Below the pieces are notes generated by a model. It was not told the DNA's origin. It worked only from the letters and a program-made list of their open reading frames with translations, and did no database searches. Below, piece by piece: positions 1 to 64,000 of a DNA stretch of 64,000 nucleotides. How positions within the stretch are numbered: the first letter of the stretch is position 1; each line of letters starts with the position of its first letter. The translations under genes were made by a program, and so were the position numbers. This DNA is from Oerskovia turbata (lineage in GTDB: Bacteria; Actinomycetota; Actinomycetes; Actinomycetales; Cellulomonadaceae). The stretch is taken from positions 186,001-250,000 of the forward strand of contig NZ_JOFV01000005.1 in NCBI RefSeq assembly GCF_000718325.1, read 5' to 3'.

Positions 1-33
1 GACCGGGCACGCGCCGCACGGCACGGACCGAGA

Positions 34-71
34 CGAGGCCGCGGACCCCCGCCCCGGGGGCCGCGGCCTCG
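34..71. terminator. Hairpin terminator of an upstream gene
   Basis: An 11-bp stem (34-44 with 61-71) extends by five C-G pairs after a single bulged A at 45, with loop 51-55. It lies just before the promoter of the first gene and probably ends a transcript entering from the left. No poly-T tail is visible, as is usual in high-GC actinobacteria. Confidence 0.6.
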
Positions 72-91
72 CGCGTCGGTAGGCTGGGCCC

Positions 92-874
92 GTGCGCATC
101 GCCAGATTCACCACCGGAGAAGACCCCCGCTACGCCCTCGTGCAGGAGGAGGCGGGCAAGACCTACCTCGCCGTCCTCAACGGGGACCCCCTCTACATGC
201 CCGTCCTGCCGACGGGCGAGCGGATCGAGCTCGGGGACGGCGTCCGCCTCCTCGCGCCCGTCATCCCGCGCTCCAAGGTCGTCGCGGTCGGCCGCAACTA
301 CGCGGCCCACGCGGCCGAGATGGGCAACGACGTCCCGACGACGCCGCTCATCTTCTTCAAGCCCAACACCTCGGTCGTGGGCCCCGACGACCCCATCGTG
401 CTGCCCGACTTCACCGAGGAGGTCAGCTACGAGGCCGAGCTCGCGGTCGTGATCGGGCGCATCGCGAAGGACGTGCGTCCCGAGGACGCGGCGTCCTACA
501 TCCTCGGGTACACCGTGGCCAACGACGTGACCGCCCGTGACGCCCAGCGCACCGACGGCCAGTGGGCCCGCGCCAAGGGCTTCGACTCCGCGTGCCCGCT
601 GGGCCCGTGGATCGACACCGACCTCGACGTCGACGACCTCGCGGTGACCTCGCGCGTCAACGGCGAGACGCGCCAGGACGGCCGCACGCGCGACATGATC
701 TTCGACGTCCCGTACCTGGTGTCCTACATCTCCGAGGCGTTCACGCTGCTGCCCGGTGACGTCATCCTCACGGGCACCCCGGCCGGCGTGGGCCGCATCG
801 ACGCGGGCGACCGCGTCGAGTGCGAGGTCGAGGGCCTGGGCGTCCTGGCGAACCCGGTCGTCCGGCGGGGCTGA
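92..874 (+). CDS. Fumarylacetoacetate hydrolase family protein
   Basis: A 260-residue FAH-fold enzyme. Members cleave or isomerise acyl-pyruvate type 2-oxo acids using a divalent metal in the cytoplasm. The metal-binding ExE (SYEAELAVVIG, about residue 113), the following ANDVTARD segment and the C-terminal GTPAGVG are all visible, and the length fits the short single-domain FAH group. The GTG start at 92 is chosen because TAGGCT (80-85) ends 6 nt before it and there is no Shine-Dalgarno, suggesting a leaderless mRNA. The gene converges on glsA with 4 nt between stops. The substrate cannot be told from the sequence; acylpyruvase or hydroxyhepta-dienedioate isomerase are the usual alternatives. 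Confidence 0.88.
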   Translation: MRIARFTTGEDPRYALVQEEAGKTYLAVLNGDPLYMPVLPTGERIELGDGVRLLAPVIPRSKVVAVGRNYAAHAAEMGNDVPTTPLIFFKPNTSVVGPDDPIVLPDFTEEVSYEAELAVVIGRIAKDVRPEDAASYILGYTVANDVTARDAQRTDGQWARAKGFDSACPLGPWIDTDLDVDDLAVTSRVNGETRQDGRTRDMIFDVPYLVSYISEAFTLLPGDVILTGTPAGVGRIDAGDRVECEVEGLGVLANPVVRRG

Positions 875-878
875 CGAC

Positions 879-2300
879 TCAGGTGCCCCGGGCGGCCTCC
901 AGGAGGCGGTCCTCGCACCAGCGCTGCGCGTTCTCGAACGTCGTGAACTCGTGGTCGACGCCCGCGATCAGCCGACGCTCGAACGGGTCGACCACGACCA
1001 CGTGCACCCCCTGGGCGCGCAGCCGGGCCACGAGGGCGCGCAGGAGCTGCGCACCGAGCGTGACCACGCGGGACGTGCGGTGCAGGTCGAGGATCAGCCA
1101 CCGCTCGCCGCCCGGCAGCGGTGAGGGCAGGTCGTCGACCGAGCGCAGGATCGTCTCCGCGGCCGCGAACTCGACGGTGCCCTGGACCGCGCGCACCGAG
1201 ATGGCCGCGCCCAGCTCCCGCAGCCGCAGGAGCTGGGCGGGCGTGCGGTGCGCGAGGTGGCGCAGGCGGTCCGCCCGCGTCGAACGGTAGAGCGTGGGCA
1301 CGTCACGGTCCGGGCGGTGCATGAGGTGCAGGTCGAACTGCCGGGAGATCTCCTGCGCGGCCGCGACCGAGCGCACGCTGTTGCCACGCGCGTCGAGCGG
1401 CGGGCTGAACAGGCCCAGACCGAACTGGCCCACGCCCACCGACACCAGCCCGCCCGAGACGCCGCTCTTCGCGGGCAGCCCCGCACGCAGGAGCCACTCA
1501 CCCGCGTAGTCGTACATGCCGCTCGTCGCCATGACCGCGAGCACCCACTCGGTCACGACCTCGTCGACGACGCGCTCGCCCGTGACCGGGTTGACGCCGC
1601 CGTTCGCGAGCGTCGCCGACATGCGGGCGAGGTCGCGCGCCGTGACGAGGACGGAGCACTGGCGGAAGTACGTGTCGAGCGTGCCCTCGACGTCCGCGGT
1701 CAGGGCTCCGGTGCTGTGCATGAGGTAGGCGATCGCGCGGTTGCGGTCGCCCGTCTCCGACTCGCTGACGTAGACCCGGCTGTCGACCTCGAGCGGGCGC
1801 CCCGCGAACGCGCCGAGCACGTGCAGGATGCGCGCGAACCGCTCATCCTCGGTGTCGCCGCGCACGAGCGAGGTCGTGACGATCGCGCCCGCGTTGACCA
1901 TGGGGTTCGGCGGCCGCCCCGTGACGGGGTCGAGGCGGATCGAGCTGAACCCCTCGCCGCTGGGTTCGGCGCCGACGTGCGCGAGCACCTCGGGCAGCCC
2001 CCGGTCCATGAGCGCCAGGGCGAACACGAACGGCTTCGACAGGGACTGGATGGTGAAGGGGACGTCGGCGTCGCCCGCGGTGTAGATGCTGCCCGTGACC
2101 CCGGCCAGGGCGACGCCGAACAGCGAACGGTCGGCCGTCGCGAGCTCGGGGATGTAGGTCGCGACCGTGCCCTCGTCGAGACCGCGGAACGCCTCGTGGA
2201 CGCCGGCGAGCGCGTCCGCGATGAGACCGCTCGCGCCGGTGCCCGCCGGACGGTCGGAGCGGTCGGTCGCCGTGGTCGTGGGGTGCTGGGAACCTGCCAT
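879..2300 (-). CDS. glsA: Glutaminase with C-terminal STAS domain
   Basis: A 473-residue L-glutamine amidohydrolase giving glutamate and ammonia. The serine-hydrolase (beta-lactamase-like) domain spans about residues 25-330 with the SxxK motif S86-L-S-K89. A STAS-like domain follows at about 360-465 ([16 protein letters not shown]), a fusion known in some bacterial glutaminases and presumed regulatory. The ATG at 2300 is chosen over upstream starts, which would run into gltX. Upstream on the minus strand CACAAT ends 7 nt before the start, so the mRNA may be leaderless. It is divergent from gltX with only 61 nt between starts, so the two promoters probably overlap. Confidence 0.9.
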
Positions 2301-2361
2301 GTACGCGATTGTGCGCCCCGCGTCGGCGTCGTGCCCGGTGGGCGGCGATAGGCTGTGGGAC
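2301..2361. promoter_or_regulatory. Divergent glsA/gltX promoter region
   Basis: This 61-bp gap separates two divergent start codons. On the plus strand TAGGCT (2349-2354) ends 7 nt before the gltX GTG. On the minus strand CACAAT ends 7 nt before the glsA ATG. Neither gene has a clear Shine-Dalgarno, so both mRNAs are probably leaderless. Confidence 0.55.
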
Positions 2362-3861
2362 GTGATCCCTGCACCTGGTTCCTCGCCCGTCCGCGTCCGC
2401 TTCTGCCCGTCTCCCACGGGGACGCCGCACGTCGGCCTCATCCGCACGGCCCTGTTCAACTGGGCGTACGCCCGGCACGTGGGCGGGACGTTCGTCTTCC
2501 GGATCGAGGACACGGACGCCGCGCGCGACTCCGAGGAGAGCTACCAGCAGCTCCTCGAGGCGCTGCGCTGGCTCGGCATGGACTGGGACGAGGGCGTCGA
2601 GGTCGGCGGCCCGCACGAGCCCTACCGCCAGTCGCAGCGCGGTGACATCTACCAGGACGTCATACGTCGCCTCGTCGAGGGCGGGTACGCGTACGAGTCG
2701 TTCTCGACGCCCGAGGAGATCGAGGCGCGCAACGTCGCGGCCGGTCGCCCCAAGGCCATGGGCTACGACGGGTTCGACCGCACCTTGACGGACGAGCAGA
2801 AGGCCGCGTTCCGCGCCGAGGGCCGCGAGCCCGTGCTGCGCATGCGCATGCCGGACACGGACGTGTCGTTCACGGACCTGGTGCGCGGCGAGATCTCGTT
2901 CGGTGCGGGCTCGGTCCCGGACTACGTGATCGTGCGCGGCAACGGCCAGCCCCTGTACACGCTCGTCAACCCGGTCGACGACGCGCTCATGGGGATCACG
3001 CACGTGCTGCGCGGCGAGGACCTGCTGTCCTCGACGCCGCGCCAGGTCGTGCTGTACCGCGCACTGCTCGAGCTGGGTGTCGCCCACGTCATGCCCGAGT
3101 TCGGTCACCTGCCGTACGTCATGGGCGAGGGCAACAAGAAGCTCTCCAAGCGTGACCCCGAGTCCAACCTGTTCCTGCACAAGGAGCGCGGCTTCACGCC
3201 CGAGGGTCTGCTGAACTACCTCGCGCTGCTGGGCTGGAGCATCTCCGCCGACAACGACATCTTCACGGTCGAGGAGATGGTCGCGGCGTTCGACGTCGCC
3301 GACGTCAACCCGAACCCGGCCCGCTTCGACCTGAAGAAGGCCGAGGCCATCAACGCGACGCACCTGCGCATGCTGGCCCCCGAGGACTTCCGCGACCGCC
3401 TGGTGCCATACCTGCACCAGGGCGGGTTCGTCCCGGCGGACTCGTTCGCGGACCTGTCGGCCGAGCAGCAGGCGCTCGTCACGGCGGGTGCACCGCTCGT
3501 GCAGGAGCGCATGGTCCTGCTCGGCGAGGCCAAGGGCATGCTGGGCTTCCTGTTCGTGGCCGACGACGCCGTGCCCGTCGAGGACGAGGCGCGCGCCGCG
3601 CTGCGCGAGGAGGCGCCGGCAGTGCTCGACGCCGCGGTCCGCGTGCTCGACGCCCTGGACGACTTCTCGACCGACCCGATCCAGGAGGTGCTCAAGGCAG
3701 TGCTGGTCGAGGAGATGGGCATCAAGCCGCGCTTCGCGTTCACGCCGCTGCGCGTGGCCGTGACGGGCCGTCGCGTGTCGCCGCCGCTGTTCGAGTCGAT
3801 GGAGATCCTCGGCAAGGAGTCGACCCTCGCGCGCCTGCGTGCGCTGCGCGCGGCGCTGTGA
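2362..3861 (+). CDS. gltX: Glutamate--tRNA ligase
   Basis: A 499-residue class I aminoacyl-tRNA synthetase charging tRNA-Glu, and in most actinobacteria also tRNA-Gln, which an amidotransferase then corrects. The HIGH-type motif [10 protein letters not shown] is at residues 16-25, and the KMSKS-type loop K260-L-S-K-R264 is intact. Length is normal. GTG 2362 is chosen because TAGGCT at 2349-2354 precedes it by 7 nt. The gene overlaps the following HAD gene by 4 nt (GTGA), indicating translational coupling. Cognate tRNA-Gln and tRNA-Glu genes lie 5 kb downstream, a common actinobacterial arrangement that is here stretched by an insertion. Confidence 0.98.
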
Positions 3862-4637
3862 GCACCCCTGAGGCCACGCTGCCCGGCGGTGCTGTCGACG
3901 GTGTCGACGGCGTCCTGTTCGACGTCGACGACACGCTCGTCGACACCCGCGGCGCGTTCGCGCTCGCGATCGACGCGGTGTGCGCGGTGTACCTGCCGCA
4001 CGTGCCGGTCGAGCGGTACGGCGAGGTCCTGGCGCTGTGGCGCAGCGACCCGCACGGTTGGTACCGGGCGTACACGCGCGGCGAGCTGACGTTCGACCGG
4101 CAGCGCATGCTGCGCGCGAACGAGCTCCAGGAGACGTTCGGCGGTGCGGTCCTCGACGAGGACGGGTACGCGGGCTGGAAGTCGGTCTTCTGGGGCACGT
4201 TCGAGGAGAGCTGGCAGGCGCACGACGACGCCGCCCCCCTCCTGAAGCGGCTCGCCGTGGCCGGGGTACGGGTGGGAGCCCTGTCGAACGCGGCCGTCGC
4301 GCTCCAGACGGACAAGCTGTCCCGTTCGGGGCTGTCCGAGGTACCGATGCTCGTGGGCGTCGACACCCTGGGCTTCGGCAAGCCGGACCCGAGGGTCTTC
4401 GTCGAGGCGTGCGCGCGGCTGGGTACCGACCCGGCCCGCACCGTCTACGTGGGTGACGAGCTCGACGTCGACGCCCGTGCCGCTGCCACGGCCGGGCTGA
4501 CGGGCGTGTGGATCGACCGCCCCGGCACCCGGCGCGGCGGCCCGGCCGAGGAGGACCCCGAGGCCGCGCGTGCGGCCGGGGTGCACGTCGTGGCGAGCCT
4601 CGACGAGGTCGGCGACCTGGTGCTCGCGGGTCGCTGA
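3858..4637 (+). CDS. HAD-superfamily phosphatase
   Basis: A 259-residue haloacid-dehalogenase-type hydrolase, probably a small-molecule phosphatase. Motif I is DVDDT with nucleophile D22 and acid/base D24. Motif II is the Ser of LSNA, motif III the Lys of FGKPDPR, and motif [13 protein letters not shown], so all four catalytic motifs are complete. It overlaps gltX by GTGA and is very likely co-transcribed, a pairing conserved in many actinobacteria. The substrate is unknown. A long inverted repeat (4661-4718) follows 23 nt after the stop. Confidence 0.88.
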
Positions 4638-4660
4638 CGGGTCGCGAGCCGGTGCTGACG

Positions 4661-4718
4661 TAGAGGGTTCTGGTCGAGGTAGAGGGCTGTAGCCCTCTAC
4701 CTCGACCAGAACCCTCTA
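4661..4718. repeat. Perfect 28-bp inverted repeat (copy 1 of a repeat family)
   Basis: Arms 4661-4688 and 4691-4718 are perfect reverse complements around a 2-nt loop. Each arm carries TAGAGGG twice, 19 nt apart. A second, diverged copy lies at 28019-28086. It sits between the convergent HAD and LysR genes and overlaps the LysR stop codon, so it could work as a bidirectional terminator, but the shared sequence shows it is a dispersed element. Confidence 0.9.
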
Positions 4719-5744
4719 TCTCGCGATGGTCGGTGACCGGGCGGTCCTCGAGTGCGACGTTCCGGCGCTCCCGGCCGCGACCGCTGCGATGCGTCGCGCG
4801 GCCGTCGACAGCTCGGTGCCGTCCTTCCAGATCATGCGCAGCCGCCGGGACAGGTCCAGGCCGGGCACGTCGACCTGCACGAGCGACCCTCGTGCGAGGT
4901 CGTCGGCCACGGTGAGACGGGACAGCACCGCGACGGCGCCGCCATACTGCACAGCGGTCTTGAGCGACGCGGTCGACCCCAGGTAGGGCAGGTGGTCGGG
5001 CAACCGGGCGCCCGCCGCGAGCAGCGACTTCTCGAGGGTCTCTCGGGTGCCGGACCCGCGTTCGCGCACCACGAGGCCGCCGCCCAGGAGCTCGTCGACG
5101 GTCGCGGTGCGGCGCCTCCGGGACGCCCACGGGTGCGTGGGGGCGACGACGACGAGCAGCTCGTCGCGGGCGAGGGTGCGGCTTCGCAGCCCCCGTCGCA
5201 TGGTCGAGCTCTCGATGAACCCGAGGTCGGCCTCGTCGGCGAGCACGAGCTCCATGACGGTGCGCGAGTTGCGGACCAGCAGCTCGACGTCGGGGGCCGG
5301 GGTCGGGACCTCCGGACCGGCCGGGCCGCCCGTCGCTCGCGGAGCGGCGAGCGTCGCGAGCCACCGGGGCGCGAGGTACTCGGCGATCGTGAGGCTCGCC
5401 GCGAGCCGGATGCGGGCCGAGGGTGCCTCACGGAGGGCCGCGGCCGAGGTCTCGAACCGGTCCGAGGCCTCGATGACCTCACGGGCCCAGGTCGCGGCCG
5501 CGCGCCCCGTCTCGGTCAGGCGGGCACCGCGGGTCGAGCGGGTCACGAGCTCGAGGTCCAGGTGCCTCTCGAGGCGCCGCATGCCGGCCGAGGCGCTGGG
5601 CTGCGACACCCCCAGCGCACGGGCGGCCGCGCTGATGGACCCGTGCCGGTCGGTCGCGACGAGCAGCTCGAGCAGGGCCAGCGAGGTGCGTTCGCGGCGC
5701 GGGGGAGCGGTGCTCGCGGAGGTGCGCTGGTCAGCCTCAGTCAT
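4716..5744 (-). CDS. LysR-family transcriptional regulator
   Basis: A 342-residue LysR-type regulator. The N-terminal winged HTH spans about residues 22-82 (SISAAARALGVSQPSAS), followed by the periplasmic-binding-like effector domain. It is divergent from the yeiH-type exporter gene 69 nt away. LysR regulators in this position (for example YeiE beside yeiH in enterobacteria) usually control the neighbouring transporter, so it probably does so here. On the minus strand TAGGAT ends 6 nt before the ATG, suggesting a leaderless mRNA. Its stop codon lies inside the right arm of the 28-bp inverted repeat. The effector is unknown. Confidence 0.9.
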   Translation of the reverse strand: MTEADQRTSASTAPPRRERTSLALLELLVATDRHGSISAAARALGVSQPSASAGMRRLERHLDLELVTRSTRGARLTETGRAAATWAREVIEASDRFETSAAALREAPSARIRLAASLTIAEYLAPRWLATLAAPRATGGPAGPEVPTPAPDVELLVRNSRTVMELVLADEADLGFIESSTMRRGLRSRTLARDELLVVVAPTHPWASRRRRTATVDELLGGGLVVRERGSGTRETLEKSLLAAGARLPDHLPYLGSTASLKTAVQYGGAVAVLSRLTVADDLARGSLVQVDVPGLDLSRRLRMIWKDGTELSTAARRIAAVAAGSAGTSHSRTARSPTIAR

Positions 5745-5813
5745 AGCCTCATCCTATGGCTAGGTCTGGAAGTGGGCCTTCTGGTGCGGGTCCGGTCGCG
5801 GCACGGTGGAACC

Positions 5814-7034
5814 ATGACCCCCACGAACGACCTCGCAGCCCCCACCCCGGGCGCGACGCGCGCCCCCGACCGGCCCGCCACGACCGGCAGCCCGGCTCCG
5901 ACCGAGAGCCCCGCGCCCTGGATCCGGCGCGCCGCCCCCGGGCTCGCCTTCTGCGCCGTCGCGACCCTCGTCGCCTACCTGCTCGCGCAGGTGGTCCCGC
6001 TCTCGCCGCTCGTGCTCTCCCTCCTGGTGGGGGCCGTCGTCGGCTCGCTGCTCGGGAGCCTGCGCCGCGCGGGCGGGGTGAGCGCCGCCGTCGGGCAGGG
6101 GAACGGGGTGGCGCGACGGGCCGCCGCCCTCACGTCCCGCACCCAAGAGGGGACGCGGTGGACCGCGACGCGCGTCCTGCGGGCCGGCGTCGTGCTGCTG
6201 GGGCTCCAGCTCTCGCTGCCCGAGGTCCTCGCGCTCGGGTGGCGCGGGCTCGCGGTCGTCGGGATCACGGTCGCCGTGACGTTCAGCGCGACGCTCGCGC
6301 TCGGACGGGCACTGCGCGTGCCGCGTGTGACCTCGCTGCTCGTCGCGACCGGGTTCTCGATCTGCGGTGCCGCCGCGATCTCCGCGATGCAGGGAGTCGT
6401 CGGGAGCGGTGACGACGAGGAGTCGCGGCGCGAGGCCGACGACGCCGTGGCGACCGCGCTCGCGCTCGTGACGATCTTCGGGTCGCTCGCGATCTTCGTG
6501 CTGCCGTGGCTCGCCGGGCTGCTGGGCCTGGCCGACGATCGTGCCGGGCTGTGGATCGGCGCGAGCGTCCAGGAGGTCGCGCAGGTCGTGACCGCGGGCG
6601 GCGCCGTCTCGGCCGCCGCGCTCGCGACCGCGACCGTGAGCAAGCTGGCCCGCGTCGTGCTCCTCGCCCCGCTCGTGGCCGGGGCCGGGGTGCTCCGGGC
6701 TCGGCGCGAGCGTGTGGCGCGCCCCGCCGACGTCGAGGTCGCTGCGGGGACCCCTGCAGCCTCGGTGACCCGCCGGACCCCGCCCGTGCCGCTCTTCGTC
6801 GTCGGCTTCCTGGTGGCGGTGCTGGTGCGGAGCACGGGCGTCCTGCCCGCGTCCGTCATCGAGGTGACGACGATGGTGACCACGCTGCTGTTCACCGCCG
6901 CGATGTTCGCGATGGGCCTCGGGGTCGACGCCGCGCACCTGGTCCGCACGGGTCGGCGCGCGCTCGTGCTCGGCACCGCCTCGGCCACGGTCGTCATCGG
7001 GACCTCGCTCGTCGCGGTGCTGCTCCTGACGTGA
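5814..7034 (+). CDS. YeiH-family putative sulfate exporter
   Basis: A 406-residue integral membrane protein of the UPF0324/YeiH (PSE) family, with about ten hydrophobic segments after a 40-residue Pro/Thr/Ala-rich N-terminus. Family landmarks include the LLGLQLSLPEVLALG region, the GFSICGAAAISAM segment and IGASVQEVAQVV. Family members are called putative sulfate or anion exporters, but transport has rarely been shown. The ATG at 5814 is chosen because earlier starts would run through the divergent LysR gene. A 12-residue acidic stretch (about residue 200) sits in a predicted cytoplasmic loop. It is probably controlled by the adjacent LysR protein. Confidence 0.87.
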   Translation: MTPTNDLAAPTPGATRAPDRPATTGSPAPTESPAPWIRRAAPGLAFCAVATLVAYLLAQVVPLSPLVLSLLVGAVVGSLLGSLRRAGGVSAAVGQGNGVARRAAALTSRTQEGTRWTATRVLRAGVVLLGLQLSLPEVLALGWRGLAVVGITVAVTFSATLALGRALRVPRVTSLLVATGFSICGAAAISAMQGVVGSGDDEESRREADDAVATALALVTIFGSLAIFVLPWLAGLLGLADDRAGLWIGASVQEVAQVVTAGGAVSAAALATATVSKLARVVLLAPLVAGAGVLRARRERVARPADVEVAAGTPAASVTRRTPPVPLFVVGFLVAVLVRSTGVLPASVIEVTTMVTTLLFTAAMFAMGLGVDAAHLVRTGRRALVLGTASATVVIGTSLVAVLLLT

Positions 7035-7071
7035 CGGCGACGACGCTCCGACGTCGCCGCCAGGCGGCGGG

Positions 7072-7728
7072 CTACCGGACGCTCGCGTCCCAGCGCCACC
7101 GGGTCCGTCGCGACAGGCCGGGCAGGTCGCTGCGGCCCGTCGCCCACACGAGAGCGTCGTCCGGGGGAAGGGCGAGCGCGGCCGACGGGAGGTCGGGGAA
7201 GAGCCGGGCCAGCACCCGGGCGCTGAGCCCGTCGGGCAGCGTCGGAGACGTACCGGTGAGCCCCTGGAAGACGTCTCGGCCGTGGACGAGGATCTCCACG
7301 ACGCCCATGGCCGCGAAGCCCTCCGGGTCCGAGAGTCCGTACGGGTGGTAGGCGCGGGCCGTGGGGGGCCTCGCCGCGACCTGGGCGGCGAGCAGCTCGC
7401 CGCCCGCGACGATGACCTCGGCGAGGCCCGCCGGTCCGGCTTCACGCTTGACGTGCGCGATCTCGTCCTCGCCCTTGGGGCCCGCGAGCGGCAGGTAGTC
7501 GAGCAGGGGGAGGCCCGCGACCTGGAGCGCGTAGGCCAGCAGGTCGTCGACGACGTGCTCGGCGGTCGCCCAGCACGACCACCGCACGGGCCCCGCCTGC
7601 GCGTCGAAGGCCGCGTCGGGATGTCGCGTGACGCCGTCGGCGAGCCAGCGGGAGGCCGTGCGGACGTCGTCGGGCGTGACGGGACCCGGAGCCAGCGTGG
7701 TCGCGAGATCCTCCGGCTGGGCGCTCAT
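7072..7728 (-). CDS. Maleylpyruvate isomerase-like mycothiol-dependent protein
   Basis: A 218-residue protein resembling the actinobacterial MDMPI/DinB-like group, whose N-terminal helical bundle binds mycothiol and metal in characterised members. The TAEHVVDDLLAYALQ segment near residue 55 and a later GVVEILVHGRDV segment (residues about 140-152), with a His that often serves as a metal ligand, fit that fold. It overlaps the upstream methyltransferase by ATGA, so the two form a coupled pair. Its reaction is unknown; the assignment rests on family resemblance only. Confidence 0.7.
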   Translation of the reverse strand: MSAQPEDLATTLAPGPVTPDDVRTASRWLADGVTRHPDAAFDAQAGPVRWSCWATAEHVVDDLLAYALQVAGLPLLDYLPLAGPKGEDEIAHVKREAGPAGLAEVIVAGGELLAAQVAARPPTARAYHPYGLSDPEGFAAMGVVEILVHGRDVFQGLTGTSPTLPDGLSARVLARLFPDLPSAALALPPDDALVWATGRSDLPGLSRRTRWRWDASVR

Positions 7729-8534
7729 GCGTCGACCGCGTCGGCGTCGGTGCCGCGGACGCGGTCCGCGCGCCAGCACTCGGCGCGGTACGGGAGGTCG
7801 ATCTCGGACCGGCCGGCGAGGGCCGGGTGCGTGGCTACCAGCCGGTCGACGGCGTCGAGCAGCTCGTCGCGTTCGGCCGGCGGCAAGGTCAGGAGATGGC
7901 TGCGTGTGGACGCGAGCGTCCGCAGCGACGCGGCCGACAGGCGGTCCTCCCACGAGAACGTCGCGTGCTCGAGCGGTGCGAAGGCCCCGTCGCCGTCGTC
8001 GATCGTGGGTGTCCGGTGGACAGGCTCGAGCGAGTCTCCCCGATGGATGATCTCGGTGAAGCTCTCGACCCAGTCGACCGTGTGGTCGCGGACGTTCCAC
8101 ACGACGCCCAGGCGCCCTCCGGGGCGCAGGACGCGCGCGATCTCCGGGACCGCGGCGGAGACGTCGAACCAGTGCCACGCCTGGGCGACGAGGACCGCGT
8201 CGACGCTGCCGTCCTCGAGGGGGATGCGCTCGGCGGTCCCGGGCAGGACGTGGGCCCCCGGCACGGCGTCCTGGAGCTCGGCGCGCATGCCCGCGGAGGG
8301 CTCGACGGCGGTCACGTGGAGCCCGCGCGCCACGAGGCGCTCGGTGAGCTTGCCCGTGCCCGCAGCGAGGTCGAGCACGTGCCGTGCGCCCGCGGGGAGC
8401 ATCCAGTCGATCGCGGCGTCCGGGTAGGACGGCCGGACGGCGCGATACTCGCCCGCTCCGGCGCCGAACGAGGACGCGCGCTCGGCGTGCGAGGCGCGCG
8501 GGGGGTCGGGGGTCGAGGCGTCGTCGGTGCTCAC
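7725..8534 (-). CDS. Class I SAM-dependent methyltransferase
   Basis: A 269-residue methyltransferase with the SAM-binding glycine motif VLDLAAGTGKLT at about residues 52-63, an acidic residue ending strand 2 (VTAVEPS), and the QAWHWFD motif typical of the type-11 (UbiE/menaquinone-like) group. The substrate is unknown. The GTG at 8534 is preceded on the minus strand by CACCGT ending 7 nt upstream, without a Shine-Dalgarno. Its stop overlaps the start of the mycothiol-type gene by 4 nt. The gene pair lies in the segment that separates gltX from its tRNA genes. Confidence 0.88.
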   Translation of the reverse strand: MSTDDASTPDPPRASHAERASSFGAGAGEYRAVRPSYPDAAIDWMLPAGARHVLDLAAGTGKLTERLVARGLHVTAVEPSAGMRAELQDAVPGAHVLPGTAERIPLEDGSVDAVLVAQAWHWFDVSAAVPEIARVLRPGGRLGVVWNVRDHTVDWVESFTEIIHRGDSLEPVHRTPTIDDGDGAFAPLEHATFSWEDRLSAASLRTLASTRSHLLTLPPAERDELLDAVDRLVATHPALAGRSEIDLPYRAECWRADRVRGTDADAVDA

Positions 8535-8688
8535 GTCTTCGACGGTGCCACGTCCCGGCGGCGAGGTCTACATCTGACGCACGACGTGTCGCAGGGGCGT
8601 GGGGTGGGCTGCCGCCGCAGTCGGGCGGGGTGGGGCGAGGCCGGCCGGCTGCGGCGGGGCGGGGCGCAGGCGGGGACGCGAGGGCGAT

Positions 8689-8717
8689 TTGGCCGGGCCG
8701 GAAGTGTCCGGTAATGT
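8689..8717 (+). promoter_or_regulatory. Promoter of the tRNA-Gln gene
   Basis: TTGGCC (8689-8694) and TAATGT (8712-8717) are separated by 17 nt, a good sigma-70-type promoter. It would start transcription near 8724, about 60 nt before the mature tRNA-Gln, a normal leader for a processed tRNA. The rest of 8535-8783 is GC-rich with no other recognisable feature. Confidence 0.55.
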
Positions 8718-8783
8718 TTTCTCTCGGTGAGGCGCTCACCCGCGGCCCGGGAACGGGACGAGGGCGCGGCGCTGATACCTCCT

Positions 8784-8855
8784 TGGGGTATGGTGTAATT
8801 GGCAACACAACGGTTTCTGGTACCGTCATTCTAGGTTCGAGTCCTGGTACCCCAG
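8784..8855 (+). tRNA. tRNA-Gln (anticodon CUG)
   Basis: A 72-nt cloverleaf. The acceptor stem TGGGGTA pairs with TACCCCA, the discriminator is G8855, the anticodon stem-loop ACGGTTTCTGGTACCGT carries CTG, and the T-loop is GGTTCGAGTCC. No CCA is encoded. A small hairpin (gtcggt/accgac, 8878-8892) follows. Confidence 0.96.
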
Positions 8856-8905
8856 CGCAGAGCATGCAGCGCATCGAGTCGGTCAAACCGACACGAAACG
8901 TGCAG

Positions 8906-8911
8906 TAGAGT
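8906..8911 (+). promoter_or_regulatory. Possible -10 element for tRNA-Glu
   Basis: TAGAGT lies 39 nt before the first tRNA-Glu gene in the 94-nt gap after tRNA-Gln. The -35 position has no good match, so this is a weak call. The tRNAs may instead be read from the tRNA-Gln promoter. Confidence 0.3.
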
Positions 8912-8949
8912 TCTCAACGGCACGGCGCCCCTCGGGGTGACGAGCTTAG

Positions 8950-9022
8950 GCCCCCATCGTCTAGCGGCCTAGGACGCCGCCCTCTCACGGCGGTAACACG
9001 GGTTCAAATCCCGTTGGGGGTA
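8950..9022 (+). tRNA. tRNA-Glu (anticodon CUC), copy 1
   Basis: A 73-nt cloverleaf. The acceptor GCCCCCA pairs with TGGGGGT, the discriminator is A9022, and the anticodon loop CCCTCTCAC carries CTC. It is identical in sequence to copy 2 at 9101-9173. No CCA is encoded. Confidence 0.97.
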
Positions 9023-9026
9023 CGTA

Positions 9027-9060
9027 CGAGGCCTGGCCATCGTCAGATGACCGGGCCTCG
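9027..9060 (+). terminator. Hairpin between the two tRNA-Glu genes
   Basis: A 10-bp stem (9027-9036 with 9051-9060, one G-U pair) follows 4 nt after tRNA-Glu copy 1. It may be a terminator or a processing hairpin. Confidence 0.45.
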
Positions 9061-9100
9061 ATGACGCTCTCTCGCTCTTCGGGGTGGGTGAGCGGTCCTG

Positions 9101-9173
9101 GCCCCCATCGTCTAGCGGCCTAGGACGCCGCCCTCTCACGGCGGTAACACGGGTTCAAATCCCGTTGGGGGTA
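9101..9173 (+). tRNA. tRNA-Glu (anticodon CUC), copy 2
   Basis: Identical over all 73 nt to copy 1, which suggests a recent duplication or gene conversion. Unlike copy 1, the next three bases (9174-9176) are CCA, so the 3' end could be genome-encoded. Confidence 0.97.
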
Positions 9174-9186
9174 CCAACGCAGAGCT

Positions 9187-9206
9187 CGATCATCGAAAGA
9201 TGATCG
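9187..9206 (+). terminator. Terminator after tRNA-Glu copy 2
   Basis: An 8-bp perfect stem with a GAAA tetraloop (cgatcatc, gaaa, gatgatcg), followed by atctttcgtcgtct. This is the most AT-rich terminator in the window and ends the tRNA cluster. Confidence 0.7.
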
Positions 9207-9283
9207 ATCTTTCGTCGTCTCCGGGGAGCATCCGGTCGGCGACCCGTCCGACGAGCGGCGGACGAAGGTGCTAGGTTCCTGCG

Positions 9284-9559
9284 ATGTTCATCGACGTGAC
9301 GTGCAGGGTCTGCGGCTGGTCCGACCCGGGCGACCCGGAGGAGCTGTGGCACGGGGGCACTCCCCTCTACACCATCTGTGACTGCTGCGGATCCGAGAGC
9401 GGCGTGCAGGACGTCTCCTGGCGCACCGCACTCCGAGCCCGCAAGGCCTGGGTCGACGCGGGAGCCCCATGGTCCGCACCCGGCGCGCGACCCGCGGACT
9501 GGGACCTGTCGGCCCAGCTCGAGAAGGTCAGGAACCGTCGCGTCCCGACCCCGGGCTGA
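9284..9559 (+). CDS. Small zinc-ribbon-like hypothetical protein
   Basis: A 91-residue protein with two Cys pairs, CRVC (residues 7-10) and CDCC (about 33-36), spaced as in a zinc ribbon, then a Trp-rich C-terminal half (WVDAGAPWS, WDLSAQL). Small proteins of this layout are frequent in actinobacteria, but I know no function for them. The ATG is supported by TAGGTT (9272-9277), which ends 6 nt upstream, with no Shine-Dalgarno. It stands alone between the tRNA cluster and the convergent nitronate monooxygenase, whose stop is 5 nt away. Confidence 0.75.
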   Translation: MFIDVTCRVCGWSDPGDPEELWHGGTPLYTICDCCGSESGVQDVSWRTALRARKAWVDAGAPWSAPGARPADWDLSAQLEKVRNRRVPTPG

Positions 9560-9564
9560 GCCCC

Positions 9565-11034
9565 TCAGGCCGCGTTCGTGGCCGTCGCCCCCTCGTCCAG
9601 GAGCCAGTCGAGCACGTCGCCGGCCGACCACGCGCCGTCGTGCAGGTCGGCGAGCCGTGCTGCACCCGCGACGTCCGCCCCGAGGGTGACGAGGGGGAGC
9701 TCGACGTAGCCGTCCGCACGCGTCTGACCGAGCCCGACGTCGGCCGCGAGCGAGTTGCACAGGCACGACCGGCCCACGGTGTCGTCGGCCCCTCCTCCCT
9801 TGCGCTCGAACATGTGGGCCGGCTCCGCGGGGCAGCGGTAGGTGACCTTGCCGTCGCCCTTCTCGACGGGGGTACGGAGGTAGCCCAGGTCGCACAGCCG
9901 GGGCCGTGCCGCCGCGACGGCCGCGTCCGAGAGGGTGCCCGAGAGCTGGGCGACCTTGAACGGAAAGCCGGTCGGCGACGTGAGCGGCTCGGTACGGACG
10001 TCGAGCGTCCCGGTGCGCAGCCGCGCGAGCACGTCCTCGCGCAGGGCGGGTTCGAGCCCCGAGTCGGTCGAGAGCGCGAAGAGCGTGCCGACCTGGACGC
10101 CCGTGGCACCGGCCTCGCGCGCAGCGGCCAACGCCTCCGGGGTGCCTTGTGCGCCCGCCAGCCAGAACGGCAGCCCGGTCGCGGCGATCTTCGTCAGGTC
10201 GGCCTGGTCGCGTGGGCCGAACACCGGCTGCCCGGCCTCGTCGAGAGTCAGGCGCCCGCGGGGAGGGGCGTTGTGCCCGCCCGCGGGATGCCCTTCGACC
10301 ACGAAGCCGTCGGGCCGGGTGCGGTCCTCGCGCACCAGGTGCTCGGCCAGAGCGTGCGCGGAGACGACGGCGAGGAACGTCGGCCGGGTCACGGGCGGTA
10401 GCGACCCACCGAGGAGCGCGTCGGGGTCGAGGTCGACCGTGTGGTGGCTGCCACCGACCACCGTGACGGGGAACTGGACGGCCTCGTGATCCGCGAGCTG
10501 GTCCAGCAGGTGCGGGATGTCGCGCGGGATACCTGCCCCGGTCACGACGTAGTCCGCCCCGGCGAGCATCGACCCGTAGGCGGCGGCCGGAGCAGCCATC
10601 TGGATCTTCTCGAGGAAGTTGATGCCCACCCGACCGTCGTGCCCCTCTTTGGCGAGCCACACCTCGACGAAGCTCCCCAGGATCATGAGCTCCTGCGCCA
10701 GGCGGGTCTGACGGAGCGCGAGGCGAGGCACGGGGGCGTAGGGCTGGCCCTCGCCGCGCCCCTCAGGGCGGAAGTACCGCGAGAGCACTCGCTGGGCGAA
10801 GCGGGGCACCGGGAAGGCGTCGAGCGCCCTGCGGACCGCGCCGTCACGGTCGCCGTTCTGCAGCCTGCGCGCCAGGACGAGGTCCAGCGCGGTCCCGGAG
10901 ACCAGGCCGAGCTGCCCGGTGCGTGCGACGGCCGACGCGAGTCGCCAGGACGAGACCGCCATCCCCATCCCGCCCTGGATCACACGAGGAAGGGGCGGGA
11001 ACGATGCGGGGACGGGCAGGGACAGCGTGGTCAC
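9565..11034 (-). CDS. Nitronate monooxygenase family (PfaD-like) flavoprotein
   Basis: A 489-residue FMN-binding TIM-barrel protein of the 2-nitropropane dioxygenase group. It opens with VIQGGMGMAVSSWRLA, the phosphate/FMN region is GATGVQVGTLFALS, and a central GHPAGGH is present. It is longer than plain nitronate monooxygenases (about 330-360) because of a C-terminal part with a Cys cluster (CDLG, YRCPAEP, CLCNSL). That size and layout resemble the PfaD-type enoyl reductases of polyunsaturated fatty acid and polyketide pathways, but no synthase genes are nearby. The GTG at 11034 has a weak gaaggg ribosome site. The physiological substrate is open. Confidence 0.78.
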   Translation of the reverse strand: MTTLSLPVPASFPPLPRVIQGGMGMAVSSWRLASAVARTGQLGLVSGTALDLVLARRLQNGDRDGAVRRALDAFPVPRFAQRVLSRYFRPEGRGEGQPYAPVPRLALRQTRLAQELMILGSFVEVWLAKEGHDGRVGINFLEKIQMAAPAAAYGSMLAGADYVVTGAGIPRDIPHLLDQLADHEAVQFPVTVVGGSHHTVDLDPDALLGGSLPPVTRPTFLAVVSAHALAEHLVREDRTRPDGFVVEGHPAGGHNAPPRGRLTLDEAGQPVFGPRDQADLTKIAATGLPFWLAGAQGTPEALAAAREAGATGVQVGTLFALSTDSGLEPALREDVLARLRTGTLDVRTEPLTSPTGFPFKVAQLSGTLSDAAVAAARPRLCDLGYLRTPVEKGDGKVTYRCPAEPAHMFERKGGGADDTVGRSCLCNSLAADVGLGQTRADGYVELPLVTLGADVAGAARLADLHDGAWSAGDVLDWLLDEGATATNAA

Positions 11035-11223
11035 AGGTGGACCCTTCTCAGGCCTGGGGGCGGGTGGTTACTGCACCGTAGGTTGGAGTCCTGAGTCGAG
11101 AACAGGGTCGAAGGGCCCGAACCGGGCAGAGATGTCCCGGCGCTCTGCTTTCGGCCCCGGGCCGGAGGGGCTGGTGCAGGGCAGGCCGAGGTGCCCCACG
11201 GACCGGTAGGCCTGGCTGACGCG

Positions 11224-12306
11224 TCAGGCGGGCGGGGGTGGGACGGGCGGGGTCGCCGACGGCGGGCCCGAGGGATCCTCGGGTCGCGACCACGGGTCCG
11301 TGGCCTGCCAGCCGCTCTGCGGGTCCCACGGCGTGACGGGTACGAACCGGCCGCGGTCGTCGTCGGAGACCTCCCACGCCGGGCCGTCGGACTCGCCGTC
11401 GGTCCCGTCGTCGAGGCGGTCGTCGAACTGGTTCGGCCGGGCCGTCCCGTCGATCGCAGGGGTCGGCGGCGCGGGAGCCATGACCGGGCGGTCGGAGCCG
11501 CCCAACCGGGGGGAGCTGCCGCGGGGCGCGACGAACAGGTGACCCTGCCCGCCCGCCTGGGCCGAGCGGACGGCGATGGGCTGTGTCGCGGCGGCTGACA
11601 GGTCGCTCTCGGGCCCGTCGCTCGTCGGTGCCCAGCTCAACCGGCCCGGGACGGGGGTCGGCGCCTGCCGCGACGTCGCGAACGGGGCCTGCGCGGGCTG
11701 TGCCGGGGGCGGGGGAGTCGCACCTCCCGCGGGAGCGCCGCCCTGCGGCTGCTGGCCCCACGGCCCGCCGCGTCCGCCGGGGATGAAGATGGTGTCGCAC
11801 AGCTTCCGGTACGTGGCGTCCGGGTTGGCGACCCAGTTGATGCGGCTCATGGCCTGGTCCTGCCCGGCGGACTCGAGGATGAACTGGCCGTAGCCGAGGA
11901 TCCGCCCGAGGATCGAGCGGCTGTAGCTCATGTCGGTGACCTTGCCGAGGGGCATCATCGCGACCTTGTGGGTCACGAGGCCGAACATCAGGAGCATGCG
12001 CTTGTCGGTCGCGACGAACCACTCGTTGCGCCAGTCGAGGACCTTCCACAGCAGCCGCAGCGCGACGAGCCCCCAGGCCCACCAGAGCAGCAGCGAGCCC
12101 TCGCCCACGGCCGGACCGAGGACGCTGACGAGCCAGGCGACGAGCAGGAACGCGGCGAACGTCGTGGCGACGGGCTCGGCGAGCTTGCCCCAGTGGGCCC
12201 GCGTCGCCAGCACGACGCGCTCGCCGGGCAGGATGTAGCGCCGCAGGTGGCGCGCGCTCAGGCGCGGCGCGGACTCGTACGCCGGTGCGGGGAGGTCCTG
12301 CGCCAT
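11224..12306 (-). CDS. Membrane protein with bacterial PH domain
   Basis: A 360-residue protein. Two membrane helices (about residues 48-65 and 72-90) follow a cytoplasmic N-terminus. Next comes a bPH2/DUF304 pleckstrin-like domain (about 92-170; NEWFVATDKRMLLMFGLV), then a 170-residue Pro/Gly/Ser-rich tail without recognisable domains. The function of this family is unknown; such proteins are thought to sit at the membrane surface. It starts 7 nt after the stop of the small membrane gene upstream, so they form one operon, a pairing often seen in Micrococcales. Confidence 0.8.
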   Translation of the reverse strand: MAQDLPAPAYESAPRLSARHLRRYILPGERVVLATRAHWGKLAEPVATTFAAFLLVAWLVSVLGPAVGEGSLLLWWAWGLVALRLLWKVLDWRNEWFVATDKRMLLMFGLVTHKVAMMPLGKVTDMSYSRSILGRILGYGQFILESAGQDQAMSRINWVANPDATYRKLCDTIFIPGGRGGPWGQQPQGGAPAGGATPPPPAQPAQAPFATSRQAPTPVPGRLSWAPTSDGPESDLSAAATQPIAVRSAQAGGQGHLFVAPRGSSPRLGGSDRPVMAPAPPTPAIDGTARPNQFDDRLDDGTDGESDGPAWEVSDDDRGRFVPVTPWDPQSGWQATDPWSRPEDPSGPPSATPPVPPPPA

Positions 12307-12313
12307 GGTGCGC

Positions 12314-12481
12314 CTACTTCATGAGCGACTGGACGAACTGCCCGAAGCTCTGGAAGGCACCCAGGATGACGTCCCAGATCGCCTGGACGATGTCTGCCGC
12401 GCGGTCAGGGCTCTGGACGACCGCGTACAGCAGGAAGACGATGACGACCCACATCAGGATGGTCTTGGCCTTGCCGGGCAT
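12314..12481 (-). CDS. Small single-helix membrane protein
   Basis: A 55-residue protein with one hydrophobic helix (about residues 6-22, AKTILMWVVIVFLLYAV) and an amphipathic C-terminal half. The ATG at 12481 is chosen over an upstream start because a GAGGA ribosome site lies just before it. It is the first gene of an operon with the PH-domain protein. Similar 50-60 residue proteins are widespread in actinobacteria without known function; a partner role for the PH-domain protein is inference. Confidence 0.75.
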   Translation of the reverse strand: MPGKAKTILMWVVIVFLLYAVVQSPDRAADIVQAIWDVILGAFQSFGQFVQSLMK

Positions 12482-12676
12482 CGTGTGGTCCTCACGTCGT
12501 CGATCGGGGCGGTTCTCGGCTCTGCCCGCCATGGTGGAGCGAACAGGCGGAGCGCCGTCGGAGGCGCGCCGGGGCCGAGTCTAGCGTTTCGCCCGAATCG
12601 GTCGTGGGTCCCGTGTCCGGACATGGCGGGGCAAGGCCGTGGCGCCACCGGTGTGGGTCAGGGCGTGGCCGGGCGC

Positions 12677-12732
12677 CGTATGACCGTGGGGGGGGCGGGC
12701 GCCTCGCGGCGCCCGCCCCCCACGGTCATACG
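12677..12732. terminator. Strong hairpin terminator of ndgR
   Basis: A stem of about 25 bp (CGTATGACCGT plus G-run and CGGGCGCC, pairing with its complement) closes on a TCGC loop. The only flaw is a G8 run facing a C6 run. It lies 12 nt after the ndgR stop on the minus strand and also separates it from the small membrane gene. Nothing else is seen in 12533-12744. Confidence 0.75.
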
Positions 12733-12744
12733 GTCGATGGACGG

Positions 12745-13464
12745 CTACTCCCCGGCGCGGCGCAGGACCTCGGTCAGGCGGTTGGCCGCAGCGACGACCG
12801 AGCCGGAGTGCAGGCGGCCGGGCTGGCGCGTGAGGCGCTCGACCGGCCCGGAGATCGAGACGGCGGCGACGATGCGCCCCGACGGGCCGCGCACGGGCGC
12901 CGACACCGAGGCGACCCCGAGCTCGCGCTCCGAGACGGACTGGGCCCAGCCGCGCCGTCGGACACCCGAGAGGATCGTGGCCGTGAAGACGGCCTCGCGC
13001 AGGCCGCGGTGCAGGCGGTCCGGCTCCTCCCAGGCGAGCAGCACCTGGGCCGCGGAGCCCGCGCCCATGGTGAGCGTCGCGCCCACGGGGATGGAGTCTC
13101 GCAGGCCGACAGGACGCTCGGCCGCGGCGACGCAGATGCGATGATCGCCCTGGCGGCGGTAGAGCTGGGCGCTCTCGCCGGTGTGGTCGCGCAGGGCCGT
13201 GAGAACGGGGTTCGCCGCGGCGAGCAGGCGGTCCTCGCCGGCTGCCGTCGCGAGCTCGTTCAGGCGCGGACCGAGGACGAAACGACCCTGCATGTCGCGG
13301 GCCACCATGCGGTGGTGCTCGAGCGCGACTGCGAGGCGATGAGCCGTCGGACGGGCGAGTCCGGTGGCGGTGACGAGCTGGGCCAAGGTGGCTGGTCCGG
13401 ACTCCAGGGCGCCCAGAACGGACGCCGCCTTGTCCAGCACGCCGACTCCGCTAGAATTGTCCAT
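12745..13464 (-). CDS. ndgR: IclR-family regulator NdgR/LtbR of leucine biosynthesis
   Basis: A 239-residue IclR-type regulator with an N-terminal winged HTH (about residues 8-60; TLAQLVTATGLARPTAHRLA) and the IclR effector domain. In Streptomyces (NdgR) and Corynebacterium (LtbR) the orthologue sits divergently next to leuCD and controls leucine and related amino-acid genes. Position, size and orientation match here. On the minus strand CAATAT ends 6 nt before the ATG, so the mRNA is probably leaderless. The 165-nt gap to leuC should hold its operator. I see no obvious long palindrome there. Confidence 0.92.
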   Translation of the reverse strand: MDNSSGVGVLDKAASVLGALESGPATLAQLVTATGLARPTAHRLAVALEHHRMVARDMQGRFVLGPRLNELATAAGEDRLLAAANPVLTALRDHTGESAQLYRRQGDHRICVAAAERPVGLRDSIPVGATLTMGAGSAAQVLLAWEEPDRLHRGLREAVFTATILSGVRRRGWAQSVSERELGVASVSAPVRGPSGRIVAAVSISGPVERLTRQPGRLHSGSVVAAANRLTEVLRRAGE

Positions 13465-13629
13465 AGGTCGATATTGACGTCTCGCACAGTGAGATGCAAG
13501 TCAGCGGGTGTCGTGTCGACGACGGACCGGGAGATTCAGCCCGGTCCACGACCGAGATGTACCCCCCGATCGTCGCCCACGGCCCCCGCGTGAGCGACCA
13601 CCGCAGGACACAGGTAGGAGAGAACCAAC

Positions 13630-15111
13630 ATGGCCGGCACGCTGGCGGAGAAGGTCTGGGACGCGCACCTGGTGCGACGAGGCACCGACGGGTCGCCCGA
13701 CCTCCTCTACATCGATCTGCACCTCATCCACGAGGTCACCAGTCCGCAGGCCTTCGAGGGCCTGCGCCTCGCCGGCAGGCAGGTGCGCCGTCCCGACCTC
13801 ACGATCGCGACCGAGGACCACAACACCCCCACGCTCGACATCGACCTGCCGATCGCGGACCTCACGAGCCGCACCCAGATCGACACGCTGCGCAACAACG
13901 CCAAGGAGTTCGGCGTGCGCATCCACTCGCTCGGCGACGCGGACCAGGGCATCGTCCACCAGGTCGGCCCGCAGCTCGGGCTCACCATGCCCGGCCTCAC
14001 CGTCGTGTGCGGCGACTCCCACACCTCGACGCACGGTGCGTTCGGGGCCCTCGCATTCGGCATCGGCACCTCCGAGGTCGAGCACGTGCTCGCGACCCAG
14101 ACCCTCCCGCTCGCGCCCTTCAAGACCATGGCCATCACGGTCGACGGCGAGCTGCCCCCGGGGGCGACGTCCAAGGACATCATCCTCGCGATCATCGCGA
14201 AGATCGGCACCGGCGGCGGCCAGGGCTACGTCCTGGAGTACCGCGGCGAGGCCATCCGCAAGCTGACCATGGAAGCCCGCATGACGGTCTGCAACATGTC
14301 GATCGAGGCAGGCGCGCGCGCCGGCATGATCGCACCCGACGAGACCACGTTCGAATACCTCAAGGGCCGCCCGCACGCGCCCGAGGGTGCCGACTGGGAC
14401 GCCGCCGTCGAGTACTGGAAGACGCTCCGGTCCGACGACGACGCCACGTTCGACGCGGAGGTCGTCCTCGAGGCGGCCGACCTCGAACCGTTCATCACGT
14501 GGGGCACCAACCCCGGCCAGGGCCTGCCTCTGTCCGCGAACGTCCCCGTCCCCTCGGAGATCGCCGACGAGAACGAGCGCGTCGCCGCCGAGCGTGCGAT
14601 CGAGTACATGGGCCTGACCCCGGGCGCGCCGCTGCGCGACATCGCGATCGACACGGTCTTCATCGGCTCGTGCACCAACGGCCGCATCGAGGACCTGCGC
14701 TCGGTCGCCAAGGTCGTCCAGGGCAAGAAGAAGGCCGACTCGCTGCGCGTCCTCGTCGTGCCCGCCTCGGCGCGCGTGCGGCTCCAGGCCGAGGCCGAGG
14801 GGCTCGACAAGATCTTCCTCGACTTCGGCGCCGAGTGGCGCAACGCAGGCTGCTCCATGTGCCTGGGCATGAACCCCGACCAGCTCGCTCCCGGCGAGCG
14901 CTCGGCCTCCACGTCCAACCGCAACTTCGAGGGTCGCCAGGGCAAGGGCGGGCGCACCCACCTCGTGTCGCCGCTCGTCGCGGCCGCGACCGCCATCCGC
15001 GGGACCCTGTCCTCGCTGGCGGACCTGGACCTGCCCGCCGACGTCGACATCACGTCGTTCGACGGCACCCCCCTCGCGCCGCTCGACCCGCGCGTCCCGC
15101 TGCAGGTCTGA
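13630..15111 (+). CDS. leuC: 3-isopropylmalate dehydratase large subunit
   Basis: A 493-residue aconitase-superfamily subunit that isomerises 2- to 3-isopropylmalate in leucine synthesis, together with LeuD. The three [4Fe-4S] cysteines are visible in [20 protein letters not shown] and GCSMCLGMN. Length is typical. The ATG has an AGGAG ribosome site 9 nt upstream (13616-13620). It is transcribed with leuD (42-nt gap) and divergent from its likely regulator ndgR. Confidence 0.98.
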
Positions 15112-15153
15112 CACCGGCCCCCTGACGACACTCATCGAGGAAGCAGAAGCATC

Positions 15154-15792
15154 ATGGAGAAGTTCACCACCCACACCGGTGTCGGTGTCCCGCTGCGCCG
15201 CAGCAACGTCGACACGGACCAGATCATCCCCGCCGTCTACCTCAAGCGCGTGACGCGCACGGGCTTCGAGGACGCGCTGTTCGCGGCGTGGCGCGGCGAC
15301 CCCGCGTTCGTCCTGAACCAGCCCGCGTACACGTCGGGCTCCGTGCTGGTCGCAGGCCCCGACTTCGGCACCGGCTCGTCGCGCGAGCACGCCGTGTGGG
15401 CCCTCAAGGACTACGGCTTCAAGGTCGTCCTGGCCTCGCGCTTCGCGGACATCTTCCGCGGCAACTCGGGCAAGCAGGGCCTCGTCGCGGGCATCGTCGC
15501 GCAGGAGGACATCGAGCTGCTGTGGAAGGTCCTCGAGACCAAGCCCGGCACCGAGGTCACGGTCGACCTGGTCGAGCGCACCGCCACGGCCGACGACGTC
15601 GTGGTCCGCTTCCAGATCGACGACTACACGCGCTGGCGCCTCATGGAGGGCCTCGACGACATCGGCCTGACCCTCCAGCACGAGGGCGACATCACGGCGT
15701 TCGAGCAGACGCGCGCGTCGTGGCGCCCCAGGACGCTGCCGGCGAAGCACCTGCCGACGGTCGAGATCGAGGCAGCGCGCCCGTCCGCGTGA
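15154..15792 (+). CDS. leuD: 3-isopropylmalate dehydratase small subunit
   Basis: A 212-residue partner of LeuC forming the swivelling domain of the dehydratase. It starts [24 protein letters not shown] and has the conserved [13 protein letters not shown] and [14 protein letters not shown] segments. The ATG follows a GAGGAAGCAG ribosome site. It is the second gene of the leuCD operon and is closed by a strong hairpin 20 nt after the stop. In many actinobacteria hup and murA come next; here a 13.6-kb accessory block intervenes. Confidence 0.98.
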
Positions 15793-15812
15793 CGCCCGTC
15801 TGAGCCCGGCCC

Positions 15813-15852
15813 GACGGCGCCGCTCCCCCGGGTAGGGGAGCGGCGCCGTCGG
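15813..15852 (+). terminator. leuCD terminator
   Basis: A perfect 17-bp stem (15813-15829 with 15836-15852) with a 6-nt loop lies 20 nt after the leuD stop. It separates the leu operon from the 22-bp repeat array that starts 27 nt later. Confidence 0.8.
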
Positions 15853-15879
15853 CGTGTGCGGGCCCGCGCGCCGGTGCGC

Positions 15880-16227
15880 GCCGAGGGTGACGGACGCGCC
15901 CGCCGAGGGTGACGGACGCGCCCGCCGAGGGTGACGGACGCGCCCGCCGAGGGTGACGCGGTGGCCCGCCGAGGGTGACGCGGACTGCTGCCGAAGGTGA
16001 CGTGCTGGTGCGTCGAGGGTGACGGACACGCGACCTGAGGGTGACGTGTACCCGTGCTGACGTGGATCGCCGGAGGGCCGGGCCGCCACTGCGGCCGTGC
16101 GCGGGTCACCGCCGACGGTCAGGACGGTCACCCTCAGCAGACGTCTCGGTCACCCTCGGCAGGCGCCTACGTCACCCTCGACCAGGGGTTTGGTCACCCT
16201 CGGCGGGCCACCGCGTCACCCTCGGCG
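15880..16227. repeat. 22-bp-period repeat array A (8 forward, 6 inverted units)
   Basis: The core GAGGGTGAC, usually within GCCGAGGGTGACG, occurs at 15883, 15905, 15927, 15949, 15971, 15993 (one mismatch), 16015 and 16037, exactly 22 bp apart. After a 59-bp centre the reverse complement GTCACCCTC occurs at 16105 (diverged), 16127, 16149, 16171, 16193 and 16215, again exactly 22 bp apart. The 10-bp spacers vary, except that the first three units are near-identical 22-mers. The array fills almost all of the 447-bp gap between leuD and the convergent oxidoreductase gene. Because 22 is not a multiple of 3, it is not coding. Confidence 0.93.
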
Positions 16228-16239
16228 TGCGGCTCTCGT

Positions 16240-17079
16240 TCAGGGGCGCGGCGGGCCCTGGCGGATCCTTGCGAGCTGCGACGCTGCCGTCACCTTCGTC
16301 GGGTCCCAGCCGGCCTCGAGCCACCAGGTCGCGCCCGCCGCCTCGAGCGCCCGCGCGTCCTCGGCGGCAGCGTCGAGGTCGGTCGCGAAGTCGCGCTGCA
16401 CGACGAGCTCGAACGGCCCGGCGCCCGGGTCGCGATGCTCGGCGACCCAGCTCGCGACCTCGCGCACGTCGTCGGGCGTGAGCGGGTCCATGCCGCGGTC
16501 GCCGCGGAGCTGGACGGTCACCCCGTCCCAGCGCACCGCGCGGCTCATCGACCTCTCGCTCGGGAAGACCCCCACGGGCCACACCGGGATGCGCCCGTTG
16601 ACGGGCTGCGGTGAGATCGTCATCTCGCCGGTCGAGATGTGCTTCCCGTCGAACGAGAACGCCTCACCGGACCAGGAACGCTCGAGAAAGGCCAGGACGT
16701 CGTCGAGCAGCTCGGCCCGCTCACGCAGCGACGTGAGCTGACCGGGAACGGCGCTGAAGCCGGCGTCGTCGAGCACCCCGACCCCCGCCGGCAGGACCAG
16801 CCGACCGCCCGACAGGTGGTCGACCGTCAGCGCCTGACGCGCGAGCTCCCACGGCCGCCTGCGTGGCAGCGCGAACACGAGCGCGCCGAGCGTCACGCGC
16901 TCGGTCTGGACGGCCGCCGCGGCGAGGATGCCCCACGGGTCGTACCCCTCCATGCCGGGCAGGCTGATGCCGTCCCACGTGAAGTAGCCGTCCCAGCCGT
17001 GCTCTTCGGCCTCGCGGGCCATCGTGACCAGCTCCGACGCGGAACCGAAGCTCCCGACGAACCCGAACTGCAAGCCCAT
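16240..17079 (-). CDS. LLM-class F420-dependent oxidoreductase
   Basis: A 279-residue luciferase-like TIM barrel. Actinobacterial members of this size usually bind coenzyme F420 or FMN and transfer hydride to or from small molecules. It starts MGLQFGFVGSFGSASELV, with the typical AREAEEHGWDGYFTWDG and VTLGALVFALPRRRP segments. The ATG at 17079 has a perfect AGGAGGA ribosome site. Its stop lies 13 nt from repeat array A. It is probably a single-gene unit. The substrate is unknown, and cofactor choice is inferred from the family. Confidence 0.85.
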   Translation of the reverse strand: MGLQFGFVGSFGSASELVTMAREAEEHGWDGYFTWDGISLPGMEGYDPWGILAAAAVQTERVTLGALVFALPRRRPWELARQALTVDHLSGGRLVLPAGVGVLDDAGFSAVPGQLTSLRERAELLDDVLAFLERSWSGEAFSFDGKHISTGEMTISPQPVNGRIPVWPVGVFPSERSMSRAVRWDGVTVQLRGDRGMDPLTPDDVREVASWVAEHRDPGAGPFELVVQRDFATDLDAAAEDARALEAAGATWWLEAGWDPTKVTAASQLARIRQGPPRP

Positions 17080-17153
17080 GACGTCCTCCTGCGAACCCTC
17101 GGCGGTCCTTCCACGGTAGGGGCGGCCACCCACACGCGCCCCGAGAACGAGGA

Positions 17154-17185
17154 CGGGCGGGCTCCCGGAACCAGGAGCCCGCCCG
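17154..17185 (-). terminator. Terminator of the DUF808 gene
   Basis: A perfect 12-bp stem (17154-17165 with 17174-17185) with an 8-nt loop lies 22 nt after the DUF808 stop on the minus strand. Confidence 0.72.
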
Positions 17186-17207
17186 CAGCGCCCTGCGAGG
17201 GCGAGGA

Positions 17208-18140
17208 TCAGTGCTTGTTCTTGCGCGGGATGAAGTGCACGACCGTCACGACGACCGCGCCCGCCACGACGCCGACGATCGCGGAGCCCAGGGTGTCGAC
17301 GAGCCACACCAGGAACCCGCCGACGGCCGGGACGCCGTGCACGGCGTCCTCGAGGACGTGCAGGAGGTCGTAGGGCGCGTGCCAGCCCAGGTCATAGGTG
17401 CCCTGCAGCAGGATGTGGCCGCCGACCCACAGCATGGCGACCGTGCCCACGATAGAGATGACCGCCATGACGCGCGGCATCGCCTTGACCAGGCCGTGGC
17501 CGAACGACTTGACCCAGCCGGTCTCGCGCCCTGCGAGGTGCAGGCCGATGTCGTCCATCTTCACGATGAGCCCGACGATCCCGTAGACGACCGCCGTGAT
17601 GAGGAGCGCGACGACGACCAGGATGATCGCGCGGGCCCAGAAGCCCTCCTCCGCGACCTCGTTGAGCGCGATGACCATGATCTCGGCGCTGAGGATGAAG
17701 TCGGTGCGCACCGCGCTCGACACGACGTGGTCCTCGTCGACGGCCTTCTTCGCGGCGGCCTCGTCGACCGCCTCGGCGTGCTTGCCCGAGACCATCTCCC
17801 AGAGCTTCTCGGCGCCCTCGAACGCGAGGTAGGCGCCGCCGACCATGAGCAGCGGCGTGAGCAGCCACGGCAGGAACTGGCTCAGCAGCAGGGCGGCGGG
17901 GAGGATGAACAGGAGCTTGTTGCGCAGCGACCCCATCGCGATGCGCTTGATCACGGGCAGCTCGCGCTTCGCGGCCAGCCCGGCGACGTACTGCGGTGTG
18001 ACCGCGGTGTCGTCGATCACGATACCGGTCGCCTTGACGCTCGCCCGCCCCGCCGCGGCGCCGATGTCGTCGACGGACGCGGCCGCCAGCTTGGCGAACG
18101 CTGCGATGTCGTCCAGGAGGGCTACGAGTCCAACGGCCAT
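17208..18140 (-). CDS. DUF808 (YedI-family) inner-membrane protein
   Basis: A 310-residue membrane protein of the DUF808/YedI family. It begins with a soluble ALLDDIAAFAKLAAASVDD segment, then has several hydrophobic segments (about residues 75-105, 165-200, 220-250 and 280-305). A short charged loop, KLWEMVSGKHAEAVDEAA, lies between the first two. The family is widespread but its function is unknown. A ribosome site (gggagacc) lies before the ATG. Upstream is repeat array B, shared with the divergent lpd gene. Confidence 0.85.
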   Translation of the reverse strand: MAVGLVALLDDIAAFAKLAAASVDDIGAAAGRASVKATGIVIDDTAVTPQYVAGLAAKRELPVIKRIAMGSLRNKLLFILPAALLLSQFLPWLLTPLLMVGGAYLAFEGAEKLWEMVSGKHAEAVDEAAAKKAVDEDHVVSSAVRTDFILSAEIMVIALNEVAEEGFWARAIILVVVALLITAVVYGIVGLIVKMDDIGLHLAGRETGWVKSFGHGLVKAMPRVMAVISIVGTVAMLWVGGHILLQGTYDLGWHAPYDLLHVLEDAVHGVPAVGGFLVWLVDTLGSAIVGVVAGAVVVTVVHFIPRKNKH

Positions 18141-18251
18141 GAGGTCTCCACGAGGCCCGTGTCGCCGCCCACGAGCCCGGAGGTCGGGAATCGACGCGGC
18201 TGTAGCGCATCGTAACGACTCGGGCGCCCCGCCGTCGCGGCCCGTCCGCGC

Positions 18252-18514
18252 GCCGAGGGCGACGCACTTGGCCGCCGGCGGTGACGCCCATGCCCGCCGA
18301 GGGTGACCGCGGTACCCGCCGACGGTGACGCGCCAGCTGCCCGACGGCGTCGCTCCCGTCGTCGGGGCGTGTCACCGTCGGCATCGGTTCCGTCACCACC
18401 AGGGGCTGATGCGGTCACCGTCGGCGTCCGGGTCAGTCACCGTCGGCAGCCATGCACGTCACCCTCGGCGGTCACAGCCGTCACCGTCGGCGGTTCGGGG
18501 CGTCACCCTCGGCG
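18252..18514. repeat. 22-bp-period repeat array B (5 forward, 7 inverted units)
   Basis: Forward cores at 18255 (GAGGGCGAC), 18277 (GGCGGTGAC), 18299 (GAGGGTGAC), 18321 (GACGGTGAC) and 18343 (GACGGCGTC) are 22 bp apart. Inverted cores GTCACC(G/C)TC are at 18371, 18392 (diverged), 18414, 18436, 18458, 18480 and 18502, at 22 bp with one 21-bp step. Compared with array A, the C-variant GACGGTGAC dominates. It lies in the 440-bp region between the divergent DUF808 and lpd genes. The remaining part, 18141-18251, shows nothing recognisable. Confidence 0.92.
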
Positions 18515-18580
18515 CTCCCCGGGCGACGTGTGACGCGATCGGTCGCACCGCCGTCGGGCAGACGTCCTAGGCTGGTCCCC

Positions 18581-19984
<1,404 letters not shown>

Positions 19985-20020
19985 CCTGGCTGTTTGGTCG
20001 GTCGGGCGATCGGTAGGAAT

Positions 20021-20056
20021 GGCCCGGGCCTGCGACGTTCGTCGTGGGTCCGGGCC
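20021..20056 (+). terminator. lpd terminator
   Basis: A stem of about 16 bp (20021-20037 with 20040-20056), including three G-U pairs and a tight loop, lies 37 nt after the lpd stop. Confidence 0.7.
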
Positions 20057-20155
20057 TCGCTCTGCTGGGCGGCAAGCCACCGGGTCTCGCGAACGCGGCC
20101 ATACGGTTCTACAGCAACGTGCCGCCGCGCAGACTCTAGCCTCCATTCAGCAATG

Positions 20156-20172
20156 CGTATACGATAATCGCT
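20156..20172 (+). promoter_or_regulatory. -10 element and palindrome of the CopG-type antitoxin gene
   Basis: TACGAT (20160-20165) ends 7 nt before the ATG and overlaps the perfect palindrome CGTATACG (20156-20163). An antitoxin dimer binding here would block transcription, the usual autoregulation of such loci. A related GTATAC core sits over the promoter of the second antitoxin (21928-21943). Confidence 0.5.
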
Positions 20173-20436
20173 ATGGCTGAGAAGAAGGTGCACGGAGGGG
20201 CCGTCGACGACGAGCAGGTCCAGGCGTGGGCCGACGAGGCCGAGGCCGGCTACGACGTCGGCGTCCTGCGGCGTCGTGGGCGCCCGAGCGTTGGCGAAGG
20301 TCCGGGGATCGTGGTGCCGGTGCGGCTGGATGCGCGAACGCTCGAGGCGCTCACCGAGCGTGCCCGGGCCGAGGGGCTGGCGAACCGGTCCGAGGCGATC
20401 CGTGCTGCGGTGCGCGCCTGGACCCACGTGGCGTGA
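20173..20436 (+). CDS. Ribbon-helix-helix (CopG-type) antitoxin
   Basis: An 87-residue protein with a C-terminal ribbon-helix-helix: a beta strand (GIVVPVRLDARTLEALTERA) followed by helices ending RSEAIRAAVRAW. The N-terminal half is acidic and low in predicted order, as in toxin-neutralising tails. It overlaps the next gene by GTGA, the usual antitoxin-first arrangement of type II systems. The mRNA is probably leaderless. Because the partner is frameshifted, the antitoxin may be an orphan. Confidence 0.78.
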   Translation: MAEKKVHGGAVDDEQVQAWADEAEAGYDVGVLRRRGRPSVGEGPGIVVPVRLDARTLEALTERARAEGLANRSEAIRAAVRAWTHVA

Positions 20437-20686
20437 AGCTGCATGCCTCGGCCCGGAAGCACTTTCGACGCGACAGGCTGACCGAGTCCGGCATCCTGTG
20501 CGCCGCCCGGGACTCGGTGTTCCGGGCCCCCTCGATGACGAGGACGACCTGCGACGGTGGCTCCTGCTGGGCTTCGACGACGGCGGGAGGATCCTGGAGA
20601 TCGTGATCCTGGTGTTCGACTCCGGTGAGGAGATGGTCATTCACGCCATGAAGGCGCGTGCGCAGTACCTCGACCTGCTGCCTTGA
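20433..20686 (+). pseudogene. Frameshifted toxin partner of the CopG-type antitoxin
   Basis: Read from GTG 20433, the first frame gives VKLHASARKHFRRDRLTE and continues to about residue 32. The rest of a coherent protein (LDDEDDLRRWLLLGF, then IHAMKARAQYLDLLP and stop 20684-20686) is in another frame. The break falls in a run of five C at 20527-20531; one extra base there would restore a product of about 85 residues. The 4-nt overlap with the antitoxin and the intact reading of both halves argue for recent inactivation, a homopolymer sequencing error or, less likely, programmed frameshifting. The toxin family is not one I can name. Confidence 0.65.
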
Positions 20687-20693
20687 CCGTCGC

Positions 20694-21218
20694 TCACGTT
20701 GACCGCCCCGGTGCGAGCGCGCCCGGGCCTCGCGCCATGCGCACCTCGCTCACCCCGTCCTCCACCTTGCTCACCCCGTCAGCCAAGAAGCCCTGCCTCG
20801 CGTAGTACGCCTGGGCCCGCGGATTGGGGTCGGCGACCCAGAGCCCGGTCGAGCCGCCGACCGGGAGGACAGCCTCCATCAGTCGACGGCCCGCGCCGCT
20901 GCCGTGGAACACGTCGAGCAGGTACAGCACGTAGAGCTGTGCGTCCCAGTCGGCGTCGGGCTCGGAGGTCGGACCGGCGAGAGCGATCCCGACGACGGTG
21001 CCCTCGGCCTCGGCGACCGCCGTGGAAAACGACCCGTACTGCTCCTCGACGAGCACGGCTCGCCAGAATCGCCGGCGCGCCGGCAGCAGGTCCGGGGCGT
21101 CGAGTGCCTCGTCGCGCATCAGCCCTCGATAGGTCTGTCGCCAGGACTCGACGTGGACGCCCGCCATGGCGTCCGCGTCGTCGGGACGGGCTGGGCGGAC
21201 ACTGGGGCGTGGGTGCAT
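20694..21218 (-). CDS. GNAT-family N-acetyltransferase
   Basis: A 174-residue acetyl-CoA-dependent acyltransferase fold. The CoA-binding motif A is visible as LLDVFHGSGAGRRLMEAV (about residues 103-120), followed by the ARAQAYYARQGF signature of the C-terminal half. The ATG is preceded on the minus strand by TACCCT ending 6 nt upstream, suggesting a leaderless transcript. It converges on the broken toxin gene with 7 nt between stops. The substrate is unknown; a similar GNAT protein occurs at 43639-44157. Confidence 0.85.
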   Translation of the reverse strand: MHPRPSVRPARPDDADAMAGVHVESWRQTYRGLMRDEALDAPDLLPARRRFWRAVLVEEQYGSFSTAVAEAEGTVVGIALAGPTSEPDADWDAQLYVLYLLDVFHGSGAGRRLMEAVLPVGGSTGLWVADPNPRAQAYYARQGFLADGVSKVEDGVSEVRMARGPGALAPGRST

Positions 21219-21356
21219 CGGCCCAGGGTAGTGGTCCGGTGTTCGACTGCCCGCCGGCGGGAGTCGCTCACGTTCCGCGTGGTGGCGTGCTCCACCGTCG
21301 GGAAGAGATGCGGCGGAGCTGCAATCGCCGCGGCCGAGCCCTGCGACGTCCTGCTG

Positions 21357-21731
21357 CTACCCGCGCCGCTCCCGGGTGTGCGCATCGAGCCACTCACTCA
21401 TCTTCTCGAGTGGTAGGTGGGTGTCGGCGACCTCGATCACGAAGTCCGCCATCTCGATCTGGTCGCCCACGAGGCGGCGCCCGTTCAGGGCGTAGAAGAC
21501 GTGCACGAGGATCAGCGAGAGTCGCTTGTTCCCGTCGTGCAGCGGATGGAGCCGGTTGGCCGAGTCCATGATCGTGGCGGCCTTGAGGTCGAGCCCTTCG
21601 TACAGCTCGACGTCGTACATGCGCGCCCGGGGCCGCTGGCAGACGGAGTCCAGCAGTCCGAGGTCTCGCACGTGCCAGCTGTTGCGGTCTACCACGGCCA
21701 TGGCTTCGGTCAGGGTGACGTACCTGGTCAC
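21357..21731 (-). CDS. doc: Doc-type Fic toxin
   Basis: A 124-residue death-on-curing protein. The catalytic motif is complete: H62-P-L-H-D66-G-N-K-R70, matching Doc HxFx(D/N)(A/G)NKR with Leu for Phe. Phage P1 Doc phosphorylates elongation factor Tu and so stops translation; the same is expected here from family knowledge. It starts at GTG 21731, overlapping the antitoxin stop by 4 nt on the minus strand. The operon promoter lies over an operator at 21928-21943. Chromosomal Doc loci of this size are common in actinobacteria. Confidence 0.9.
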   Translation of the reverse strand: MTRYVTLTEAMAVVDRNSWHVRDLGLLDSVCQRPRARMYDVELYEGLDLKAATIMDSANRLHPLHDGNKRLSLILVHVFYALNGRRLVGDQIEMADFVIEVADTHLPLEKMSEWLDAHTRERRG

Positions 21732-21925
21732 GCGAGCCGTTCCAAGGCCTCGCTCCAGGACTCCATGGCGTCAGTGATGTAGGCCTGGATGTTCTCGTCG
21801 GCGGACTCGTCGAGCAGCCGTTCCAGGGCTTCGCCCTGGGTGACGTGCAGTGCCTCGGCGCGTGCCTTGAGCCGGTCGCGCACAGCGACCGGGACCTTGA
21901 TCGTCGTCATCTCCACCTGTGTCAT
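21728..21925 (-). CDS. Antitoxin of the Doc system
   Basis: A 65-residue protein with an N-terminal ribbon-helix-helix-like segment (MTTIKVPVAVRDRLKARAEA) and an acidic, amphipathic C-terminus (DENIQAYITDAMESWSEALE) likely to bind the Doc groove. The ATG at 21925 is chosen because TATACT on the minus strand (21937-21932) ends 6 nt before it, giving a leaderless mRNA. It precedes doc with a 4-nt overlap. It is unrelated in sequence to Phd, but has the same position and presumed autoregulatory role. Confidence 0.82.
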   Translation of the reverse strand: MTQVEMTTIKVPVAVRDRLKARAEALHVTQGEALERLLDESADENIQAYITDAMESWSEALERLA

Positions 21926-21927
21926 AC

Positions 21928-21943
21928 CGCGAGTATACCCGCG
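21928..21943 (-). promoter_or_regulatory. Promoter and operator of the Doc toxin-antitoxin operon
   Basis: A 16-bp near-perfect palindrome, CGCGAGTATACCCGCG on the plus strand (only one symmetric pair mismatched), contains the minus-strand -10 hexamer TATACT at 21937-21932. Binding of the antitoxin here would directly occlude RNA polymerase. Confidence 0.65.
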
Positions 21944-22017
21944 AGGTGGTGCAGGGGGAGGGGGCGAGCGCCGCCGTCGGGCACCTGTGGCGACCGCACC
22001 CGGCGGGCGCCACAGCG

Positions 22018-22635
22018 TCACCCGATCCCGAACTCCCGCCTCAGCATCTCCCCGACCATCCCCGGCACGTCGACCTCCCCAGGGTGCAGCGCGTCGAACA
22101 CCTGGAGCCCTTCCCAGGTGGAGATGAAGAGCGCGGCGCGCTCCTCGGGCGTGGCGCCCGCGTCGGCGAGCACTCCGCGCGAACGCTGCGTCCGGATCGT
22201 CCCGCCGATGATCGAGACCAGCACCTGGTGCCGCTCCTGCAGCACCGGCCGAGCGGGGTGGCCGGGTGTCCCGGCCTCGGCGGTGAGGGTCGAGAGGAGC
22301 TGCACCAGCCCGGGTGCCTCGCGGTTGCGTTGGGCGGTGCTGACGAACCCGTCGACGAGGTCCTCGGGGCTGAATTCCGAGGGCATGGAGGGCGGTGCGT
22401 GCTGCGCGTCGTGCCACTCGATGACGGCGAGGAGCAGCGCGGTCTTGTTGCCGAAGTGGTGCAGGAGCGTCGAGTGGTCGATCCCGGCCTCGCGGGCGAT
22501 GCCGCGCAGGGATGCCCCGTAGAACCCCTTCTGCGCGAAGGCTTCGGCCGCGCGGGCGACGATCGACTGCTTGGTCGCACGCCCGGTGGCGTACCCGTCG
22601 GGCCGCCCGGTCGTGGCTGCTTGCTGCATGGTCAC
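22018..22635 (-). CDS. TetR-family regulator of the GH3 glycosidase genes
   Basis: A 205-residue TetR-type repressor. The N-terminal HTH (about residues 20-66; YGASLRGIAREAGIDHSTLLHHF) is followed by an all-helical ligand domain. The GTG at 22635 has a GGAGGGG ribosome site 7 nt upstream; ATG 22629 is an alternative. It is divergent from the first GH3 gene, and an 18-bp palindrome (22677-22694) lies between them, so it very likely represses its own promoter and the glycosidase operon. The ligand is probably a sugar or glycoside product, by inference from context. Confidence 0.88.
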   Translation of the reverse strand: MTMQQAATTGRPDGYATGRATKQSIVARAAEAFAQKGFYGASLRGIAREAGIDHSTLLHHFGNKTALLLAVIEWHDAQHAPPSMPSEFSPEDLVDGFVSTAQRNREAPGLVQLLSTLTAEAGTPGHPARPVLQERHQVLVSIIGGTIRTQRSRGVLADAGATPEERAALFISTWEGLQVFDALHPGEVDVPGMVGEMLRREFGIG

Positions 22636-22676
22636 GATGTATCCCCTCCGAGGTCAGAGGCTACCGCCTCCCGTAA

Positions 22677-22694
22677 TTCCACCATCTGGTGGAA
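22677..22694. promoter_or_regulatory. Probable TetR operator
   Basis: TTCCACCA, 2 nt, TGGTGGAA: a perfect 8-bp inverted repeat. Its right end is 7 nt before the -10 hexamer TAGCAT (22702-22707) of the GH3 gene, so it covers the -35 position. It also lies upstream of the TetR gene start. Confidence 0.7.
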
Positions 22695-22713
22695 GTTGGG
22701 CTAGCATGTGGCC

Positions 22714-25248
22714 GTGCTCACTCCTGACGCCCGACGACGTGCCCGTAGCGAGATGACCCTCACCGAGAAGGCCTCGCTCACCTCAGGCGCGAACTTCTGG
22801 AACACCAAGCCGGTCGACCGGCTCGGCGTTCCCTCGATCATGCTCACCGACGGCCCGCACGGTCTGCGCAAGCAGGGCGGGGCGGCGGACCACCTCGGTC
22901 TCAACGCCAGCCTGCCCGCGACGTGCTTCCCGACCGCGGCCACGCTCGCCAACAGCTGGGACCCGGGCCTCGTGGAGCGGGTCGGCGAGGCGCTCGGCGC
23001 CGAGGCCGCCGCCGAGAACGTCAGCGTGCTGCTGGGCCCCGGCCTCAACATCAAGCGCAACCCGCTCGCGGGCCGCAACTTCGAGTACTTCTCCGAGGAC
23101 CCGCTGCTCGCGGGCCGGCTCGCCGCGGCGCAGATCCGCGGCATCCAGTCCCGCGGCGTCGCCGCGAGCGCCAAGCACTTCGCGGTGAACAGCCAGGAGA
23201 CGCACCGGATGACGATGGACGAGGTCGTCGACGAGCGGGCGCTCCACGAGACCTACCTTGAGGCGTTCCGCATCGCGGTCACCGAGGGCCGGCCGTGGAC
23301 CGTCATGAGCTCGTACAACAAGGTCAACGGCACCTACGCGAACGAGCACCGCGAGCTCCTCGACGAGATCCTGCGCGAGCGGTGGGGCTTCGACGGCCTG
23401 GTCGTCACCGACTGGGGCGGCAACAACGACCGCGTCGCGGGCCTCGTCGCGGGCAACGCGCTCGAGATGCCGTCGACCGACGGCGTGACCGACGCCGAGG
23501 TCGTGCGAGCGGTCGAGGAGGGGCGCCTCGACGAGGCGGTCCTCGACGCCCGCGTCGACGAACTGCTCGCGCTGATCGCACGCACGGAACGTGCTCGCGC
23601 CCAGGGCGCCACGACCACCAGCGGGCCCGACGGCGCCGCACCGGTCGACCTCGACGCGCACCACGCGCTCGCTGTCGAGGCCGCACGGCGCTCGGTCGTC
23701 CTGCTGCGCAACGCGCGCGGCGCCCTGCCGCTCGGGCCGCACTCTGGACGGGTCGCGGTGATCGGCGACTTCGCGGCGACCCCGCGCTATCAGGGCGCGG
23801 GCAGCTCGCTCGTGAACCCGACCCGGGTGGACGTGCCGCTCGACGCGCTGCGGGCCAGCGGCCTGGACGTCGTGGGCTACGCGCAGGGCTACGCGCGCCG
23901 CGACGCAGGCCGGGGAGCGTGGGACTCGGCCGCGTCGGTGCGCCGCCGACGCCAGGCGGTCCGGCTCGCGGAGCGCGCCGACGTCGTGCTGCTGTTCCTC
24001 GGCCTGGACGAGTCGGCCGAGGCCGAGGGCGTCGACCGGACGCATATGCGCCTCGCGCGCAACCAGCTCGCGCTGACTCGCGAGCTGACCGCTCTCGGTG
24101 TGCCGGTCGTGGTCGTGCTGGCTGGTGGCGCGCCTGTCGAGCTGCCGTTCGCCGAGCACGTCGACGCGATCGTGCACGGCTACCTCGGTGGCCAGGGCGG
24201 CGGGCAGGCGATCGCCGACGTGCTGACCGGCCGGGCGGACCCCGCCGGGCGCCTCGCCGAGACGTACCCGCTGCGCTACACCGACGTGCCGTCGTCGGCG
24301 ACGTTCGGGCGGACCGAGGCGACGTCCGAGCACCGCGAGAGCATCTACGTCGGCTATCGCCACGCCGACAAGGTCGGCCTGCCGGTCCGCTACCCGTTCG
24401 GGCACGGCCTGAGCTACACGACGTTCGAGCACAGCGACCTCGCCGCGGACCGCGAGAGCGTCCAGGTCACGGTCACCAACGCCGGCGACCGCGCCGGGAC
24501 CGAGACCGTGCAGGTCTACGTCGAGGCGCCGGACACGGCCCAGGGCGAGTTCCGTGCGCCCCGCGAGCTCGCGGGGTTCGCGCAGGTCACCCTGGCGCCG
24601 GGGGAGAGCGCGAGCGTGAGCGTCGACCTCGCCGCGCACGCGTTCGCCGCCTACGACACGGGCAGCCACGATTGGCGCACCGTTCCCGGCACGTACACCC
24701 TGCAGGTCGGCGCGTCGTCACGCGACCTGCGACTGTCCGCGCCCGTCGTGGTCGACGGCGAACCGTGGGCCCTCGGCGCCACCCCCGCCGCTACCGGCGA
24801 GGCCGCCGAGGCCGTCACGGCATCCGCCGGAGACCTCCCGCACTACCGCAGCGGCCAGGTGGACCGCGTCCCCGACGACGAGTTCGCCGCGCTCCTGGGA
24901 CGGACGCCCCCGGCGCAGGACTGGCCCGCCGGGCGCCCGCTCACGCGCGCCGACATCATCGCCCAGGCGCGCGGTCGTGGCGGTGTGGGAGGCGGCCTGG
25001 TCCGGCTCATCGACACGGCCGGACGACTGCTCATGCTGCTGGGACGTCCCCACGCGGCGAACAACACCCGTTTCGTCCTCGACCTGCCCTTCCGGTCGGT
25101 GTCGCGGATGAGCGCAGGCAAGGTCGACGACGCGATGCTCGACGCCTTCCTGCTGATGGTCAACGGCCGGTTCTGGGGCGGCGCACGCCGTCTGGTCCCG
25201 GCATGGCGTGCCCACGCGATGGCCGCGCGGGCTCGGAAGAAGGACTGA
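22714..25248 (+). CDS. GH3 family beta-glycosidase (beta-glucosidase-like)
   Basis: An 844-residue glycoside hydrolase family 3 enzyme. Order is normal: catalytic barrel (about 10-290) with TDGPHGLRKQ, the KHFAVNSQETHR segment and putative nucleophile D233 in VVTDWGG; then the alpha/beta sandwich (about 300-530); a fibronectin III-like domain (about 560-650, after PFGHGLSYTTF); and a 140-residue extension ending PAWRAHAMAARARKKD. No signal peptide, so it probably acts on imported oligosaccharides in the cytoplasm. GTG 22714 is preferred over GTG 22708 because TAGCAT at 22702-22707 then sits 6 nt upstream, as in the other leaderless genes. It is followed after 6 nt by a second GH3 gene. Confidence 0.92.
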   Translation: MLTPDARRRARSEMTLTEKASLTSGANFWNTKPVDRLGVPSIMLTDGPHGLRKQGGAADHLGLNASLPATCFPTAATLANSWDPGLVERVGEALGAEAAAENVSVLLGPGLNIKRNPLAGRNFEYFSEDPLLAGRLAAAQIRGIQSRGVAASAKHFAVNSQETHRMTMDEVVDERALHETYLEAFRIAVTEGRPWTVMSSYNKVNGTYANEHRELLDEILRERWGFDGLVVTDWGGNNDRVAGLVAGNALEMPSTDGVTDAEVVRAVEEGRLDEAVLDARVDELLALIARTERARAQGATTTSGPDGAAPVDLDAHHALAVEAARRSVVLLRNARGALPLGPHSGRVAVIGDFAATPRYQGAGSSLVNPTRVDVPLDALRASGLDVVGYAQGYARRDAGRGAWDSAASVRRRRQAVRLAERADVVLLFLGLDESAEAEGVDRTHMRLARNQLALTRELTALGVPVVVVLAGGAPVELPFAEHVDAIVHGYLGGQGGGQAIADVLTGRADPAGRLAETYPLRYTDVPSSATFGRTEATSEHRESIYVGYRHADKVGLPVRYPFGHGLSYTTFEHSDLAADRESVQVTVTNAGDRAGTETVQVYVEAPDTAQGEFRAPRELAGFAQVTLAPGESASVSVDLAAHAFAAYDTGSHDWRTVPGTYTLQVGASSRDLRLSAPVVVDGEPWALGATPAATGEAAEAVTASAGDLPHYRSGQVDRVPDDEFAALLGRTPPAQDWPAGRPLTRADIIAQARGRGGVGGGLVRLIDTAGRLLMLLGRPHAANNTRFVLDLPFRSVSRMSAGKVDDAMLDAFLLMVNGRFWGGARRLVPAWRAHAMAARARKKD

Positions 25249-25254
25249 GAGGCA

Positions 25255-27996
25255 ATGGCGACACGCACAGAGATCAAGCGGGACGCCGTCGCGCGCGCAC
25301 AGGAGCTGCGCGCGGCAAGGCGAACCCGGCGCGCCGAGCTGAAGGCGATGGCGCCGCAGGAGCGCAGGGCGGCCAAGGCGGCCGACAAGCGTGCGGCCCG
25401 TGAGGCGAGGAAGACCGCGAAGGCGGAGCGCAAGGAGGCCCGCGCCGGGATGACCCGGGCCGAGCGCCGCGAGGACAAGCGCCGGGCGCGCATCGACCGC
25501 AAGGTCGAGCACCGGCCCCGCCGCGCCGTCGGATGGGGTGTCACGGCCGTCGCCGTGGTCGGGATTGGCGCCCTGGTCGCGCCGTTCGCGAGCTCGTTCG
25601 GGCGCCTCATGACGATCGAGTACGACTCGTCCACCGCCGCTGGCGTGGCCGCCCGCGAGAACGCTGCCCAGGTCTCGGAGGACATCTCCGACGAGGGCAT
25701 CGTCCTGCTGAAGAACCAGGACGACCTCCTGCCGCTGGCCGAGGACGCACTCAACGTGTTCAGCTTCGCGTCCTTCAACCTCATCCTCGGGGGCGGCGGA
25801 TCTGGCGGCAGCAACCAGTCGCAGGCCGTGACCTTCTACGACGCTCTCGCCGAGCAGGGCGTCTCGGTCAACCCCGATCTCAAGGCGACCATGGAGGAGG
25901 CCGGCGCCAAGACCAGCACGGGCGGCGGCAACGGTCTCGTGCAGATCGCGAGCTCGATGCTCAGGCCGGCCGAGGGCGAGCCCGCCCCGGACTACCTCAC
26001 CGACGACGTCATGGCCCAGGCCACGGAGTTCTCCGGCACCGCGCTGGTGGTCATCGGGAACGACGGCGTCGAGGGGTCGGACATGAGCCCCGAGCAGCTG
26101 CGCCTGACCGACGAGCAGCGCGAGCTGTTCGACGTCGTGACGGCCTCGTTCGACGACGTCGTGGTGGTCGTGAACTCGGGCAACCAGATGGAGCTCGGCT
26201 TCCTCGACGAGTACCCGCAGATCAAGTCAGCGGTGTGGATCGGCACGCCGGGCCCGCGCGGCGCGGTCTCGCTCGCCAAGGTCCTGACGGGCGACGTGAA
26301 CCCGTCCGGCCGCCTGACCGACACCTACGCCTACGACGTGACGAGCGCCCCGGCGATCGCCAACGTCGGCGACTTCGACTACGCCAACGTCAAGCGCTCC
26401 TACCTCGACTACGAAGAGAGCATCTACGTCGGCTACCGCTACTACGAGACGCGCTACGCGGGCGACGAGGCGGGCTATGCGCAGGCCGTCCAGTTCCCGT
26501 TCGGCCACGGCCTGAGCTACACCACGTTCGCGCACGAGGCCACGGCGCCGCGCGTCGAGGACGACACGATCAGCCTCGACGTCACCGTGACGAACACGGG
26601 CGCCGTCGCGGGCAGGGACGTCGTGCAGGTCTACTTCTCTGCCCCGTACACGCCGGGCGGCGTCGAGAAGTCCGCGATCGAGCTCGCGGGCTACGACAAG
26701 ACCGGGATTCTCCAGCCGGGCGAGTCCGAGACCGTGACCGTCACGTTCGACGTGCGCGACATGGCCTCCTGGGACACCGAGGGTCACGGCGCGTACCTGC
26801 TCGAGGCCGGGACCTACCAGGTCTCGGTGCGCACCGACGTCCACACCCCGGTCGCGCAGTTCGACCACGTGGTGGCCGAGGACGTCGTCTACGTCACGGA
26901 CGCCGACACGGGGGCCGAGCTCACCAACCGGTTCGACGACGTCGAGGGTGACCTGACGTACCTCTCGCGCTCCGACTGGGAGGGCACGTACCCGCAGGCA
27001 CCAGTGGCCGGGGCCACGGCCTCCGACGAGCTGCTCGCGCGCATGGACCCGCAGATCGAGCCCGCCGAGGGCCAGACGCCGACGTACGGCGCCGACAACG
27101 GCCTCGTCCTGGCCGACCTCGCGGGTCTCGACCACGACGACCCGCAGTGGGAGGAGTTCCTCGACCAGCTCACGCTCGACGAGCAGGTCGACCTCTTCGC
27201 CAAGGGCGCGTACCGCACGCACGCGGTCGACCGCCTGGGCATCCCCGCCATGGACCTGCTCGACGGGCCCGCCGGGCTGAACTCCCTGTTCAGCTCGCTC
27301 GATGCGGCTGCCTACCCGACCCAGATCGTCGTGGCCTCGACCTGGAACGACGACCTCGCCCGCGCGCTGGGCGAGTCCGTGGGGACCGAGGCGAACGCCT
27401 ACGGCATCGAGGGCTGGTACGCACCGGGCATGAACCTGCACCGCACGGCCCTGGGTGGGCGTGACTTCGAGTACTTCTCGGAGGACCCGCACCTGTCGGG
27501 CATGATGTCGGCCGCGATGGTCTCGGGCGCCGAGAGCAAGGGCGTGCTGACCTTCATGAAGCACTTCGTGCTCAACGAGCAGGAGGTCAACGCCCGCACG
27601 GGCGTGAACGTCTTCGTCGACGAGCAGGCGCTGCGCGAGCTGTACCTCAAGCCCTTCGAGATCACGGTCAAGGAGGCCGACCCGACCGGTGCCATGAGCT
27701 CGTTCATCAACATGGGCGGCGTGTGGGCCGGCGCCAACGAGCAGCTCCTGCAGGACGTGCTCCGCGGCGAGTGGGGCTTCGAGGGCGTCGTCTCGACCGA
27801 CGCGGTGCTCGGGGCCTGGATGGATCCCGGCCTCGCGGCCCGCTACGGCAACGACCTCATGCTCGCGATGCTCCCGGGCTCCGACAAGGCGACGAAGGCC
27901 GCGGTCGACGAGGACCCGGTGGGGGTCGGGAACGCCCTGCGTGACCGCGTCCACACGGTCCTGTACACGACGCTGCAGACGAACCTGTTCGACTGA
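25255..27996 (+). CDS. Membrane-anchored GH3 glycosidase with reversed domain order
   Basis: A 913-residue protein. Residues 1-90 are a highly charged Ala/Arg/Lys/Glu-rich, coiled-coil-like cytoplasmic region. One membrane helix follows (about 92-113), so the rest is outside the cell. The GH3 domains come in swapped order: the alpha/beta sandwich first (from about 140, SDEGIVLLKNQDDLLPL), then the fibronectin III-like domain (PFGHGLSYTTF near residue 420), and the catalytic barrel last (about 640-905), with DLLDGPAGL, FMKHFVLNEQE and putative nucleophile D849 in VVSTDAV. Such permuted GH3 enzymes are known in some bacteria. It is co-transcribed with the cytoplasmic GH3 gene 6 nt upstream. Substrate unknown. 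Confidence 0.9.
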   Translation: MATRTEIKRDAVARAQELRAARRTRRAELKAMAPQERRAAKAADKRAAREARKTAKAERKEARAGMTRAERREDKRRARIDRKVEHRPRRAVGWGVTAVAVVGIGALVAPFASSFGRLMTIEYDSSTAAGVAARENAAQVSEDISDEGIVLLKNQDDLLPLAEDALNVFSFASFNLILGGGGSGGSNQSQAVTFYDALAEQGVSVNPDLKATMEEAGAKTSTGGGNGLVQIASSMLRPAEGEPAPDYLTDDVMAQATEFSGTALVVIGNDGVEGSDMSPEQLRLTDEQRELFDVVTASFDDVVVVVNSGNQMELGFLDEYPQIKSAVWIGTPGPRGAVSLAKVLTGDVNPSGRLTDTYAYDVTSAPAIANVGDFDYANVKRSYLDYEESIYVGYRYYETRYAGDEAGYAQAVQFPFGHGLSYTTFAHEATAPRVEDDTISLDVTVTNTGAVAGRDVVQVYFSAPYTPGGVEKSAIELAGYDKTGILQPGESETVTVTFDVRDMASWDTEGHGAYLLEAGTYQVSVRTDVHTPVAQFDHVVAEDVVYVTDADTGAELTNRFDDVEGDLTYLSRSDWEGTYPQAPVAGATASDELLARMDPQIEPAEGQTPTYGADNGLVLADLAGLDHDDPQWEEFLDQLTLDEQVDLFAKGAYRTHAVDRLGIPAMDLLDGPAGLNSLFSSLDAAAYPTQIVVASTWNDDLARALGESVGTEANAYGIEGWYAPGMNLHRTALGGRDFEYFSEDPHLSGMMSAAMVSGAESKGVLTFMKHFVLNEQEVNARTGVNVFVDEQALRELYLKPFEITVKEADPTGAMSSFINMGGVWAGANEQLLQDVLRGEWGFEGVVSTDAVLGAWMDPGLAARYGNDLMLAMLPGSDKATKAAVDEDPVGVGNALRDRVHTVLYTTLQTNLFD

Positions 27997-28018
27997 CCTC
28001 GGGCATCCGACACCGCGA

Positions 28019-28086
28019 CGAGATAGAGGGTTGCCGTCGAGACAGAGGGCCTGGCACCTCTACCTCGACGGCAACCCTCTATCTCG
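28019..28086. repeat. 30-bp inverted repeat (copy 2 of the repeat family)
   Basis: Arms 28019-28048 and 28057-28086 match at 28 of 30 positions around an 8-nt loop. Arm sequence resembles copy 1 at 4661-4718: AGAGGG twice, 19 nt apart, with GTCGAG between. It follows the second GH3 gene by 22 nt and could end its transcript, with the add gene starting 89 nt later. Confidence 0.88.
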
Positions 28087-28175
28087 CGGACCGGACGCGG
28101 ACCGGGACCCGGGACCACGGACCTCCACAGCCCGCAAGGCATGATGGGAGGACGACCCCCACACGAAGGAGAACC

Positions 28176-29213
28176 ATGCCTCTGCCCCTCCAGCCCACCC
28201 TGGACTTCGTCACCGGGCTGCCCAAGGCCGAGCTCCACCTGCACCTCGAGGGCACCCTCGAGCCGGACCTCAAGCTGCGCCTCGCCGAGCGCAACGGCAT
28301 CGACATCGGCCAGACCACGGTCGAGGAGGTGCAGGCGACGTACAGGTTCACGGACCTCACGAGCTTCCTCGCGGTGTACTACCCGGCCATGGACGTCCTG
28401 CAGACCGAGGACGACTTCTTCGAGCTCGCCCACGCGTACCTCCTGCGCGCGGCCGCGAACGGCGTCAAGCACGCCGAGATGTTCTTCGACCCCCAGGCGC
28501 ACACCGCGCGCGGTGTCCCGTTCGAGGCCGTCGTCAAGGGCTACCACCGGGCCGCGGCCGCCGCGGCCGACTTCGGCGTCGACGCCGACCTGATCATGTG
28601 CTTCCTGCGCGACCTCTCGGCCGAGAGCGCCGCGGAGACGCTCGAGGCCTCGGTGCCGTTCAAGGACCTGATCCTGGGCGTGGGCCTCGACTCCGACGAG
28701 CGTGGCAACCCGCCCGAGAAGTTCACCGCGGTCTTCGCCCGGGCCCGCGAGCTCGGCTACCGCCTGACGATGCACTGCGACATCGACCAGGTCGGCAGCA
28801 TCGACAACATCCGCACCGTGCTGGAGACCATCGAGGTCGACCGCATCGACCACGGCACCAACATCGTCGAGGACCCCGCGCTCGTGGCCGAGGTCAAGGC
28901 CCGCGGCATCGGCCTGACGAGCTGCCCCGTGTCGAACAGCTTCGTGACGGACGACATGAAGGCCGTCGAGGTCGCCCAGCTCCTGCGCGACGGCGTCAAG
29001 ATCACCATCAACTCCGACGACCCGGCCTACTTCGGCGGATACGTGGCCGACAACTACGCCGCGGTCGCGGCCAAGGCAGGCCTCACGTCCGAGGAGGTCG
29101 TGACGCTCGCGAAGAACTCGTTCGAGGCGTCGTGGATCGACGCGGAGCGTCGCGCGGCGTACCTCGACGAGATCGACCGCTACGTCGAGCAGTACGAGTC
29201 CGCCCGGGCGTAG
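28176..29213 (+). CDS. add: Adenosine/adenine deaminase-like amidohydrolase
   Basis: A 345-residue purine deaminase of the metal-dependent amidohydrolase superfamily. Metal ligands are visible in LHLHLEG (about residue 21), the His of TMHCDIDQ and the Asp of NSDDPAYFGGY; IDHGTN is also present. In classical adenosine deaminases the catalytic Glu is in HAGE. Here that segment reads HCDIDQ, so the substrate may be adenine or a modified purine rather than adenosine. The ATG has an AAGGAG ribosome site. Monocistronic, followed by a hairpin at 29224-29278. Confidence 0.85.
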   Translation: MPLPLQPTLDFVTGLPKAELHLHLEGTLEPDLKLRLAERNGIDIGQTTVEEVQATYRFTDLTSFLAVYYPAMDVLQTEDDFFELAHAYLLRAAANGVKHAEMFFDPQAHTARGVPFEAVVKGYHRAAAAAADFGVDADLIMCFLRDLSAESAAETLEASVPFKDLILGVGLDSDERGNPPEKFTAVFARARELGYRLTMHCDIDQVGSIDNIRTVLETIEVDRIDHGTNIVEDPALVAEVKARGIGLTSCPVSNSFVTDDMKAVEVAQLLRDGVKITINSDDPAYFGGYVADNYAAVAAKAGLTSEEVVTLAKNSFEASWIDAERRAAYLDEIDRYVEQYESARA

Positions 29214-29223
29214 CACGTGCCAG

Positions 29224-29278
29224 GTGCCCGACGGCGGAGCGCACGTCGTGCGGGAGGCGAGCCTCCGTCGTCGGGCAC
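29224..29278 (+). terminator. Hairpin terminator after add
   Basis: A 15-bp stem (29224-29238 with 29264-29278, one G-U pair) encloses a 25-nt loop that can form a further small hairpin. It starts 11 nt after the add stop. Confidence 0.65.
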
Positions 29279-29431
29279 GCGCTGGTGGGTGAATAATCGT
29301 CTGATGCCCTGCGTTGGGGAACGGGGGAGTGCGGCACCGCGAGCGGCGTCGCACGACGGCACGGGCGTGCAGCCCGTGCCGACGCAGGACCATCCGGACG
29401 ATCCTCGAGAGAGCTAGGCGACCACGACCAC

Positions 29432-30748
29432 ATGAACGATCTGCTGTACGTCAACGGCGGCACTCCGCTCAACGGGACCATCACCGTGCGGGGGGCGAAG
29501 AACTTCGTCTCCAAGGCGATGGTGGCCTCCTTGCTCGGCGAGGGGCCGAGCGTGCTGCGGAACGTGCCGCAGATCCGCGACGTCGGCGTCGTGACGGGAC
29601 TGCTCGAGCTGCACGGCGTCAAGGTCGTCGCGGACGAGGCCGGGGGTGTCCTGCACCTCGACCCGACCGACGTCGAGTCGGCGCACGTCGCGGACATCGA
29701 CGCGCACGCCGGGTCGAGCCGCATCCCGATCCTCTTCTGCGGCCCGCTCCTGCACCGCCTGGGCGAGGCGTTCATCCCGGACCTGGGCGGCTGCCGCATC
29801 GGCGACCGGCCCATCAACTACCACCTGGACATCCTGCGCCAGTTCGGCGCCGTGGTGGACAAGCGCGAGCAGGGCATCCACATCCGTGCGCCGCGCCGCC
29901 TCCAGGGCACCAAGATCTCCCTGCCCTACCCGAGCGTGGGCGCGACCGAGCAGCTCCTGCTCACGGCCGTGCGCGCCGAGGGCATCACCGAGCTGTCGGG
30001 CGCCGCGATCGAGCCCGAGATCATGGACCTCATCGCCGTCCTGCAGAAGATGGGCGCGATCATCTCGGTCGACACCGACCGCGTGATCCGCATCGAGGGC
30101 GTCGACAAGCTCATGGGCTATCAGCACACGGCCCTCGGCGACCGCATCGAGGCGGCGTCCTGGGGCTCGGCGGCCCTCGCGACGGGCGGCGACATCACCG
30201 TCAAGGGCGCGACGCAGCCCGAGATGATGACGTTCCTCAACACGTTCCGGAAGGTCGGCGGCGAGTTCGAGGTCCAGGAGGACGGCATCCGGTTCTACCA
30301 CCCGGGCGGCGACCTCAACGCGATCGTGCTCGAGACCGCGGTGCACCCCGGCTTCATGACGGACTGGCAGCAGCCGCTCGTCGTCGCGCTCACGCAGGCC
30401 AAGGGCCTGTCGATCGTCCACGAGACGGTCTACGAGAACCGGTTCGGCTTCACCGACGCGCTGCGCGGCATGGGCGCGACCATCCAGGTCTACAAGGAGT
30501 GCCTGGGCGGCCTGCCGTGCCGGTTCGGTCAGCGCAACTTCCACCACTCGGCCGTCATCTCCGGCCCGACGCCGCTGTCCGCGGCCGACATCGAGGTCCC
30601 GGACCTGCGCGGCGGGTTCAGCCACCTCATCGCGGCGCTCACGGCCAAGGGCACCTCGACCGTGCGGGGGATCGGCCTGATCGACCGCGGGTACGAGTAC
30701 TTCCAGGACAAGCTCGAGGCACTGGGCGCTGACGTCAGCCGGGGCTGA
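29432..30748 (+). CDS. murA: UDP-N-acetylglucosamine 1-carboxyvinyltransferase
   Basis: A 438-residue enzyme catalysing the first committed step of peptidoglycan synthesis, transfer of enolpyruvate from PEP to UDP-GlcNAc. The Lys-Asn pair of RGAKNF is near residue 21, and the PEP-loop cysteine is C121 in LGGCRIGDRP. That Cys is the fosfomycin target; mycobacteria carry Asp here and resist the drug, so this enzyme is of the sensitive type. Two EPSP-synthase-like domains are complete. No good ribosome site precedes the ATG; a 37-codon ORF (29304-29417) ends 14 nt before it. A backbone gene, normally close to leuD. Confidence 0.96.
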   Translation: MNDLLYVNGGTPLNGTITVRGAKNFVSKAMVASLLGEGPSVLRNVPQIRDVGVVTGLLELHGVKVVADEAGGVLHLDPTDVESAHVADIDAHAGSSRIPILFCGPLLHRLGEAFIPDLGGCRIGDRPINYHLDILRQFGAVVDKREQGIHIRAPRRLQGTKISLPYPSVGATEQLLLTAVRAEGITELSGAAIEPEIMDLIAVLQKMGAIISVDTDRVIRIEGVDKLMGYQHTALGDRIEAASWGSAALATGGDITVKGATQPEMMTFLNTFRKVGGEFEVQEDGIRFYHPGGDLNAIVLETAVHPGFMTDWQQPLVVALTQAKGLSIVHETVYENRFGFTDALRGMGATIQVYKECLGGLPCRFGQRNFHHSAVISGPTPLSAADIEVPDLRGGFSHLIAALTAKGTSTVRGIGLIDRGYEYFQDKLEALGADVSRG

Positions 30749-30926
30749 CCCCGGCGAGCACGCCGTCTCGCGGCGCCGGTGGCTCCCGACGGGGTGACAC
30801 CGGCGCCACCTCGGCGGCCACCGTCGCGCAGGCGTGACAAACCTCACGAGCGGGGGATGACGAACCCGACGGAACGCGTGACGGGGTGCACTGCCGGACG
30901 GCCCTGGCCGCCAGCAGGCTGGAGGC

Positions 30927-32018
30927 ATGGACAACGACATCACCGGCAGGACCACGGGTCCGGGCCGCGCACGTCAGGGCGACGCCCACCGTGAGACCCA
31001 CCTGGAGACCCATCGGGAGACCCACCGAGACACCCCGGACGACCTCGTCATCGACGTGCGCGGCCTGCGCCGCAGGTACGCGAGCAGCTCACGCGGCGCG
31101 AAGGGCTTCGAGGCCGTCGCGGGGGTGGACCTCCAGGTCCGGCGTGGCGAGCTCTTCGCGCTCCTCGGGACCAACGGCGCGGGCAAGACGTCGCTCCTCG
31201 AGGTCGTCGAGGGGCTGGCCCGCCCCACGGGCGGGACGGTCGAGGTGTTCGGCAAGGACCCCTACCGCCGGCGCGCCCAGGTCCGCCCCCGCATCGGGAT
31301 CATGCTGCAGGAGGCGGGCTTCCCGTCCGACCTGACGGCGATCGAGACCGCGCGCATGTGGGCAGGCACCCTCACCGCGCCGCGCCCTGTCGAGGAGGCC
31401 CTCGACCTGGTCGCGCTGCGCGGCCGCGCCGACGTCACGGTGAGCTCGCTCTCAGGCGGTGAGCGACGACGTCTGGACCTCGCACTGGCGCTCCTCGGGC
31501 GCCCCGAGGTCCTGTTCCTCGACGAGCCGACCACGGGGCTCGACCCCGAGAGCCGCCGCTCGGCGTGGGACCTCGTGCGCGGGCTTCTCGACGACGGCAC
31601 GACCGTCGTCCTCACGACCCACTACCTCGAGGAGGCCGAGCGCCTCGCCGACCGCCTCGCGATCATGCACGGCGGCCGGATCGTGCAGGAGGGCACGGTC
31701 GCGGACATCGTCGAGGCCGAGCCCTCGTTCGTCCACCTCGACGAGGAGAGCGTGCGACCCCACCTGACCGACCTGCCGCTGCTGCCCGGGGAGACGCTCA
31801 CCCGCGTCGAGGGTGGCACCGTGGCGATCGCGACGCGCGACCTCCAGCGCACCCTTGCCGTGCTGCTCGCCTGGGCGACCGACCGCGACGTGACCTTCGG
31901 CCGCATCGAGGCCCGCCCGGCGTCCCTCGAGCAGGCCTTCCTCGCCATCGCGGACGGGCCGGGCGCAGCCCGCACCGCGTTCGCGTCCACCACCGACCCG
32001 ACGGAGCGTGCCGCATGA
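30927..32018 (+). CDS. ABC transporter ATP-binding protein
   Basis: A 363-residue ATPase of a drug/lipid-type exporter (DrrA-like). Walker A is LLGTNGAGKTS (about residue 83), the signature LSGGERRRLDLA, Walker B VLFLDEPTTGLD and the switch His in TTHYLEEAE. The N-terminal 35 residues contain a (H)RETH/LETH tandem peptide encoded by a 12-bp DNA repeat (about 30990-31033). CAGGCT (30915-30920) ends 6 nt before the ATG; GGAGG is also there. It overlaps the permease by ATGA and heads a four-gene export and signalling operon. Confidence 0.93.
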   Translation: MDNDITGRTTGPGRARQGDAHRETHLETHRETHRDTPDDLVIDVRGLRRRYASSSRGAKGFEAVAGVDLQVRRGELFALLGTNGAGKTSLLEVVEGLARPTGGTVEVFGKDPYRRRAQVRPRIGIMLQEAGFPSDLTAIETARMWAGTLTAPRPVEEALDLVALRGRADVTVSSLSGGERRRLDLALALLGRPEVLFLDEPTTGLDPESRRSAWDLVRGLLDDGTTVVLTTHYLEEAERLADRLAIMHGGRIVQEGTVADIVEAEPSFVHLDEESVRPHLTDLPLLPGETLTRVEGGTVAIATRDLQRTLAVLLAWATDRDVTFGRIEARPASLEQAFLAIADGPGAARTAFASTTDPTERAA

Positions 32019-32887
32019 CCACCCTCGCCCCCACCTCGACCCGGACCCCGGGTGCCCCTGCCGCGACCCGCACCGCGAGCGGGGTCGTCAGCTCGCTTCG
32101 CCGCATCGGCTCGCTCGTGCGCGCCGAGTCCCTGCTCCTCGTGCGCAACCGCACGGCCCTGTTCAACGGGGTGCTGCTCGCGCCCGCGATGGTCGCCTTC
32201 CTGCACTTCTCGGGCGCTTTCGGTGCCTTCGTGGGGGACGACGCCGGAGCGTCGACGATCGGTGCGTTCGCGCTCACGAGCCTCATCTGCTTCGCCCTCA
32301 TGTTCGTCGTCTACTACAACCTGGCCAGCGCCTACGTGGCCCGCCGCGAGGAGCTCGTGCTCAAGCGCCTGCGGACCGGTCAGTGCTCCGACGGCGAGAT
32401 CCTGGCGGGGGCCGCGACGCCCGCCGTCGTCACGATGCTCGGTCAGCTCGTCCTCGGCGGGGCGGCGATCGCGCTGTGGATCGGGCTCGACGCCCCGGCG
32501 AACGTCCTGCTGCTGCTCGTCGCGGTCCTCGCCGGGGCGTTCGTCTTCACGGCGCTCGCCGCCGCGAGCACGGCCTTCACGCGCACGGTCGAGACCGCCC
32601 AGCTCTCGACGCTGCCCGTCATGGCTCTCGCGCTGCTCCTGTCGGGGACCACCCTCCCGCTCACGATGCTCCCGGAGCGCGTCCAGGTGCTCGCCGAGCT
32701 CACGCCCCTGCACCCGGTCGCCGAGCTCCTGACGATCGGGCTCACGGGTCTGGGGCCCGACGGCGTCGCGGTGGGCTTCGGGGAGACGTTCGCCCTGGCA
32801 GCGGCGCCCCTCGCGGTCCTGGCCGGCTGGTGCGTGCTGGGCGCGTGGCTCGCGACCCGGTACATGCGGTGGGAGCCGCGCCGGTGA
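32015..32887 (+). CDS. ABC transporter permease
   Basis: A 290-residue ABC-2 type permease with about six membrane helices (first near residues 50-70). It starts at ATG 32015, overlapping the ATPase stop by 4 nt, and forms a half transporter that would dimerise with two ATPase subunits. The charged loop SAYVARREELVLKRLRTGQ is typical of DrrB/LinN-type permeases. Probably exports a hydrophobic compound or antimicrobial, controlled by the following two-component pair (inference from context). Confidence 0.9.
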   Translation: MTTLAPTSTRTPGAPAATRTASGVVSSLRRIGSLVRAESLLLVRNRTALFNGVLLAPAMVAFLHFSGAFGAFVGDDAGASTIGAFALTSLICFALMFVVYYNLASAYVARREELVLKRLRTGQCSDGEILAGAATPAVVTMLGQLVLGGAAIALWIGLDAPANVLLLLVAVLAGAFVFTALAAASTAFTRTVETAQLSTLPVMALALLLSGTTLPLTMLPERVQVLAELTPLHPVAELLTIGLTGLGPDGVAVGFGETFALAAAPLAVLAGWCVLGAWLATRYMRWEPRR

Positions 32888-32955
32888 CGACCGGCCCCCT
32901 GGCGGGTGTACCCGGTGCGCACGCGTCGTCGTCGTCGCATGACAGGCTGGTCCTC

Positions 32956-34302
32956 GTGAGCCGGAACCCCCTCGTCGGCGCGTGGTCGCGTCGCTCCAAC
33001 CCCGAACGGTTCGACACCTACACGCGCTGGTCGTTGTACGTGATCTCGACGTTCGAGCTGTACGTGGTGCTCTGGATCGTCGGCGAGACCCCCACGGGGC
33101 ACCCCGCGCTGCTCGCCCCGCTGGTCGCGCTGAGCGTCGCGCACACCGTGTCCTGCGTCGTCGTGATCAGGTGCGGGATCACCCGGTTCCTCGGAGGACC
33201 GCCCCCGCCCCGGTGGGTGCTCGGCAGCATGGGTGCCCTGGCCGTCGCGACGTGCGTGGTCGGTGTCGGCGCCTACCCCGAGGGGGACGGGGCGATGTTC
33301 ATGGGGAACACCCCTGTCCTGGTCGTGACCGCGGCGCTCGGGTTCTCCGTCGCCGCGTGCGCACCGCTCCTGACCTTCCGGTGGCTCGCGCTGGGGGCGC
33401 TCGGTGTCTCGGCGGTCTCGGCGGTCGTCGCCTGGCTCGTCGCCCCCGTCCGCGACGAGACGGCCACGGGCATGGCGGTCGGCCAGGGGATCGCCGTCGC
33501 GATCATGTGCGTCGGTGTGTTCGCGTCCTACCGTGTCTCGGTCTGGATGCTGGGGATCGTGTGGGAGCAGGAGCGCAACCGTGTCCTGCACGCCCGCCTG
33601 GCCGTCGCCGAGGAGCGGCTGCGCTTCTCGCGAGACCTGCACGACGTGTTCGGTCGCACGCTCTCGGTCGTGGCCGTCAAGAGCGAGCTGGCCGCCGAGC
33701 TCGCGGCACGCGGTCGCCCGGGGGCGGCCGAGCAGATGCTCGAGGTGCGCCAGATCGCGCAGGACTCGCTGCGCGAGGTGCGGGCCGTGGTCGCCGGGTA
33801 CCGGGCCACGGACCTGCCGGCCGAGCTCAGCGGGGCCCGCTCGGTCCTGCGGTCGGCCGACATCGAGACCACGATCGAGTCCTGCGGCGACGAGCAGGAG
33901 GCTGCGCTGCCCCTGGCGACGCAGGAGGCGCTCGCCTGGGTCGTGCGCGAGGCCGTGACGAACGTGGTCCGGCACTCGGACGCCGCACGGTGCGAGATCA
34001 TGCTGCGCGTCGAGCGTGGTGAGGCGGTGCTGACCGTCACGAACGACGGCGTCCCCGACCTCGACCGGACCACGACCAGCCCGGGGAGCCCCAGCGGGTC
34101 CGGCCTGATCGGCCTGGGTGAGCGGCTCGCCGAGACCGGGGGGCGCCTCGAGACCCATCTCCGGCCGCCCGTCTTCCGCCTCACGGCCAGCGTCCCGCTC
34201 CCGGCCCCCACCATGGGTAGCCTCGTCCCGCGCATGCCGCGCGGCCCCCGGGGCCGTGGTGCCGGCGCCCCCAGCCCTGCCGAGGAAGGCACCACCGCGT
34301 GA
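32956..34302 (+). CDS. Sensor histidine kinase (HisKA_3, DesK/NarL type)
   Basis: A 448-residue membrane sensor. About six helices occupy residues 25-205. The dimerisation/phosphoacceptor domain follows, with H229 in RDLHDVFGRTLS, then an HATPase domain (REAVTNVVRHS, N box) and a glycine box (GSGLIGLGERL). A Pro/Arg/Gly-rich tail ends the protein. GTG 32956 is preferred because CAGGCT at 32943-32948 ends 7 nt before it, very like the lpd promoter. An upstream GTG at 32884 overlapping the permease stop would add 24 low-complexity residues and cannot be excluded. It overlaps the regulator gene by GTGA. Confidence 0.87.
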   Translation: MSRNPLVGAWSRRSNPERFDTYTRWSLYVISTFELYVVLWIVGETPTGHPALLAPLVALSVAHTVSCVVVIRCGITRFLGGPPPPRWVLGSMGALAVATCVVGVGAYPEGDGAMFMGNTPVLVVTAALGFSVAACAPLLTFRWLALGALGVSAVSAVVAWLVAPVRDETATGMAVGQGIAVAIMCVGVFASYRVSVWMLGIVWEQERNRVLHARLAVAEERLRFSRDLHDVFGRTLSVVAVKSELAAELAARGRPGAAEQMLEVRQIAQDSLREVRAVVAGYRATDLPAELSGARSVLRSADIETTIESCGDEQEAALPLATQEALAWVVREAVTNVVRHSDAARCEIMLRVERGEAVLTVTNDGVPDLDRTTTSPGSPSGSGLIGLGERLAETGGRLETHLRPPVFRLTASVPLPAPTMGSLVPRMPRGPRGRGAGAPSPAEEGTTA

Positions 34303-34904
34303 TCCGCATCCTGCTCGCCGACGACGAGAACCTCATCCGTGACGCGCTCGCGACCTTGCTCTCGCTCGAGGACGACCTCGACGTCGTCGCCCAGGCCGCG
34401 TCCGGGACCGAGGCGCTCGCGGCCGCGCGCAAGCACACCCCCGACGTCGCGGTGCTCGATCTCCAGATGCCGGGCCTCGACGGGATCGAGGTCGCACGGG
34501 CCCTGGCAGGCGAGGTGCCGGGGTGCCGGGTCGTCATGGTCACGAGCCATGGTCGTCCCGGGTACCTCAAGCGCGCGCTCGAGGCAGGCGTCGGCGCCTT
34601 CCTGCCCAAGACGGTCTCGTCGCGTGTCCTGGCGGACGTCGTGCGCCAGGTCCACGCCGGCGGCCGCTACGTCGACCCCGAGCTCGCGGCCGAGGCCATC
34701 GCGGCGGGCTCGAGCCCTCTGACGCCCCGCGAGGCCGACGTCCTGGAGCTCGCGGCCGGTGGAGCCCCGGTCGAGGAGATCGCGACGCGGGCGTCGCTCG
34801 CGCCGGGCACGGTGCGCAACTACCTGTCCTCGGCCGCCGCGAAGCTGGGTGCGACCAACCGGCACGAGGCAGTGCACCTCGCGCGCCGCCACGGGTGGAT
34901 CTGA
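34299..34904 (+). CDS. LuxR-type response regulator
   Basis: A 201-residue NarL/DesR-family regulator. The receiver domain (1-120) has the acidic pair D8-D9, phosphoacceptor D54 and a conserved Lys in FLPK near residue 104. The LuxR HTH (about 138-200) is recognisable from LTPREADVLELAAGG to VRNYLSSAAAKLGATNRHEAV. It starts at GTG 34299, overlapping the kinase stop. Expected to control the ABC exporter genes upstream, since all four genes are contiguous or overlapping. Confidence 0.93.
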   Translation: MIRILLADDENLIRDALATLLSLEDDLDVVAQAASGTEALAAARKHTPDVAVLDLQMPGLDGIEVARALAGEVPGCRVVMVTSHGRPGYLKRALEAGVGAFLPKTVSSRVLADVVRQVHAGGRYVDPELAAEAIAAGSSPLTPREADVLELAAGGAPVEEIATRASLAPGTVRNYLSSAAAKLGATNRHEAVHLARRHGWI

Positions 34905-34950
34905 GCGGTCGGGCCCGACGACGGCACGCGGCCCGGTAGGCTCGGTGACC

Positions 34951-35679
34951 GTGCCGAAAGCTCATCCTGACAGCCGCGCGTACCGCTTCGTCGCGCTCAT
35001 CGTGCGACCCCTCATGTTCGCCATCACCCGCCGCGACTGGCAGGGAGAGGAGAACATCCCCGCCACGGGCGGGTTCATCGCTGCGGGCAACCACATGTCG
35101 AACATCGACCCGCTGACGTTCGCCCACTTCCTGTACGACAACGGGCGGGCGCCCAAGATCCTCGCCAAGGCGTCGCTGTGGAAGGTGCCGTTCTTCGGCG
35201 GCCTCCTGAACCGCACGGGCATGATCCCCGTCCAGCGCAACACCGTGGGCGCCGCGTCCTCGGTCAGCGTGGCCGTCGACCAGCTCGCGCTGGGCGAGTG
35301 CGTCGCGGTCTTCCCCGAGGGCACGCTGACGCGTGACCCCGACCTGTGGCCCATGGTCGGCAAGACGGGCGCCGCGCGCCTGGCCCTCGCGAGCCGCATG
35401 CCCGTGGTGCCCATCGCGCAGTGGGGCATGCAGGACCTTCTGCCCCGCTACAGCAAGCGGTTCCGGCCGTTCCCGCCCAAGAACGTCGCGGTGCACGCGG
35501 GGCCGCCGGTCGACCTGTCGGACCTCTACGAGCGTCCCGTCGACACCGCGACCCTGCGTGAGGCCACCGACCGCATCATGGACGCCATCACCGGTCTGCT
35601 CGAGGGCATCCGCGGCGAGCAGGCCCCTGCCGAGCGCTTCGACGTCCGCAAGAACCCCGGCTCGGAGGAGCGCAAGTGA
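34951..35679 (+). CDS. plsC: 1-acyl-sn-glycerol-3-phosphate acyltransferase
   Basis: A 242-residue membrane-associated acyltransferase making phosphatidate. The catalytic motif NHMSNID (NHx4D type) is near residue 46, and the substrate-binding FPEGTLTRD follows at about 125. The start is set by TAGGCT (34937-34942), which ends 8 nt before GTG 34951. It overlaps gpsA by 4 nt. Together they feed glycerol-3-phosphate into phospholipid synthesis, a conserved actinobacterial pair downstream of murA. Confidence 0.93.
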   Translation: MPKAHPDSRAYRFVALIVRPLMFAITRRDWQGEENIPATGGFIAAGNHMSNIDPLTFAHFLYDNGRAPKILAKASLWKVPFFGGLLNRTGMIPVQRNTVGAASSVSVAVDQLALGECVAVFPEGTLTRDPDLWPMVGKTGAARLALASRMPVVPIAQWGMQDLLPRYSKRFRPFPPKNVAVHAGPPVDLSDLYERPVDTATLREATDRIMDAITGLLEGIRGEQAPAERFDVRKNPGSEERK

Positions 35680-36701
35680 GCGACCAGCAGATCACCGCGA
35701 CCGTCCTGGGGTCGGGGGCATGGGGCACGACGTTCGCCGCCGTCCTGGCCGACGCAGGCTGCGAGGTCCGGCTGTGGGGCCGCAACCCCGAGGTCGCGGC
35801 CGACATCAACGCGACCCGCCGCAACTCCGCGTACCTGCCCGACATCGACCTGCCGGCGGGGCTCACGGCCACGACCGACGCGGCGCAGGCTCTCGCCGGG
35901 GCGCAGCTCGTCGTCGTCGCGATCCCGTCCCAGAGCGCCCGGGCGACGCTCGCGCCGCTGCGTGAGCACCTCGCCGAGGACGTCGTCGCGGTCTCCCTCA
36001 TGAAGGGGGTCGAGCTCAGCACGGACCGCCGCATGAGCGAGGTCGTCGCCGAGGTGTGGGGTCTGCCCCTCGACCGGGTCGCGGTCGTGTCCGGCCCGAA
36101 CCTCGCGCGCGAGATCGCCGAGCACCAGCCGACCGCGACCGTCGTCTCGGCCACGGACGAGGAGACGGCGCGCTTCGTCGCGGCCGCCTGCTCGTCGTCC
36201 TACTTCCGCCCGTACACCAACTCCGACGTCGTGGGCGTCGAGCTCTGCGGCGCCGTGAAGAACGTCATCGCGCTCGCCGTGGGCATCGCCCAGGGCCGAG
36301 GGTTCGGCTACAACACGACGGCCACCGTCATCACGCGCGGGCTCGTCGAGATCACGCGGCTCGGGCTCGCGCTCGGGGCCGACGCCGAGACCTTCTCGGG
36401 CCTGGCGGGCATGGGGGACCTGGTCGCTACCTGCACGTCCCCCCTGTCCCGCAACCACACGCTCGGCAAGCACATCGGCCGCGGCATGAGCCTCGACGAG
36501 GCCGTCGCGGCGACGGGAGGCACCGCGGAGGGCGTCAAGTCCTGCCGCTCGGTCCTCGAGCTCGCGCAGAAGGTGGGCGTCGACATGCCCATCACGGCCG
36601 GCGTCGTCGCCGTCCTGCACGAGGGCATGCCCGTCGACGACATGGCTCGTGGGCTGCTCTCGCGGCCCCAGAAGTCCGAGGGCGTGACGTCGGGACGCTG
36701 A
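35676..36701 (+). CDS. gpsA: Glycerol-3-phosphate dehydrogenase [NAD(P)+]
   Basis: A 341-residue dehydrogenase reducing dihydroxyacetone phosphate to sn-glycerol-3-phosphate. The nucleotide motif GSGAWGTTFA is at about residues 12-21, and the catalytic Lys is in GAVKNVIALA. Domain order and length are typical. It starts at GTG 35676, overlapping plsC by GTGA, and is closed by a strong hairpin at 36743-36770. In several actinobacteria cofC lies between gpsA and ddl; it is absent here and replaced by four other genes. Confidence 0.96.
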   Translation: MSDQQITATVLGSGAWGTTFAAVLADAGCEVRLWGRNPEVAADINATRRNSAYLPDIDLPAGLTATTDAAQALAGAQLVVVAIPSQSARATLAPLREHLAEDVVAVSLMKGVELSTDRRMSEVVAEVWGLPLDRVAVVSGPNLAREIAEHQPTATVVSATDEETARFVAAACSSSYFRPYTNSDVVGVELCGAVKNVIALAVGIAQGRGFGYNTTATVITRGLVEITRLGLALGADAETFSGLAGMGDLVATCTSPLSRNHTLGKHIGRGMSLDEAVAATGGTAEGVKSCRSVLELAQKVGVDMPITAGVVAVLHEGMPVDDMARGLLSRPQKSEGVTSGR

Positions 36702-36742
36702 GGCGGACACGCGCGTGCGGCCCGGCCCCCACGGGGAGGCTG

Positions 36743-36770
36743 CGGCCCGGCCCTCACGGGGGCCGGGCCG
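36743..36770. terminator. Bidirectional terminator between gpsA and the lipoprotein gene
   Basis: A perfect 11-bp GC stem (36743-36753 with 36760-36770) with a 6-nt loop lies between two convergent stops (36701 and 36779). Confidence 0.75.
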
Positions 36771-36778
36771 TTCGTCCG

Positions 36779-37453
36779 TCAGGCGTCGTCACGCACCTCG
36801 ACGACGACCCGGGCGGGGTCGGTCAGTGCGTAGACCCGGAACGGGTTGTCGGCGTCGTCGGTCCCGATGAAGGCCTGCGTGTACCCCTCGAAGACCCCGC
36901 GCAGCACGACCTCCTCGACCTCGTCCGTCTCGGCGACCCGCAGGGGGTTGGGGCCCGCGTACTCGGCGACCCCTGTGTCCATGGGGTAGCCCGAGCCCGA
37001 GATCATGACCTGGAGAGTGCCGTCGCCGTCGACGTCGATCACGTCCCCCTTCCCGTCCTCGATCGCCTCCGGCACGTACTCGACGCGCCAGCCGGGGGTG
37101 CCGGTGCCGCCGAGCTCGAAGACCACCCGGTCGAACCCGTCGTGCCTGCCCACGCGCACGTCCGTCACGGTCAGCGCCGCACCGGCCGAGGGCTCCGACG
37201 TGTCGGGCTCGGTGTTCGCCGGGAAGGGGGGAGCCGACGTCGAGCCGTCGTCGTCCGTGGACCCGGTCGGGGCGTCCGTCGCGCCCGCGGTGGGCGACGG
37301 GCTGGGCGTCGAGGACACCGTCGGCGTCGGCGTGCCCGGGGCCGTCTCGTCGCCCTCGTCGCTTCCTCCTGAACAGGCCGTGATGGCGAGAAGTGCGGCG
37401 ACGAGACCGGCGGAGAGCGCCGCGGGCCGGAGTCGTCGGGTCGTGGCGTTCAT
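36779..37453 (-). CDS. AMIN-like domain lipoprotein
   Basis: A 224-residue exported lipoprotein: signal peptide ending LAITAC with lipid-modified C27, a 65-residue Thr/Pro/Ser/Asp linker, then a beta-rich domain (about 90-224; RVGRHDGFDRVVFELGG) resembling the AMIN-like fold found in cell-envelope proteins. Probably anchored to the outer face of the membrane; role unknown. It has a strong AGGAGG ribosome site. A possible -10 TAGGCT (minus strand, 37509-37504) gives a leader of about 45 nt that includes a palindrome at 37478-37494. Confidence 0.82.
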   Translation of the reverse strand: MNATTRRLRPAALSAGLVAALLAITACSGGSDEGDETAPGTPTPTVSSTPSPSPTAGATDAPTGSTDDDGSTSAPPFPANTEPDTSEPSAGAALTVTDVRVGRHDGFDRVVFELGGTGTPGWRVEYVPEAIEDGKGDVIDVDGDGTLQVMISGSGYPMDTGVAEYAGPNPLRVAETDEVEEVVLRGVFEGYTQAFIGTDDADNPFRVYALTDPARVVVEVRDDA

Positions 37454-37477
37454 CGGTTACCTCCTGGAAGTTCTCAC

Positions 37478-37494
37478 CGGGAGAGTCTCCCGGC
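37478..37494. promoter_or_regulatory. Palindrome in the leader of the lipoprotein gene
   Basis: CCGGGAGA, G, TCTCCCGG: a perfect 8-bp inverted repeat between the likely -10 element and the ribosome site of the minus-strand lipoprotein gene. It may be an operator or an RNA hairpin. The rest of 37454-37704 shows only the promoter elements mentioned. Confidence 0.4.
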
Positions 37495-37704
37495 TGGCCT
37501 TCGAGCCTAGGCCGAGCAGGTCACGGATCGTGGGAGGACAGGTCTCGATCGGGGAACGAGCTCCTCCGGGGACGTGGTCGTGCCGCCCCGCGACAGGTGG
37601 CGGCCGGCGCCGACGGGCGCCCATGCCGGCGAGTCCTGCGTGCACGGGCGACGGTCCCTCGCGCGAGGGATGACAGGGGCTCTCGTCGGCCCTACGGTGG
37701 CTGC

Positions 37705-38070
37705 ATGCCGTGGATCAGCAGTGCGGGCGGGCCGCTCTTCTTCATCGTCGTGCTCGTGATCGTCGCGGTCGTCGCGATCGAGCGCATGGTGAGCGGGCGC
37801 TCCAGGGACCGGCGGCTCGGTGACGGGCGGGGGTCGGGCGAGAGCCCCGGGTCCGGTGCGTTCGGCGAGCTCGTCGACGTCTTCCAGCCGAGCCGGGTCC
37901 ACCTGACCGAGGAGAAGGAGCGGCAGCGGCTCGACATCGTGCAGGCGCCGTCGACCGCGCCCCCGATCGACGTGGACCTCGAGTCGGGGGTCGTGGTCTT
38001 CAGCGCGGAGGTGTACGAGCCGCAGCCCGCCGAGCCGCAGCCCGTCGACGGGACGGACGCCCCTCGGTAG
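37705..38070 (+). CDS. DUF6191-like small membrane protein
   Basis: A 121-residue protein with one membrane helix (about residues 10-27, PLFFIVVLVIVAVVAIERM) and a cytoplasmic part containing GAFGELVDVFQPSRVHLTEE, which resembles the actinobacterial DUF6191 group. Function unknown. The ATG is chosen because TACGGT (37693-37698) ends 6 nt before it, with no Shine-Dalgarno. It converges on the PLP enzyme gene (29-nt gap). Confidence 0.7.
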   Translation: MPWISSAGGPLFFIVVLVIVAVVAIERMVSGRSRDRRLGDGRGSGESPGSGAFGELVDVFQPSRVHLTEEKERQRLDIVQAPSTAPPIDVDLESGVVVFSAEVYEPQPAEPQPVDGTDAPR

Positions 38071-38098
38071 CCGCGGGCAGTCTGCCGGTGGCGGACGG

Positions 38099-39277
38099 CT
38101 ATCCGCTGACCGTCGTGCGCAGGGCCCGGTCGAGGTCCGCCCACAGGTCCTCGACGTCCTCGATGCCGACGCTCAGGCGCAGCAGGTCCTCGGGGACCGT
38201 GTGCGACTCGGTCGCGAACCGCCGCCGCCGTTCGAGGCTCGACTCGACCCCGCCCAGGCTGGTGGCGGGAACCCACAGCTCGACGGCCTCGACCACCGCG
38301 TCCGCGGCCTCGCGCCCGCCCCGGGGGCGCAGGCCGAGGATCGCCCCGAAGCCCGTCATGGTGCGGGCCGCGCGCTCATGGCCCGGGTCGGTCGGCAGGC
38401 TCGGGTGGCGGACCTCCTCGACGAGCGGGTGCTCGGCCAGTCGCCGGGCGATCTCGGCGGCGTTGGCCTGGGACCGCTCGACGCGCAGCGCGAGCGTGCG
38501 CAGCCCGCGCAGCGCGAGCCACACCTCCCACGGCCCGGCGATCGCGCCGTGCAGGGTCCGGTACGCGCGGACCTTCGCGGCCAGGTCCGGGTCGTTCGTG
38601 ACGACGGCCCCCAGCACGACGTCGGAGTGGCCTGCGAGGTACTTCGTGACCGAGTGCACGACGACGTCGGCCCCGAGGGTGAGGGGCTGCTGCCCGAGCG
38701 GGGTCGCGAAGGTGTTGTCGACCGCGGTGAGCACGCCCTGTGCGCGCGCTGCGGCCAGCAGGACGGGGAGGTCGGCCACCTCGAGCATGGGGTTGGTCGG
38801 TGACTCGATCAGGAGCAGGTCCGCGCCGTCGAGCGCGGCGAGCACCTGGTCGGTGTCGGCGACGTCGACCCGGACGACCTCGACCCCGTACCGGGCCGCG
38901 AGGTCGTCTGCGAACCCCAGCGTGACCTGGTAGGCGTGCCGGGGCAGGACGACCTTGCCGCCCGCTGCGACGAACGAGAAGACGGCGGCGATCGCCGCCA
39001 TGCCGCTGCCGAACACGATGCCCGGCTCCGTCGCGCCCTCCAGGGTCGCGAGGGCTTCCTCGAACGGGTGCCACGTCTCGGTGTCCATGCGCGTGTAGAG
39101 GAGCTCGCCGGGCTCCTGCACGCCGCGCGAGACGTACGTCGAGGACAGGACCACGGGCGGGTTGACCGGCCCGCCCTGCTCGCGCCGCGGGCGCCCGGCC
39201 GCGACCGCGATCGTGGCGGGGGACAGCGATGAGCGGCGGACGGTGGGCTCGGTGGGCTCGGTCGGCTCGGTCGTCAT
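38099..39277 (-). CDS. Cys/Met metabolism PLP-dependent enzyme (cystathionine gamma-synthase type)
   Basis: A 392-residue fold-type I PLP enzyme of the trans-sulfuration family. The PLP Lys is in SVTKYLAGHSD, the PLP-binding Asp in DNTFATP, and the YTRMDTETWHPFE and SGMAAIAA segments are typical. Cystathionine gamma-synthase (metB) is the likeliest identity, but gamma-lyase and methionine gamma-lyase cannot be excluded by eye. The N-terminus has a TEPTEPTEPT tandem. TAGCCT on the minus strand ends 6 nt before the ATG, suggesting a leaderless mRNA. Confidence 0.88.
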   Translation of the reverse strand: MTTEPTEPTEPTVRRSSLSPATIAVAAGRPRREQGGPVNPPVVLSSTYVSRGVQEPGELLYTRMDTETWHPFEEALATLEGATEPGIVFGSGMAAIAAVFSFVAAGGKVVLPRHAYQVTLGFADDLAARYGVEVVRVDVADTDQVLAALDGADLLLIESPTNPMLEVADLPVLLAAARAQGVLTAVDNTFATPLGQQPLTLGADVVVHSVTKYLAGHSDVVLGAVVTNDPDLAAKVRAYRTLHGAIAGPWEVWLALRGLRTLALRVERSQANAAEIARRLAEHPLVEEVRHPSLPTDPGHERAARTMTGFGAILGLRPRGGREAADAVVEAVELWVPATSLGGVESSLERRRRFATESHTVPEDLLRLSVGIEDVEDLWADLDRALRTTVSG

Positions 39278-39437
39278 GGGGCGAGGCTACGCCTGGCGGC
39301 CGGGTGGGTGCCGCGGGCAACCGCGGAGGGAGACAGGGAAGTGCCGAGCGTGCCGTTCGGGTCGTCGTCGGCAAGAAGTGCCGACCGGCCAGGGCGACCC
39401 GAGCTGCACGCTCGATGCGACGCCGGTCGGCCCCTCG

Positions 39438-40610
39438 TCAGTCCTCGACCGGCCCGAGCAGCGCGCTCGCGAACGTCGAGTGCGTGGACTCGTCGTCGGA
39501 CGGGTGGAAGATCCCGGCGAGCACGTCACGGTAGAGCCGCCCGAGCTCGGAGGACGCGAAGTACGACGACCCGCCGGACACCCGGATCGCCTGGTCGACG
39601 ACGACGCGCGCCGTCTCCGTGGCCCGCACCTTGAGGCCCGCGACGGCCGTGAACCAGCCCGCACCACGGTCCACGAGGGCGTCGATCTCGCCTGCCAGCT
39701 GGTCGATCTGCGGGTAGATCCCGTCCATCGCGATGCCTGCGTCGGCGACCCGCCAGCGGATGTCGGGGTCCTGTGACAGCGGCCTGCCGCCGTTCTTCAT
39801 CGAGGTGCGCCGGTGCGCGTTCTCGATCGCGAGCTCCAGGGCCCGCTTGCCGATCCCCGTGTAGACCGACGCGAGGAGAACCTCGAACGTCGTGAAGATC
39901 GCGAGCACGAGCGGGTCGGTCGACGGCCCCGGGGCCAGGCGGCGCACGACCCGGTCGGCCGGGGCGTGCGCGCCCACGAGCAGGGTCGTCCGGCTCTGGC
40001 TCGCACGCATGCCGACCGTGTCCCAGTCGTCGAGCACGTCGACGCCGCCGCCCTCGCGCGTCACGAACGCGTGCACGAGGCGAGGGTCGCCCTCGAGCGC
40101 GGGGCCGTCCTCGGTGGCCGTCTCGATCCCTAGCACCCCCAGCCGGGTCCACGCGGGCGACAGGGACGTGAAGATCTTCCGGCCGTGGAACGAGTAGCCG
40201 CCCTCGCCGTCGGGCCGGGCCTGGGTCCTCGACCCGAAGAGCACCAGGTCGTTGCCGGGCTCCGAGTACCCGAACGCGAAGACCTCGCCGCGCGCGGCCT
40301 CCTCCAGGACGACGTCGAGCGAGTGGTCCCCGCGCTCGTACAGGTAGCGCGCGACGCCGGTCCACACGTGGTGCATGTTCACCGCGAGCGCGGTCGCGGG
40401 GGCTGCGCCCGCGAGGCGGATCTGCTCGTGCGCGACGTCGCGCAGCCCCAGGCCCGGCCCGCCCATCGCGGTGGGCACGAACGCCTTCAGGTAGCCGGCC
40501 GCGGTCAGCTCCTCGAAGTCCTCGGTGAAGAACGTGTTCTCCCGGTCGTAGGTCGCGGCGCGCGAGCGGATGCGGTCGAGCAGGTCGTCGGTCAGCAGCG
40601 GAGAGGTCAT
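39438..40610 (-). CDS. Acyl-CoA dehydrogenase family protein
   Basis: A 390-residue flavoprotein of the acyl-CoA dehydrogenase superfamily: N-terminal helical domain, FAD-binding middle (FAFGYSEPGNDLVLFGS, near residues 113-129) and C-terminal four-helix bundle (VVDQAIRVSGGSSYF). The usual catalytic Glu position is not obvious, so it may be a monooxygenase- or dehydratase-like member acting on a non-standard substrate. TAGAAC ends 6 nt before the ATG on the minus strand. It is divergent from ddl with a 95-nt gap. Confidence 0.85.
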   Translation of the reverse strand: MTSPLLTDDLLDRIRSRAATYDRENTFFTEDFEELTAAGYLKAFVPTAMGGPGLGLRDVAHEQIRLAGAAPATALAVNMHHVWTGVARYLYERGDHSLDVVLEEAARGEVFAFGYSEPGNDLVLFGSRTQARPDGEGGYSFHGRKIFTSLSPAWTRLGVLGIETATEDGPALEGDPRLVHAFVTREGGGVDVLDDWDTVGMRASQSRTTLLVGAHAPADRVVRRLAPGPSTDPLVLAIFTTFEVLLASVYTGIGKRALELAIENAHRRTSMKNGGRPLSQDPDIRWRVADAGIAMDGIYPQIDQLAGEIDALVDRGAGWFTAVAGLKVRATETARVVVDQAIRVSGGSSYFASSELGRLYRDVLAGIFHPSDDESTHSTFASALLGPVED

Positions 40611-40705
40611 GCTCCCGTTCTACCACCGCACCTCCACCTCCTGGGCACCTCGCCCGTCCGCTCCTGTTCACGCTGTCGAGCACGGTTCCGGTAGGGTCGT
40701 CGGCG

Positions 40706-41845
40706 ATGTCCAGCCAGCCAGAACCCAGTGCTCCCGCGCGCAAGACGCGCGTCCTCATCCTCTTCGGCGGACGCTCCGGCGAGCACGTGATCTCGTGCGC
40801 GACCGCGGGCGGCGTGATGCGCGCGATCGACCGCGAGCGCTACGAGGTCGTCCCCGTCGGGATCACCAGGGCGGGGCAGTGGGTGCTCGCGGCCGACGAG
40901 CCCGAGCGCTGGGAGATCACGCCCGGCAACCTGCCGGAGGTCACGGCGACGGGTGGTGAGGTGCTGCTGCCGCTCGCGGTGGGGCAGCGAGTGCTGCGCG
41001 TCCTGGAGCCGGGCGAGTTCCCGCGCGAGCTGGGCGAGGTCGACGTCGTCTTCCCGCTGCTCCACGGGCCGTTCGGCGAGGACGGCACGCTCCAGGGGCT
41101 GCTCGAGCTCGCCGACGTCCCCTACGTGGGCGCGGGGGTGCTCGCGTCGGCCGTGGGCATGGACAAGCAGTTCATGAAGCTGGTGCTCGCGGGGCAAGGC
41201 CTGCCCATCGCGCCGTACACGGTCATCCCCCCGGGGGAGTGGGACCGCAACCCTGCCGCCTGGACCGAGACGGTCGCGGGCCTGGGCCTGCCCGTGTTCG
41301 TCAAGCCGGCCCGGGCGGGGTCGAGCCTCGGCATCACCAAGGTCGACGACCTCGCGGACCTGCCCGCGGCCATCGCCGAGGCCCGCAGGCACGACCCCAA
41401 GGTCGTGATCGAGGCCGGGGTCGTGGGGCGTGAGATCGAGTGCGCGGTCCTCGGTGGCCGTGAGGGGGAGCGCCCGCGGGCGTCGTTGCCGGGCGAGATC
41501 GTCGTGACCGACGCGCACCACGACTTCTACGACTTCGAGGCCAAGTACCTCGACGAGGCGGGCGTCGAGCTGAGCTGCCCGGCCGACCTGCCGCAGGACC
41601 TCGTCGACGAGGTCCGCGACATCGCGGTCCGCACGTTCGAGGCCGTGGGTGCCGAGGGGCTCTCGCGCGTCGACGTGTTCGTGACGACCGCCGGTCAGGT
41701 CATCGTCAACGAGATCAACACGATGCCGGGCTTCACGCCGTTCTCGATGTACCCGCGCATGTGGGAGAAGTCCGGGATCACGTACCCGGAGCTGATCGAC
41801 GAGCTCATCCAGCTCGCGCTGCAGCGCCCCACGGGCCTGCGCTGA
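40706..41845 (+). CDS. ddl: D-alanine--D-alanine ligase
   Basis: A 379-residue ATP-grasp enzyme making the D-Ala-D-Ala end of the peptidoglycan stem peptide. FGGRSGEHVISC is near the N-terminus, the ATP-binding PVFVKPARAGSSLGI loop is central, FYDFEAKYLDEAG matches D-Ala-D-Ala rather than vancomycin-type ligases, and NEINTMPGFTPFSMYP ends the active site. TAGGGT (40692-40697) ends 8 nt before the ATG. A 13-bp hairpin terminator follows. A backbone gene, next to DUF3515 and thiL as in other actinobacteria. Confidence 0.97.
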   Translation: MSSQPEPSAPARKTRVLILFGGRSGEHVISCATAGGVMRAIDRERYEVVPVGITRAGQWVLAADEPERWEITPGNLPEVTATGGEVLLPLAVGQRVLRVLEPGEFPRELGEVDVVFPLLHGPFGEDGTLQGLLELADVPYVGAGVLASAVGMDKQFMKLVLAGQGLPIAPYTVIPPGEWDRNPAAWTETVAGLGLPVFVKPARAGSSLGITKVDDLADLPAAIAEARRHDPKVVIEAGVVGREIECAVLGGREGERPRASLPGEIVVTDAHHDFYDFEAKYLDEAGVELSCPADLPQDLVDEVRDIAVRTFEAVGAEGLSRVDVFVTTAGQVIVNEINTMPGFTPFSMYPRMWEKSGITYPELIDELIQLALQRPTGLR

Positions 41846-41877
41846 CCGTCCCGGCCTCCTGATCTGGTACACGCGAA

Positions 41878-41908
41878 GAGCGCGCCGCCCTCACGGGGCG
41901 GCGCGCTC
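41878..41908. terminator. ddl terminator
   Basis: A perfect 13-bp stem (41878-41890 with 41896-41908) with a 5-nt loop, 32 nt after the ddl stop and 29 nt from the convergent DUF3515 stop. Confidence 0.78.
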
Positions 41909-41937
41909 TCGTCGTCCTACGGGCTCGCTGTGCTGAC

Positions 41938-42429
41938 CTACATGCAGTAGCGCGTCTGCTCGACCTTGGACACCGCACGGTTGAGGTCCGAGACGAACGA
42001 CGAGGTGCGGGTCGTGCTCACGGCCGGGGGGAGCTGGACCTCGACCGCGGGGTCGCGGCCGTAGGTCACGAACGTCCAGGTGTCCTTGCCGTCGTCGGTG
42101 ACGATCCAGTCGACGCTCCCGGCGTTGCTCGGCACCCCCAGGCATCCGGCCGTGGTGGGCTCGGGCGGGGTCACGCCGCAGCGCAGCGTCACGGCCGCGC
42201 CGGGTTCGCCCCAGGCGGCGGTGGCCTGGCTGTCGGTCTTGACCTGGGGGAGGCCGGCGAGCTCGTCGGGGACCGCGAGGACGACCTCGGCGCACTTCGG
42301 GTTCGCGGCGTCGTCCGCGACCGGGACGCCGATGGTCGGTGCGCAGGCTCCGAGGCCCGCGGCCACGGCGACCAGCAGGATCCCGGTGAGCGTCCGGCGT
42401 CGGGCAGGGGTACGAGGGGCGTTCAGCAC
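41938..42429 (-). CDS. DUF3515 lipoprotein
   Basis: A 163-residue putative lipoprotein with a signal peptide ending GLGAC (C29). The mature part contains four more Cys (C46, one near 83, one near 95 and the one in the C-terminal YCM), suggesting two disulfides. Proteins of this family sit between ddl and thiL across actinobacteria; function unknown. It starts at GTG 42429, with TACCGT on the minus strand (42441-42436) ending 6 nt upstream. Confidence 0.85.
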   Translation of the reverse strand: MLNAPRTPARRRTLTGILLVAVAAGLGACAPTIGVPVADDAANPKCAEVVLAVPDELAGLPQVKTDSQATAAWGEPGAAVTLRCGVTPPEPTTAGCLGVPSNAGSVDWIVTDDGKDTWTFVTYGRDPAVEVQLPPAVSTTRTSSFVSDLNRAVSKVEQTRYCM

Positions 42430-42482
42430 CCTCCAACGGTAGCCGCTCCGGCGGGCGTTCCGGTCCCGCGTAAGGTGGCGCC
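42430..42482. promoter_or_regulatory. Divergent DUF3515/thiL promoters
   Basis: This 53-bp gap holds the minus-strand -10 TACCGT (42441-42436) and the plus-strand -10 TAAGGT (42471-42476), each ending 6 nt before its start codon. Both mRNAs should be leaderless. Confidence 0.55.
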
Positions 42483-43559
42483 GTGAGCGATCCGAACGAG
42501 AACCCGGCCCTGGTACGAGAGACCTCGGAGGAGGAGCTGCTCGCGGCGATCTTCCCGCTCCTGCCGACGGGCGAGGCGACGCTGGTGGGTCCGGGCGACG
42601 ACTCGGCCGTGGTCAGCGCGTCCGACGGGCGGTTCGTCGTCTCGACGGACGTCCTGGTCGAGCGGCGCCATTTCCGCCCGGAGTGGTCCACGGGGTACGA
42701 CGTGGGGTGGCGCGCAGCGATGCAGAACCTCGCCGACGTCGCCGCCATGGGGGCACGGCCCACGTCGCTCGTGGTCTCGCTCGTGATCCCGGGGCACCTG
42801 CCCGTCGGGTGGGTCACGGGCCTCGCGCGCGGACTTGCCGCGGCGTGCTCCCCGTCCGGGGCGGCCGTCGTCGGGGGAGACCTGTCGAGCGGTGACGACG
42901 TGGTCGTCGCGGTCACGGTCCACGGGGACCTGGGCGGGCGCGCGCCGGTCCTGCGCTCGGGCGCCCAGGTGTCCGACGTCGTCGCGCACGCCGGGCGCAG
43001 GGGCTGGTCCGCCGCGGGGCTCGCCCTGCTCGACCACGACCTGGGGGACGCGGACCGTGAGCTGGTCGGCGCGTACCTGCGGCCCGAGCCGCCGCTCGCC
43101 GCGGGCCCCGCGGCGGCCGACGCCGGTGCGACCGCGATGCTGGACCTGTCCGACGGGTTGCTGCGGGACGCGGGCCGTGTCGCGCGCGCGAGCGGCGTCA
43201 GGATCGACCTGGACCTCGACGCGTTCGCGGCGGACCTCGCCCGGCTCGCCCGTGCGGCGTCCGCCGTGAGCTCGGCCACGGGTCGGCGTCCGGCCGGGGA
43301 GTGGCCGTCCGCCGCCGAGGACGTCGCGGCGTCGGGGGACCGGGCGGCGCTGGCTCGCGACTGGGTGCTGACGGGCGGCGAGGACCACGGGCTGCTCGCG
43401 ACCTTCCCTGCGGGGACGGCCCTCCCCGAGCCGTTCCGGGAGGTTGGGCGCGTGGTGGCTGCGGGACCCGCGGCCTCCGGCGCCGGACGTCCGGCGGTCA
43501 CGGTCGACGGGGTCGCTCCGCGCGCGCACGGCGTCGGGTGGGACCACTTCCGCGGCTGA
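42483..43559 (+). CDS. thiL: Thiamine-monophosphate kinase
   Basis: A 358-residue ATP-dependent kinase forming thiamine diphosphate, the active cofactor. The Mg/ATP-binding GPGDDSAVV is near residue 36, STDVLVERRHF and NLADVAAMGARP follow, and VVGGDLSSGDD and LDLSDGLLRD are in the C-terminal half. GTG 42483 is set by TAAGGT ending 6 nt upstream. It lies in its conserved position after ddl and DUF3515. A hairpin terminator at 43577-43612 follows. Confidence 0.95.
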   Translation: MSDPNENPALVRETSEEELLAAIFPLLPTGEATLVGPGDDSAVVSASDGRFVVSTDVLVERRHFRPEWSTGYDVGWRAAMQNLADVAAMGARPTSLVVSLVIPGHLPVGWVTGLARGLAAACSPSGAAVVGGDLSSGDDVVVAVTVHGDLGGRAPVLRSGAQVSDVVAHAGRRGWSAAGLALLDHDLGDADRELVGAYLRPEPPLAAGPAAADAGATAMLDLSDGLLRDAGRVARASGVRIDLDLDAFAADLARLARAASAVSSATGRRPAGEWPSAAEDVAASGDRAALARDWVLTGGEDHGLLATFPAGTALPEPFREVGRVVAAGPAASGAGRPAVTVDGVAPRAHGVGWDHFRG

Positions 43560-43576
43560 GCCGCGTGCGGACGACG

Positions 43577-43612
43577 GTCGAGGGGGCCACCCTCACGGGT
43601 GACCCCCTCGAC
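43577..43612. terminator. Terminator between thiL and the GNAT gene
   Basis: A 16-position stem (43577-43592 with 43597-43612, one mismatch) with a TCAC tetraloop lies between two convergent genes and could serve both. Confidence 0.78.
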
Positions 43613-43638
43613 GGGAGGACGTGGGCGTGGCCCTCGGG

Positions 43639-44157
43639 TCAGGACCTGCGGCGGTACCGCACCTGGGTCAGGTCACGACCACCGATGTCGTCGCGGCGCT
43701 CGACGCCGTCCGGGGCGAACCCGTGACGACGGTAGAAGTGCTGTGCGCGGTCGTTGTCCTTGAGCACCCACAGGGAGACGGGGGTGCGCGGGGGGACCTT
43801 GCCGAGCATGGTCCGCATCAGGTCGCGGGCCACACCCCGGCCCCAGGCCTCGGGGTCGAGGTAGATGGCGTAGATCTCGAGGTCGCCCTCGTCGGCGTCC
43901 TCGTCGCGTGCAGGCCCGATGCTGGCGAACCCGAGGGCCCTACCGTCGGCCTCGGCGAGGAGGATGTCGGCGCCCGAGTTCGCGAGGTTCGTGGTCCAGG
44001 CCGCTTCACGCTGGTCGTGGTCGAGAGAGGCCAGGTACTCGTCGGGGACGATCCCGGCATAGGCCCCGCGCCAGGACGCGATGTGCACCTGGGCGATCGA
44101 CGCCGCGTCCTGCGGTGTCGCCGTGCGGATCGTTACCTCGTTGAGTTCCGTCACCAT
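43639..44157 (-). CDS. GNAT-family N-acetyltransferase
   Basis: A 172-residue acetyltransferase. CoA-binding motif A is DPEAWGRGVARDLMRTM (about residues 99-115), followed by NDRAQHFYRRHGF. The N-terminal half VTIRTATPQDAASIAQVHIASWRGAYAG is typical of RimI-like members. The ATG at 44157 is chosen over upstream starts because CAGGAT on the minus strand ends 6 nt before it. The substrate is unknown. It resembles the GNAT protein at 20694-21218, so the two may be paralogues. Confidence 0.87.
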   Translation of the reverse strand: MVTELNEVTIRTATPQDAASIAQVHIASWRGAYAGIVPDEYLASLDHDQREAAWTTNLANSGADILLAEADGRALGFASIGPARDEDADEGDLEIYAIYLDPEAWGRGVARDLMRTMLGKVPPRTPVSLWVLKDNDRAQHFYRRHGFAPDGVERRDDIGGRDLTQVRYRRRS

Positions 44158-44304
44158 GACCAAATCCTGCCACTTCCGTGGAGATTCGCCAACCCTCTCG
44201 GTCTGGATCTTCAGCAAATCTCCCCCAGGGGATGTGTTGTCGACTTCGGCGAGGGGGCTGGGACGTCGGCGTCGCCCCTCGCGGTCCACCGTCCACCGAT
44301 CCTC

Positions 44305-45342
44305 TCAGCCTTTGTCGGCGGTCGCCTGCCGGGTGTCGACCGGTACGTCCGCGAGCGCACGTCGGACGTCGTCGGCGATCAGATCACCGTTGGTCGCCGC
44401 AGCGGCCTGGACCCCGGCGGCGGCTGCGGCGACGACCTGCGCCATGATGTTCGTGACGTTGCCCGCGACGCGGACCCCGGGCAGCGAGGTCGCCCCCATC
44501 GGGTCGGACGGGACGTACGTCCCGACCACCGTGCCGTCGACGACCTGCTCCGCGGTCTCGATGCCCAGGGACTCCAGGACCGCGGACCGGGCCGTGAAGC
44601 GGGGCGCGACGACGAGGGCGTCGCACGGCACGACCTCCCCGGACGTCAGGCGCACGCCGCGCAGCGAGCCCTCCTGGACGTCGAGCGCCTCGACCGGACC
44701 GTCGACGACCCTGACGCCGCGTGCGTCGAGCGCGGCGTGGGTCGGTGCGTCCGGCGCGGGCTCCTCGTGGAGGAAGAGCGTCACGTCGTCGGTCCACTGC
44801 CGCCACATCTGGGCCTGGTGGAGCGCCATCGGGCTCGTGGCGAGGATGCCCACGGCCCGGTCGCGGACCTCCCAGCCATGGCAGTACGGGCAGTGCAGGA
44901 CGTCCTTGCCCCAGCGCTCGGCGACCCCGGGCACCGCGGGCAGCTCGTCGACCAGTCCCGTGGTGACGAGCAGCCGGCGAGCGTGCAGGTCCCGGCCGTC
45001 CGCGAGCCGCACCTCGAAACCGCCGTCCGGCAGCCGGGCGGCGGACTCGACCTCGCCCTGCGTGATGCGGCCGCCGTGTGCCGTGACCTCGCCGCGACCG
45101 GTGGCCAGCAGCGCGGATGGGTCCTCGCCGTCGCGGGACAGGTAGCCGTGCATGTGCGCGGCCGGGGCGTTGCGGGGACGGCCGGCGTCGACCACGAGCA
45201 CGTCGCGCCGCGCGCGGGCGAGAGTCAGGGCTCCGCTGAGCCCGGCCGCGCCGCCTCCGACGACGATCACGTCGTGGACACGGGGCGTGCGGTCGATGTG
45301 CGTGTTCTCACCCGTGGCGGGTGTCGGGCTCGTGCGGGTCAT
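44305..45342 (-). CDS. Thioredoxin-reductase-like FAD oxidoreductase
   Basis: A 345-residue flavoprotein. The FAD motif VVGGGAAGLSGALTLA lies near residue 27, a redox-type pair sits in HCPYCHGWE (about residue 140), and a second FAD motif, RVAGNVTN, is near the C-terminus. The expected NADPH GxGxxG/A is poorly conserved (AVGILATSPMA), so the electron donor is uncertain. The ATG at 45342 has a GAGGAGG ribosome site. It is divergent from an XRE/cupin regulator 80 nt away that probably controls it. Confidence 0.85.
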   Translation of the reverse strand: MTRTSPTPATGENTHIDRTPRVHDVIVVGGGAAGLSGALTLARARRDVLVVDAGRPRNAPAAHMHGYLSRDGEDPSALLATGRGEVTAHGGRITQGEVESAARLPDGGFEVRLADGRDLHARRLLVTTGLVDELPAVPGVAERWGKDVLHCPYCHGWEVRDRAVGILATSPMALHQAQMWRQWTDDVTLFLHEEPAPDAPTHAALDARGVRVVDGPVEALDVQEGSLRGVRLTSGEVVPCDALVVAPRFTARSAVLESLGIETAEQVVDGTVVGTYVPSDPMGATSLPGVRVAGNVTNIMAQVVAAAAAGVQAAAATNGDLIADDVRRALADVPVDTRQATADKG

Positions 45343-45384
45343 GGGGACCACCTCCTCGACGAGCATCGGCGCGCAGGGTCATCG

Positions 45385-45415
45385 GTGGCAACTCCTGTTG
45401 CCGAAGTGGCAAACT
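45385..45415. promoter_or_regulatory. Operator with three GGCAA half-sites
   Basis: GGCAAC (45387-45392), its inverted GTTGCC (45397-45402) and a third GGCAAA (45408-45413) form two overlapping inverted repeats. The last half-site overlaps the possible -10 CAAACT (45410-45415), which ends 7 nt before the regulator ATG. This is the probable binding site of the XRE/cupin protein. Confidence 0.6.
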
Positions 45416-45422
45416 CGGGTGC

Positions 45423-46040
45423 ATGGACGCACCCGCACCCGCACCCCAGGACGACCCCTTCGCCGCAGCCCTCGATGCCGTCGGCCCCCGCCTGCGCGCG
45501 CTGCGCCGGCAGCGTCAGCTGACCCTCGTCGAGCTCTCCGACCGCACAGGCATCTCCGTGAGCACCCTGTCCCGCCTGGAGTCGGGAGGCCGGCGCCCCA
45601 CGCTCGAGCTCCTGCTGCCCCTCGCGCGCGAGCACGAGGTGCCGCTCGACGAGCTCGTCGGCGCACCGCCCACGGGTGACCCGCGCATCCACGCGCGGCC
45701 CGTGAGACGGGGAGACTCGACGATCCTGCCGCTGTCCCGCCGCCCGGGCGGGGTCCAGGCCTACAAGCAGGTCCTGCACGGGCGGACCTCGGACGTGCTG
45801 CCGGAGACCAAGGTGCACGAGGGCTACGAGTGGTTGTACGTGCTCGGCGGGCGGCTGCGGCTCCTGCTCGGAGAGCACGACCTGGTCCTGGGCGAGGGCG
45901 AGGCCGCAGAGTTCGACACCCGCACCCCCCATGCGGTCCTCAACGCCGACGAGCACCCGGTCGAGCTGCTCGTCCTGCACGGCCCCCAGGGCGAGCGGGC
46001 ACACTTCCGCGCCCGGCCCCGGCAGCGTCGCGCCGACTGA
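45423..46040 (+). CDS. XRE-family regulator with C-terminal cupin domain
   Basis: A 205-residue regulator: helix-turn-helix at about residues 25-80 (LRALRRQRQLTLVELSDRTG), then a cupin barrel (about 120-195, HEGYEWLYVLGGRLRLLLGE) that usually binds a small ligand. The ATG lies 7 nt after CAAACT within a triple GGCAA site, so it probably represses itself and the divergent flavoprotein gene. Proteins of this layout often respond to amino acids or aromatic compounds; the ligand is unknown here. Confidence 0.88.
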   Translation: MDAPAPAPQDDPFAAALDAVGPRLRALRRQRQLTLVELSDRTGISVSTLSRLESGGRRPTLELLLPLAREHEVPLDELVGAPPTGDPRIHARPVRRGDSTILPLSRRPGGVQAYKQVLHGRTSDVLPETKVHEGYEWLYVLGGRLRLLLGEHDLVLGEGEAAEFDTRTPHAVLNADEHPVELLVLHGPQGERAHFRARPRQRRAD

Positions 46041-46136
46041 CTCGACCCGTCACGGCCCGCGACGACCACGCGCGTGCCGCGGCCAGCGCGCCGCAGGTGA
46101 GCGCCGCCGTCGGGCCCTGGTGGTCCCCAGGAACGC

Positions 46137-46170
46137 GAAAGCCCGCCAGGACGAGTCCTGACGGGCTTTC
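46137..46170. terminator. Bidirectional terminator next to rpmB
   Basis: A 16-bp stem (46137-46152 with 46155-46170, one wobble pair) lies 20 nt after the rpmB stop on the minus strand and 97 nt after the XRE stop. The outer AAAG/CTTT gives a short T-rich end in both directions. Confidence 0.78.
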
Positions 46171-46189
46171 GGCGAACGAGCGGGAAGGC

Positions 46190-46381
46190 TCAGACGTGAC
46201 GGACGACCTTGCCGGCCTTCAGGCACGAGGTGCACACGTTGAGACGCTTCGGGGTCCCCGAGACGATCGCACGGACGCGCTGGATGTTCGGGTTCCAGCG
46301 ACGCTTCGTACGGATGTGCGAGTGCGAGATGCTGTGCCCGAAGCTCGGGCCCTTGCCGCAGACTTCGCAGTTGGCAGCCAC
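46190..46381 (-). CDS. rpmB: 50S ribosomal protein L28
   Basis: A 63-residue ribosomal protein. Two Cys pairs, CEVC (residues 5-8) and CTSC near the C-terminus, make this the zinc-binding (C+) form; zinc-free paralogues in other actinobacteria are induced under zinc starvation. The GTG at 46381 has an AGGAG ribosome site. The minus-strand TACCCT at 46526-46521 could be the promoter, giving a leader of about 130 nt. It lies in its conserved place between thiL and the DAK2 gene, but on the opposite strand. Confidence 0.96.
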   Translation of the reverse strand: MAANCEVCGKGPSFGHSISHSHIRTKRRWNPNIQRVRAIVSGTPKRLNVCTSCLKAGKVVRHV

Positions 46382-46674
46382 GATTTCTCCTGATCGTCGT
46401 GCACGCCTCCGCGAAAGGACAGCGGCGACGTAGTGAATGGTCTGTGGGGTGAACGCTCCGAACCAGCACGCAGGCCGGGGAACGTCCGTGGTCGCCCGGA
46501 TCTGTCCGGGCAACCTCCATAGGGTAGCCGATGGCCGCCCCCCACCCCAAACCGACCCGAGAGCGTGCATGGTGCAGCGCGCGGGGCGGACTACGGTGGT
46601 CCGGTAAGTATCGCAGGCTCAGCGGGGGTTCGGCACCCTCGTGCGCCCGACCCCGACGAAGGAGCCCCACGAGC

Positions 46675-48414
46675 GTGACGGACGGCACGGAGCACATCGA
46701 GCCCGCGGTGGTGCGGGAGTGGGTGGCGGAGACGGTCCGGACGCTCGGCCAGGCCAGGGCACGCATCGACCGCGCGAACGTGTTCCCCGTGGCCGACGCC
46801 GACACGGGCACCAACCTGTTCCTGACCGTCACGGAGGGAGCTCGGACCGTGGGCGAGGTGCCCGACGGCGCGCCCGTCGACGCCGTGCTGCTCGCCTTCG
46901 CGCGGGGCGCCCTGATCGGCGCGCGCGGCAACTCGGGCGTGATCCTCAGCGAGTTCCTGCGCGGGTTCGCCGGTGCGACCACCGTGGCCGACGAGCCCGT
47001 CGGGTCCCTGCGGGTCGCGACGCGCCTCGAGGCGGCGGCCCGCTCGTCCTCCGCGGCCGTCGCGGTCCCGGTCGCCGGGACGATCCTCACCGCGGCCGAC
47101 GGAGCCGCCGTCGCCGCTCGCGTCGCGGCGGACGCCGGGGCAGGCCTGAGCGGCGTCGTGCTCGCAGCGCGCACGGGAGCGCACGACGCCATGCTGCGCA
47201 GCCCGCGAGAGCTCGACGTCCTGTCCCGCGCGGGCGTGCTCGACGCCGGGGCGTTCGGGCTCGTGCTCGTCCTCGACGCGCTGTGCCGGGCGCTGGGCGC
47301 CGTCGCCGACGACGTCGCAGACCTCGCCGACACCGCTGACCTGACCTGCACGACTGACACGACCGAACTGGCCGTGCTGGCCGACCTCGGCGCTCCCGAC
47401 GCTGCGGGGGAGGGCCCCGGCACGGACTGCCCCCTGTCGGTGGCCGACGGCACCATGTCCCCCATGACGTCCCCCCTGGCGAGCGGGCTTGCCGGTGCCG
47501 CCCCTGCCGAGCCCGTGCCCGTCGGGATCGACGGCGAGTTCGAGGTCATGCTCGTGGTCGACGGCACGGACGGCACAGGTGCCCCGGCTCCGTCGCCGCC
47601 CCTCGCCGACGCGCTGCGCGCGGCGCTCGCGCAGGTCGGCGACTCGGTCGTGGTCGTGGGGGAGGGCGTGTGGCAGGCCCACGTGCACACCGACGACCCC
47701 GCGCGCGCCGTGCAGGCCGCCCGGACCGCGGCCGGCGACGCCCGGCTGCGCCAGGTGTGCGTCCGTCACCTCGCGACGCAGGTCGCCGCACGCGGACTCG
47801 CCGACGACCTGCACGGCCATGCGGTCCCGACGGCGGAGGTCCCCGAGCACGGCGTCGTCGCGATCACCTCGGCCCCCGGCCTCGTGCCGGACCTGGCCCG
47901 CAGCGGAGCCGTCGTCCTCCTCACGACCGACCAGGCGCCGACCCCGGGAGAGGTGCTGCGCGTGGCCGTGGACACCGGTGCGCGCCGCGTCGCCGTCCTG
48001 CCCGGGAGCGAGGTCGCGGCCGACGTGGCCCGTGAGGCCGGTGGGCTCGTCGGCCCCGGCGCAGGCGACCTGCGAGGCCTCGAGGTGCTCGACGCCCCCA
48101 CCGACCTGCACGTCGTCGCCGCGCTCGCGGCAGCGGCCCTGGGATCCGTGGACGACGTCGTCGCCCTCATGCGCGCGACCCTCGACGACGTCCGGGCCGT
48201 CCAGGTCCCCGCGGACGGGGCGTTCGTGCGACCCGCGCTCGAAGGCCTCCTCCGGGCCGACGACGAGGTGCTGACCGTCCTGCCGGGGCGACGGGTCGAC
48301 CCGGTCGTGATCGACGTCGTCGCGGGCATCGCCCGCCAGCGCGTCCCGGGCATCGAGGTTGTCGTCCTCGACTCGGGGCGCGACCACGCCGACCTGGAGC
48401 TGGGAGCAGAATGA
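46675..48414 (+). CDS. DAK2-domain protein (FakA-like fatty-acid kinase)
   Basis: A 579-residue protein with an N-terminal DhaL/DAK2 ATP-binding domain (NVFPVADADTGTN near residue 35 holds the Mg-binding Asps; ARGNSGVILSEFLRGF follows) and a C-terminal FakA/DegV-associated region (about 280-579). In Firmicutes FakA phosphorylates fatty acids carried by FakB. A role here is by homology, and no fakB is nearby. GTG 46675 is chosen for its AAGGAG site (46659-46664). It overlaps recG by ATGA, a linkage conserved in many Gram-positives. Confidence 0.88.
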   Translation: MTDGTEHIEPAVVREWVAETVRTLGQARARIDRANVFPVADADTGTNLFLTVTEGARTVGEVPDGAPVDAVLLAFARGALIGARGNSGVILSEFLRGFAGATTVADEPVGSLRVATRLEAAARSSSAAVAVPVAGTILTAADGAAVAARVAADAGAGLSGVVLAARTGAHDAMLRSPRELDVLSRAGVLDAGAFGLVLVLDALCRALGAVADDVADLADTADLTCTTDTTELAVLADLGAPDAAGEGPGTDCPLSVADGTMSPMTSPLASGLAGAAPAEPVPVGIDGEFEVMLVVDGTDGTGAPAPSPPLADALRAALAQVGDSVVVVGEGVWQAHVHTDDPARAVQAARTAAGDARLRQVCVRHLATQVAARGLADDLHGHAVPTAEVPEHGVVAITSAPGLVPDLARSGAVVLLTTDQAPTPGEVLRVAVDTGARRVAVLPGSEVAADVAREAGGLVGPGAGDLRGLEVLDAPTDLHVVAALAAAALGSVDDVVALMRATLDDVRAVQVPADGAFVRPALEGLLRADDEVLTVLPGRRVDPVVIDVVAGIARQRVPGIEVVVLDSGRDHADLELGAE

Positions 48415-50786
48415 GCAGCGACCCTCGTGCCGCGGGACCCGAGGCAGACGCGGACCACGTGACCGGCACGCGACGCCTCGCGGGCGACCTGGTGACCGGA
48501 CCCGTCGACCGCTTCGCCGAGCCCCTGACCACGGTCCTCGGCCCGCGCTCGGCGGGCGCGCTCGCCAAGCTGGGCCTCGAGACCACGGGCGACCTGCTGG
48601 GCCACTACCCGCGCCGCTACGGCGACCCGGGCCGGCTCACCGACCTCGGTGGCCTGGTGCTGGGCGAGCACGTCACGATCATGGCGCGTGTCGTCCAGGC
48701 GACCGTGCGGGCCATGCGCTCGCGGGGCGGGGCCATGATGCAGGCCGAGGTGACCGACGGCGTGCACCGCCTCTCCCTGACGTTCTTCGCCAAGGGCACC
48801 GGTGCGCTGCGCACCCACGAGAGCCGCCTCCAGCCCGGTCGCACGGGCCTGTTCACCGGTGTCGTGAGCGAGTACCGCGGCACGCGCCAGCTCACGCACC
48901 CCGACTACCTGATCATCGGGGTCGACGCCGACGACGAGGAGGCCGCCCTCATCGAGGCACGCCGTCCCATCCCGCTCTACCCGGCGAGCGCCGCGATCCC
49001 GAGCTGGCGCATCCAGAAGGCCGTCCGTCAGGTCCTCGACCCGCTGACCGAGGACGAGGTGCCGGACCCGCTGCCGCCCGCCGTCCGCGAGGCCCGCGGC
49101 TTCGGGTCGCGGCACGACGCGCTCAAGGACGTCCACGAACCGTTCGACACGCGCCAGTGGCAGCACGGCCGGGACCGCCTGCGCTACGAGGAGGCGTTCG
49201 TGCTCCAGGCCGCGCTCGCCCAGCGGCGCGCGCGGGCCGAGGCCGAGGAGGCGACGGCACGGCCCCTGCGCGCACCCGGCGGACCCAGCGCGCTCGCGGA
49301 CTTCGACGCATCGCTGCCGTTCACGCTCACGGCCGGGCAGCGCGAGATCGGTGAGGAGATCTCCGGCGAGCTCGCGCGCTCGCGGCCCATGCAGCGCCTG
49401 CTCCAGGGCGAGGTCGGCTCAGGGAAGACCGTCGTCGCGCTGCGCGCGATGCTCCAGGTGGTCGACGCCGGAGGGCAGGCCGCGCTCCTGGCCCCCACCG
49501 AGGTGCTCGCCGCGCAGCACGCCCGCACCCTGCGGGCGCTGCTGGGACCGCTCGCGGAGGAGGGCATGCTGGGCGGGGCCGACCACGGGACGCGCGTCGC
49601 GCTCCTCACCGGGTCCATGGGGGCCGCGGCCAAGAAGGGCGCGCTGCTCGACGCGGCGAGCGGCCGGGCCGGGATCGTCGTCGGGACCCACGCGCTGCTG
49701 AGCGAGAACGTGCAGTTCGCGGACCTCGGCCTGGTCGTGGTCGACGAGCAGCACCGGTTCGGCGTCGAGCAGCGCGACGCGCTGCGCGCCAAGGCCCGCA
49801 CCAGCCCGCACCTGCTCGTCATGACGGCGACGCCCATCCCGCGCACGGTCGCCATGACGGTGTTCGGCGACCTCGAGACGTCGTCGCTCACCGAGATCCC
49901 GGCAGGGCGTGCAGGCATCACGACGCACGTCGTGCCCGCGGACAACGAGGCCTGGATGAACCGGACGTGGCAGCGCGTGCGCGAGGAGGTCGATGCCGGG
50001 CACCGCGCCTACGTGGTGTGCGCGCGGATCCACCCCGACGAACCTGCGGCGGGCCCGGGCGCCCCCGACGGGGCCGCCGCCCCCGCGAAGAAGAAGACCC
50101 GGACCGACGACTTCGACGAGGTGCCCGACTTTCTCGATCTCGACGGACAGGGCACCGGGTCGGACCGGCCACCGCTTCGCGCCGTGCTCGAGGTCGCCGA
50201 GGAGCTCTCGCACGTGCCCGCGCTGCGAGGGCTCGCCGTCGGCGTCCTGCACGGGCAGATGCCCCCCGCGGACAAGGAGAAGGTCATGGCCGACTTCGCG
50301 TCCGGGACCGTCCAGGTCCTCGTCTCGACCACCGTGGTCGAGGTCGGCGTGGACGTCCCCGAGGCCACCGTCATGGTCGTGTTCGACGCCGACCGGTTCG
50401 GCCTCTCGCAGCTCCACCAGCTCCGCGGGCGCGTGGGCCGCGGGTCCGCGCCCGGGCTGTGCCTGCTCGTCTCGACCGTCGAGCCCGGGACGCCCGCGGC
50501 CGTGCGCGTCGAGACCATGGCCGAGACCACCGACGGGTTCCGGCTCGCGACCGTCGACCTCGAGCTGCGCAGCGAGGGCGACGTGCTGGGCGCAGCCCAG
50601 TCCGGCAAGGCCAGCTCCCTGAAGCTGCTGCGGGTCGTCAAGGACGTCGCGGTCATCGAGCAGGCGCGGGCCGACGCGGCCGACGTCATCGCGGCCGACC
50701 CGGACCTGGCGGAGCACCCCGAGCTGCGCGCCGCGATCGCGAGCTGGCTCGACCCCGAGCGCGAGGAGTTCCTGGAACGGGCGTGA
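48411..50786 (+). CDS. recG: ATP-dependent DNA helicase RecG
   Basis: A 791-residue branch-migration helicase acting on Holliday junctions and stalled forks. It has an OB-fold wedge (about 75-180), Walker A GEVGSGKT (about 336), a DEQH-type Walker B (VVDEQHRFGVEQR), motif III MTATPIPRT and motif VI QLRGRVGRG. It is longer than usual because of an inserted Pro/Ala/Lys/Asp-rich stretch after VCARIHPDEP (about residues 545-590), seen in some actinobacterial RecG. It overlaps the kinase gene upstream by 4 nt. Array C follows its stop. Confidence 0.96.
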   Translation: MSSDPRAAGPEADADHVTGTRRLAGDLVTGPVDRFAEPLTTVLGPRSAGALAKLGLETTGDLLGHYPRRYGDPGRLTDLGGLVLGEHVTIMARVVQATVRAMRSRGGAMMQAEVTDGVHRLSLTFFAKGTGALRTHESRLQPGRTGLFTGVVSEYRGTRQLTHPDYLIIGVDADDEEAALIEARRPIPLYPASAAIPSWRIQKAVRQVLDPLTEDEVPDPLPPAVREARGFGSRHDALKDVHEPFDTRQWQHGRDRLRYEEAFVLQAALAQRRARAEAEEATARPLRAPGGPSALADFDASLPFTLTAGQREIGEEISGELARSRPMQRLLQGEVGSGKTVVALRAMLQVVDAGGQAALLAPTEVLAAQHARTLRALLGPLAEEGMLGGADHGTRVALLTGSMGAAAKKGALLDAASGRAGIVVGTHALLSENVQFADLGLVVVDEQHRFGVEQRDALRAKARTSPHLLVMTATPIPRTVAMTVFGDLETSSLTEIPAGRAGITTHVVPADNEAWMNRTWQRVREEVDAGHRAYVVCARIHPDEPAAGPGAPDGAAAPAKKKTRTDDFDEVPDFLDLDGQGTGSDRPPLRAVLEVAEELSHVPALRGLAVGVLHGQMPPADKEKVMADFASGTVQVLVSTTVVEVGVDVPEATVMVVFDADRFGLSQLHQLRGRVGRGSAPGLCLLVSTVEPGTPAAVRVETMAETTDGFRLATVDLELRSEGDVLGAAQSGKASSLKLLRVVKDVAVIEQARADAADVIAADPDLAEHPELRAAIASWLDPEREEFLERA

Positions 50787-50801
50787 CGGTCGCGCCGGTT
50801 C

Positions 50802-50880
50802 GCCGAGGGTGACGCCCGAGGGCGCCGAGGGTGACGCCCGGGGTCGCCGAGGGTGACGCACCGGAGCGCCGAGGGTGACG
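50802..50880. repeat. 22-bp-period repeat array C (4 forward units)
   Basis: GCCGAGGGTGACG occurs four times, with cores at 50805, 50827, 50849 and 50871, exactly 22 bp apart and without a single mismatch in the 13-bp core. Spacers differ. There are no inverted units. It fills the gap between recG (stop 50786) and the rsmD promoter (TAGGCT 50917-50922), which point the same way. Confidence 0.92.
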
Positions 50881-50928
50881 CCGCCCACGCGGCGCGGGCG
50901 TGCCGGAGGGTCCGTCTAGGCTGTCCGC

Positions 50929-51513
50929 ATGACGAGGATCGTGGCCGGGACGGTCGGTGGACGCAGCCTGCAGGTGCCCCCCAAGGGGACGCGGCCCACG
51001 AGCGACCGGGTGCGCGAGGCGATCTTCTCGCGGCTCGAGCACTACGGGGTCCTCGACGGTGCGTACGTGCTCGACCTGTACGCGGGGTCCGGCGCTCTGG
51101 GGCTGGAAGCCGCCTCGCGGGGTGCGCAGCGGGTCGTGCTCGTGGACGCCGCGCGCGTCGCGGCCGAGGTCTGCCGGGCCAACGTCAGGACCCTCGGGCT
51201 GACGAACGTGCAGGTCGTCCAGGACAAGGCCGAGAAGTTCGTCCAGTCGGCGCCCGCGACCACGTGGGACGTCGTGTTCATCGACCCGCCCTACGACGTG
51301 TCCGAGGCAGTCGTCGCCGAGCTCCTGCGTCAGCTCGCGCAGACCTCAGCGCTCGTCGAGGACGCGGTCGTCGTGGTCGAACGGTCGACGCGCAGCCCCG
51401 AGCCGACGTGGCCGACCGCGTGGGAGCTGCTCGCCCGCAAGGACTACGGCGAGACCGCGGTGTTCTACGCGGGCCCCGTGGCGGCAGAGGAGCCGCAGGC
51501 CGACGCCTCCTGA
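50929..51513 (+). CDS. rsmD: 16S rRNA (guanine(966)-N(2))-methyltransferase
   Basis: A 194-residue rRNA methyltransferase. The N-terminal RIVAGTVGGRSLQVP is characteristic, SAM binding is at VLDLYAGSGALGLEA (about residues 46-60), and the catalytic FIDPPYD (DPPY) is near residue 115. The ATG is set by TAGGCT (50917-50922), which ends 6 nt upstream. Position between recG and coaD is conserved, though a GNAT gene now intervenes before coaD. Confidence 0.95.
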   Translation: MTRIVAGTVGGRSLQVPPKGTRPTSDRVREAIFSRLEHYGVLDGAYVLDLYAGSGALGLEAASRGAQRVVLVDAARVAAEVCRANVRTLGLTNVQVVQDKAEKFVQSAPATTWDVVFIDPPYDVSEAVVAELLRQLAQTSALVEDAVVVVERSTRSPEPTWPTAWELLARKDYGETAVFYAGPVAAEEPQADAS

Positions 51514-51547
51514 GGCCCGCGCGAGACGGGGGCTGGCGTGCCAGACG

Positions 51548-51587
51548 CGGGCGGCCGGGCAGCCGGGCGGCCGGGCAGCCGGCCGGG
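51548..51587. repeat. 16-bp tandem repeat
   Basis: Two and a half copies of a 16-bp unit, CGGGCGGCCGGGCAGC, fill much of the 92-nt gap between the convergent rsmD and GNAT genes. No hairpin terminator is clear there. Confidence 0.7.
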
Positions 51588-51605
51588 AGGTGGGGGCGGG
51601 CGGGG

Positions 51606-52490
51606 TCAGCCCGCCGGCGCGCGCAGCGACGGACCGTCGAGCAGTCCCACGGGCACCCGGTCCAGCTCGTCCACCCCGAGCAGCTCGACCCGGTCGCCCG
51701 AGGTCGCGTCGAGCAGGGCGCGGGTCGGGGCGTCGTCGGCCAGGGACCCCTCGCTGGCCTCGATGTACTCCCGCAGGAACGTGCGCAGCGGCGCGGCGGG
51801 GACGCTCGTCGACTCCGGGCTCTCGGTCGCGAGCGTCATGAGCAGCAGCGCAGGGACGCGCTCGGCCCCCGGTTCGTTGCCCGGCTGGAAGTACGGCACC
51901 GCGAGCACGCGACCACCGTGGCGGGCGTAGAACCGCAGCCGCGCCTCGGGGTCGCCGTGCGCCTCGCTCGCGGAATGGAACTGCGGGTGCTCGACCTCGC
52001 CGAGCACCATGACCGGCCGCAGGTCCTCCCGCCACGCGGCGACCGCCGCCCCGAGCAGCGCGGCACCGATCCCACCTCCGCGGCGCCCGGGGGCGATCGC
52101 CAGGTACTGCACCAGCAGGACGCGCGCCTCGGCGGACCAGGACCCGACGACGCCCGCCACCACCCGACCGGTCGGCTCCGGGTCGGCCTCGCCCAGGGCT
52201 GTGCTCACCTTGCCGTGGCCGTCCGAGACGGTGCTCGCGCCAGCGTGCCCCGTGCCCGACCCACCCGACCCCGTGCCCGCCGTGGCCGCACGGGCCGGGG
52301 GAGCGGCGCCGTCGGGCACCTCGACGACACCCAACGACTCCAGGTGCCCCGCCGCGTGGTCCGCGAGGAACGAGTCGAGCGAGACGAGCTCGGCGGGCGG
52401 GAACGACGGGCTGAGCACGTCGCGGTAGAGCTGGGTGAGCTGCTCGACGGAACGCAGGGGGACGACGACGGGGCCGGACGCGGGAGGCAT
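51606..52490 (-). CDS. GNAT-family acetyltransferase, extended
   Basis: A 294-residue protein. A GNAT core is recognisable from the beta-strand VLLVQYLAIAPGRRGGG and following IGAALLGAAVAAWRE (about residues 124-155), the CoA-binding part, then RLRFYARHGGRVLAVPYFQP. A 50-residue Gly/Ala/Ser-rich insert precedes it (about 65-110), and the C-terminal 80 residues have no recognisable domain. The ATG at 52490 is chosen because CAGGAT on the minus strand ends 7 nt upstream. Divergent from coaD. Function unknown. Confidence 0.75.
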   Translation of the reverse strand: MPPASGPVVVPLRSVEQLTQLYRDVLSPSFPPAELVSLDSFLADHAAGHLESLGVVEVPDGAAPPARAATAGTGSGGSGTGHAGASTVSDGHGKVSTALGEADPEPTGRVVAGVVGSWSAEARVLLVQYLAIAPGRRGGGIGAALLGAAVAAWREDLRPVMVLGEVEHPQFHSASEAHGDPEARLRFYARHGGRVLAVPYFQPGNEPGAERVPALLLMTLATESPESTSVPAAPLRTFLREYIEASEGSLADDAPTRALLDATSGDRVELLGVDELDRVPVGLLDGPSLRAPAG

Positions 52491-52640
52491 GGCCCCCATC
52501 CTGCCGCGCCCGTGGCTCCCGCGCAGGACGGTCGCCCCTCCCCGGCCGACCCCTGCCCCGGCCTGGTGCCGCCGCCCCACGGGCCGTCCGACCACCCTGA
52601 CCTGCCCGGATTCCCGGCGGGCGTGTACTACCGTGGCGAG

Positions 52641-53198
52641 GTGACCATCGCCGTCTGCCCGGGGTCGTTCGACCCCCTCACCCTCGGCCACCTCGACATC
52701 GTCCGCCGCGCGCGCTCGCTGTTCGACGTCGTCGTCATCGGAGTCGCCCGCAACTCCTCCAAGTCCGCGCTGCTGAGCGCCGAGCTGCGCGTCGAGATCG
52801 CCCGTGCGGCCCTCGACGCGTCCCCGGGGCTCGAGGACGTCCGCGTCGAGATCGTGCCCGGCCTCCTCGTGGACTTCTGCCGCGAGGTCGGGGCCGCGGC
52901 CGTCGTCAAGGGGTTGCGGGGCGGTGCGGACTTCGACGCCGAGCTGCCCATGGCCCTCATGAACCGCCACCTCGTGGGCGTCGAGACGGTGTTCGTCCCG
53001 GGGGACCCGGCCCTCGCCCACGTCGCGTCCTCGCTCGTCAAGGACGTGGCCCGCTTCGGCGGCCCCGTCGACGACCTGGTGCCCGCGGGCGTCGGGGACC
53101 TCGTGCGCCAGGCGCTCGCGGACCGTGCGGCAGGCGCGTCGCCGGCCGGCGACCAGACGCGGCAGGCGAACCCCACCACGGAAGGAACAGGCCGATGA
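52641..53198 (+). CDS. coaD: Phosphopantetheine adenylyltransferase
   Basis: A 185-residue nucleotidyltransferase forming dephospho-CoA in coenzyme A synthesis. PGSFDPLTLGHLDIVRRA contains the (T/H)xGH motif near residue 15, KGLRGGADFDAELPMALMN the pantetheine site, and ASSLVKDVARFGG the C-terminal signature. GTG 52641 is fixed by TACCGT (52629-52634) ending 6 nt upstream and by the MTIAVCPGSFDP start typical of the family. The C-terminal 25 residues are low complexity. It overlaps the next gene by ATGA. Confidence 0.96.
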   Translation: MTIAVCPGSFDPLTLGHLDIVRRARSLFDVVVIGVARNSSKSALLSAELRVEIARAALDASPGLEDVRVEIVPGLLVDFCREVGAAAVVKGLRGGADFDAELPMALMNRHLVGVETVFVPGDPALAHVASSLVKDVARFGGPVDDLVPAGVGDLVRQALADRAAGASPAGDQTRQANPTTEGTGR

Positions 53199-53719
53199 AC
53201 GACCACCCGCTCGGGCAGACCGAGGACGAGGCGCAGACCGAGGCCGGTCTCCACGTGATCCTCGACGACCTGGCCCTGCTCGTCGAGAACGCCCGGGCGA
53301 TGCCCATGTCGTCCTCGGTCCTCGTGCACAAGGCCGACGCCCTGGCTCTCGTGGACGAGATGCGCCAGGCACTGCCCGAGCAGCTCGCGCACGCGGACGA
53401 GGTCCTGGCCGAGGCCAACGCGGTCCTGGAGGACGCGAACCGGCAGGCCGAGGACATCCTCACCACGGCACGCGCCCGCGCGATCGAGCTGGTCCAGAAG
53501 GAGCAGGTCGCGGTGCAGGCCGAGTCCCGTGCCCGGGCGATCGTCGAGGAGGCCGAGCGGACCGCCGCGGAGCTGCGCGTCGACGCCGACGACTACTGCG
53601 ACCGCCGCCTCGCGGAGTTCGAGGTGGACCTCGGCAAGATCATGGCGCAGGTGCACGCGGGACGCGCCAAGCTCGCGCAGCGCATCGGGGACTACCAGGG
53701 GCAGGCCGACGGGGCCTGA
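53195..53719 (+). CDS. DivIVA-like coiled-coil protein (Rv2927c-type)
   Basis: A 174-residue, almost entirely helical protein. A long Ala/Glu/Arg-rich coiled coil (about residues 65-160) resembles DivIVA/Wag31 and ATP-synthase b-type stalks. The gene sits between coaD and the DUF177-rpmF-rnc-mutM group, as Rv2927c does next to that group in Mycobacterium tuberculosis, so it is probably orthologous and possibly linked to cell division or envelope growth (inference). It overlaps coaD by ATGA. Confidence 0.8.
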   Translation: MNDHPLGQTEDEAQTEAGLHVILDDLALLVENARAMPMSSSVLVHKADALALVDEMRQALPEQLAHADEVLAEANAVLEDANRQAEDILTTARARAIELVQKEQVAVQAESRARAIVEEAERTAAELRVDADDYCDRRLAEFEVDLGKIMAQVHAGRAKLAQRIGDYQGQADGA

Positions 53720-53736
53720 CCGGGCAGTTCGCGAGG

Positions 53737-53766
53737 TTCGACGGCACTTCGGCGATGCCGTAAGAT
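53737..53766 (+). promoter_or_regulatory. Promoter of the DUF177-rpmF-rnc-mutM operon
   Basis: TTCGAC (53737-53742) and TAAGAT (53761-53766) are 18 nt apart. Transcription would start near 53773, leaving a leader of about 120 nt before GTG 53893. This is one of the few genes in the window with a clear leader. Confidence 0.5.
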
Positions 53767-53892
53767 GGTCCGTTGGTCCTTCCTGTCATCGACTGGGACC
53801 GAGGACGCTCGTCCATCCCCCGAGTTCTCGCGGGACAGGCGTGCGTGCTGTGACCTTGAACACCGGTGGCCCGCTCGGGTCGCCGAAACCCT

Positions 53893-54480
53893 GTGGAGGA
53901 ACCCATCACTCTCGACTCGCGCTCGCCTCTTGTGCTCGACACGTACGAGCTCGGTCGGCGTCCCGGATCGATGCGTGAGGTGACTCGCTCGGTCAAGGCT
54001 CCGGCCGACCTCGGAACCGTCGTGATCGGCATCCCTGAAGGCACCGACCTCGAGCTGGACGTCCGGCTCGAGTCGGTGATGGACGGTGTGCTGGTGACGG
54101 GGACTGCCCAGGCCCAGGCGGTCGGGGAGTGCGTGCGGTGCCTGGAACCGCTGACGGCTGACGTCGTCGCGGACATCCAGGAGCTGTTCGTGTATCCCGA
54201 GCGTGCGAAGGCCGCGGCAGAGTCCGGTGACGACGAGGACGAGGTGTACGAGCTCGAGGGCGACCTGATCGATCTCGAGCCCGCGCTTCGGGATTCCGTC
54301 GTCACTGCACTACCATTCAGACCGTTGTGTCAGCCCGATTGCCAGGGCCTGTGCTCCGAGTGCGGAGCACGTCTGGCGGAGGATCCTGATCACTCGCACG
54401 ACATTGTCGATCCCCGGTGGTCGGCACTACAGAGCATGCTCGAGGATCCGAGCGTGTCCGACGAGACGAAAGAGAGCTAG
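53893..54480 (+). CDS. DUF177 (YceD-like) protein
   Basis: A 195-residue protein of the DUF177 family, found next to rpmF in nearly all bacteria and linked to 23S rRNA or L32 handling. Two Cys pairs ([16 protein letters not shown]) probably bind zinc. [17 protein letters not shown] marks the family start. GTG 53893 is chosen as the closest in-frame start; GTG 53866 would add nine residues. There is a GGAGGA sequence at 53895-53900, just inside the gene, but no ATG/GTG after it, so the start is not certain. It is 2 nt from rpmF. Confidence 0.85.
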
Positions 54481-54482
54481 CC

Positions 54483-54677
54483 GTGGCTGTTCCGAAGCGC
54501 AAGATGTCGCGCAGCAACACCCGTGCGCGTCGTTCGCAGTGGAAGACCACCGCCGCGAACCTCACGACCTGCCCGCAGTGCAAGGGCGACAAGCTGTCGC
54601 ACGCTGCGTGCCCGACCTGCGGCACCTACAAGAGCCGTCAGTACGTCGAGGCGCTGCGCACCGAGCACGCAGGCTGA
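54483..54677 (+). CDS. rpmF: 50S ribosomal protein L32
   Basis: A 64-residue ribosomal protein starting [16 protein letters not shown], with Cys pairs CPQC and CPTC forming a zinc ribbon (C+ form). GTG 54483 lies 2 nt after the DUF177 stop, in the conserved order DUF177-rpmF-rnc-mutM. Translation is probably coupled to the upstream gene. Confidence 0.97.
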
Positions 54678-54682
54678 ATAGC

Positions 54683-55465
54683 GTGACGCCGGACGCCCCC
54701 GCGGCCGCCGGTCTTCTCGAGAGGCTCGGGATCCACCTGGATCCCGAGCTTCTCGTGCTTGCACTGACGCACCGTTCGTTCGCGCACGAGCACGGCGGGA
54801 TCCCGACCAACGAGCGCCTCGAGTTCCTGGGCGACACGGTCCTGGGCCTGGTCGTGACCGAGGCGCTGTACCGCCGCCACCCCGACCTCCCCGAGGGTGA
54901 GCTCGCCAAGATGCGAGCGGCTACCGTCTCGCAGAAGTCCCTCGCCGCGATCGCGCGCACCCTGGGGCTCGGCGGGTACATCCTGCTCGGCAAGGGCGAG
55001 GTGCGCACGCGCGGGAACGACAAGGACTCGATCCTGTCGGACACCGTCGAGGCCCTCATCGGCGCGACCTACCTCAGCCACGGCCTCGAGGTGGCGCGCG
55101 ACCTGGTGCACCGTCTCGTGGACCCGACGCTCGCGGTCGCCGCGGACCTGGGTGCGGGGCTCGACTGGAAGACGTCGCTCCAGGAGGCGGCTGCGGCACG
55201 GAACCTCGGTGCGCCCGCGTACGCGAGCCAGGGAGACGGGCCCGACCACGCCCGCACGTTCACGTCCGAGGTCTCGCTCGACGGTGTCGTGTACGGCACG
55301 GGCAGCGGCTCGGCCAAGAAGTACGCGGAGCAGGACGCCGCCGAGATGGCCTACCGGGCGATCATCGAGCGCCCGCTGTCCGCGGCGGCCGTGCCGGCTG
55401 CCGACCCGGCAGACCCGGCAGACCCGGCCGAGCCGATCGACGGGGCGCACGGGACCGTTGCCTGA
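54683..55465 (+). CDS. rnc: Ribonuclease III
   Basis: A 260-residue double-strand-specific endonuclease for rRNA and mRNA processing. The catalytic signature [16 protein letters not shown] is near residues 39-54, the second acidic site DTVEALIGA near 118, and a dsRNA-binding domain occupies about 165-235 ([15 protein letters not shown]). The last 25 residues hold an Ala-Asp-Pro tandem. GTG 54683 lies 5 nt after the rpmF stop. It overlaps mutM by 8 nt. Confidence 0.96.
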
Positions 55466-56441
55466 GCTTCCCGAGGTCGAGACCGTCCGTGACGGCCTGG
55501 CACGTCACGTCACGGGCCGGGTCGTCACCGGCGTCGAGGTCCTGCGCGACTACTCGGTCCGCCGCCACGAGGGCGGCCCCGAGAGCTTCCGCGGCCAGCT
55601 CGTCGGCCAGCGCGTGGGCGCCGCGGTCCGCCGCGGCAAGTACCTGTGGCTCCTCCTGTCGCAGGATCCCGCCGACGCCTCTGGTCGCAGCACCCTGCCC
55701 GACGGCGCAGCGCCCGCAGGCGATCACGTCACCGCTCTCATGGCGCACCTGGGCATGAGTGGCCAGCTCCTGGTCCGTTCGGGGACCGCCGCGGTCGACA
55801 AGGTGCCGCACCTGCGCGTCCGGCTCGAGCTGTCCGCGCTCTCCGGGGAGCCCGGGACGCCGCGGACCCTCGACTTCGTGGACCAACGCACGTTCGGGCA
55901 CCTGTCCGTCACGGACCTCGCGCCCACGCCCGACGGTGGCCCCGGTGGCTGGGGCTCGGCTCTCGCGGAGATCCCCGAGCCCGCCGCCCACATCGCGCGC
56001 GACCTGCTCGACCCCGCGCTGCGGCGCGACGACCTCGCGAGGGCGATCCGCCGTCGTCGGACCGGTATCAAGCGGGCCCTGCTCGACCAGCGCCTCGTGT
56101 CCGGCGTGGGCAACATCTATGCCGACGAGGCGCTGTGGCGCGCCGGCCTCCACTACGCGCGCCCCACCGACACCCTGCGCCTGGCCGAGGCGCACCGCGT
56201 GCTCGACGCCGCCGAGGAGGTCATGCGCGAGGCGCTGGTCCAGGGCGGGACGAGCTTCGACGAGCTCTACGTCAACGTCAACGGCCAGTCCGGCTACTTC
56301 TCGCGCTCGCTCGCGGTGTACGGCCGCGAGGGCGAGGAGTGCACGCGCTGCGGGGCTCTCGTGCGGCGCGACGAGTTCATGAACCGGTCCTCGTACACGT
56401 GCCCCGTCTGCCAGAAGGTGCCGCGGAACGCGCGCTGGTAG
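55458..56441 (+). CDS. mutM: DNA-formamidopyrimidine glycosylase
   Basis: A 327-residue base-excision repair enzyme removing 8-oxoguanine and other oxidised purines. The N-terminal Pro exposed after Met removal is the nucleophile, so the protein must begin M-P-E-L-P-E-V-E. Only a TTG at 55458 gives this, inside the end of rnc. The [11 protein letters not shown] segment and C-terminal zinc finger (CTRC and CPVC) are present. It is longer than usual (270-290), owing to an Ala/Asp/Ser-rich insert at about 70-90 and a short Pro/Gly-rich insert later. Last gene of the operon. Confidence 0.95.
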
Positions 56442-56453
56442 GTAGGGCGGCGC

Positions 56454-57428
56454 TCAGCCGCGCAGGACCACGTTGCGCAGCGGGCGGCCGGCGCGCAGGT
56501 TCGCCAGGTTCTCCCGGACCAGTTCAGACGCTCCCTGGGGACGCCCGCCCGCGACGTGCGGCGTGATGATCGTGCGCGGGGCGTCCCAGAGCGGGGAGTC
56601 GGACGGCAGCGGTTCGGTCTCCGTCACGTCCAGGGCCGCACAGCCCAGCCGGCCCTCGCGCAGCGCGACGACGAGGGCCTCCTCGTCGACCGTGGCCCCC
56701 CGGCCCACGTTGACGAACACCGCGTGGTCCGGGAGCGCGTCGATGCGCGCGGCGTCGAACGCGTGGCGTGTGGCCGGGACGGCCGGCAGCAGAGAGACCA
56801 GGACGTCGGTCGTGGCGAGGACCCGTGGCAGGTCCGCGTCGGTCACGACCGGGAAGCCGTGCCGTTCGCCCGCCGAGCTCGCGACCCCTGTGACGTGCGC
56901 CCCCAGTGCCGCGTAGAGAGGCGCGAGCCTGGCGGCGATCGACCCGAACCCCCAGATCGTCACGCGCGCGCCGTGCAGCGTGAAGTGCCGGCTCGTCGCC
57001 GGGTCGGCCTGCAGGTCGGGCATCAGCGCGTCCCAGCAGTGCTCGCGCTGAGCCGCCCCGAGGCGGTCGAGGTCGCGGACCGCGGCCAGCGTGAGCGCAA
57101 GGGCGTGCTCGGCCACGGGGCCGTCGTGCAGCGACCGGCCGTTGGTCACGACCACCTCGGGGGCGAAGCCCGCCGCGAGGATCGCGTCCGGTCCGGCGGC
57201 AAGCGTCTGCACCCAGCGGAGCCGGGAGAGGTGGGTGGCGGCGTCGGCCAGGTTCTCGCGCGAGTTGGCCCACGCGACGAGGACCTCGGCGTCGCGGTGC
57301 TCCGCGGGCAGGGGAGCGGAAGCGTCGTACAGGACGACCTCGTCCGGCCTCGGCGGGCCGTCCCGGCCCGCCGGGGCCGCCCCCGGGGTGAGGTCGAGGG
57401 CGATCGTGTGGGGGACGAGGATCTTCAC
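56454..57428 (-). CDS. D-2-hydroxyacid dehydrogenase (NAD-dependent)
   Basis: A 324-residue dehydrogenase. The NAD motif appears as IWGFGSIAARLAPLY (about residue 150), the catalytic Arg in VNVGRGATVDE, Glu in DVTETEPLPSDSPLW and His in TPHVAGG, so the active site is complete. Substrates of this group include hydroxypyruvate, glyoxylate and branched 2-oxo acids; which one is unclear. GTG 57428 is chosen because the start context ILVPHTIALDL is typical and a GGAG ribosome site precedes it. It converges on mutM (12 nt). Confidence 0.9.
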   Translation of the reverse strand: MKILVPHTIALDLTPGAAPAGRDGPPRPDEVVLYDASAPLPAEHRDAEVLVAWANSRENLADAATHLSRLRWVQTLAAGPDAILAAGFAPEVVVTNGRSLHDGPVAEHALALTLAAVRDLDRLGAAQREHCWDALMPDLQADPATSRHFTLHGARVTIWGFGSIAARLAPLYAALGAHVTGVASSAGERHGFPVVTDADLPRVLATTDVLVSLLPAVPATRHAFDAARIDALPDHAVFVNVGRGATVDEEALVVALREGRLGCAALDVTETEPLPSDSPLWDAPRTIITPHVAGGRPQGASELVRENLANLRAGRPLRNVVLRG

Positions 57429-57717
57429 GCGTGGCTCCAGACGGGGGAAGGTGCGACGGCCGCGGCGGGCAGGACGCGGTCGAGAAGGCGCCCGTCGCGC
57501 GGACGGCCGGCGTCGGCCGACCCGGACCCGGCACGGTGGGCACGCCGACGCTACCAGCGCCGACACGTCGGCCGAGCAGGCAGGCGAGGGCCCCGCGCAC
57601 CGCCCGGCGTTCCGGGGGCGCAAACCGGTCCCTGGCGATATGTTCGCAACGTCTGGCACGTCCCAGCGGTTCACGGCGACCCGCCCGTCCAGGGGGTCTT
57701 GGCGGCACGGAGGAACG

Positions 57718-59271
57718 ATGGCCTCATCCACGGCGGAGTCGGGCAAGACGGGGGCGACCTCGACGGCCGCGACGGGGACCCGCGGGGCGCCGCCCACGCG
57801 CGAGGAGATGCGCGCGGCGATCACGGCCAGGACGCCCAAGAACTACATCACCTGGCTCATGCTCGCGTTCATGATCACGTCGTCGGTCGCGAGCCTGCGG
57901 GCCGCGCCGACCATGGCCGTGTACGGGCTGGCGGCGGTGTTCCTGTACATCGTGCCCGCGATCGTCTTCCTCCTGCCGACCTCGCTCGTGTCGGCCGAGC
58001 TCGCGTCCGGCTGGTCGGGAGGCGTCTACCGCTGGGTCGCCGACGGCATCTCGAAGCCCGCGGGCTTCCTCGCGATCTGGTGCCAGTTCGCGATGACGAT
58101 CTTCTACTACCCGAGCCTGCTCGGGTACGTGGCGAGCACGTTCGCCTACGTCATCAACCCGTCGCTCGCGAGCAACGGCCTGTACGTCGCGATCGTCATC
58201 GTCGTGCTGTTCTGGACCGGGGTGTGGGTGTCGTCGCAGGGCACCAAGACCGTCGCGGGCCTGTCGAGCTTCGGCCTCATCATCGGGACCCTGGTGCCCG
58301 GCGCGCTGCTCGTCGTCCTGGGGCTCGTGTTCCTCGGGCAGGGCAACGCCTCGGCCGCTCCCATGGACGCCTCGCACCTGCTGCCGCAGTGGACCGGGAT
58401 CGCGTCCCTCGTGCTCGTGGTCAACAACTTCCTGTCCTACGCGGGCATGGAGATGAACGCCGTGCACGTGACGAGCCTGCGCAAGCCCGCCAAGGAGTTC
58501 CCGCGCTCGATGTTCCTCGCGATCGGCCTGGTCCTGCTGATCTTCATCCTCCCGGCGCTCGCGATCAGCTGGGTCATCCCGGCCGACCAGCTCAGCCTCA
58601 CGGCCGGCGTCATGCAGGCCTTCGACGTGTTCTTCGCGAACTTCGGGGTGAGCTGGCTGACGCCGATCCTGGGTCTCATGCTCATCGCGGCCTCGCTCGG
58701 CGGCATGCTGACCTGGCTCGCGGGCCCCTCGAAGGGGCTGCTGACGGTCGCGCGCGAGGAGGGGTACCTGCCGCCGTTCCTGCAGAAGCTCAACAAGCAC
58801 GGCGTCCAGCAGAACATCCTGGTGTCGCAGGGGCTCGTGACGACCGCCATCGCGCTCCTCTACGCGTTCATCCCGGACGTCTCGAGCTCCTACTGGATCC
58901 TGTCGGTCATCACCACGCAGGTGTACCTGATCATGTACCTGCTGCTCTTCGTCGCGGCCGTCCGGCTGCGACGGAACAAGCCGGACCACCCCCGCGGGTA
59001 CCGCGCGCCCGCGCTCACGCTGCTGTGCACCGTCGGCTTCCTGGCGTCGGTCGCGGCGATGATCATCGGCTTCGTGCCGCCCGCGCAGTTCTCGAGCGGC
59101 AGCGGCGGGGTGTACCTGCTGATCGTCGGTGGCGGGCTGGGCATCGTCGGGATCCTGGTGCCCGCGCTCTTCTACTTCCTGCGCAAGCCGGGATGGAAGA
59201 ACCCGGACAACGTCGGGGGGCCGGAGGAACCGCTCGTCGACGCCCCGGCTGACGGACCGAAGGAGGCGTGA
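57718..59271 (+). CDS. APC-family amino acid permease (glutamate:GABA antiporter-like)
   Basis: A 517-residue transporter with about twelve membrane helices starting near residue 45 and an N-terminal Ser/Thr/Ala-rich cytoplasmic tail of 40 residues. Segments such as FLSYAGMEMNAVHVTSL and LGGMLTWLAGPSKGLL match the GadC-like amino acid antiporter group. A GGAGGAACG ribosome site precedes the ATG. The next two genes follow at 1 nt and with a 4-nt overlap, so it heads an operon with a dipeptidase, suggesting amino acid or peptide use. The preceding 57429-57717 has a possible -10 (TATGTT, 57640) and nothing else I can name. Confidence 0.88.
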   Translation: MASSTAESGKTGATSTAATGTRGAPPTREEMRAAITARTPKNYITWLMLAFMITSSVASLRAAPTMAVYGLAAVFLYIVPAIVFLLPTSLVSAELASGWSGGVYRWVADGISKPAGFLAIWCQFAMTIFYYPSLLGYVASTFAYVINPSLASNGLYVAIVIVVLFWTGVWVSSQGTKTVAGLSSFGLIIGTLVPGALLVVLGLVFLGQGNASAAPMDASHLLPQWTGIASLVLVVNNFLSYAGMEMNAVHVTSLRKPAKEFPRSMFLAIGLVLLIFILPALAISWVIPADQLSLTAGVMQAFDVFFANFGVSWLTPILGLMLIAASLGGMLTWLAGPSKGLLTVAREEGYLPPFLQKLNKHGVQQNILVSQGLVTTAIALLYAFIPDVSSSYWILSVITTQVYLIMYLLLFVAAVRLRRNKPDHPRGYRAPALTLLCTVGFLASVAAMIIGFVPPAQFSSGSGGVYLLIVGGGLGIVGILVPALFYFLRKPGWKNPDNVGGPEEPLVDAPADGPKEA

Positions 59272-59272
59272 C

Positions 59273-59773
59273 ATGACCGCGACGTCCACCACCGAGGGCC
59301 CTGACGGCCTGCCCCAGCACGAGGACGAGCCGGGCGACTCCCGGCGCTGGATCCTCTACACCGCCGCGGCCCTGCTCGCGGTCGCCGTCGGAGTCCTCAT
59401 GGCCGTGCTGTACCACAACTACCACGCCGCGCAGGATCGTGAGGTGGCCGAGCAGCGGGCCGCCGAGCTCCACGCCGAGTTCGAGGCGATCGGCATCACG
59501 GCCTTCGACGAGGACCAGATCGTCGCCGTCCTCGGGGCCGACGGGGGCGGGTTCTGCACCGACCCGGCCGCACTGGTCAAGGCGACGGCCAACCTCGGGT
59601 CCACCAACGGGGCCACCGGTCCCGGCAGCAGGCCCTCGCTCGTCGACGAGCGACGGCTCGCCGGGGACCGCCTCGTGATCGAGGTGTACTGCCCCGACCA
59701 GCTCGACGAGTTCGACGCCTACGTCGACTCGCTCAACCTCGACAGCAGCACGACGCACCAGGAGGACTCGTGA
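59273..59773 (+). CDS. Membrane-anchored hypothetical protein in the permease operon
   Basis: A 166-residue protein: a 25-residue Asp/Glu/Gly-rich cytoplasmic tail, one membrane helix (about residues 26-47) and a 115-residue extracellular domain with two Cys that may form a disulfide. No family recognised. An AAGGAGG ribosome site lies before the ATG, 1 nt after the permease stop, and its stop overlaps the dipeptidase start. Probably an accessory part of the same uptake system (inference). Confidence 0.72.
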   Translation: MTATSTTEGPDGLPQHEDEPGDSRRWILYTAAALLAVAVGVLMAVLYHNYHAAQDREVAEQRAAELHAEFEAIGITAFDEDQIVAVLGADGGGFCTDPAALVKATANLGSTNGATGPGSRPSLVDERRLAGDRLVIEVYCPDQLDEFDAYVDSLNLDSSTTHQEDS

Positions 59774-61158
59774 GCAGCACACCGGAAGACCTCGCTCCCC
59801 TGAAGGCGCAGGTGGCGTCGCTGCTGCCACGAGCGCTCGACGACCTGCGGACCCTGGTCGCGATCCCGTCGGTCGCCGACGAACGGCTGTTCCCGAAGGA
59901 GAACTGCGAGCGGGCGGCCCACTGGGTCGCGGACGCGTTCCGGGCCGAGGGGATCGACGACGCGCACCTGGAGGAGACCCCTGACGGGTCCCACGTGGTG
60001 CTGGGGCACCGACCCGGGCCGCCCGGGGCGCCGACCGTCCTGCTCTACTCGCACTACGACGTGCAGCCGCCGCTCGACGACGCGGCGTGGCGCACGCCCC
60101 CGTTCGAGCTGACCGAGCGGGACGGGCGACTCTACGGGCGGGGTTCCGCGGACTGCAAGGGCAACATCGTCACGCACCTCACAGCGCTGCGGGCCCTGCG
60201 AGCGCTCGGCGGTGACGACTACCCGGTCGGCCTCCGCATCGTCATCGAGGGCTCCGAGGAGCAGGGCACCGCGGGACTCGACCAGTACGTCGAGGCCCAC
60301 CCGGGGGAGCTCTCGGCGGACGCGATCCTCATCGCGGACACGGGCAACGCGACGCTGGGCCTGCCGACGCTCACCGTGTCCCTGCGTGGCGCGGCCAACG
60401 TGGTCGTGACGGTCGAGGCGCTCGAGAGCGAGATCCACTCGGGCATGTTCGGGGGAGCGGCCCCCGACGCGCTCGCGGCCCTCGTCCACCTCCTGTCCTC
60501 GTTGCGCGACGACCAGGGCAACACCACCATCGACGGCGTCCCGTCCGAGATCGCCGACGCGACCTGGCCCGGCGTCGACTACGACCCCGACCAGTTCCGC
60601 AGCGACGCCGGCATGCTCGACGGCACGCGCCTGCTGGGGTCGGGGCGGGTCTCCGACCAGCTCTGGGCGCGTCCGGCGGTGACGATCCTGGGGATCGACG
60701 CGCCGAACGTCGTCGGCTCGGCCGCCGCGATCCAGCCGCGCGCGGCCGCCCGCCTCAACCTGCGCATCCCGCCCGGTGCGGACGCGCGCGACCTCCAGGA
60801 CAAGCTCGTGGCCCACCTGGAGAACCACGCGCCCTGGGGGGTCAGGGTCACGACGGTGCGCGACGCCGTCGGGCAGCCGTTCCAGGCGCGCACCGACGGC
60901 CCCGTGTTCGACACGCTCTCGCGCGCCCTCGCGGACGCGTTCGGCAAGGAGACCGTGACGGCCGGCCAGGGCGGGTCCATCCCGTTGTGCAACGTGCTCG
61001 CGTCCGGGTACCCCGACGCGCAGATCGTGCTGCTCGGCGTCGAGGAGCCCGCGTGCCTCATCCACGCGCCCAACGAGTCGGTCGCGCCCAGCGAGATCGA
61101 GCAGCTCGCGGTCGGCGAGGCGCTCTTCCTGTCACGGCTGGGGGCGTCCCGGGCCTGA
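59770..61158 (+). CDS. M20-family dipeptidase
   Basis: A 462-residue zinc metallopeptidase. Metal ligands are visible in LYSHYDVQPP, GSADCKGN and EGSEEQG, and the dimerisation domain (about 200-310) interrupts the catalytic domain as usual. It starts at GTG 59770, overlapping the preceding gene by GTGA. It probably hydrolyses dipeptides in the cytoplasm after uptake by the co-transcribed permease. The closest named relatives are carnosinase-like dipeptidases; specificity cannot be read from the sequence. Confidence 0.92.
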   Translation: MSSTPEDLAPLKAQVASLLPRALDDLRTLVAIPSVADERLFPKENCERAAHWVADAFRAEGIDDAHLEETPDGSHVVLGHRPGPPGAPTVLLYSHYDVQPPLDDAAWRTPPFELTERDGRLYGRGSADCKGNIVTHLTALRALRALGGDDYPVGLRIVIEGSEEQGTAGLDQYVEAHPGELSADAILIADTGNATLGLPTLTVSLRGAANVVVTVEALESEIHSGMFGGAAPDALAALVHLLSSLRDDQGNTTIDGVPSEIADATWPGVDYDPDQFRSDAGMLDGTRLLGSGRVSDQLWARPAVTILGIDAPNVVGSAAAIQPRAAARLNLRIPPGADARDLQDKLVAHLENHAPWGVRVTTVRDAVGQPFQARTDGPVFDTLSRALADAFGKETVTAGQGGSIPLCNVLASGYPDAQIVLLGVEEPACLIHAPNESVAPSEIEQLAVGEALFLSRLGASRA

Positions 61159-61169
61159 GCCGCTCCGCG

Positions 61170-61204
61170 CGGGCCCGTGTCACCGGGCCCGTGTCACCGG
61201 GCCC
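61170..61204. repeat. 14-bp tandem repeat with GGGCCC palindromes
   Basis: CGGGCCCGTGTCAC occurs twice in tandem, followed by a third CGGGCCC. Any two GGGCCC copies can pair, so it may act as a weak terminator between the dipeptidase and DUF4259 genes. Confidence 0.6.
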
Positions 61205-61255
61205 CCGTAGGGTCGTCCCGCCGGGCCGAGCAGCCCGCGGACAGGGAGGACGCAC

Positions 61256-61660
61256 ATGGGGACGTGGGGATCGGGACCGTTCGAGAACGACGGCGCGGGC
61301 GACCTGCTCGCGGCGCTGCGCGCAGGGAACTTCGGGATCGAGGACTTCAGCGGGTACCTCGACGAGGACTACCTCGAGGTCGACGACGCGCAGGCCGCGA
61401 TCGCGATCGCGGAGGTGCTCGCCGTGGCCCGCGGCCTGCGGCCGACGGACGACCACCTCGAGGGGGTCGACGCCGTCGCGTTCGCCGGGTCGCTGACCGA
61501 CCAGCAGCACGACTGGGTCCTCACGACGCTCGAACGCGCGGTCGAGGGCAGCGACACGTCCGAGCTCCACGAGCTCTGGGCCGAGAACGGGCCCCAGGAC
61601 CTCGCGGGGTGGCGGGACCCGGTCGTGAGCCGCCTGGCGAGCCTGCGGTCGCCGGGCTGA
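61256..61660 (+). CDS. DUF4259 protein
   Basis: A 134-residue acidic soluble protein starting MGTWGSGPFENDGAGDLL, the hallmark of DUF4259. Members are common in actinobacteria, often near secretion or toxin loci, but no function is known. TAGGGT (61208-61213) is a likely -10 element, and a GGGAGGA ribosome site precedes the ATG, so unlike many neighbours it has a leader of about 40 nt. It converges on cydC (43 nt). Confidence 0.85.
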   Translation: MGTWGSGPFENDGAGDLLAALRAGNFGIEDFSGYLDEDYLEVDDAQAAIAIAEVLAVARGLRPTDDHLEGVDAVAFAGSLTDQQHDWVLTTLERAVEGSDTSELHELWAENGPQDLAGWRDPVVSRLASLRSPG

Positions 61661-61703
61661 GCCGACTCGTGGTGCAGGCGTCTGCGCCGCCGGGGCCGCC
61701 GGG

Positions 61704-63614
61704 TCAGGCGCTCGCGGTCTCCTGCGCGAGCGCCCACCGGTAGCCCTCGTCGTGCGCGAGCAGCTCGGCGTGCGTGCCACGGGCCAGCACGGTCGCGGGC
61801 GCGTCGGGGGACGCGTCGGCGGGTCGTCCCAGGAGCAGCACCTCGTCGACCGCGGCGAGCGCCGACAGGCGGTGGGTCGCGACCACGATCCCGCGCCCGC
61901 CGGTGCGGCTGGTCTCCACGAGGTGGGTGAGCAGCTCGTCGGCGGTCGCCGGGTCGAGGTGCTCGGCGGGCTCGTCGACGAGCAGCAGGGGCGCGGGGGC
62001 GAGCAGGGCGCGCGCCACGAGCAGCCGACGGCGTTCCCCGCCGGAGATCGTCGTCGCGTCGGGGCCGAGGGTCGTCTCGACCCCGTCGGGCAGTCCTGAG
62101 AGCCACTCGCCGAGCCCGACGTCGACCAGGGCGGCCGTCGCCTCGTCCGGCGTCACGTCCCCCCGGGCGACGCGCAGGTTCTCGAGCACCGTGGTGTCGA
62201 AGACGTGCCCGTCCTCGGCGACGAAGACGACCTGGTGCGCGACGTCGTCGGGCGGGAAGGTCGCGATCGGTGCGTCGTCGAGGCAGATGCTCCCCGCGAC
62301 CTGCGGGATGAGCCCGGCGGTCGTCATGAGCAGGGTCGTCTTGCCGACGCCGGAGGGGCCGACGACCGCGACCGAGCGCCCGGTGCGCACCGCCAGGTCC
62401 ACCCCGGTGACGGCCGGGCGCCCGTCCCAGCCGCACGCCGCGCCGGTCACGACGACCGCCGACCTGTCAGAACGAGCGTGACCTCTGGTGCTCGGTGGTC
62501 CTGACACGTCTCCGGGACTGGCCATCGTGTCAGAAGCAGCGTGACCTCTGGTGCTCGGTGGTTCTGACACGTCGGGAGCGGCGGCGGCGTCGAGCAGCTC
62601 CATGATGCGGCGGGCGGCCTGGCGCGAGCGGTGCATCTGCACCGCGGCGGCGGGCAGCACGCCCGCTGCTTCGAACACCGCGAGGGGCGTGAGGACGACG
62701 ACGGCGAGCTCGACCGGGGTCAGCGTGCCCGCGGCGACGGCGGGGATCCCGAGCACCAGCGCGGCGAGCACGGCGAGGCCGATCGCGGCGTTGTTGACGG
62801 CTGCGGCCGTGCCCGACGTCCTGGCTCCCGAGTCGGTGACGGCCGCGAGCTCGCGGTCGGTGCGACGCAGCGCGTCCATGCGCTGGGCGAGGCGCCCCGA
62901 GACGGTCAGGGGTCCCGCGCCCTCGAGGGTCTCGAGCACGGTCGAGGTCATCTCGGCGCGTGCGGCGGCACCTCGTTCCTCGGTGCGCCGGGCGGCGCGT
63001 GCCGAGAGCCACGGGCCGAGGACGCCCGCGAGCAGCAGGCATGCGAGCAGCGCGACCCCGGCCGACGGCAGGAAGACCCCGACGAGGATCACCGAGCCCG
63101 CGGACACCACGAGCGCGACGCCGGCGGGGATGATCGCGCGCACGACGACGTCGCCCACGGCGTCGACGTCGGCGCCGACACGGGCGAGCAGGTCACCGCG
63201 TCGCACGCCCGCCACCGCCGCTGTACGCCCGGAGGCCAGCGAGGTGTACACGTTGGCGCGGAGCGAGGCCATGCCGCGCAGCGCGACGTCGTGCGAGGCC
63301 AGGCGTTCGAGGTAGCGGAACACACCGCGCGAGATGCCGAACGCGCGCACCGCGACGGTCGCCATGGACAGCTGCAGCACGGGGGGCATCTGCGAGGCGC
63401 GTGCGATGAGCCAGGCCGCGACGGCCGCGAGGCCGACCGAGCTCGCGAGGGCAAGCGACCCGAGGCCGATCGCCTTCGCGGCACGGCCCCAGCTCACGTC
63501 GAGCAGCCGGACCGCACGCCACAGCGGGTCGGTGCCGATCGTGGCCGCCGCACCGCCGCCAGGATCTTCGGCGGTGGGGGCGGAGGGACCCGGGGACTGG
63601 TCGGGGGCGCTCAT
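61704..63614 (-). CDS. cydC: Thiol reductant ABC exporter subunit CydC
   Basis: A 636-residue half transporter. CydDC exports cysteine or glutathione-like thiols (mycothiol precursors are possible in this group) and is needed for cytochrome bd assembly. The membrane domain has six helices (about 40-330). The nucleotide-binding domain has Walker A GPSGVGKTT, signature ISGGERRRLLVARAL and Walker B LLLVDEPAEHLD. The linker between them contains two copies of DVS(E/G)PPSTRGHA(A/R)SD, encoded by a DNA repeat (62464-62570). The ATG at 63614 overlaps the cydD stop by 4 nt. Confidence 0.94.
   Translation of the reverse strand: MSAPDQSPGPSAPTAEDPGGGAAATIGTDPLWRAVRLLDVSWGRAAKAIGLGSLALASSVGLAAVAAWLIARASQMPPVLQLSMATVAVRAFGISRGVFRYLERLASHDVALRGMASLRANVYTSLASGRTAAVAGVRRGDLLARVGADVDAVGDVVVRAIIPAGVALVVSAGSVILVGVFLPSAGVALLACLLLAGVLGPWLSARAARRTEERGAAARAEMTSTVLETLEGAGPLTVSGRLAQRMDALRRTDRELAAVTDSGARTSGTAAAVNNAAIGLAVLAALVLGIPAVAAGTLTPVELAVVVLTPLAVFEAAGVLPAAAVQMHRSRQAARRIMELLDAAAAPDVSEPPSTRGHAASDTMASPGDVSGPPSTRGHARSDRSAVVVTGAACGWDGRPAVTGVDLAVRTGRSVAVVGPSGVGKTTLLMTTAGLIPQVAGSICLDDAPIATFPPDDVAHQVVFVAEDGHVFDTTVLENLRVARGDVTPDEATAALVDVGLGEWLSGLPDGVETTLGPDATTISGGERRRLLVARALLAPAPLLLVDEPAEHLDPATADELLTHLVETSRTGGRGIVVATHRLSALAAVDEVLLLGRPADASPDAPATVLARGTHAELLAHDEGYRWALAQETASA
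62464..62570. repeat. Duplicated 44-bp palindrome-ended repeat inside cydC
   Basis: Copies at 62464-62507 and 62527-62570 match at 40 of 44 positions, 63 bp (21 codons) apart. Copy 2 has perfect 9-bp terminal inverted repeats GTGTCAGAA/TTCTGACAC. They are read in frame within the CydC linker. Confidence 0.9.
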
Positions 63615-64000
63615 GCGACGGCTCCTGACGAGGAGGCGGACGGCGTGGGCGCGCCGGGGTCGGCGCCGGGTGCCCCGTCCGGGACGGAGGGTGGGAGCGG
63701 TGCCGAGGACACCGTCACGACCTGGTCGGCGAGCTCGACGAGGCTCGTGCGGTGCGCGACCACGACGACCGTGCGTCCCTGGTCGCGCCACGTGCGGACG
63801 GCGTCGAGCACGGCCTGCTCGCCGCGCGCGTCGAGGTGCGCCGTGGGCTCGTCGAGCACCACGAGGGGGACGAGGGCCGGGTCGCCGAGCAGTGCGGCCG
63901 TGAGGGCGACGCGCTGGCGCTGGCCCACGCTGAGCCCCACGCCGCCCTGGCCGATCGCGGTGCGCCAGCCGTCGGGCAGGACGTCGAGCACGGCGTCGAG
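63611..64000 (-). CDS. cydD: Thiol reductant ABC exporter subunit CydD (partial)
   Basis: The last 129 codons of an ABC transporter; the 5' end is beyond the window. The signature motif reads LSVGQRQRVALTAALL, with Val in place of the usual second Gly; Walker B is VVLDEPTAHLD and the switch His is in VAHRTSL. The end is a 30-residue Pro/Ala/Ser-rich tail. It overlaps cydC by ATGA and would form the CydDC heterodimer; cytochrome bd genes (cydAB) are expected just outside the window. Confidence 0.9.
   Translation of the reverse strand, partial: LDAVLDVLPDGWRTAIGQGGVGLSVGQRQRVALTAALLGDPALVPLVVLDEPTAHLDARGEQAVLDAVRTWRDQGRTVVVVAHRTSLVELADQVVTVSSAPLPPSVPDGAPGADPGAPTPSASSSGAVA

Follow-up and report, generated by a model that had tools for sequence, protein, structure and literature searches.

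What is the array of short repeats that lies between leuD and a luciferase-like monooxygenase gene in Oerskovia turbata, and how is it to be explained? The window analysed here is a 64,000-nt stretch of one contig that contains this array (array A) together with two others (arrays B and C). Array A is real, and it is a member of a genome-wide repeat family. The features of the window that the argument needs are given below by coordinates and strand; gene coordinates come from a codon-usage gene finder and not from an annotation, and the names leuD and RsmD are those that we take the respective genes to bear.

15154..15792, + strand: gene for the 3-isopropylmalate dehydratase small subunit, presumably leuD (Pfam Aconitase_C and gene call); left neighbour of array A
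15811..15852, no strand: terminator-like hairpin 3' of leuD and outside array A, a perfect 18-nt inverted repeat with a 6-nt loop
15879..16046, + strand: array A, forward half, 8 units with the 14-bp core CGCCGASGGTGACG at a period of 22 bp
16047..16103, no strand: array A, centre, 57 bp between 14-bp cores
16104..16227, - strand: array A, inverted half, 6 units spaced 22 bp apart, with a degenerate innermost unit (16104-16117)
16240..17079, - strand: luciferase-like monooxygenase gene (Pfam Bac_luciferase), convergent with leuD; right neighbour of array A
17208..18140, - strand: DUF808 gene; left neighbour of array B
18251..18330, + strand: array B, forward half, 4 units at 22 bp
18370..18514, - strand: array B, inverted half, 6 units with one 43-bp step and all other steps 22 bp
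18581..19984, + strand: lpd-type pyridine nucleotide-disulphide oxidoreductase gene, divergent from the DUF808 gene; right neighbour of array B
48411..50786, + strand: recG-type helicase gene; left neighbour of array C
50801..50880, + strand: array C, 4 perfect forward units
50929..51513, + strand: Cons_hypoth95 methyltransferase gene, presumably RsmD-type; right neighbour of array C

The earlier note had described array A as 14 units at a 22-bp period in opposed halves of eight and six, and this is what we found: the forward cores start at 15879 to 16033 (n = 8), the inverted cores start at 16104 to 16214 (n = 6), and every step within a half is exactly 22 bp. The 59-bp centre that it gave was recovered between the facing 9-bp cores (16046-16104), and so was the terminator ahead of the array, the perfect hairpin with 18-nt arms behind leuD. 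By eye, this hairpin is kept at the array A site of the Oerskovia genomes G001, G002, G004, and G005 and altered in that of G006. Two details of the description had to be changed. The 9-bp core is exact in 12 of the 14 units rather than in all of them, as unit 6 of the forward half (GAAGGTGAC) has one mismatch and the innermost inverted unit at 16104-16117 (GGCGGTGAC) has two. The spacers, given as 10 bp, are in fact 13 bp between 9-bp cores or 8 bp between 14-bp cores, and a length of 10 bp fits only a 12-bp core. Pairs at 22 bp with at most two mismatches occur 21 times in the window, compared with a mean of 0.02 in 100 shuffles. The window also holds a perfect 14-bp tandem repeat (CGGGCCCGTGTCAC, 2.5 copies) in an intergenic region at 61170-61204.

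Core, period, and convergence of the repeat family

The genome that holds the window (G000) is a draft of 4.03 Mb in 74 contigs. In this genome, the exact pair GAGGGTGAC-N13-GAGGGTGAC occurs 62 + 79 = 141 times and the reversed pattern does not occur. A tally of 280 units indicated that the family unit consists of an asymmetric 14-bp core, CGCCGASGGTGACG, and a variable, C-rich spacer of 8 bp, with the S position of the core being G in 72% and C in 23% of the units; GGTGAC is invariant in this tally by selection, the core matrix having been trained on units with an exact GGTGAC. The grammar of the arrays was then taken from 37 regions of G000, namely the window and 36 stretches chosen for carrying arrays (a choice complete for arrays of at least four units and otherwise made among the pairs listed), so that the counts describe array-bearing regions and not the whole genome. 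These regions contain 76 half-arrays, of which 63, with 298 units, are intergenic. Of the intergenic steps, 225 of 235 are 22 bp, and the others are 21 bp (four times), 20 bp (three times), or 43-44 bp (three times). In genus g11 and in genome G211 (genus g24), the same core forms arrays with converging halves and a period that is mostly 21 bp. Both 21 and 22 bp correspond to about two turns of the helix.

Adjacent opposed half-arrays converged in 36 of 36 cases (20 in G000, nine in other Oerskovia, and seven in g11/g24) and diverged in none, with sites common by descent counted separately. A laxer threshold produced four divergent neighbours, each with a lone core on at least one side. The length of the array centre is also non-random. 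Measured start to start, the facing cores were 17-19 bp apart in 9 of 20 cases in G000 and in 6 of 9 in other Oerskovia, and 50-51 bp apart in 6 of 7 cases in g11/g24; cores that face each other at 17-19 bp can form a hairpin with a loop of 3-5 nt. In G211, the centre was 36 bp in seven of eight arrays (L266-L271, L275), and by eye these centres appeared to be related, being of a TTYCGCGG...GCGGAA or a GCATTT type, as if copied as one unit. No sequence of this kind was seen by eye in the Oerskovia centres. Within the single unit, a register with a loop of 4-5 nt pairs partly, by about 4-5 bp at best, and the base at position -2 was associated with the base at S with p = 0.0007 in G000, 0.083 in other Oerskovia, and 0.97 in g11/g24, all of these being values for units that are not statistically independent within one array.

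Cores and spacers behave differently. Adjacent spacers of the same array are alike at 4.71 of 8 positions, compared with 3.22 of 8 between arrays, which shows that units duplicate locally; in 32 of 157 adjacent pairs, the spacers are identical. Among the 78 adjacent pairs with spacers alike at no more than four of eight positions, spacer identity was 34.8% and core identity was 90.5%, a comparison that is biased because the units were found by their cores. In unconditioned intergenic middle slots, defined by cores 22 bp to either side, 142 of 143 matched the core at 11 or more of 14 positions, and the 68 slots with dissimilar flanking spacers had a mean core match of 94.3%. Given this decoupling, plain slippage is insufficient: either something recognises the core or conversion renews it. 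Conservation of the core independently of the spacer is what would be expected of a recognised site. Between arrays, identical spacers occurred in 23 pairs, compared with a mean of 8.4 in 30 column shuffles (largest 19), and near-matches (at least 7 of 8) occurred in 169 pairs, which is within the shuffles (mean 118, largest 170). Exact blocks of up to 59 bp are common to different loci. Copying of some spacers from locus to locus is likely, if not firmly shown.

Distribution and turnover among genomes

Triple GGTGAC at 22 bp was found in 10 of 221 genomes of the family, including six of the seven Oerskovia genomes (161 matches in G000, 26 in G003, 21 in G004, nine in G005, seven in G002, three in G001, and none in G006); the four genomes from outside Oerskovia had one or two matches each. 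Counts of the 14-mer core were 197 in G000, 101 in G003, 50 in G005, 37 in G004, 25 in G002, six in G006, and four in G001. Most other genomes of the family have about 0-15 cores and a few have 16-17, and about 0-15 per genome may be coding background, since the reversed-pattern control was not codon-matched. The outliers were genus g11 (63, 40, and 16), G211 (27), and the genomes G191, G124, and G186 (19-24). An order-wide scan of 396 genomes, a sample in which the family genomes drawn did not include g11 and G211, gave more than one match to the 21/22-bp pair only in the three Oerskovia drawn and a single match in each of six other genomes. The expectation in the earlier note that core and spacing would recur in close relatives was thus borne out for the family, whose core is kept in Oerskovia with a period of 22 bp and in two other genera with a period that is mostly 21 bp, but not for array A at its own site.

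At that site, G000 has 14 units and G004 has four in one direction, two of which looked degenerate by eye. No unit was scored in G001, G002, G005, or G006, and the contig of G003 ends there; by eye, a degenerate unit can be made out at the stop codon in G005, and seemingly decayed units in G001. Site B has a single perfect inverted core in G002, G005, and G006 and none in G001. Site C, with four units in G000, has two in G002 and in G005; in the stretches retrieved from G001 and G006, the site was not located. Together, these data indicate that array copy number changes fast among related species. Some sites may be old, since arrays adjoin the same genes (ahcY, gene X, and the proV locus, where ahcY and proV are our names by recognition) in Oerskovia G000 and G004 and in G211, which belongs to another genus. 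The gene between ahcY and proV has arrays on both sides in G000 and G211 (L138:5614-6579, L266:2235-3131). Its protein in G211 gave a sub-threshold match to MTES_1575 (restriction-endonuclease-like; 19.6 bits, cut-off 38.2), and the protein in G000 had no Pfam match.

A polar motif of the KOPS or Chi type takes its orientation from the replichore. In the complete genome G005, with origin and terminus inferred from gene-strand bias, 25 of 50 cores were co-oriented with the leading strand (28 of 50 with the origin at 0.3 Mb), and we rejected a motif of this type. The near-origin half of G005 contained 26 of 36 sites with the origin at position 1 (p = 0.011, KS p = 0.005) and 25 of 36 with two other origin placements (p = 0.029). 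In G002, the same half contained 8 to 10 of 18 sites, and because the excess is absent there we do not claim an origin-proximal enrichment. Comparison of array positions with origin and terminus, as the earlier note had proposed, therefore revealed neither replichore polarity nor a reproducible origin bias, and these results, together with a range of 4 to 197 cores per species, lend no support to the nucleoid-organising role that it had suggested. As a separate observation, the 760 kb around the inferred terminus of G005 (2.17-2.93 Mb) contain zero perfect 14-bp cores, and a short variant-core array with four GGTGAC at 22 bp lies near that terminus (G005:C1:2558698-2558769).

Sources outside the chromosome were also considered. 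A phage source gained no support from one scan of viral contigs, in which the pattern GAGGGTGACN{12,13}GAGGGTGAC returned 26 stretches, all of them 21-bp pairs with no clear core array, and the full 14-bp core was present once in L296 and once in L302. Several viral contigs (L288, L289, L297, L299, L300, and L307) carry an array of GTGTCACCCTCCCC-type units, spaced by 21 bp or by other distances, that is reminiscent of origin iterons. These viral arrays are probably not of this family, as the CGCCGA half of the core is absent in the stretches shown. Distant searches with array A gave three weak plasmid records and one weak phage record. A plasmid source likewise gained no support from the two plasmid matches inspected, the one in a Protofrankia plasmid being an 18-bp repeat without GGTGAC and the one in Nocardia being a lone core.

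Arrays inside protein genes

The earlier note had held that array A is not a coding repeat, which is correct at that site but does not extend to the family, because arrays also occur inside genes. In G000, 13 half-arrays with 70 units lie within predicted genes, and their steps are either 22 bp (32) or 21 bp (25). Two adjacent NRPS genes contain seven array clusters, and the NRPS gene immediately upstream contains an eighth; the other array-bearing genes encode an ABC transporter (with the array between its two domains), a fused transport permease/ATPase, HemA, and a carboxyltransferase-domain protein. Arrays can also lie within a Pfam domain, as in an AMP-binding domain (488-865) with an array at residue 606 and in a TatD DNase domain of G211. 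This TatD DNase (L267:1893-3080) is 395 aa long, compared with 309 aa in G000, and holds a complete 21-bp array with a 36-bp centre. Where a unit in sense orientation would place a TGA in frame, the T was replaced by C in 5 of 5 units, compared with 4 of 51 in other frames and 11 of 307 in intergenic units; the 5 of 5 is partly forced because an open frame cannot hold a TGA.

Among the matches listed for an NRPS protein of G000, used as the query, the closest were from Oerskovia (87-94% identical in the alignment) and one from Cellulosimicrobium was 82% identical, which by this evidence assigns G000 to the genus Oerskovia. We aligned 13 proteins, the query and 12 chosen among the 120 listed (11 Oerskovia and one Cellulosimicrobium). 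In this alignment, the three array-bearing stretches are hypervariable loops that measured 17 to 79, 15 to 41, and 26 to 58 residues. Two proteins that are 96% identical (P0004 and P0013) have 48 and 26 residues in loop 3, a difference of 22 residues that equals three 22-bp units. A general length rule of 22 residues (3 x 22 bp) was nevertheless rejected, as this difference was seen in 3 of 55, 6 of 45, and 4 of 78 loop pairs and was not over-represented; differences of 21, 18, and 26 residues were at least as common in the three loops, respectively. HemA orthologs from 7 of 7 Oerskovia species have the same variable loop.

Known repeat systems and readings of the arrays

In the available parts of the literature on Oerskovia repeats, minisatellites, iterons, and actinobacterial REPs, no description of this family was found, and the 12-mers GCCGAGGGTGAC and GCCGACGGTGAC and their complements gave no match there that concerned bacterial repeats. 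Plasmid iterons and the end sites of Tn7 (bound by TnsB) and Mu have sites of about 22 bp whose in-phase repetition lets proteins assemble cooperatively and whose orientation is inverted between the two ends. The arrays share with them direct repeats in helical phase, at 22 bp in 225 of 235 steps and mostly at 21 bp in g11 and G211, but here the halves are close together (centres of up to about 100 bp), no transposon or replicon lies between them, and many arrays are dispersed over the chromosome. CRISPR repeats are about 23-50 bp long and alternate with unique spacers of similar length. We agree with the earlier note that the unit is far too short for CRISPR, with a 14-bp core and an 8-bp spacer, and the identity of neighbouring spacers in 32 of 157 pairs likewise led us to reject a CRISPR array.

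REP sequences are palindromic, and their mobility is ascribed to RAYT transposases (PMC3116915, PMC3733652). Like GTAG-tagged, RAYT-associated REPs and REPINs, the family consists of high-copy short extragenic repeats (63 of 76 half-arrays are intergenic) that form clusters, has hairpin-capable inverted pairs in many cases, and differs greatly in copy number between relatives. It departs from them in that its units are direct repeats at 21-22 bp and its facing pairs have one polarity in 36 of 36 cases. Moreover, a Y1_Tnp gene was found in 0 of 7 Oerskovia genomes by a search whose control was positive in 5 of 14 named genomes, and we rejected a RAYT-moved REP. The CGTC-tagged superfamily is described as having stems of 8-9 bp and a loop of 4-5 nt, with head-head dimers predominant, tail-tail dimers rare, and tandem copies negligible (PMC3733652). 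These repeats, which include RPE-4 and RPE-6 of Rickettsia, resemble the family in their facing ends (GACG...CGTC), their in-gene copies, and the lack of a known dedicated transposase (PMC3733652). The family described here has the CGTC as well, but pairing within its unit is uncertain and reaches only about 4-5 bp; its copies stand predominantly in tandem (63 half-arrays hold 298 units), and the tail-tail arrangement holds for 36 of 36 facing pairs. Rickettsia palindromic elements, which are 105-146 bp long with predicted stem-loops, are also both intergenic and in frame within conserved protein genes (PMC2229807); the in-gene copies here are instead tandem units of 22 or 21 bp with C for T at a would-be TGA. 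The nearest direct-repeat family in these sources is that of the TAACTGA repeats of Beggiatoaceae and others, which are 7 bp long, almost only direct, and in one genome mostly located just upstream of start codons (PMC4679880). Both families comprise many short direct-repeat sets that are mostly intergenic and sometimes within ORFs, and in both the cognate protein is putative (PMC4679880), but the arrays here have a 14-bp core, a two-turn spacing, convergent halves, and no clear placement relative to genes.

Position between convergent genes, as for array A, could suggest that the arrays terminate transcription or act as RNA elements of another kind at the ends of genes, an explanation that we consider very improbable. 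The RNA fold of array A is far stronger than that of shuffles (z -10), and one array in G005 (L339) brackets an ordinary hairpin. However, the mirrored spacers of the arms are complementary at 2.76 of 8 positions, no more than spacers of different loci are (3.16 of 8). The two arms are therefore not under selection as a single RNA hairpin, and the matching cores alone can explain the strong fold. In addition, leuD has its own hairpin, and the sole Rfam match for 15700-18700 at E <=0.1 was mir-598 at 26.4 bits, far under the cut-off of 69. Among intergenic regions of at least 40 bp, arrays occupy 10 of 48 convergent ones, compared with 27 of 125 tandem and 10 of 64 divergent ones, and single-direction arrays in tandem regions were co-oriented with the genes in ten cases and opposite in seven. 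The arrays thus have no clear preference for a gene arrangement or transcription direction, and we rejected an intrinsic terminator or 3'-end class, for which a fixed orientation downstream of genes would be expected. A GC-rich minisatellite, the cores of which are homogenised by gene conversion (concerted evolution) among hundreds of copies and without protein recognition, accords with the clear local duplication of units (4.71 of 8 for adjacent spacers, 3.22 of 8 between arrays) and with the exact blocks of up to 59 bp at different loci. It leaves unexplained why opposed halves converge in 36 of 36 cases, why certain centre lengths are preferred, why one core recurs at 21 bp in some genera and at 22 bp in another, and why the 14-bp core is decoupled from the 8-bp spacer. 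In our judgement, it is improbable.

The main rival is a selfish, non-autonomous element of the REP/REPIN or Rickettsia palindromic element type. Here a transposase would recognise the core or the facing-core hairpin and seed new sites, slippage would expand the arrays without any host role, and the core would be kept because the enzyme needs it. Many observations point this way: the patchy distribution and rapid change in copy number, sites that are empty in close relatives, arrays within protein genes in Oerskovia and within the TatD DNase gene in G211, facing cores that can form a hairpin with a loop of 3-5 nt, and the excess of identical spacers between loci. Even decay would be expected after insertion, yet within one array the spacers decay and the cores do not. 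The units repeat directly and in a constant helical phase, inspection of site A by eye showed neither an element boundary nor a target duplication, and a RAYT-type transposase (Y1_Tnp, PF01797, the one family searched) is encoded in none of the seven Oerskovia genomes. On balance, we regard a selfish element as rather unlikely.

The reading that we prefer, and which we consider an even call, is that the arrays are dispersed, phased binding sites for a putative protein, nucleated at an inverted pair. This DNA-binding protein, the gene of which would lie elsewhere, would recognise the asymmetric 14-bp core; it may serve either the cell, in chromosome architecture or segregation, or the spread of the element itself. 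Nucleation would take place at the inverted core pair, 17-19 bp apart start to start in many Oerskovia arrays and 50-51 bp apart in related genera. Direct repeats two helical turns away (21-22 bp) would then allow further copies of the protein to align on one face of the helix, and this alignment would extend outward from the inverted pair along both arms. Arrays would gain and lose whole units by slippage or unequal exchange, and binding would preserve the cores, leaving the spacers free to drift. A core-binding protein fits the fixed core, the 21/22-bp period, the convergence on a centre of preferred length, the independence of gene direction, and the conservation of the core irrespective of its spacer. 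The idea of two-turn phasing, already put forward in the earlier note, is strengthened by the finding that one conserved core has a period of 22 bp in Oerskovia and mostly of 21 bp in two other genera and by convergence in 36 of 36 cases; the cooperative binding that the note also suggested stays putative.

Other observations sit less comfortably with such binding arrays. The seven Oerskovia genomes have anywhere from 4 to 197 cores and sites are often empty in relatives, unlike what would be seen for an essential chromosomal system, and it is difficult to imagine a use to the host of copies that lie within hemA and NRPS genes. This patchiness, the empty sites, and the invasion of genes fit a selfish element better than binding arrays, and the homogeneity of the cores, which we attribute to selection for binding, could alternatively come from gene conversion between copies. 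The two could be reconciled by a hypothetical protein with both functions, site binding and site spreading. More tentatively, and with somewhat less than even confidence, we suggest that a putative protein may assemble on converging, two-turn-phased arrays chromosome-wide in Oerskovia and at least two related genera, forming paired filaments from an inverted site, and that arrays resident in genes may survive by means of a 21-bp period or a stop-avoiding base change.

Such a family would give actinobacteria a set of dispersed repeats with an unusual grammar, phased and convergent, in which the core is kept and the spacer is free. It provides a clear record of turnover across close relatives, and its in-gene arrays are a natural experiment in which a non-triplet repeat lives inside proteins. 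If the arrays are bound by a protein, they would lend themselves readily to assays of a new system that organises the chromosome or spreads its own sites.
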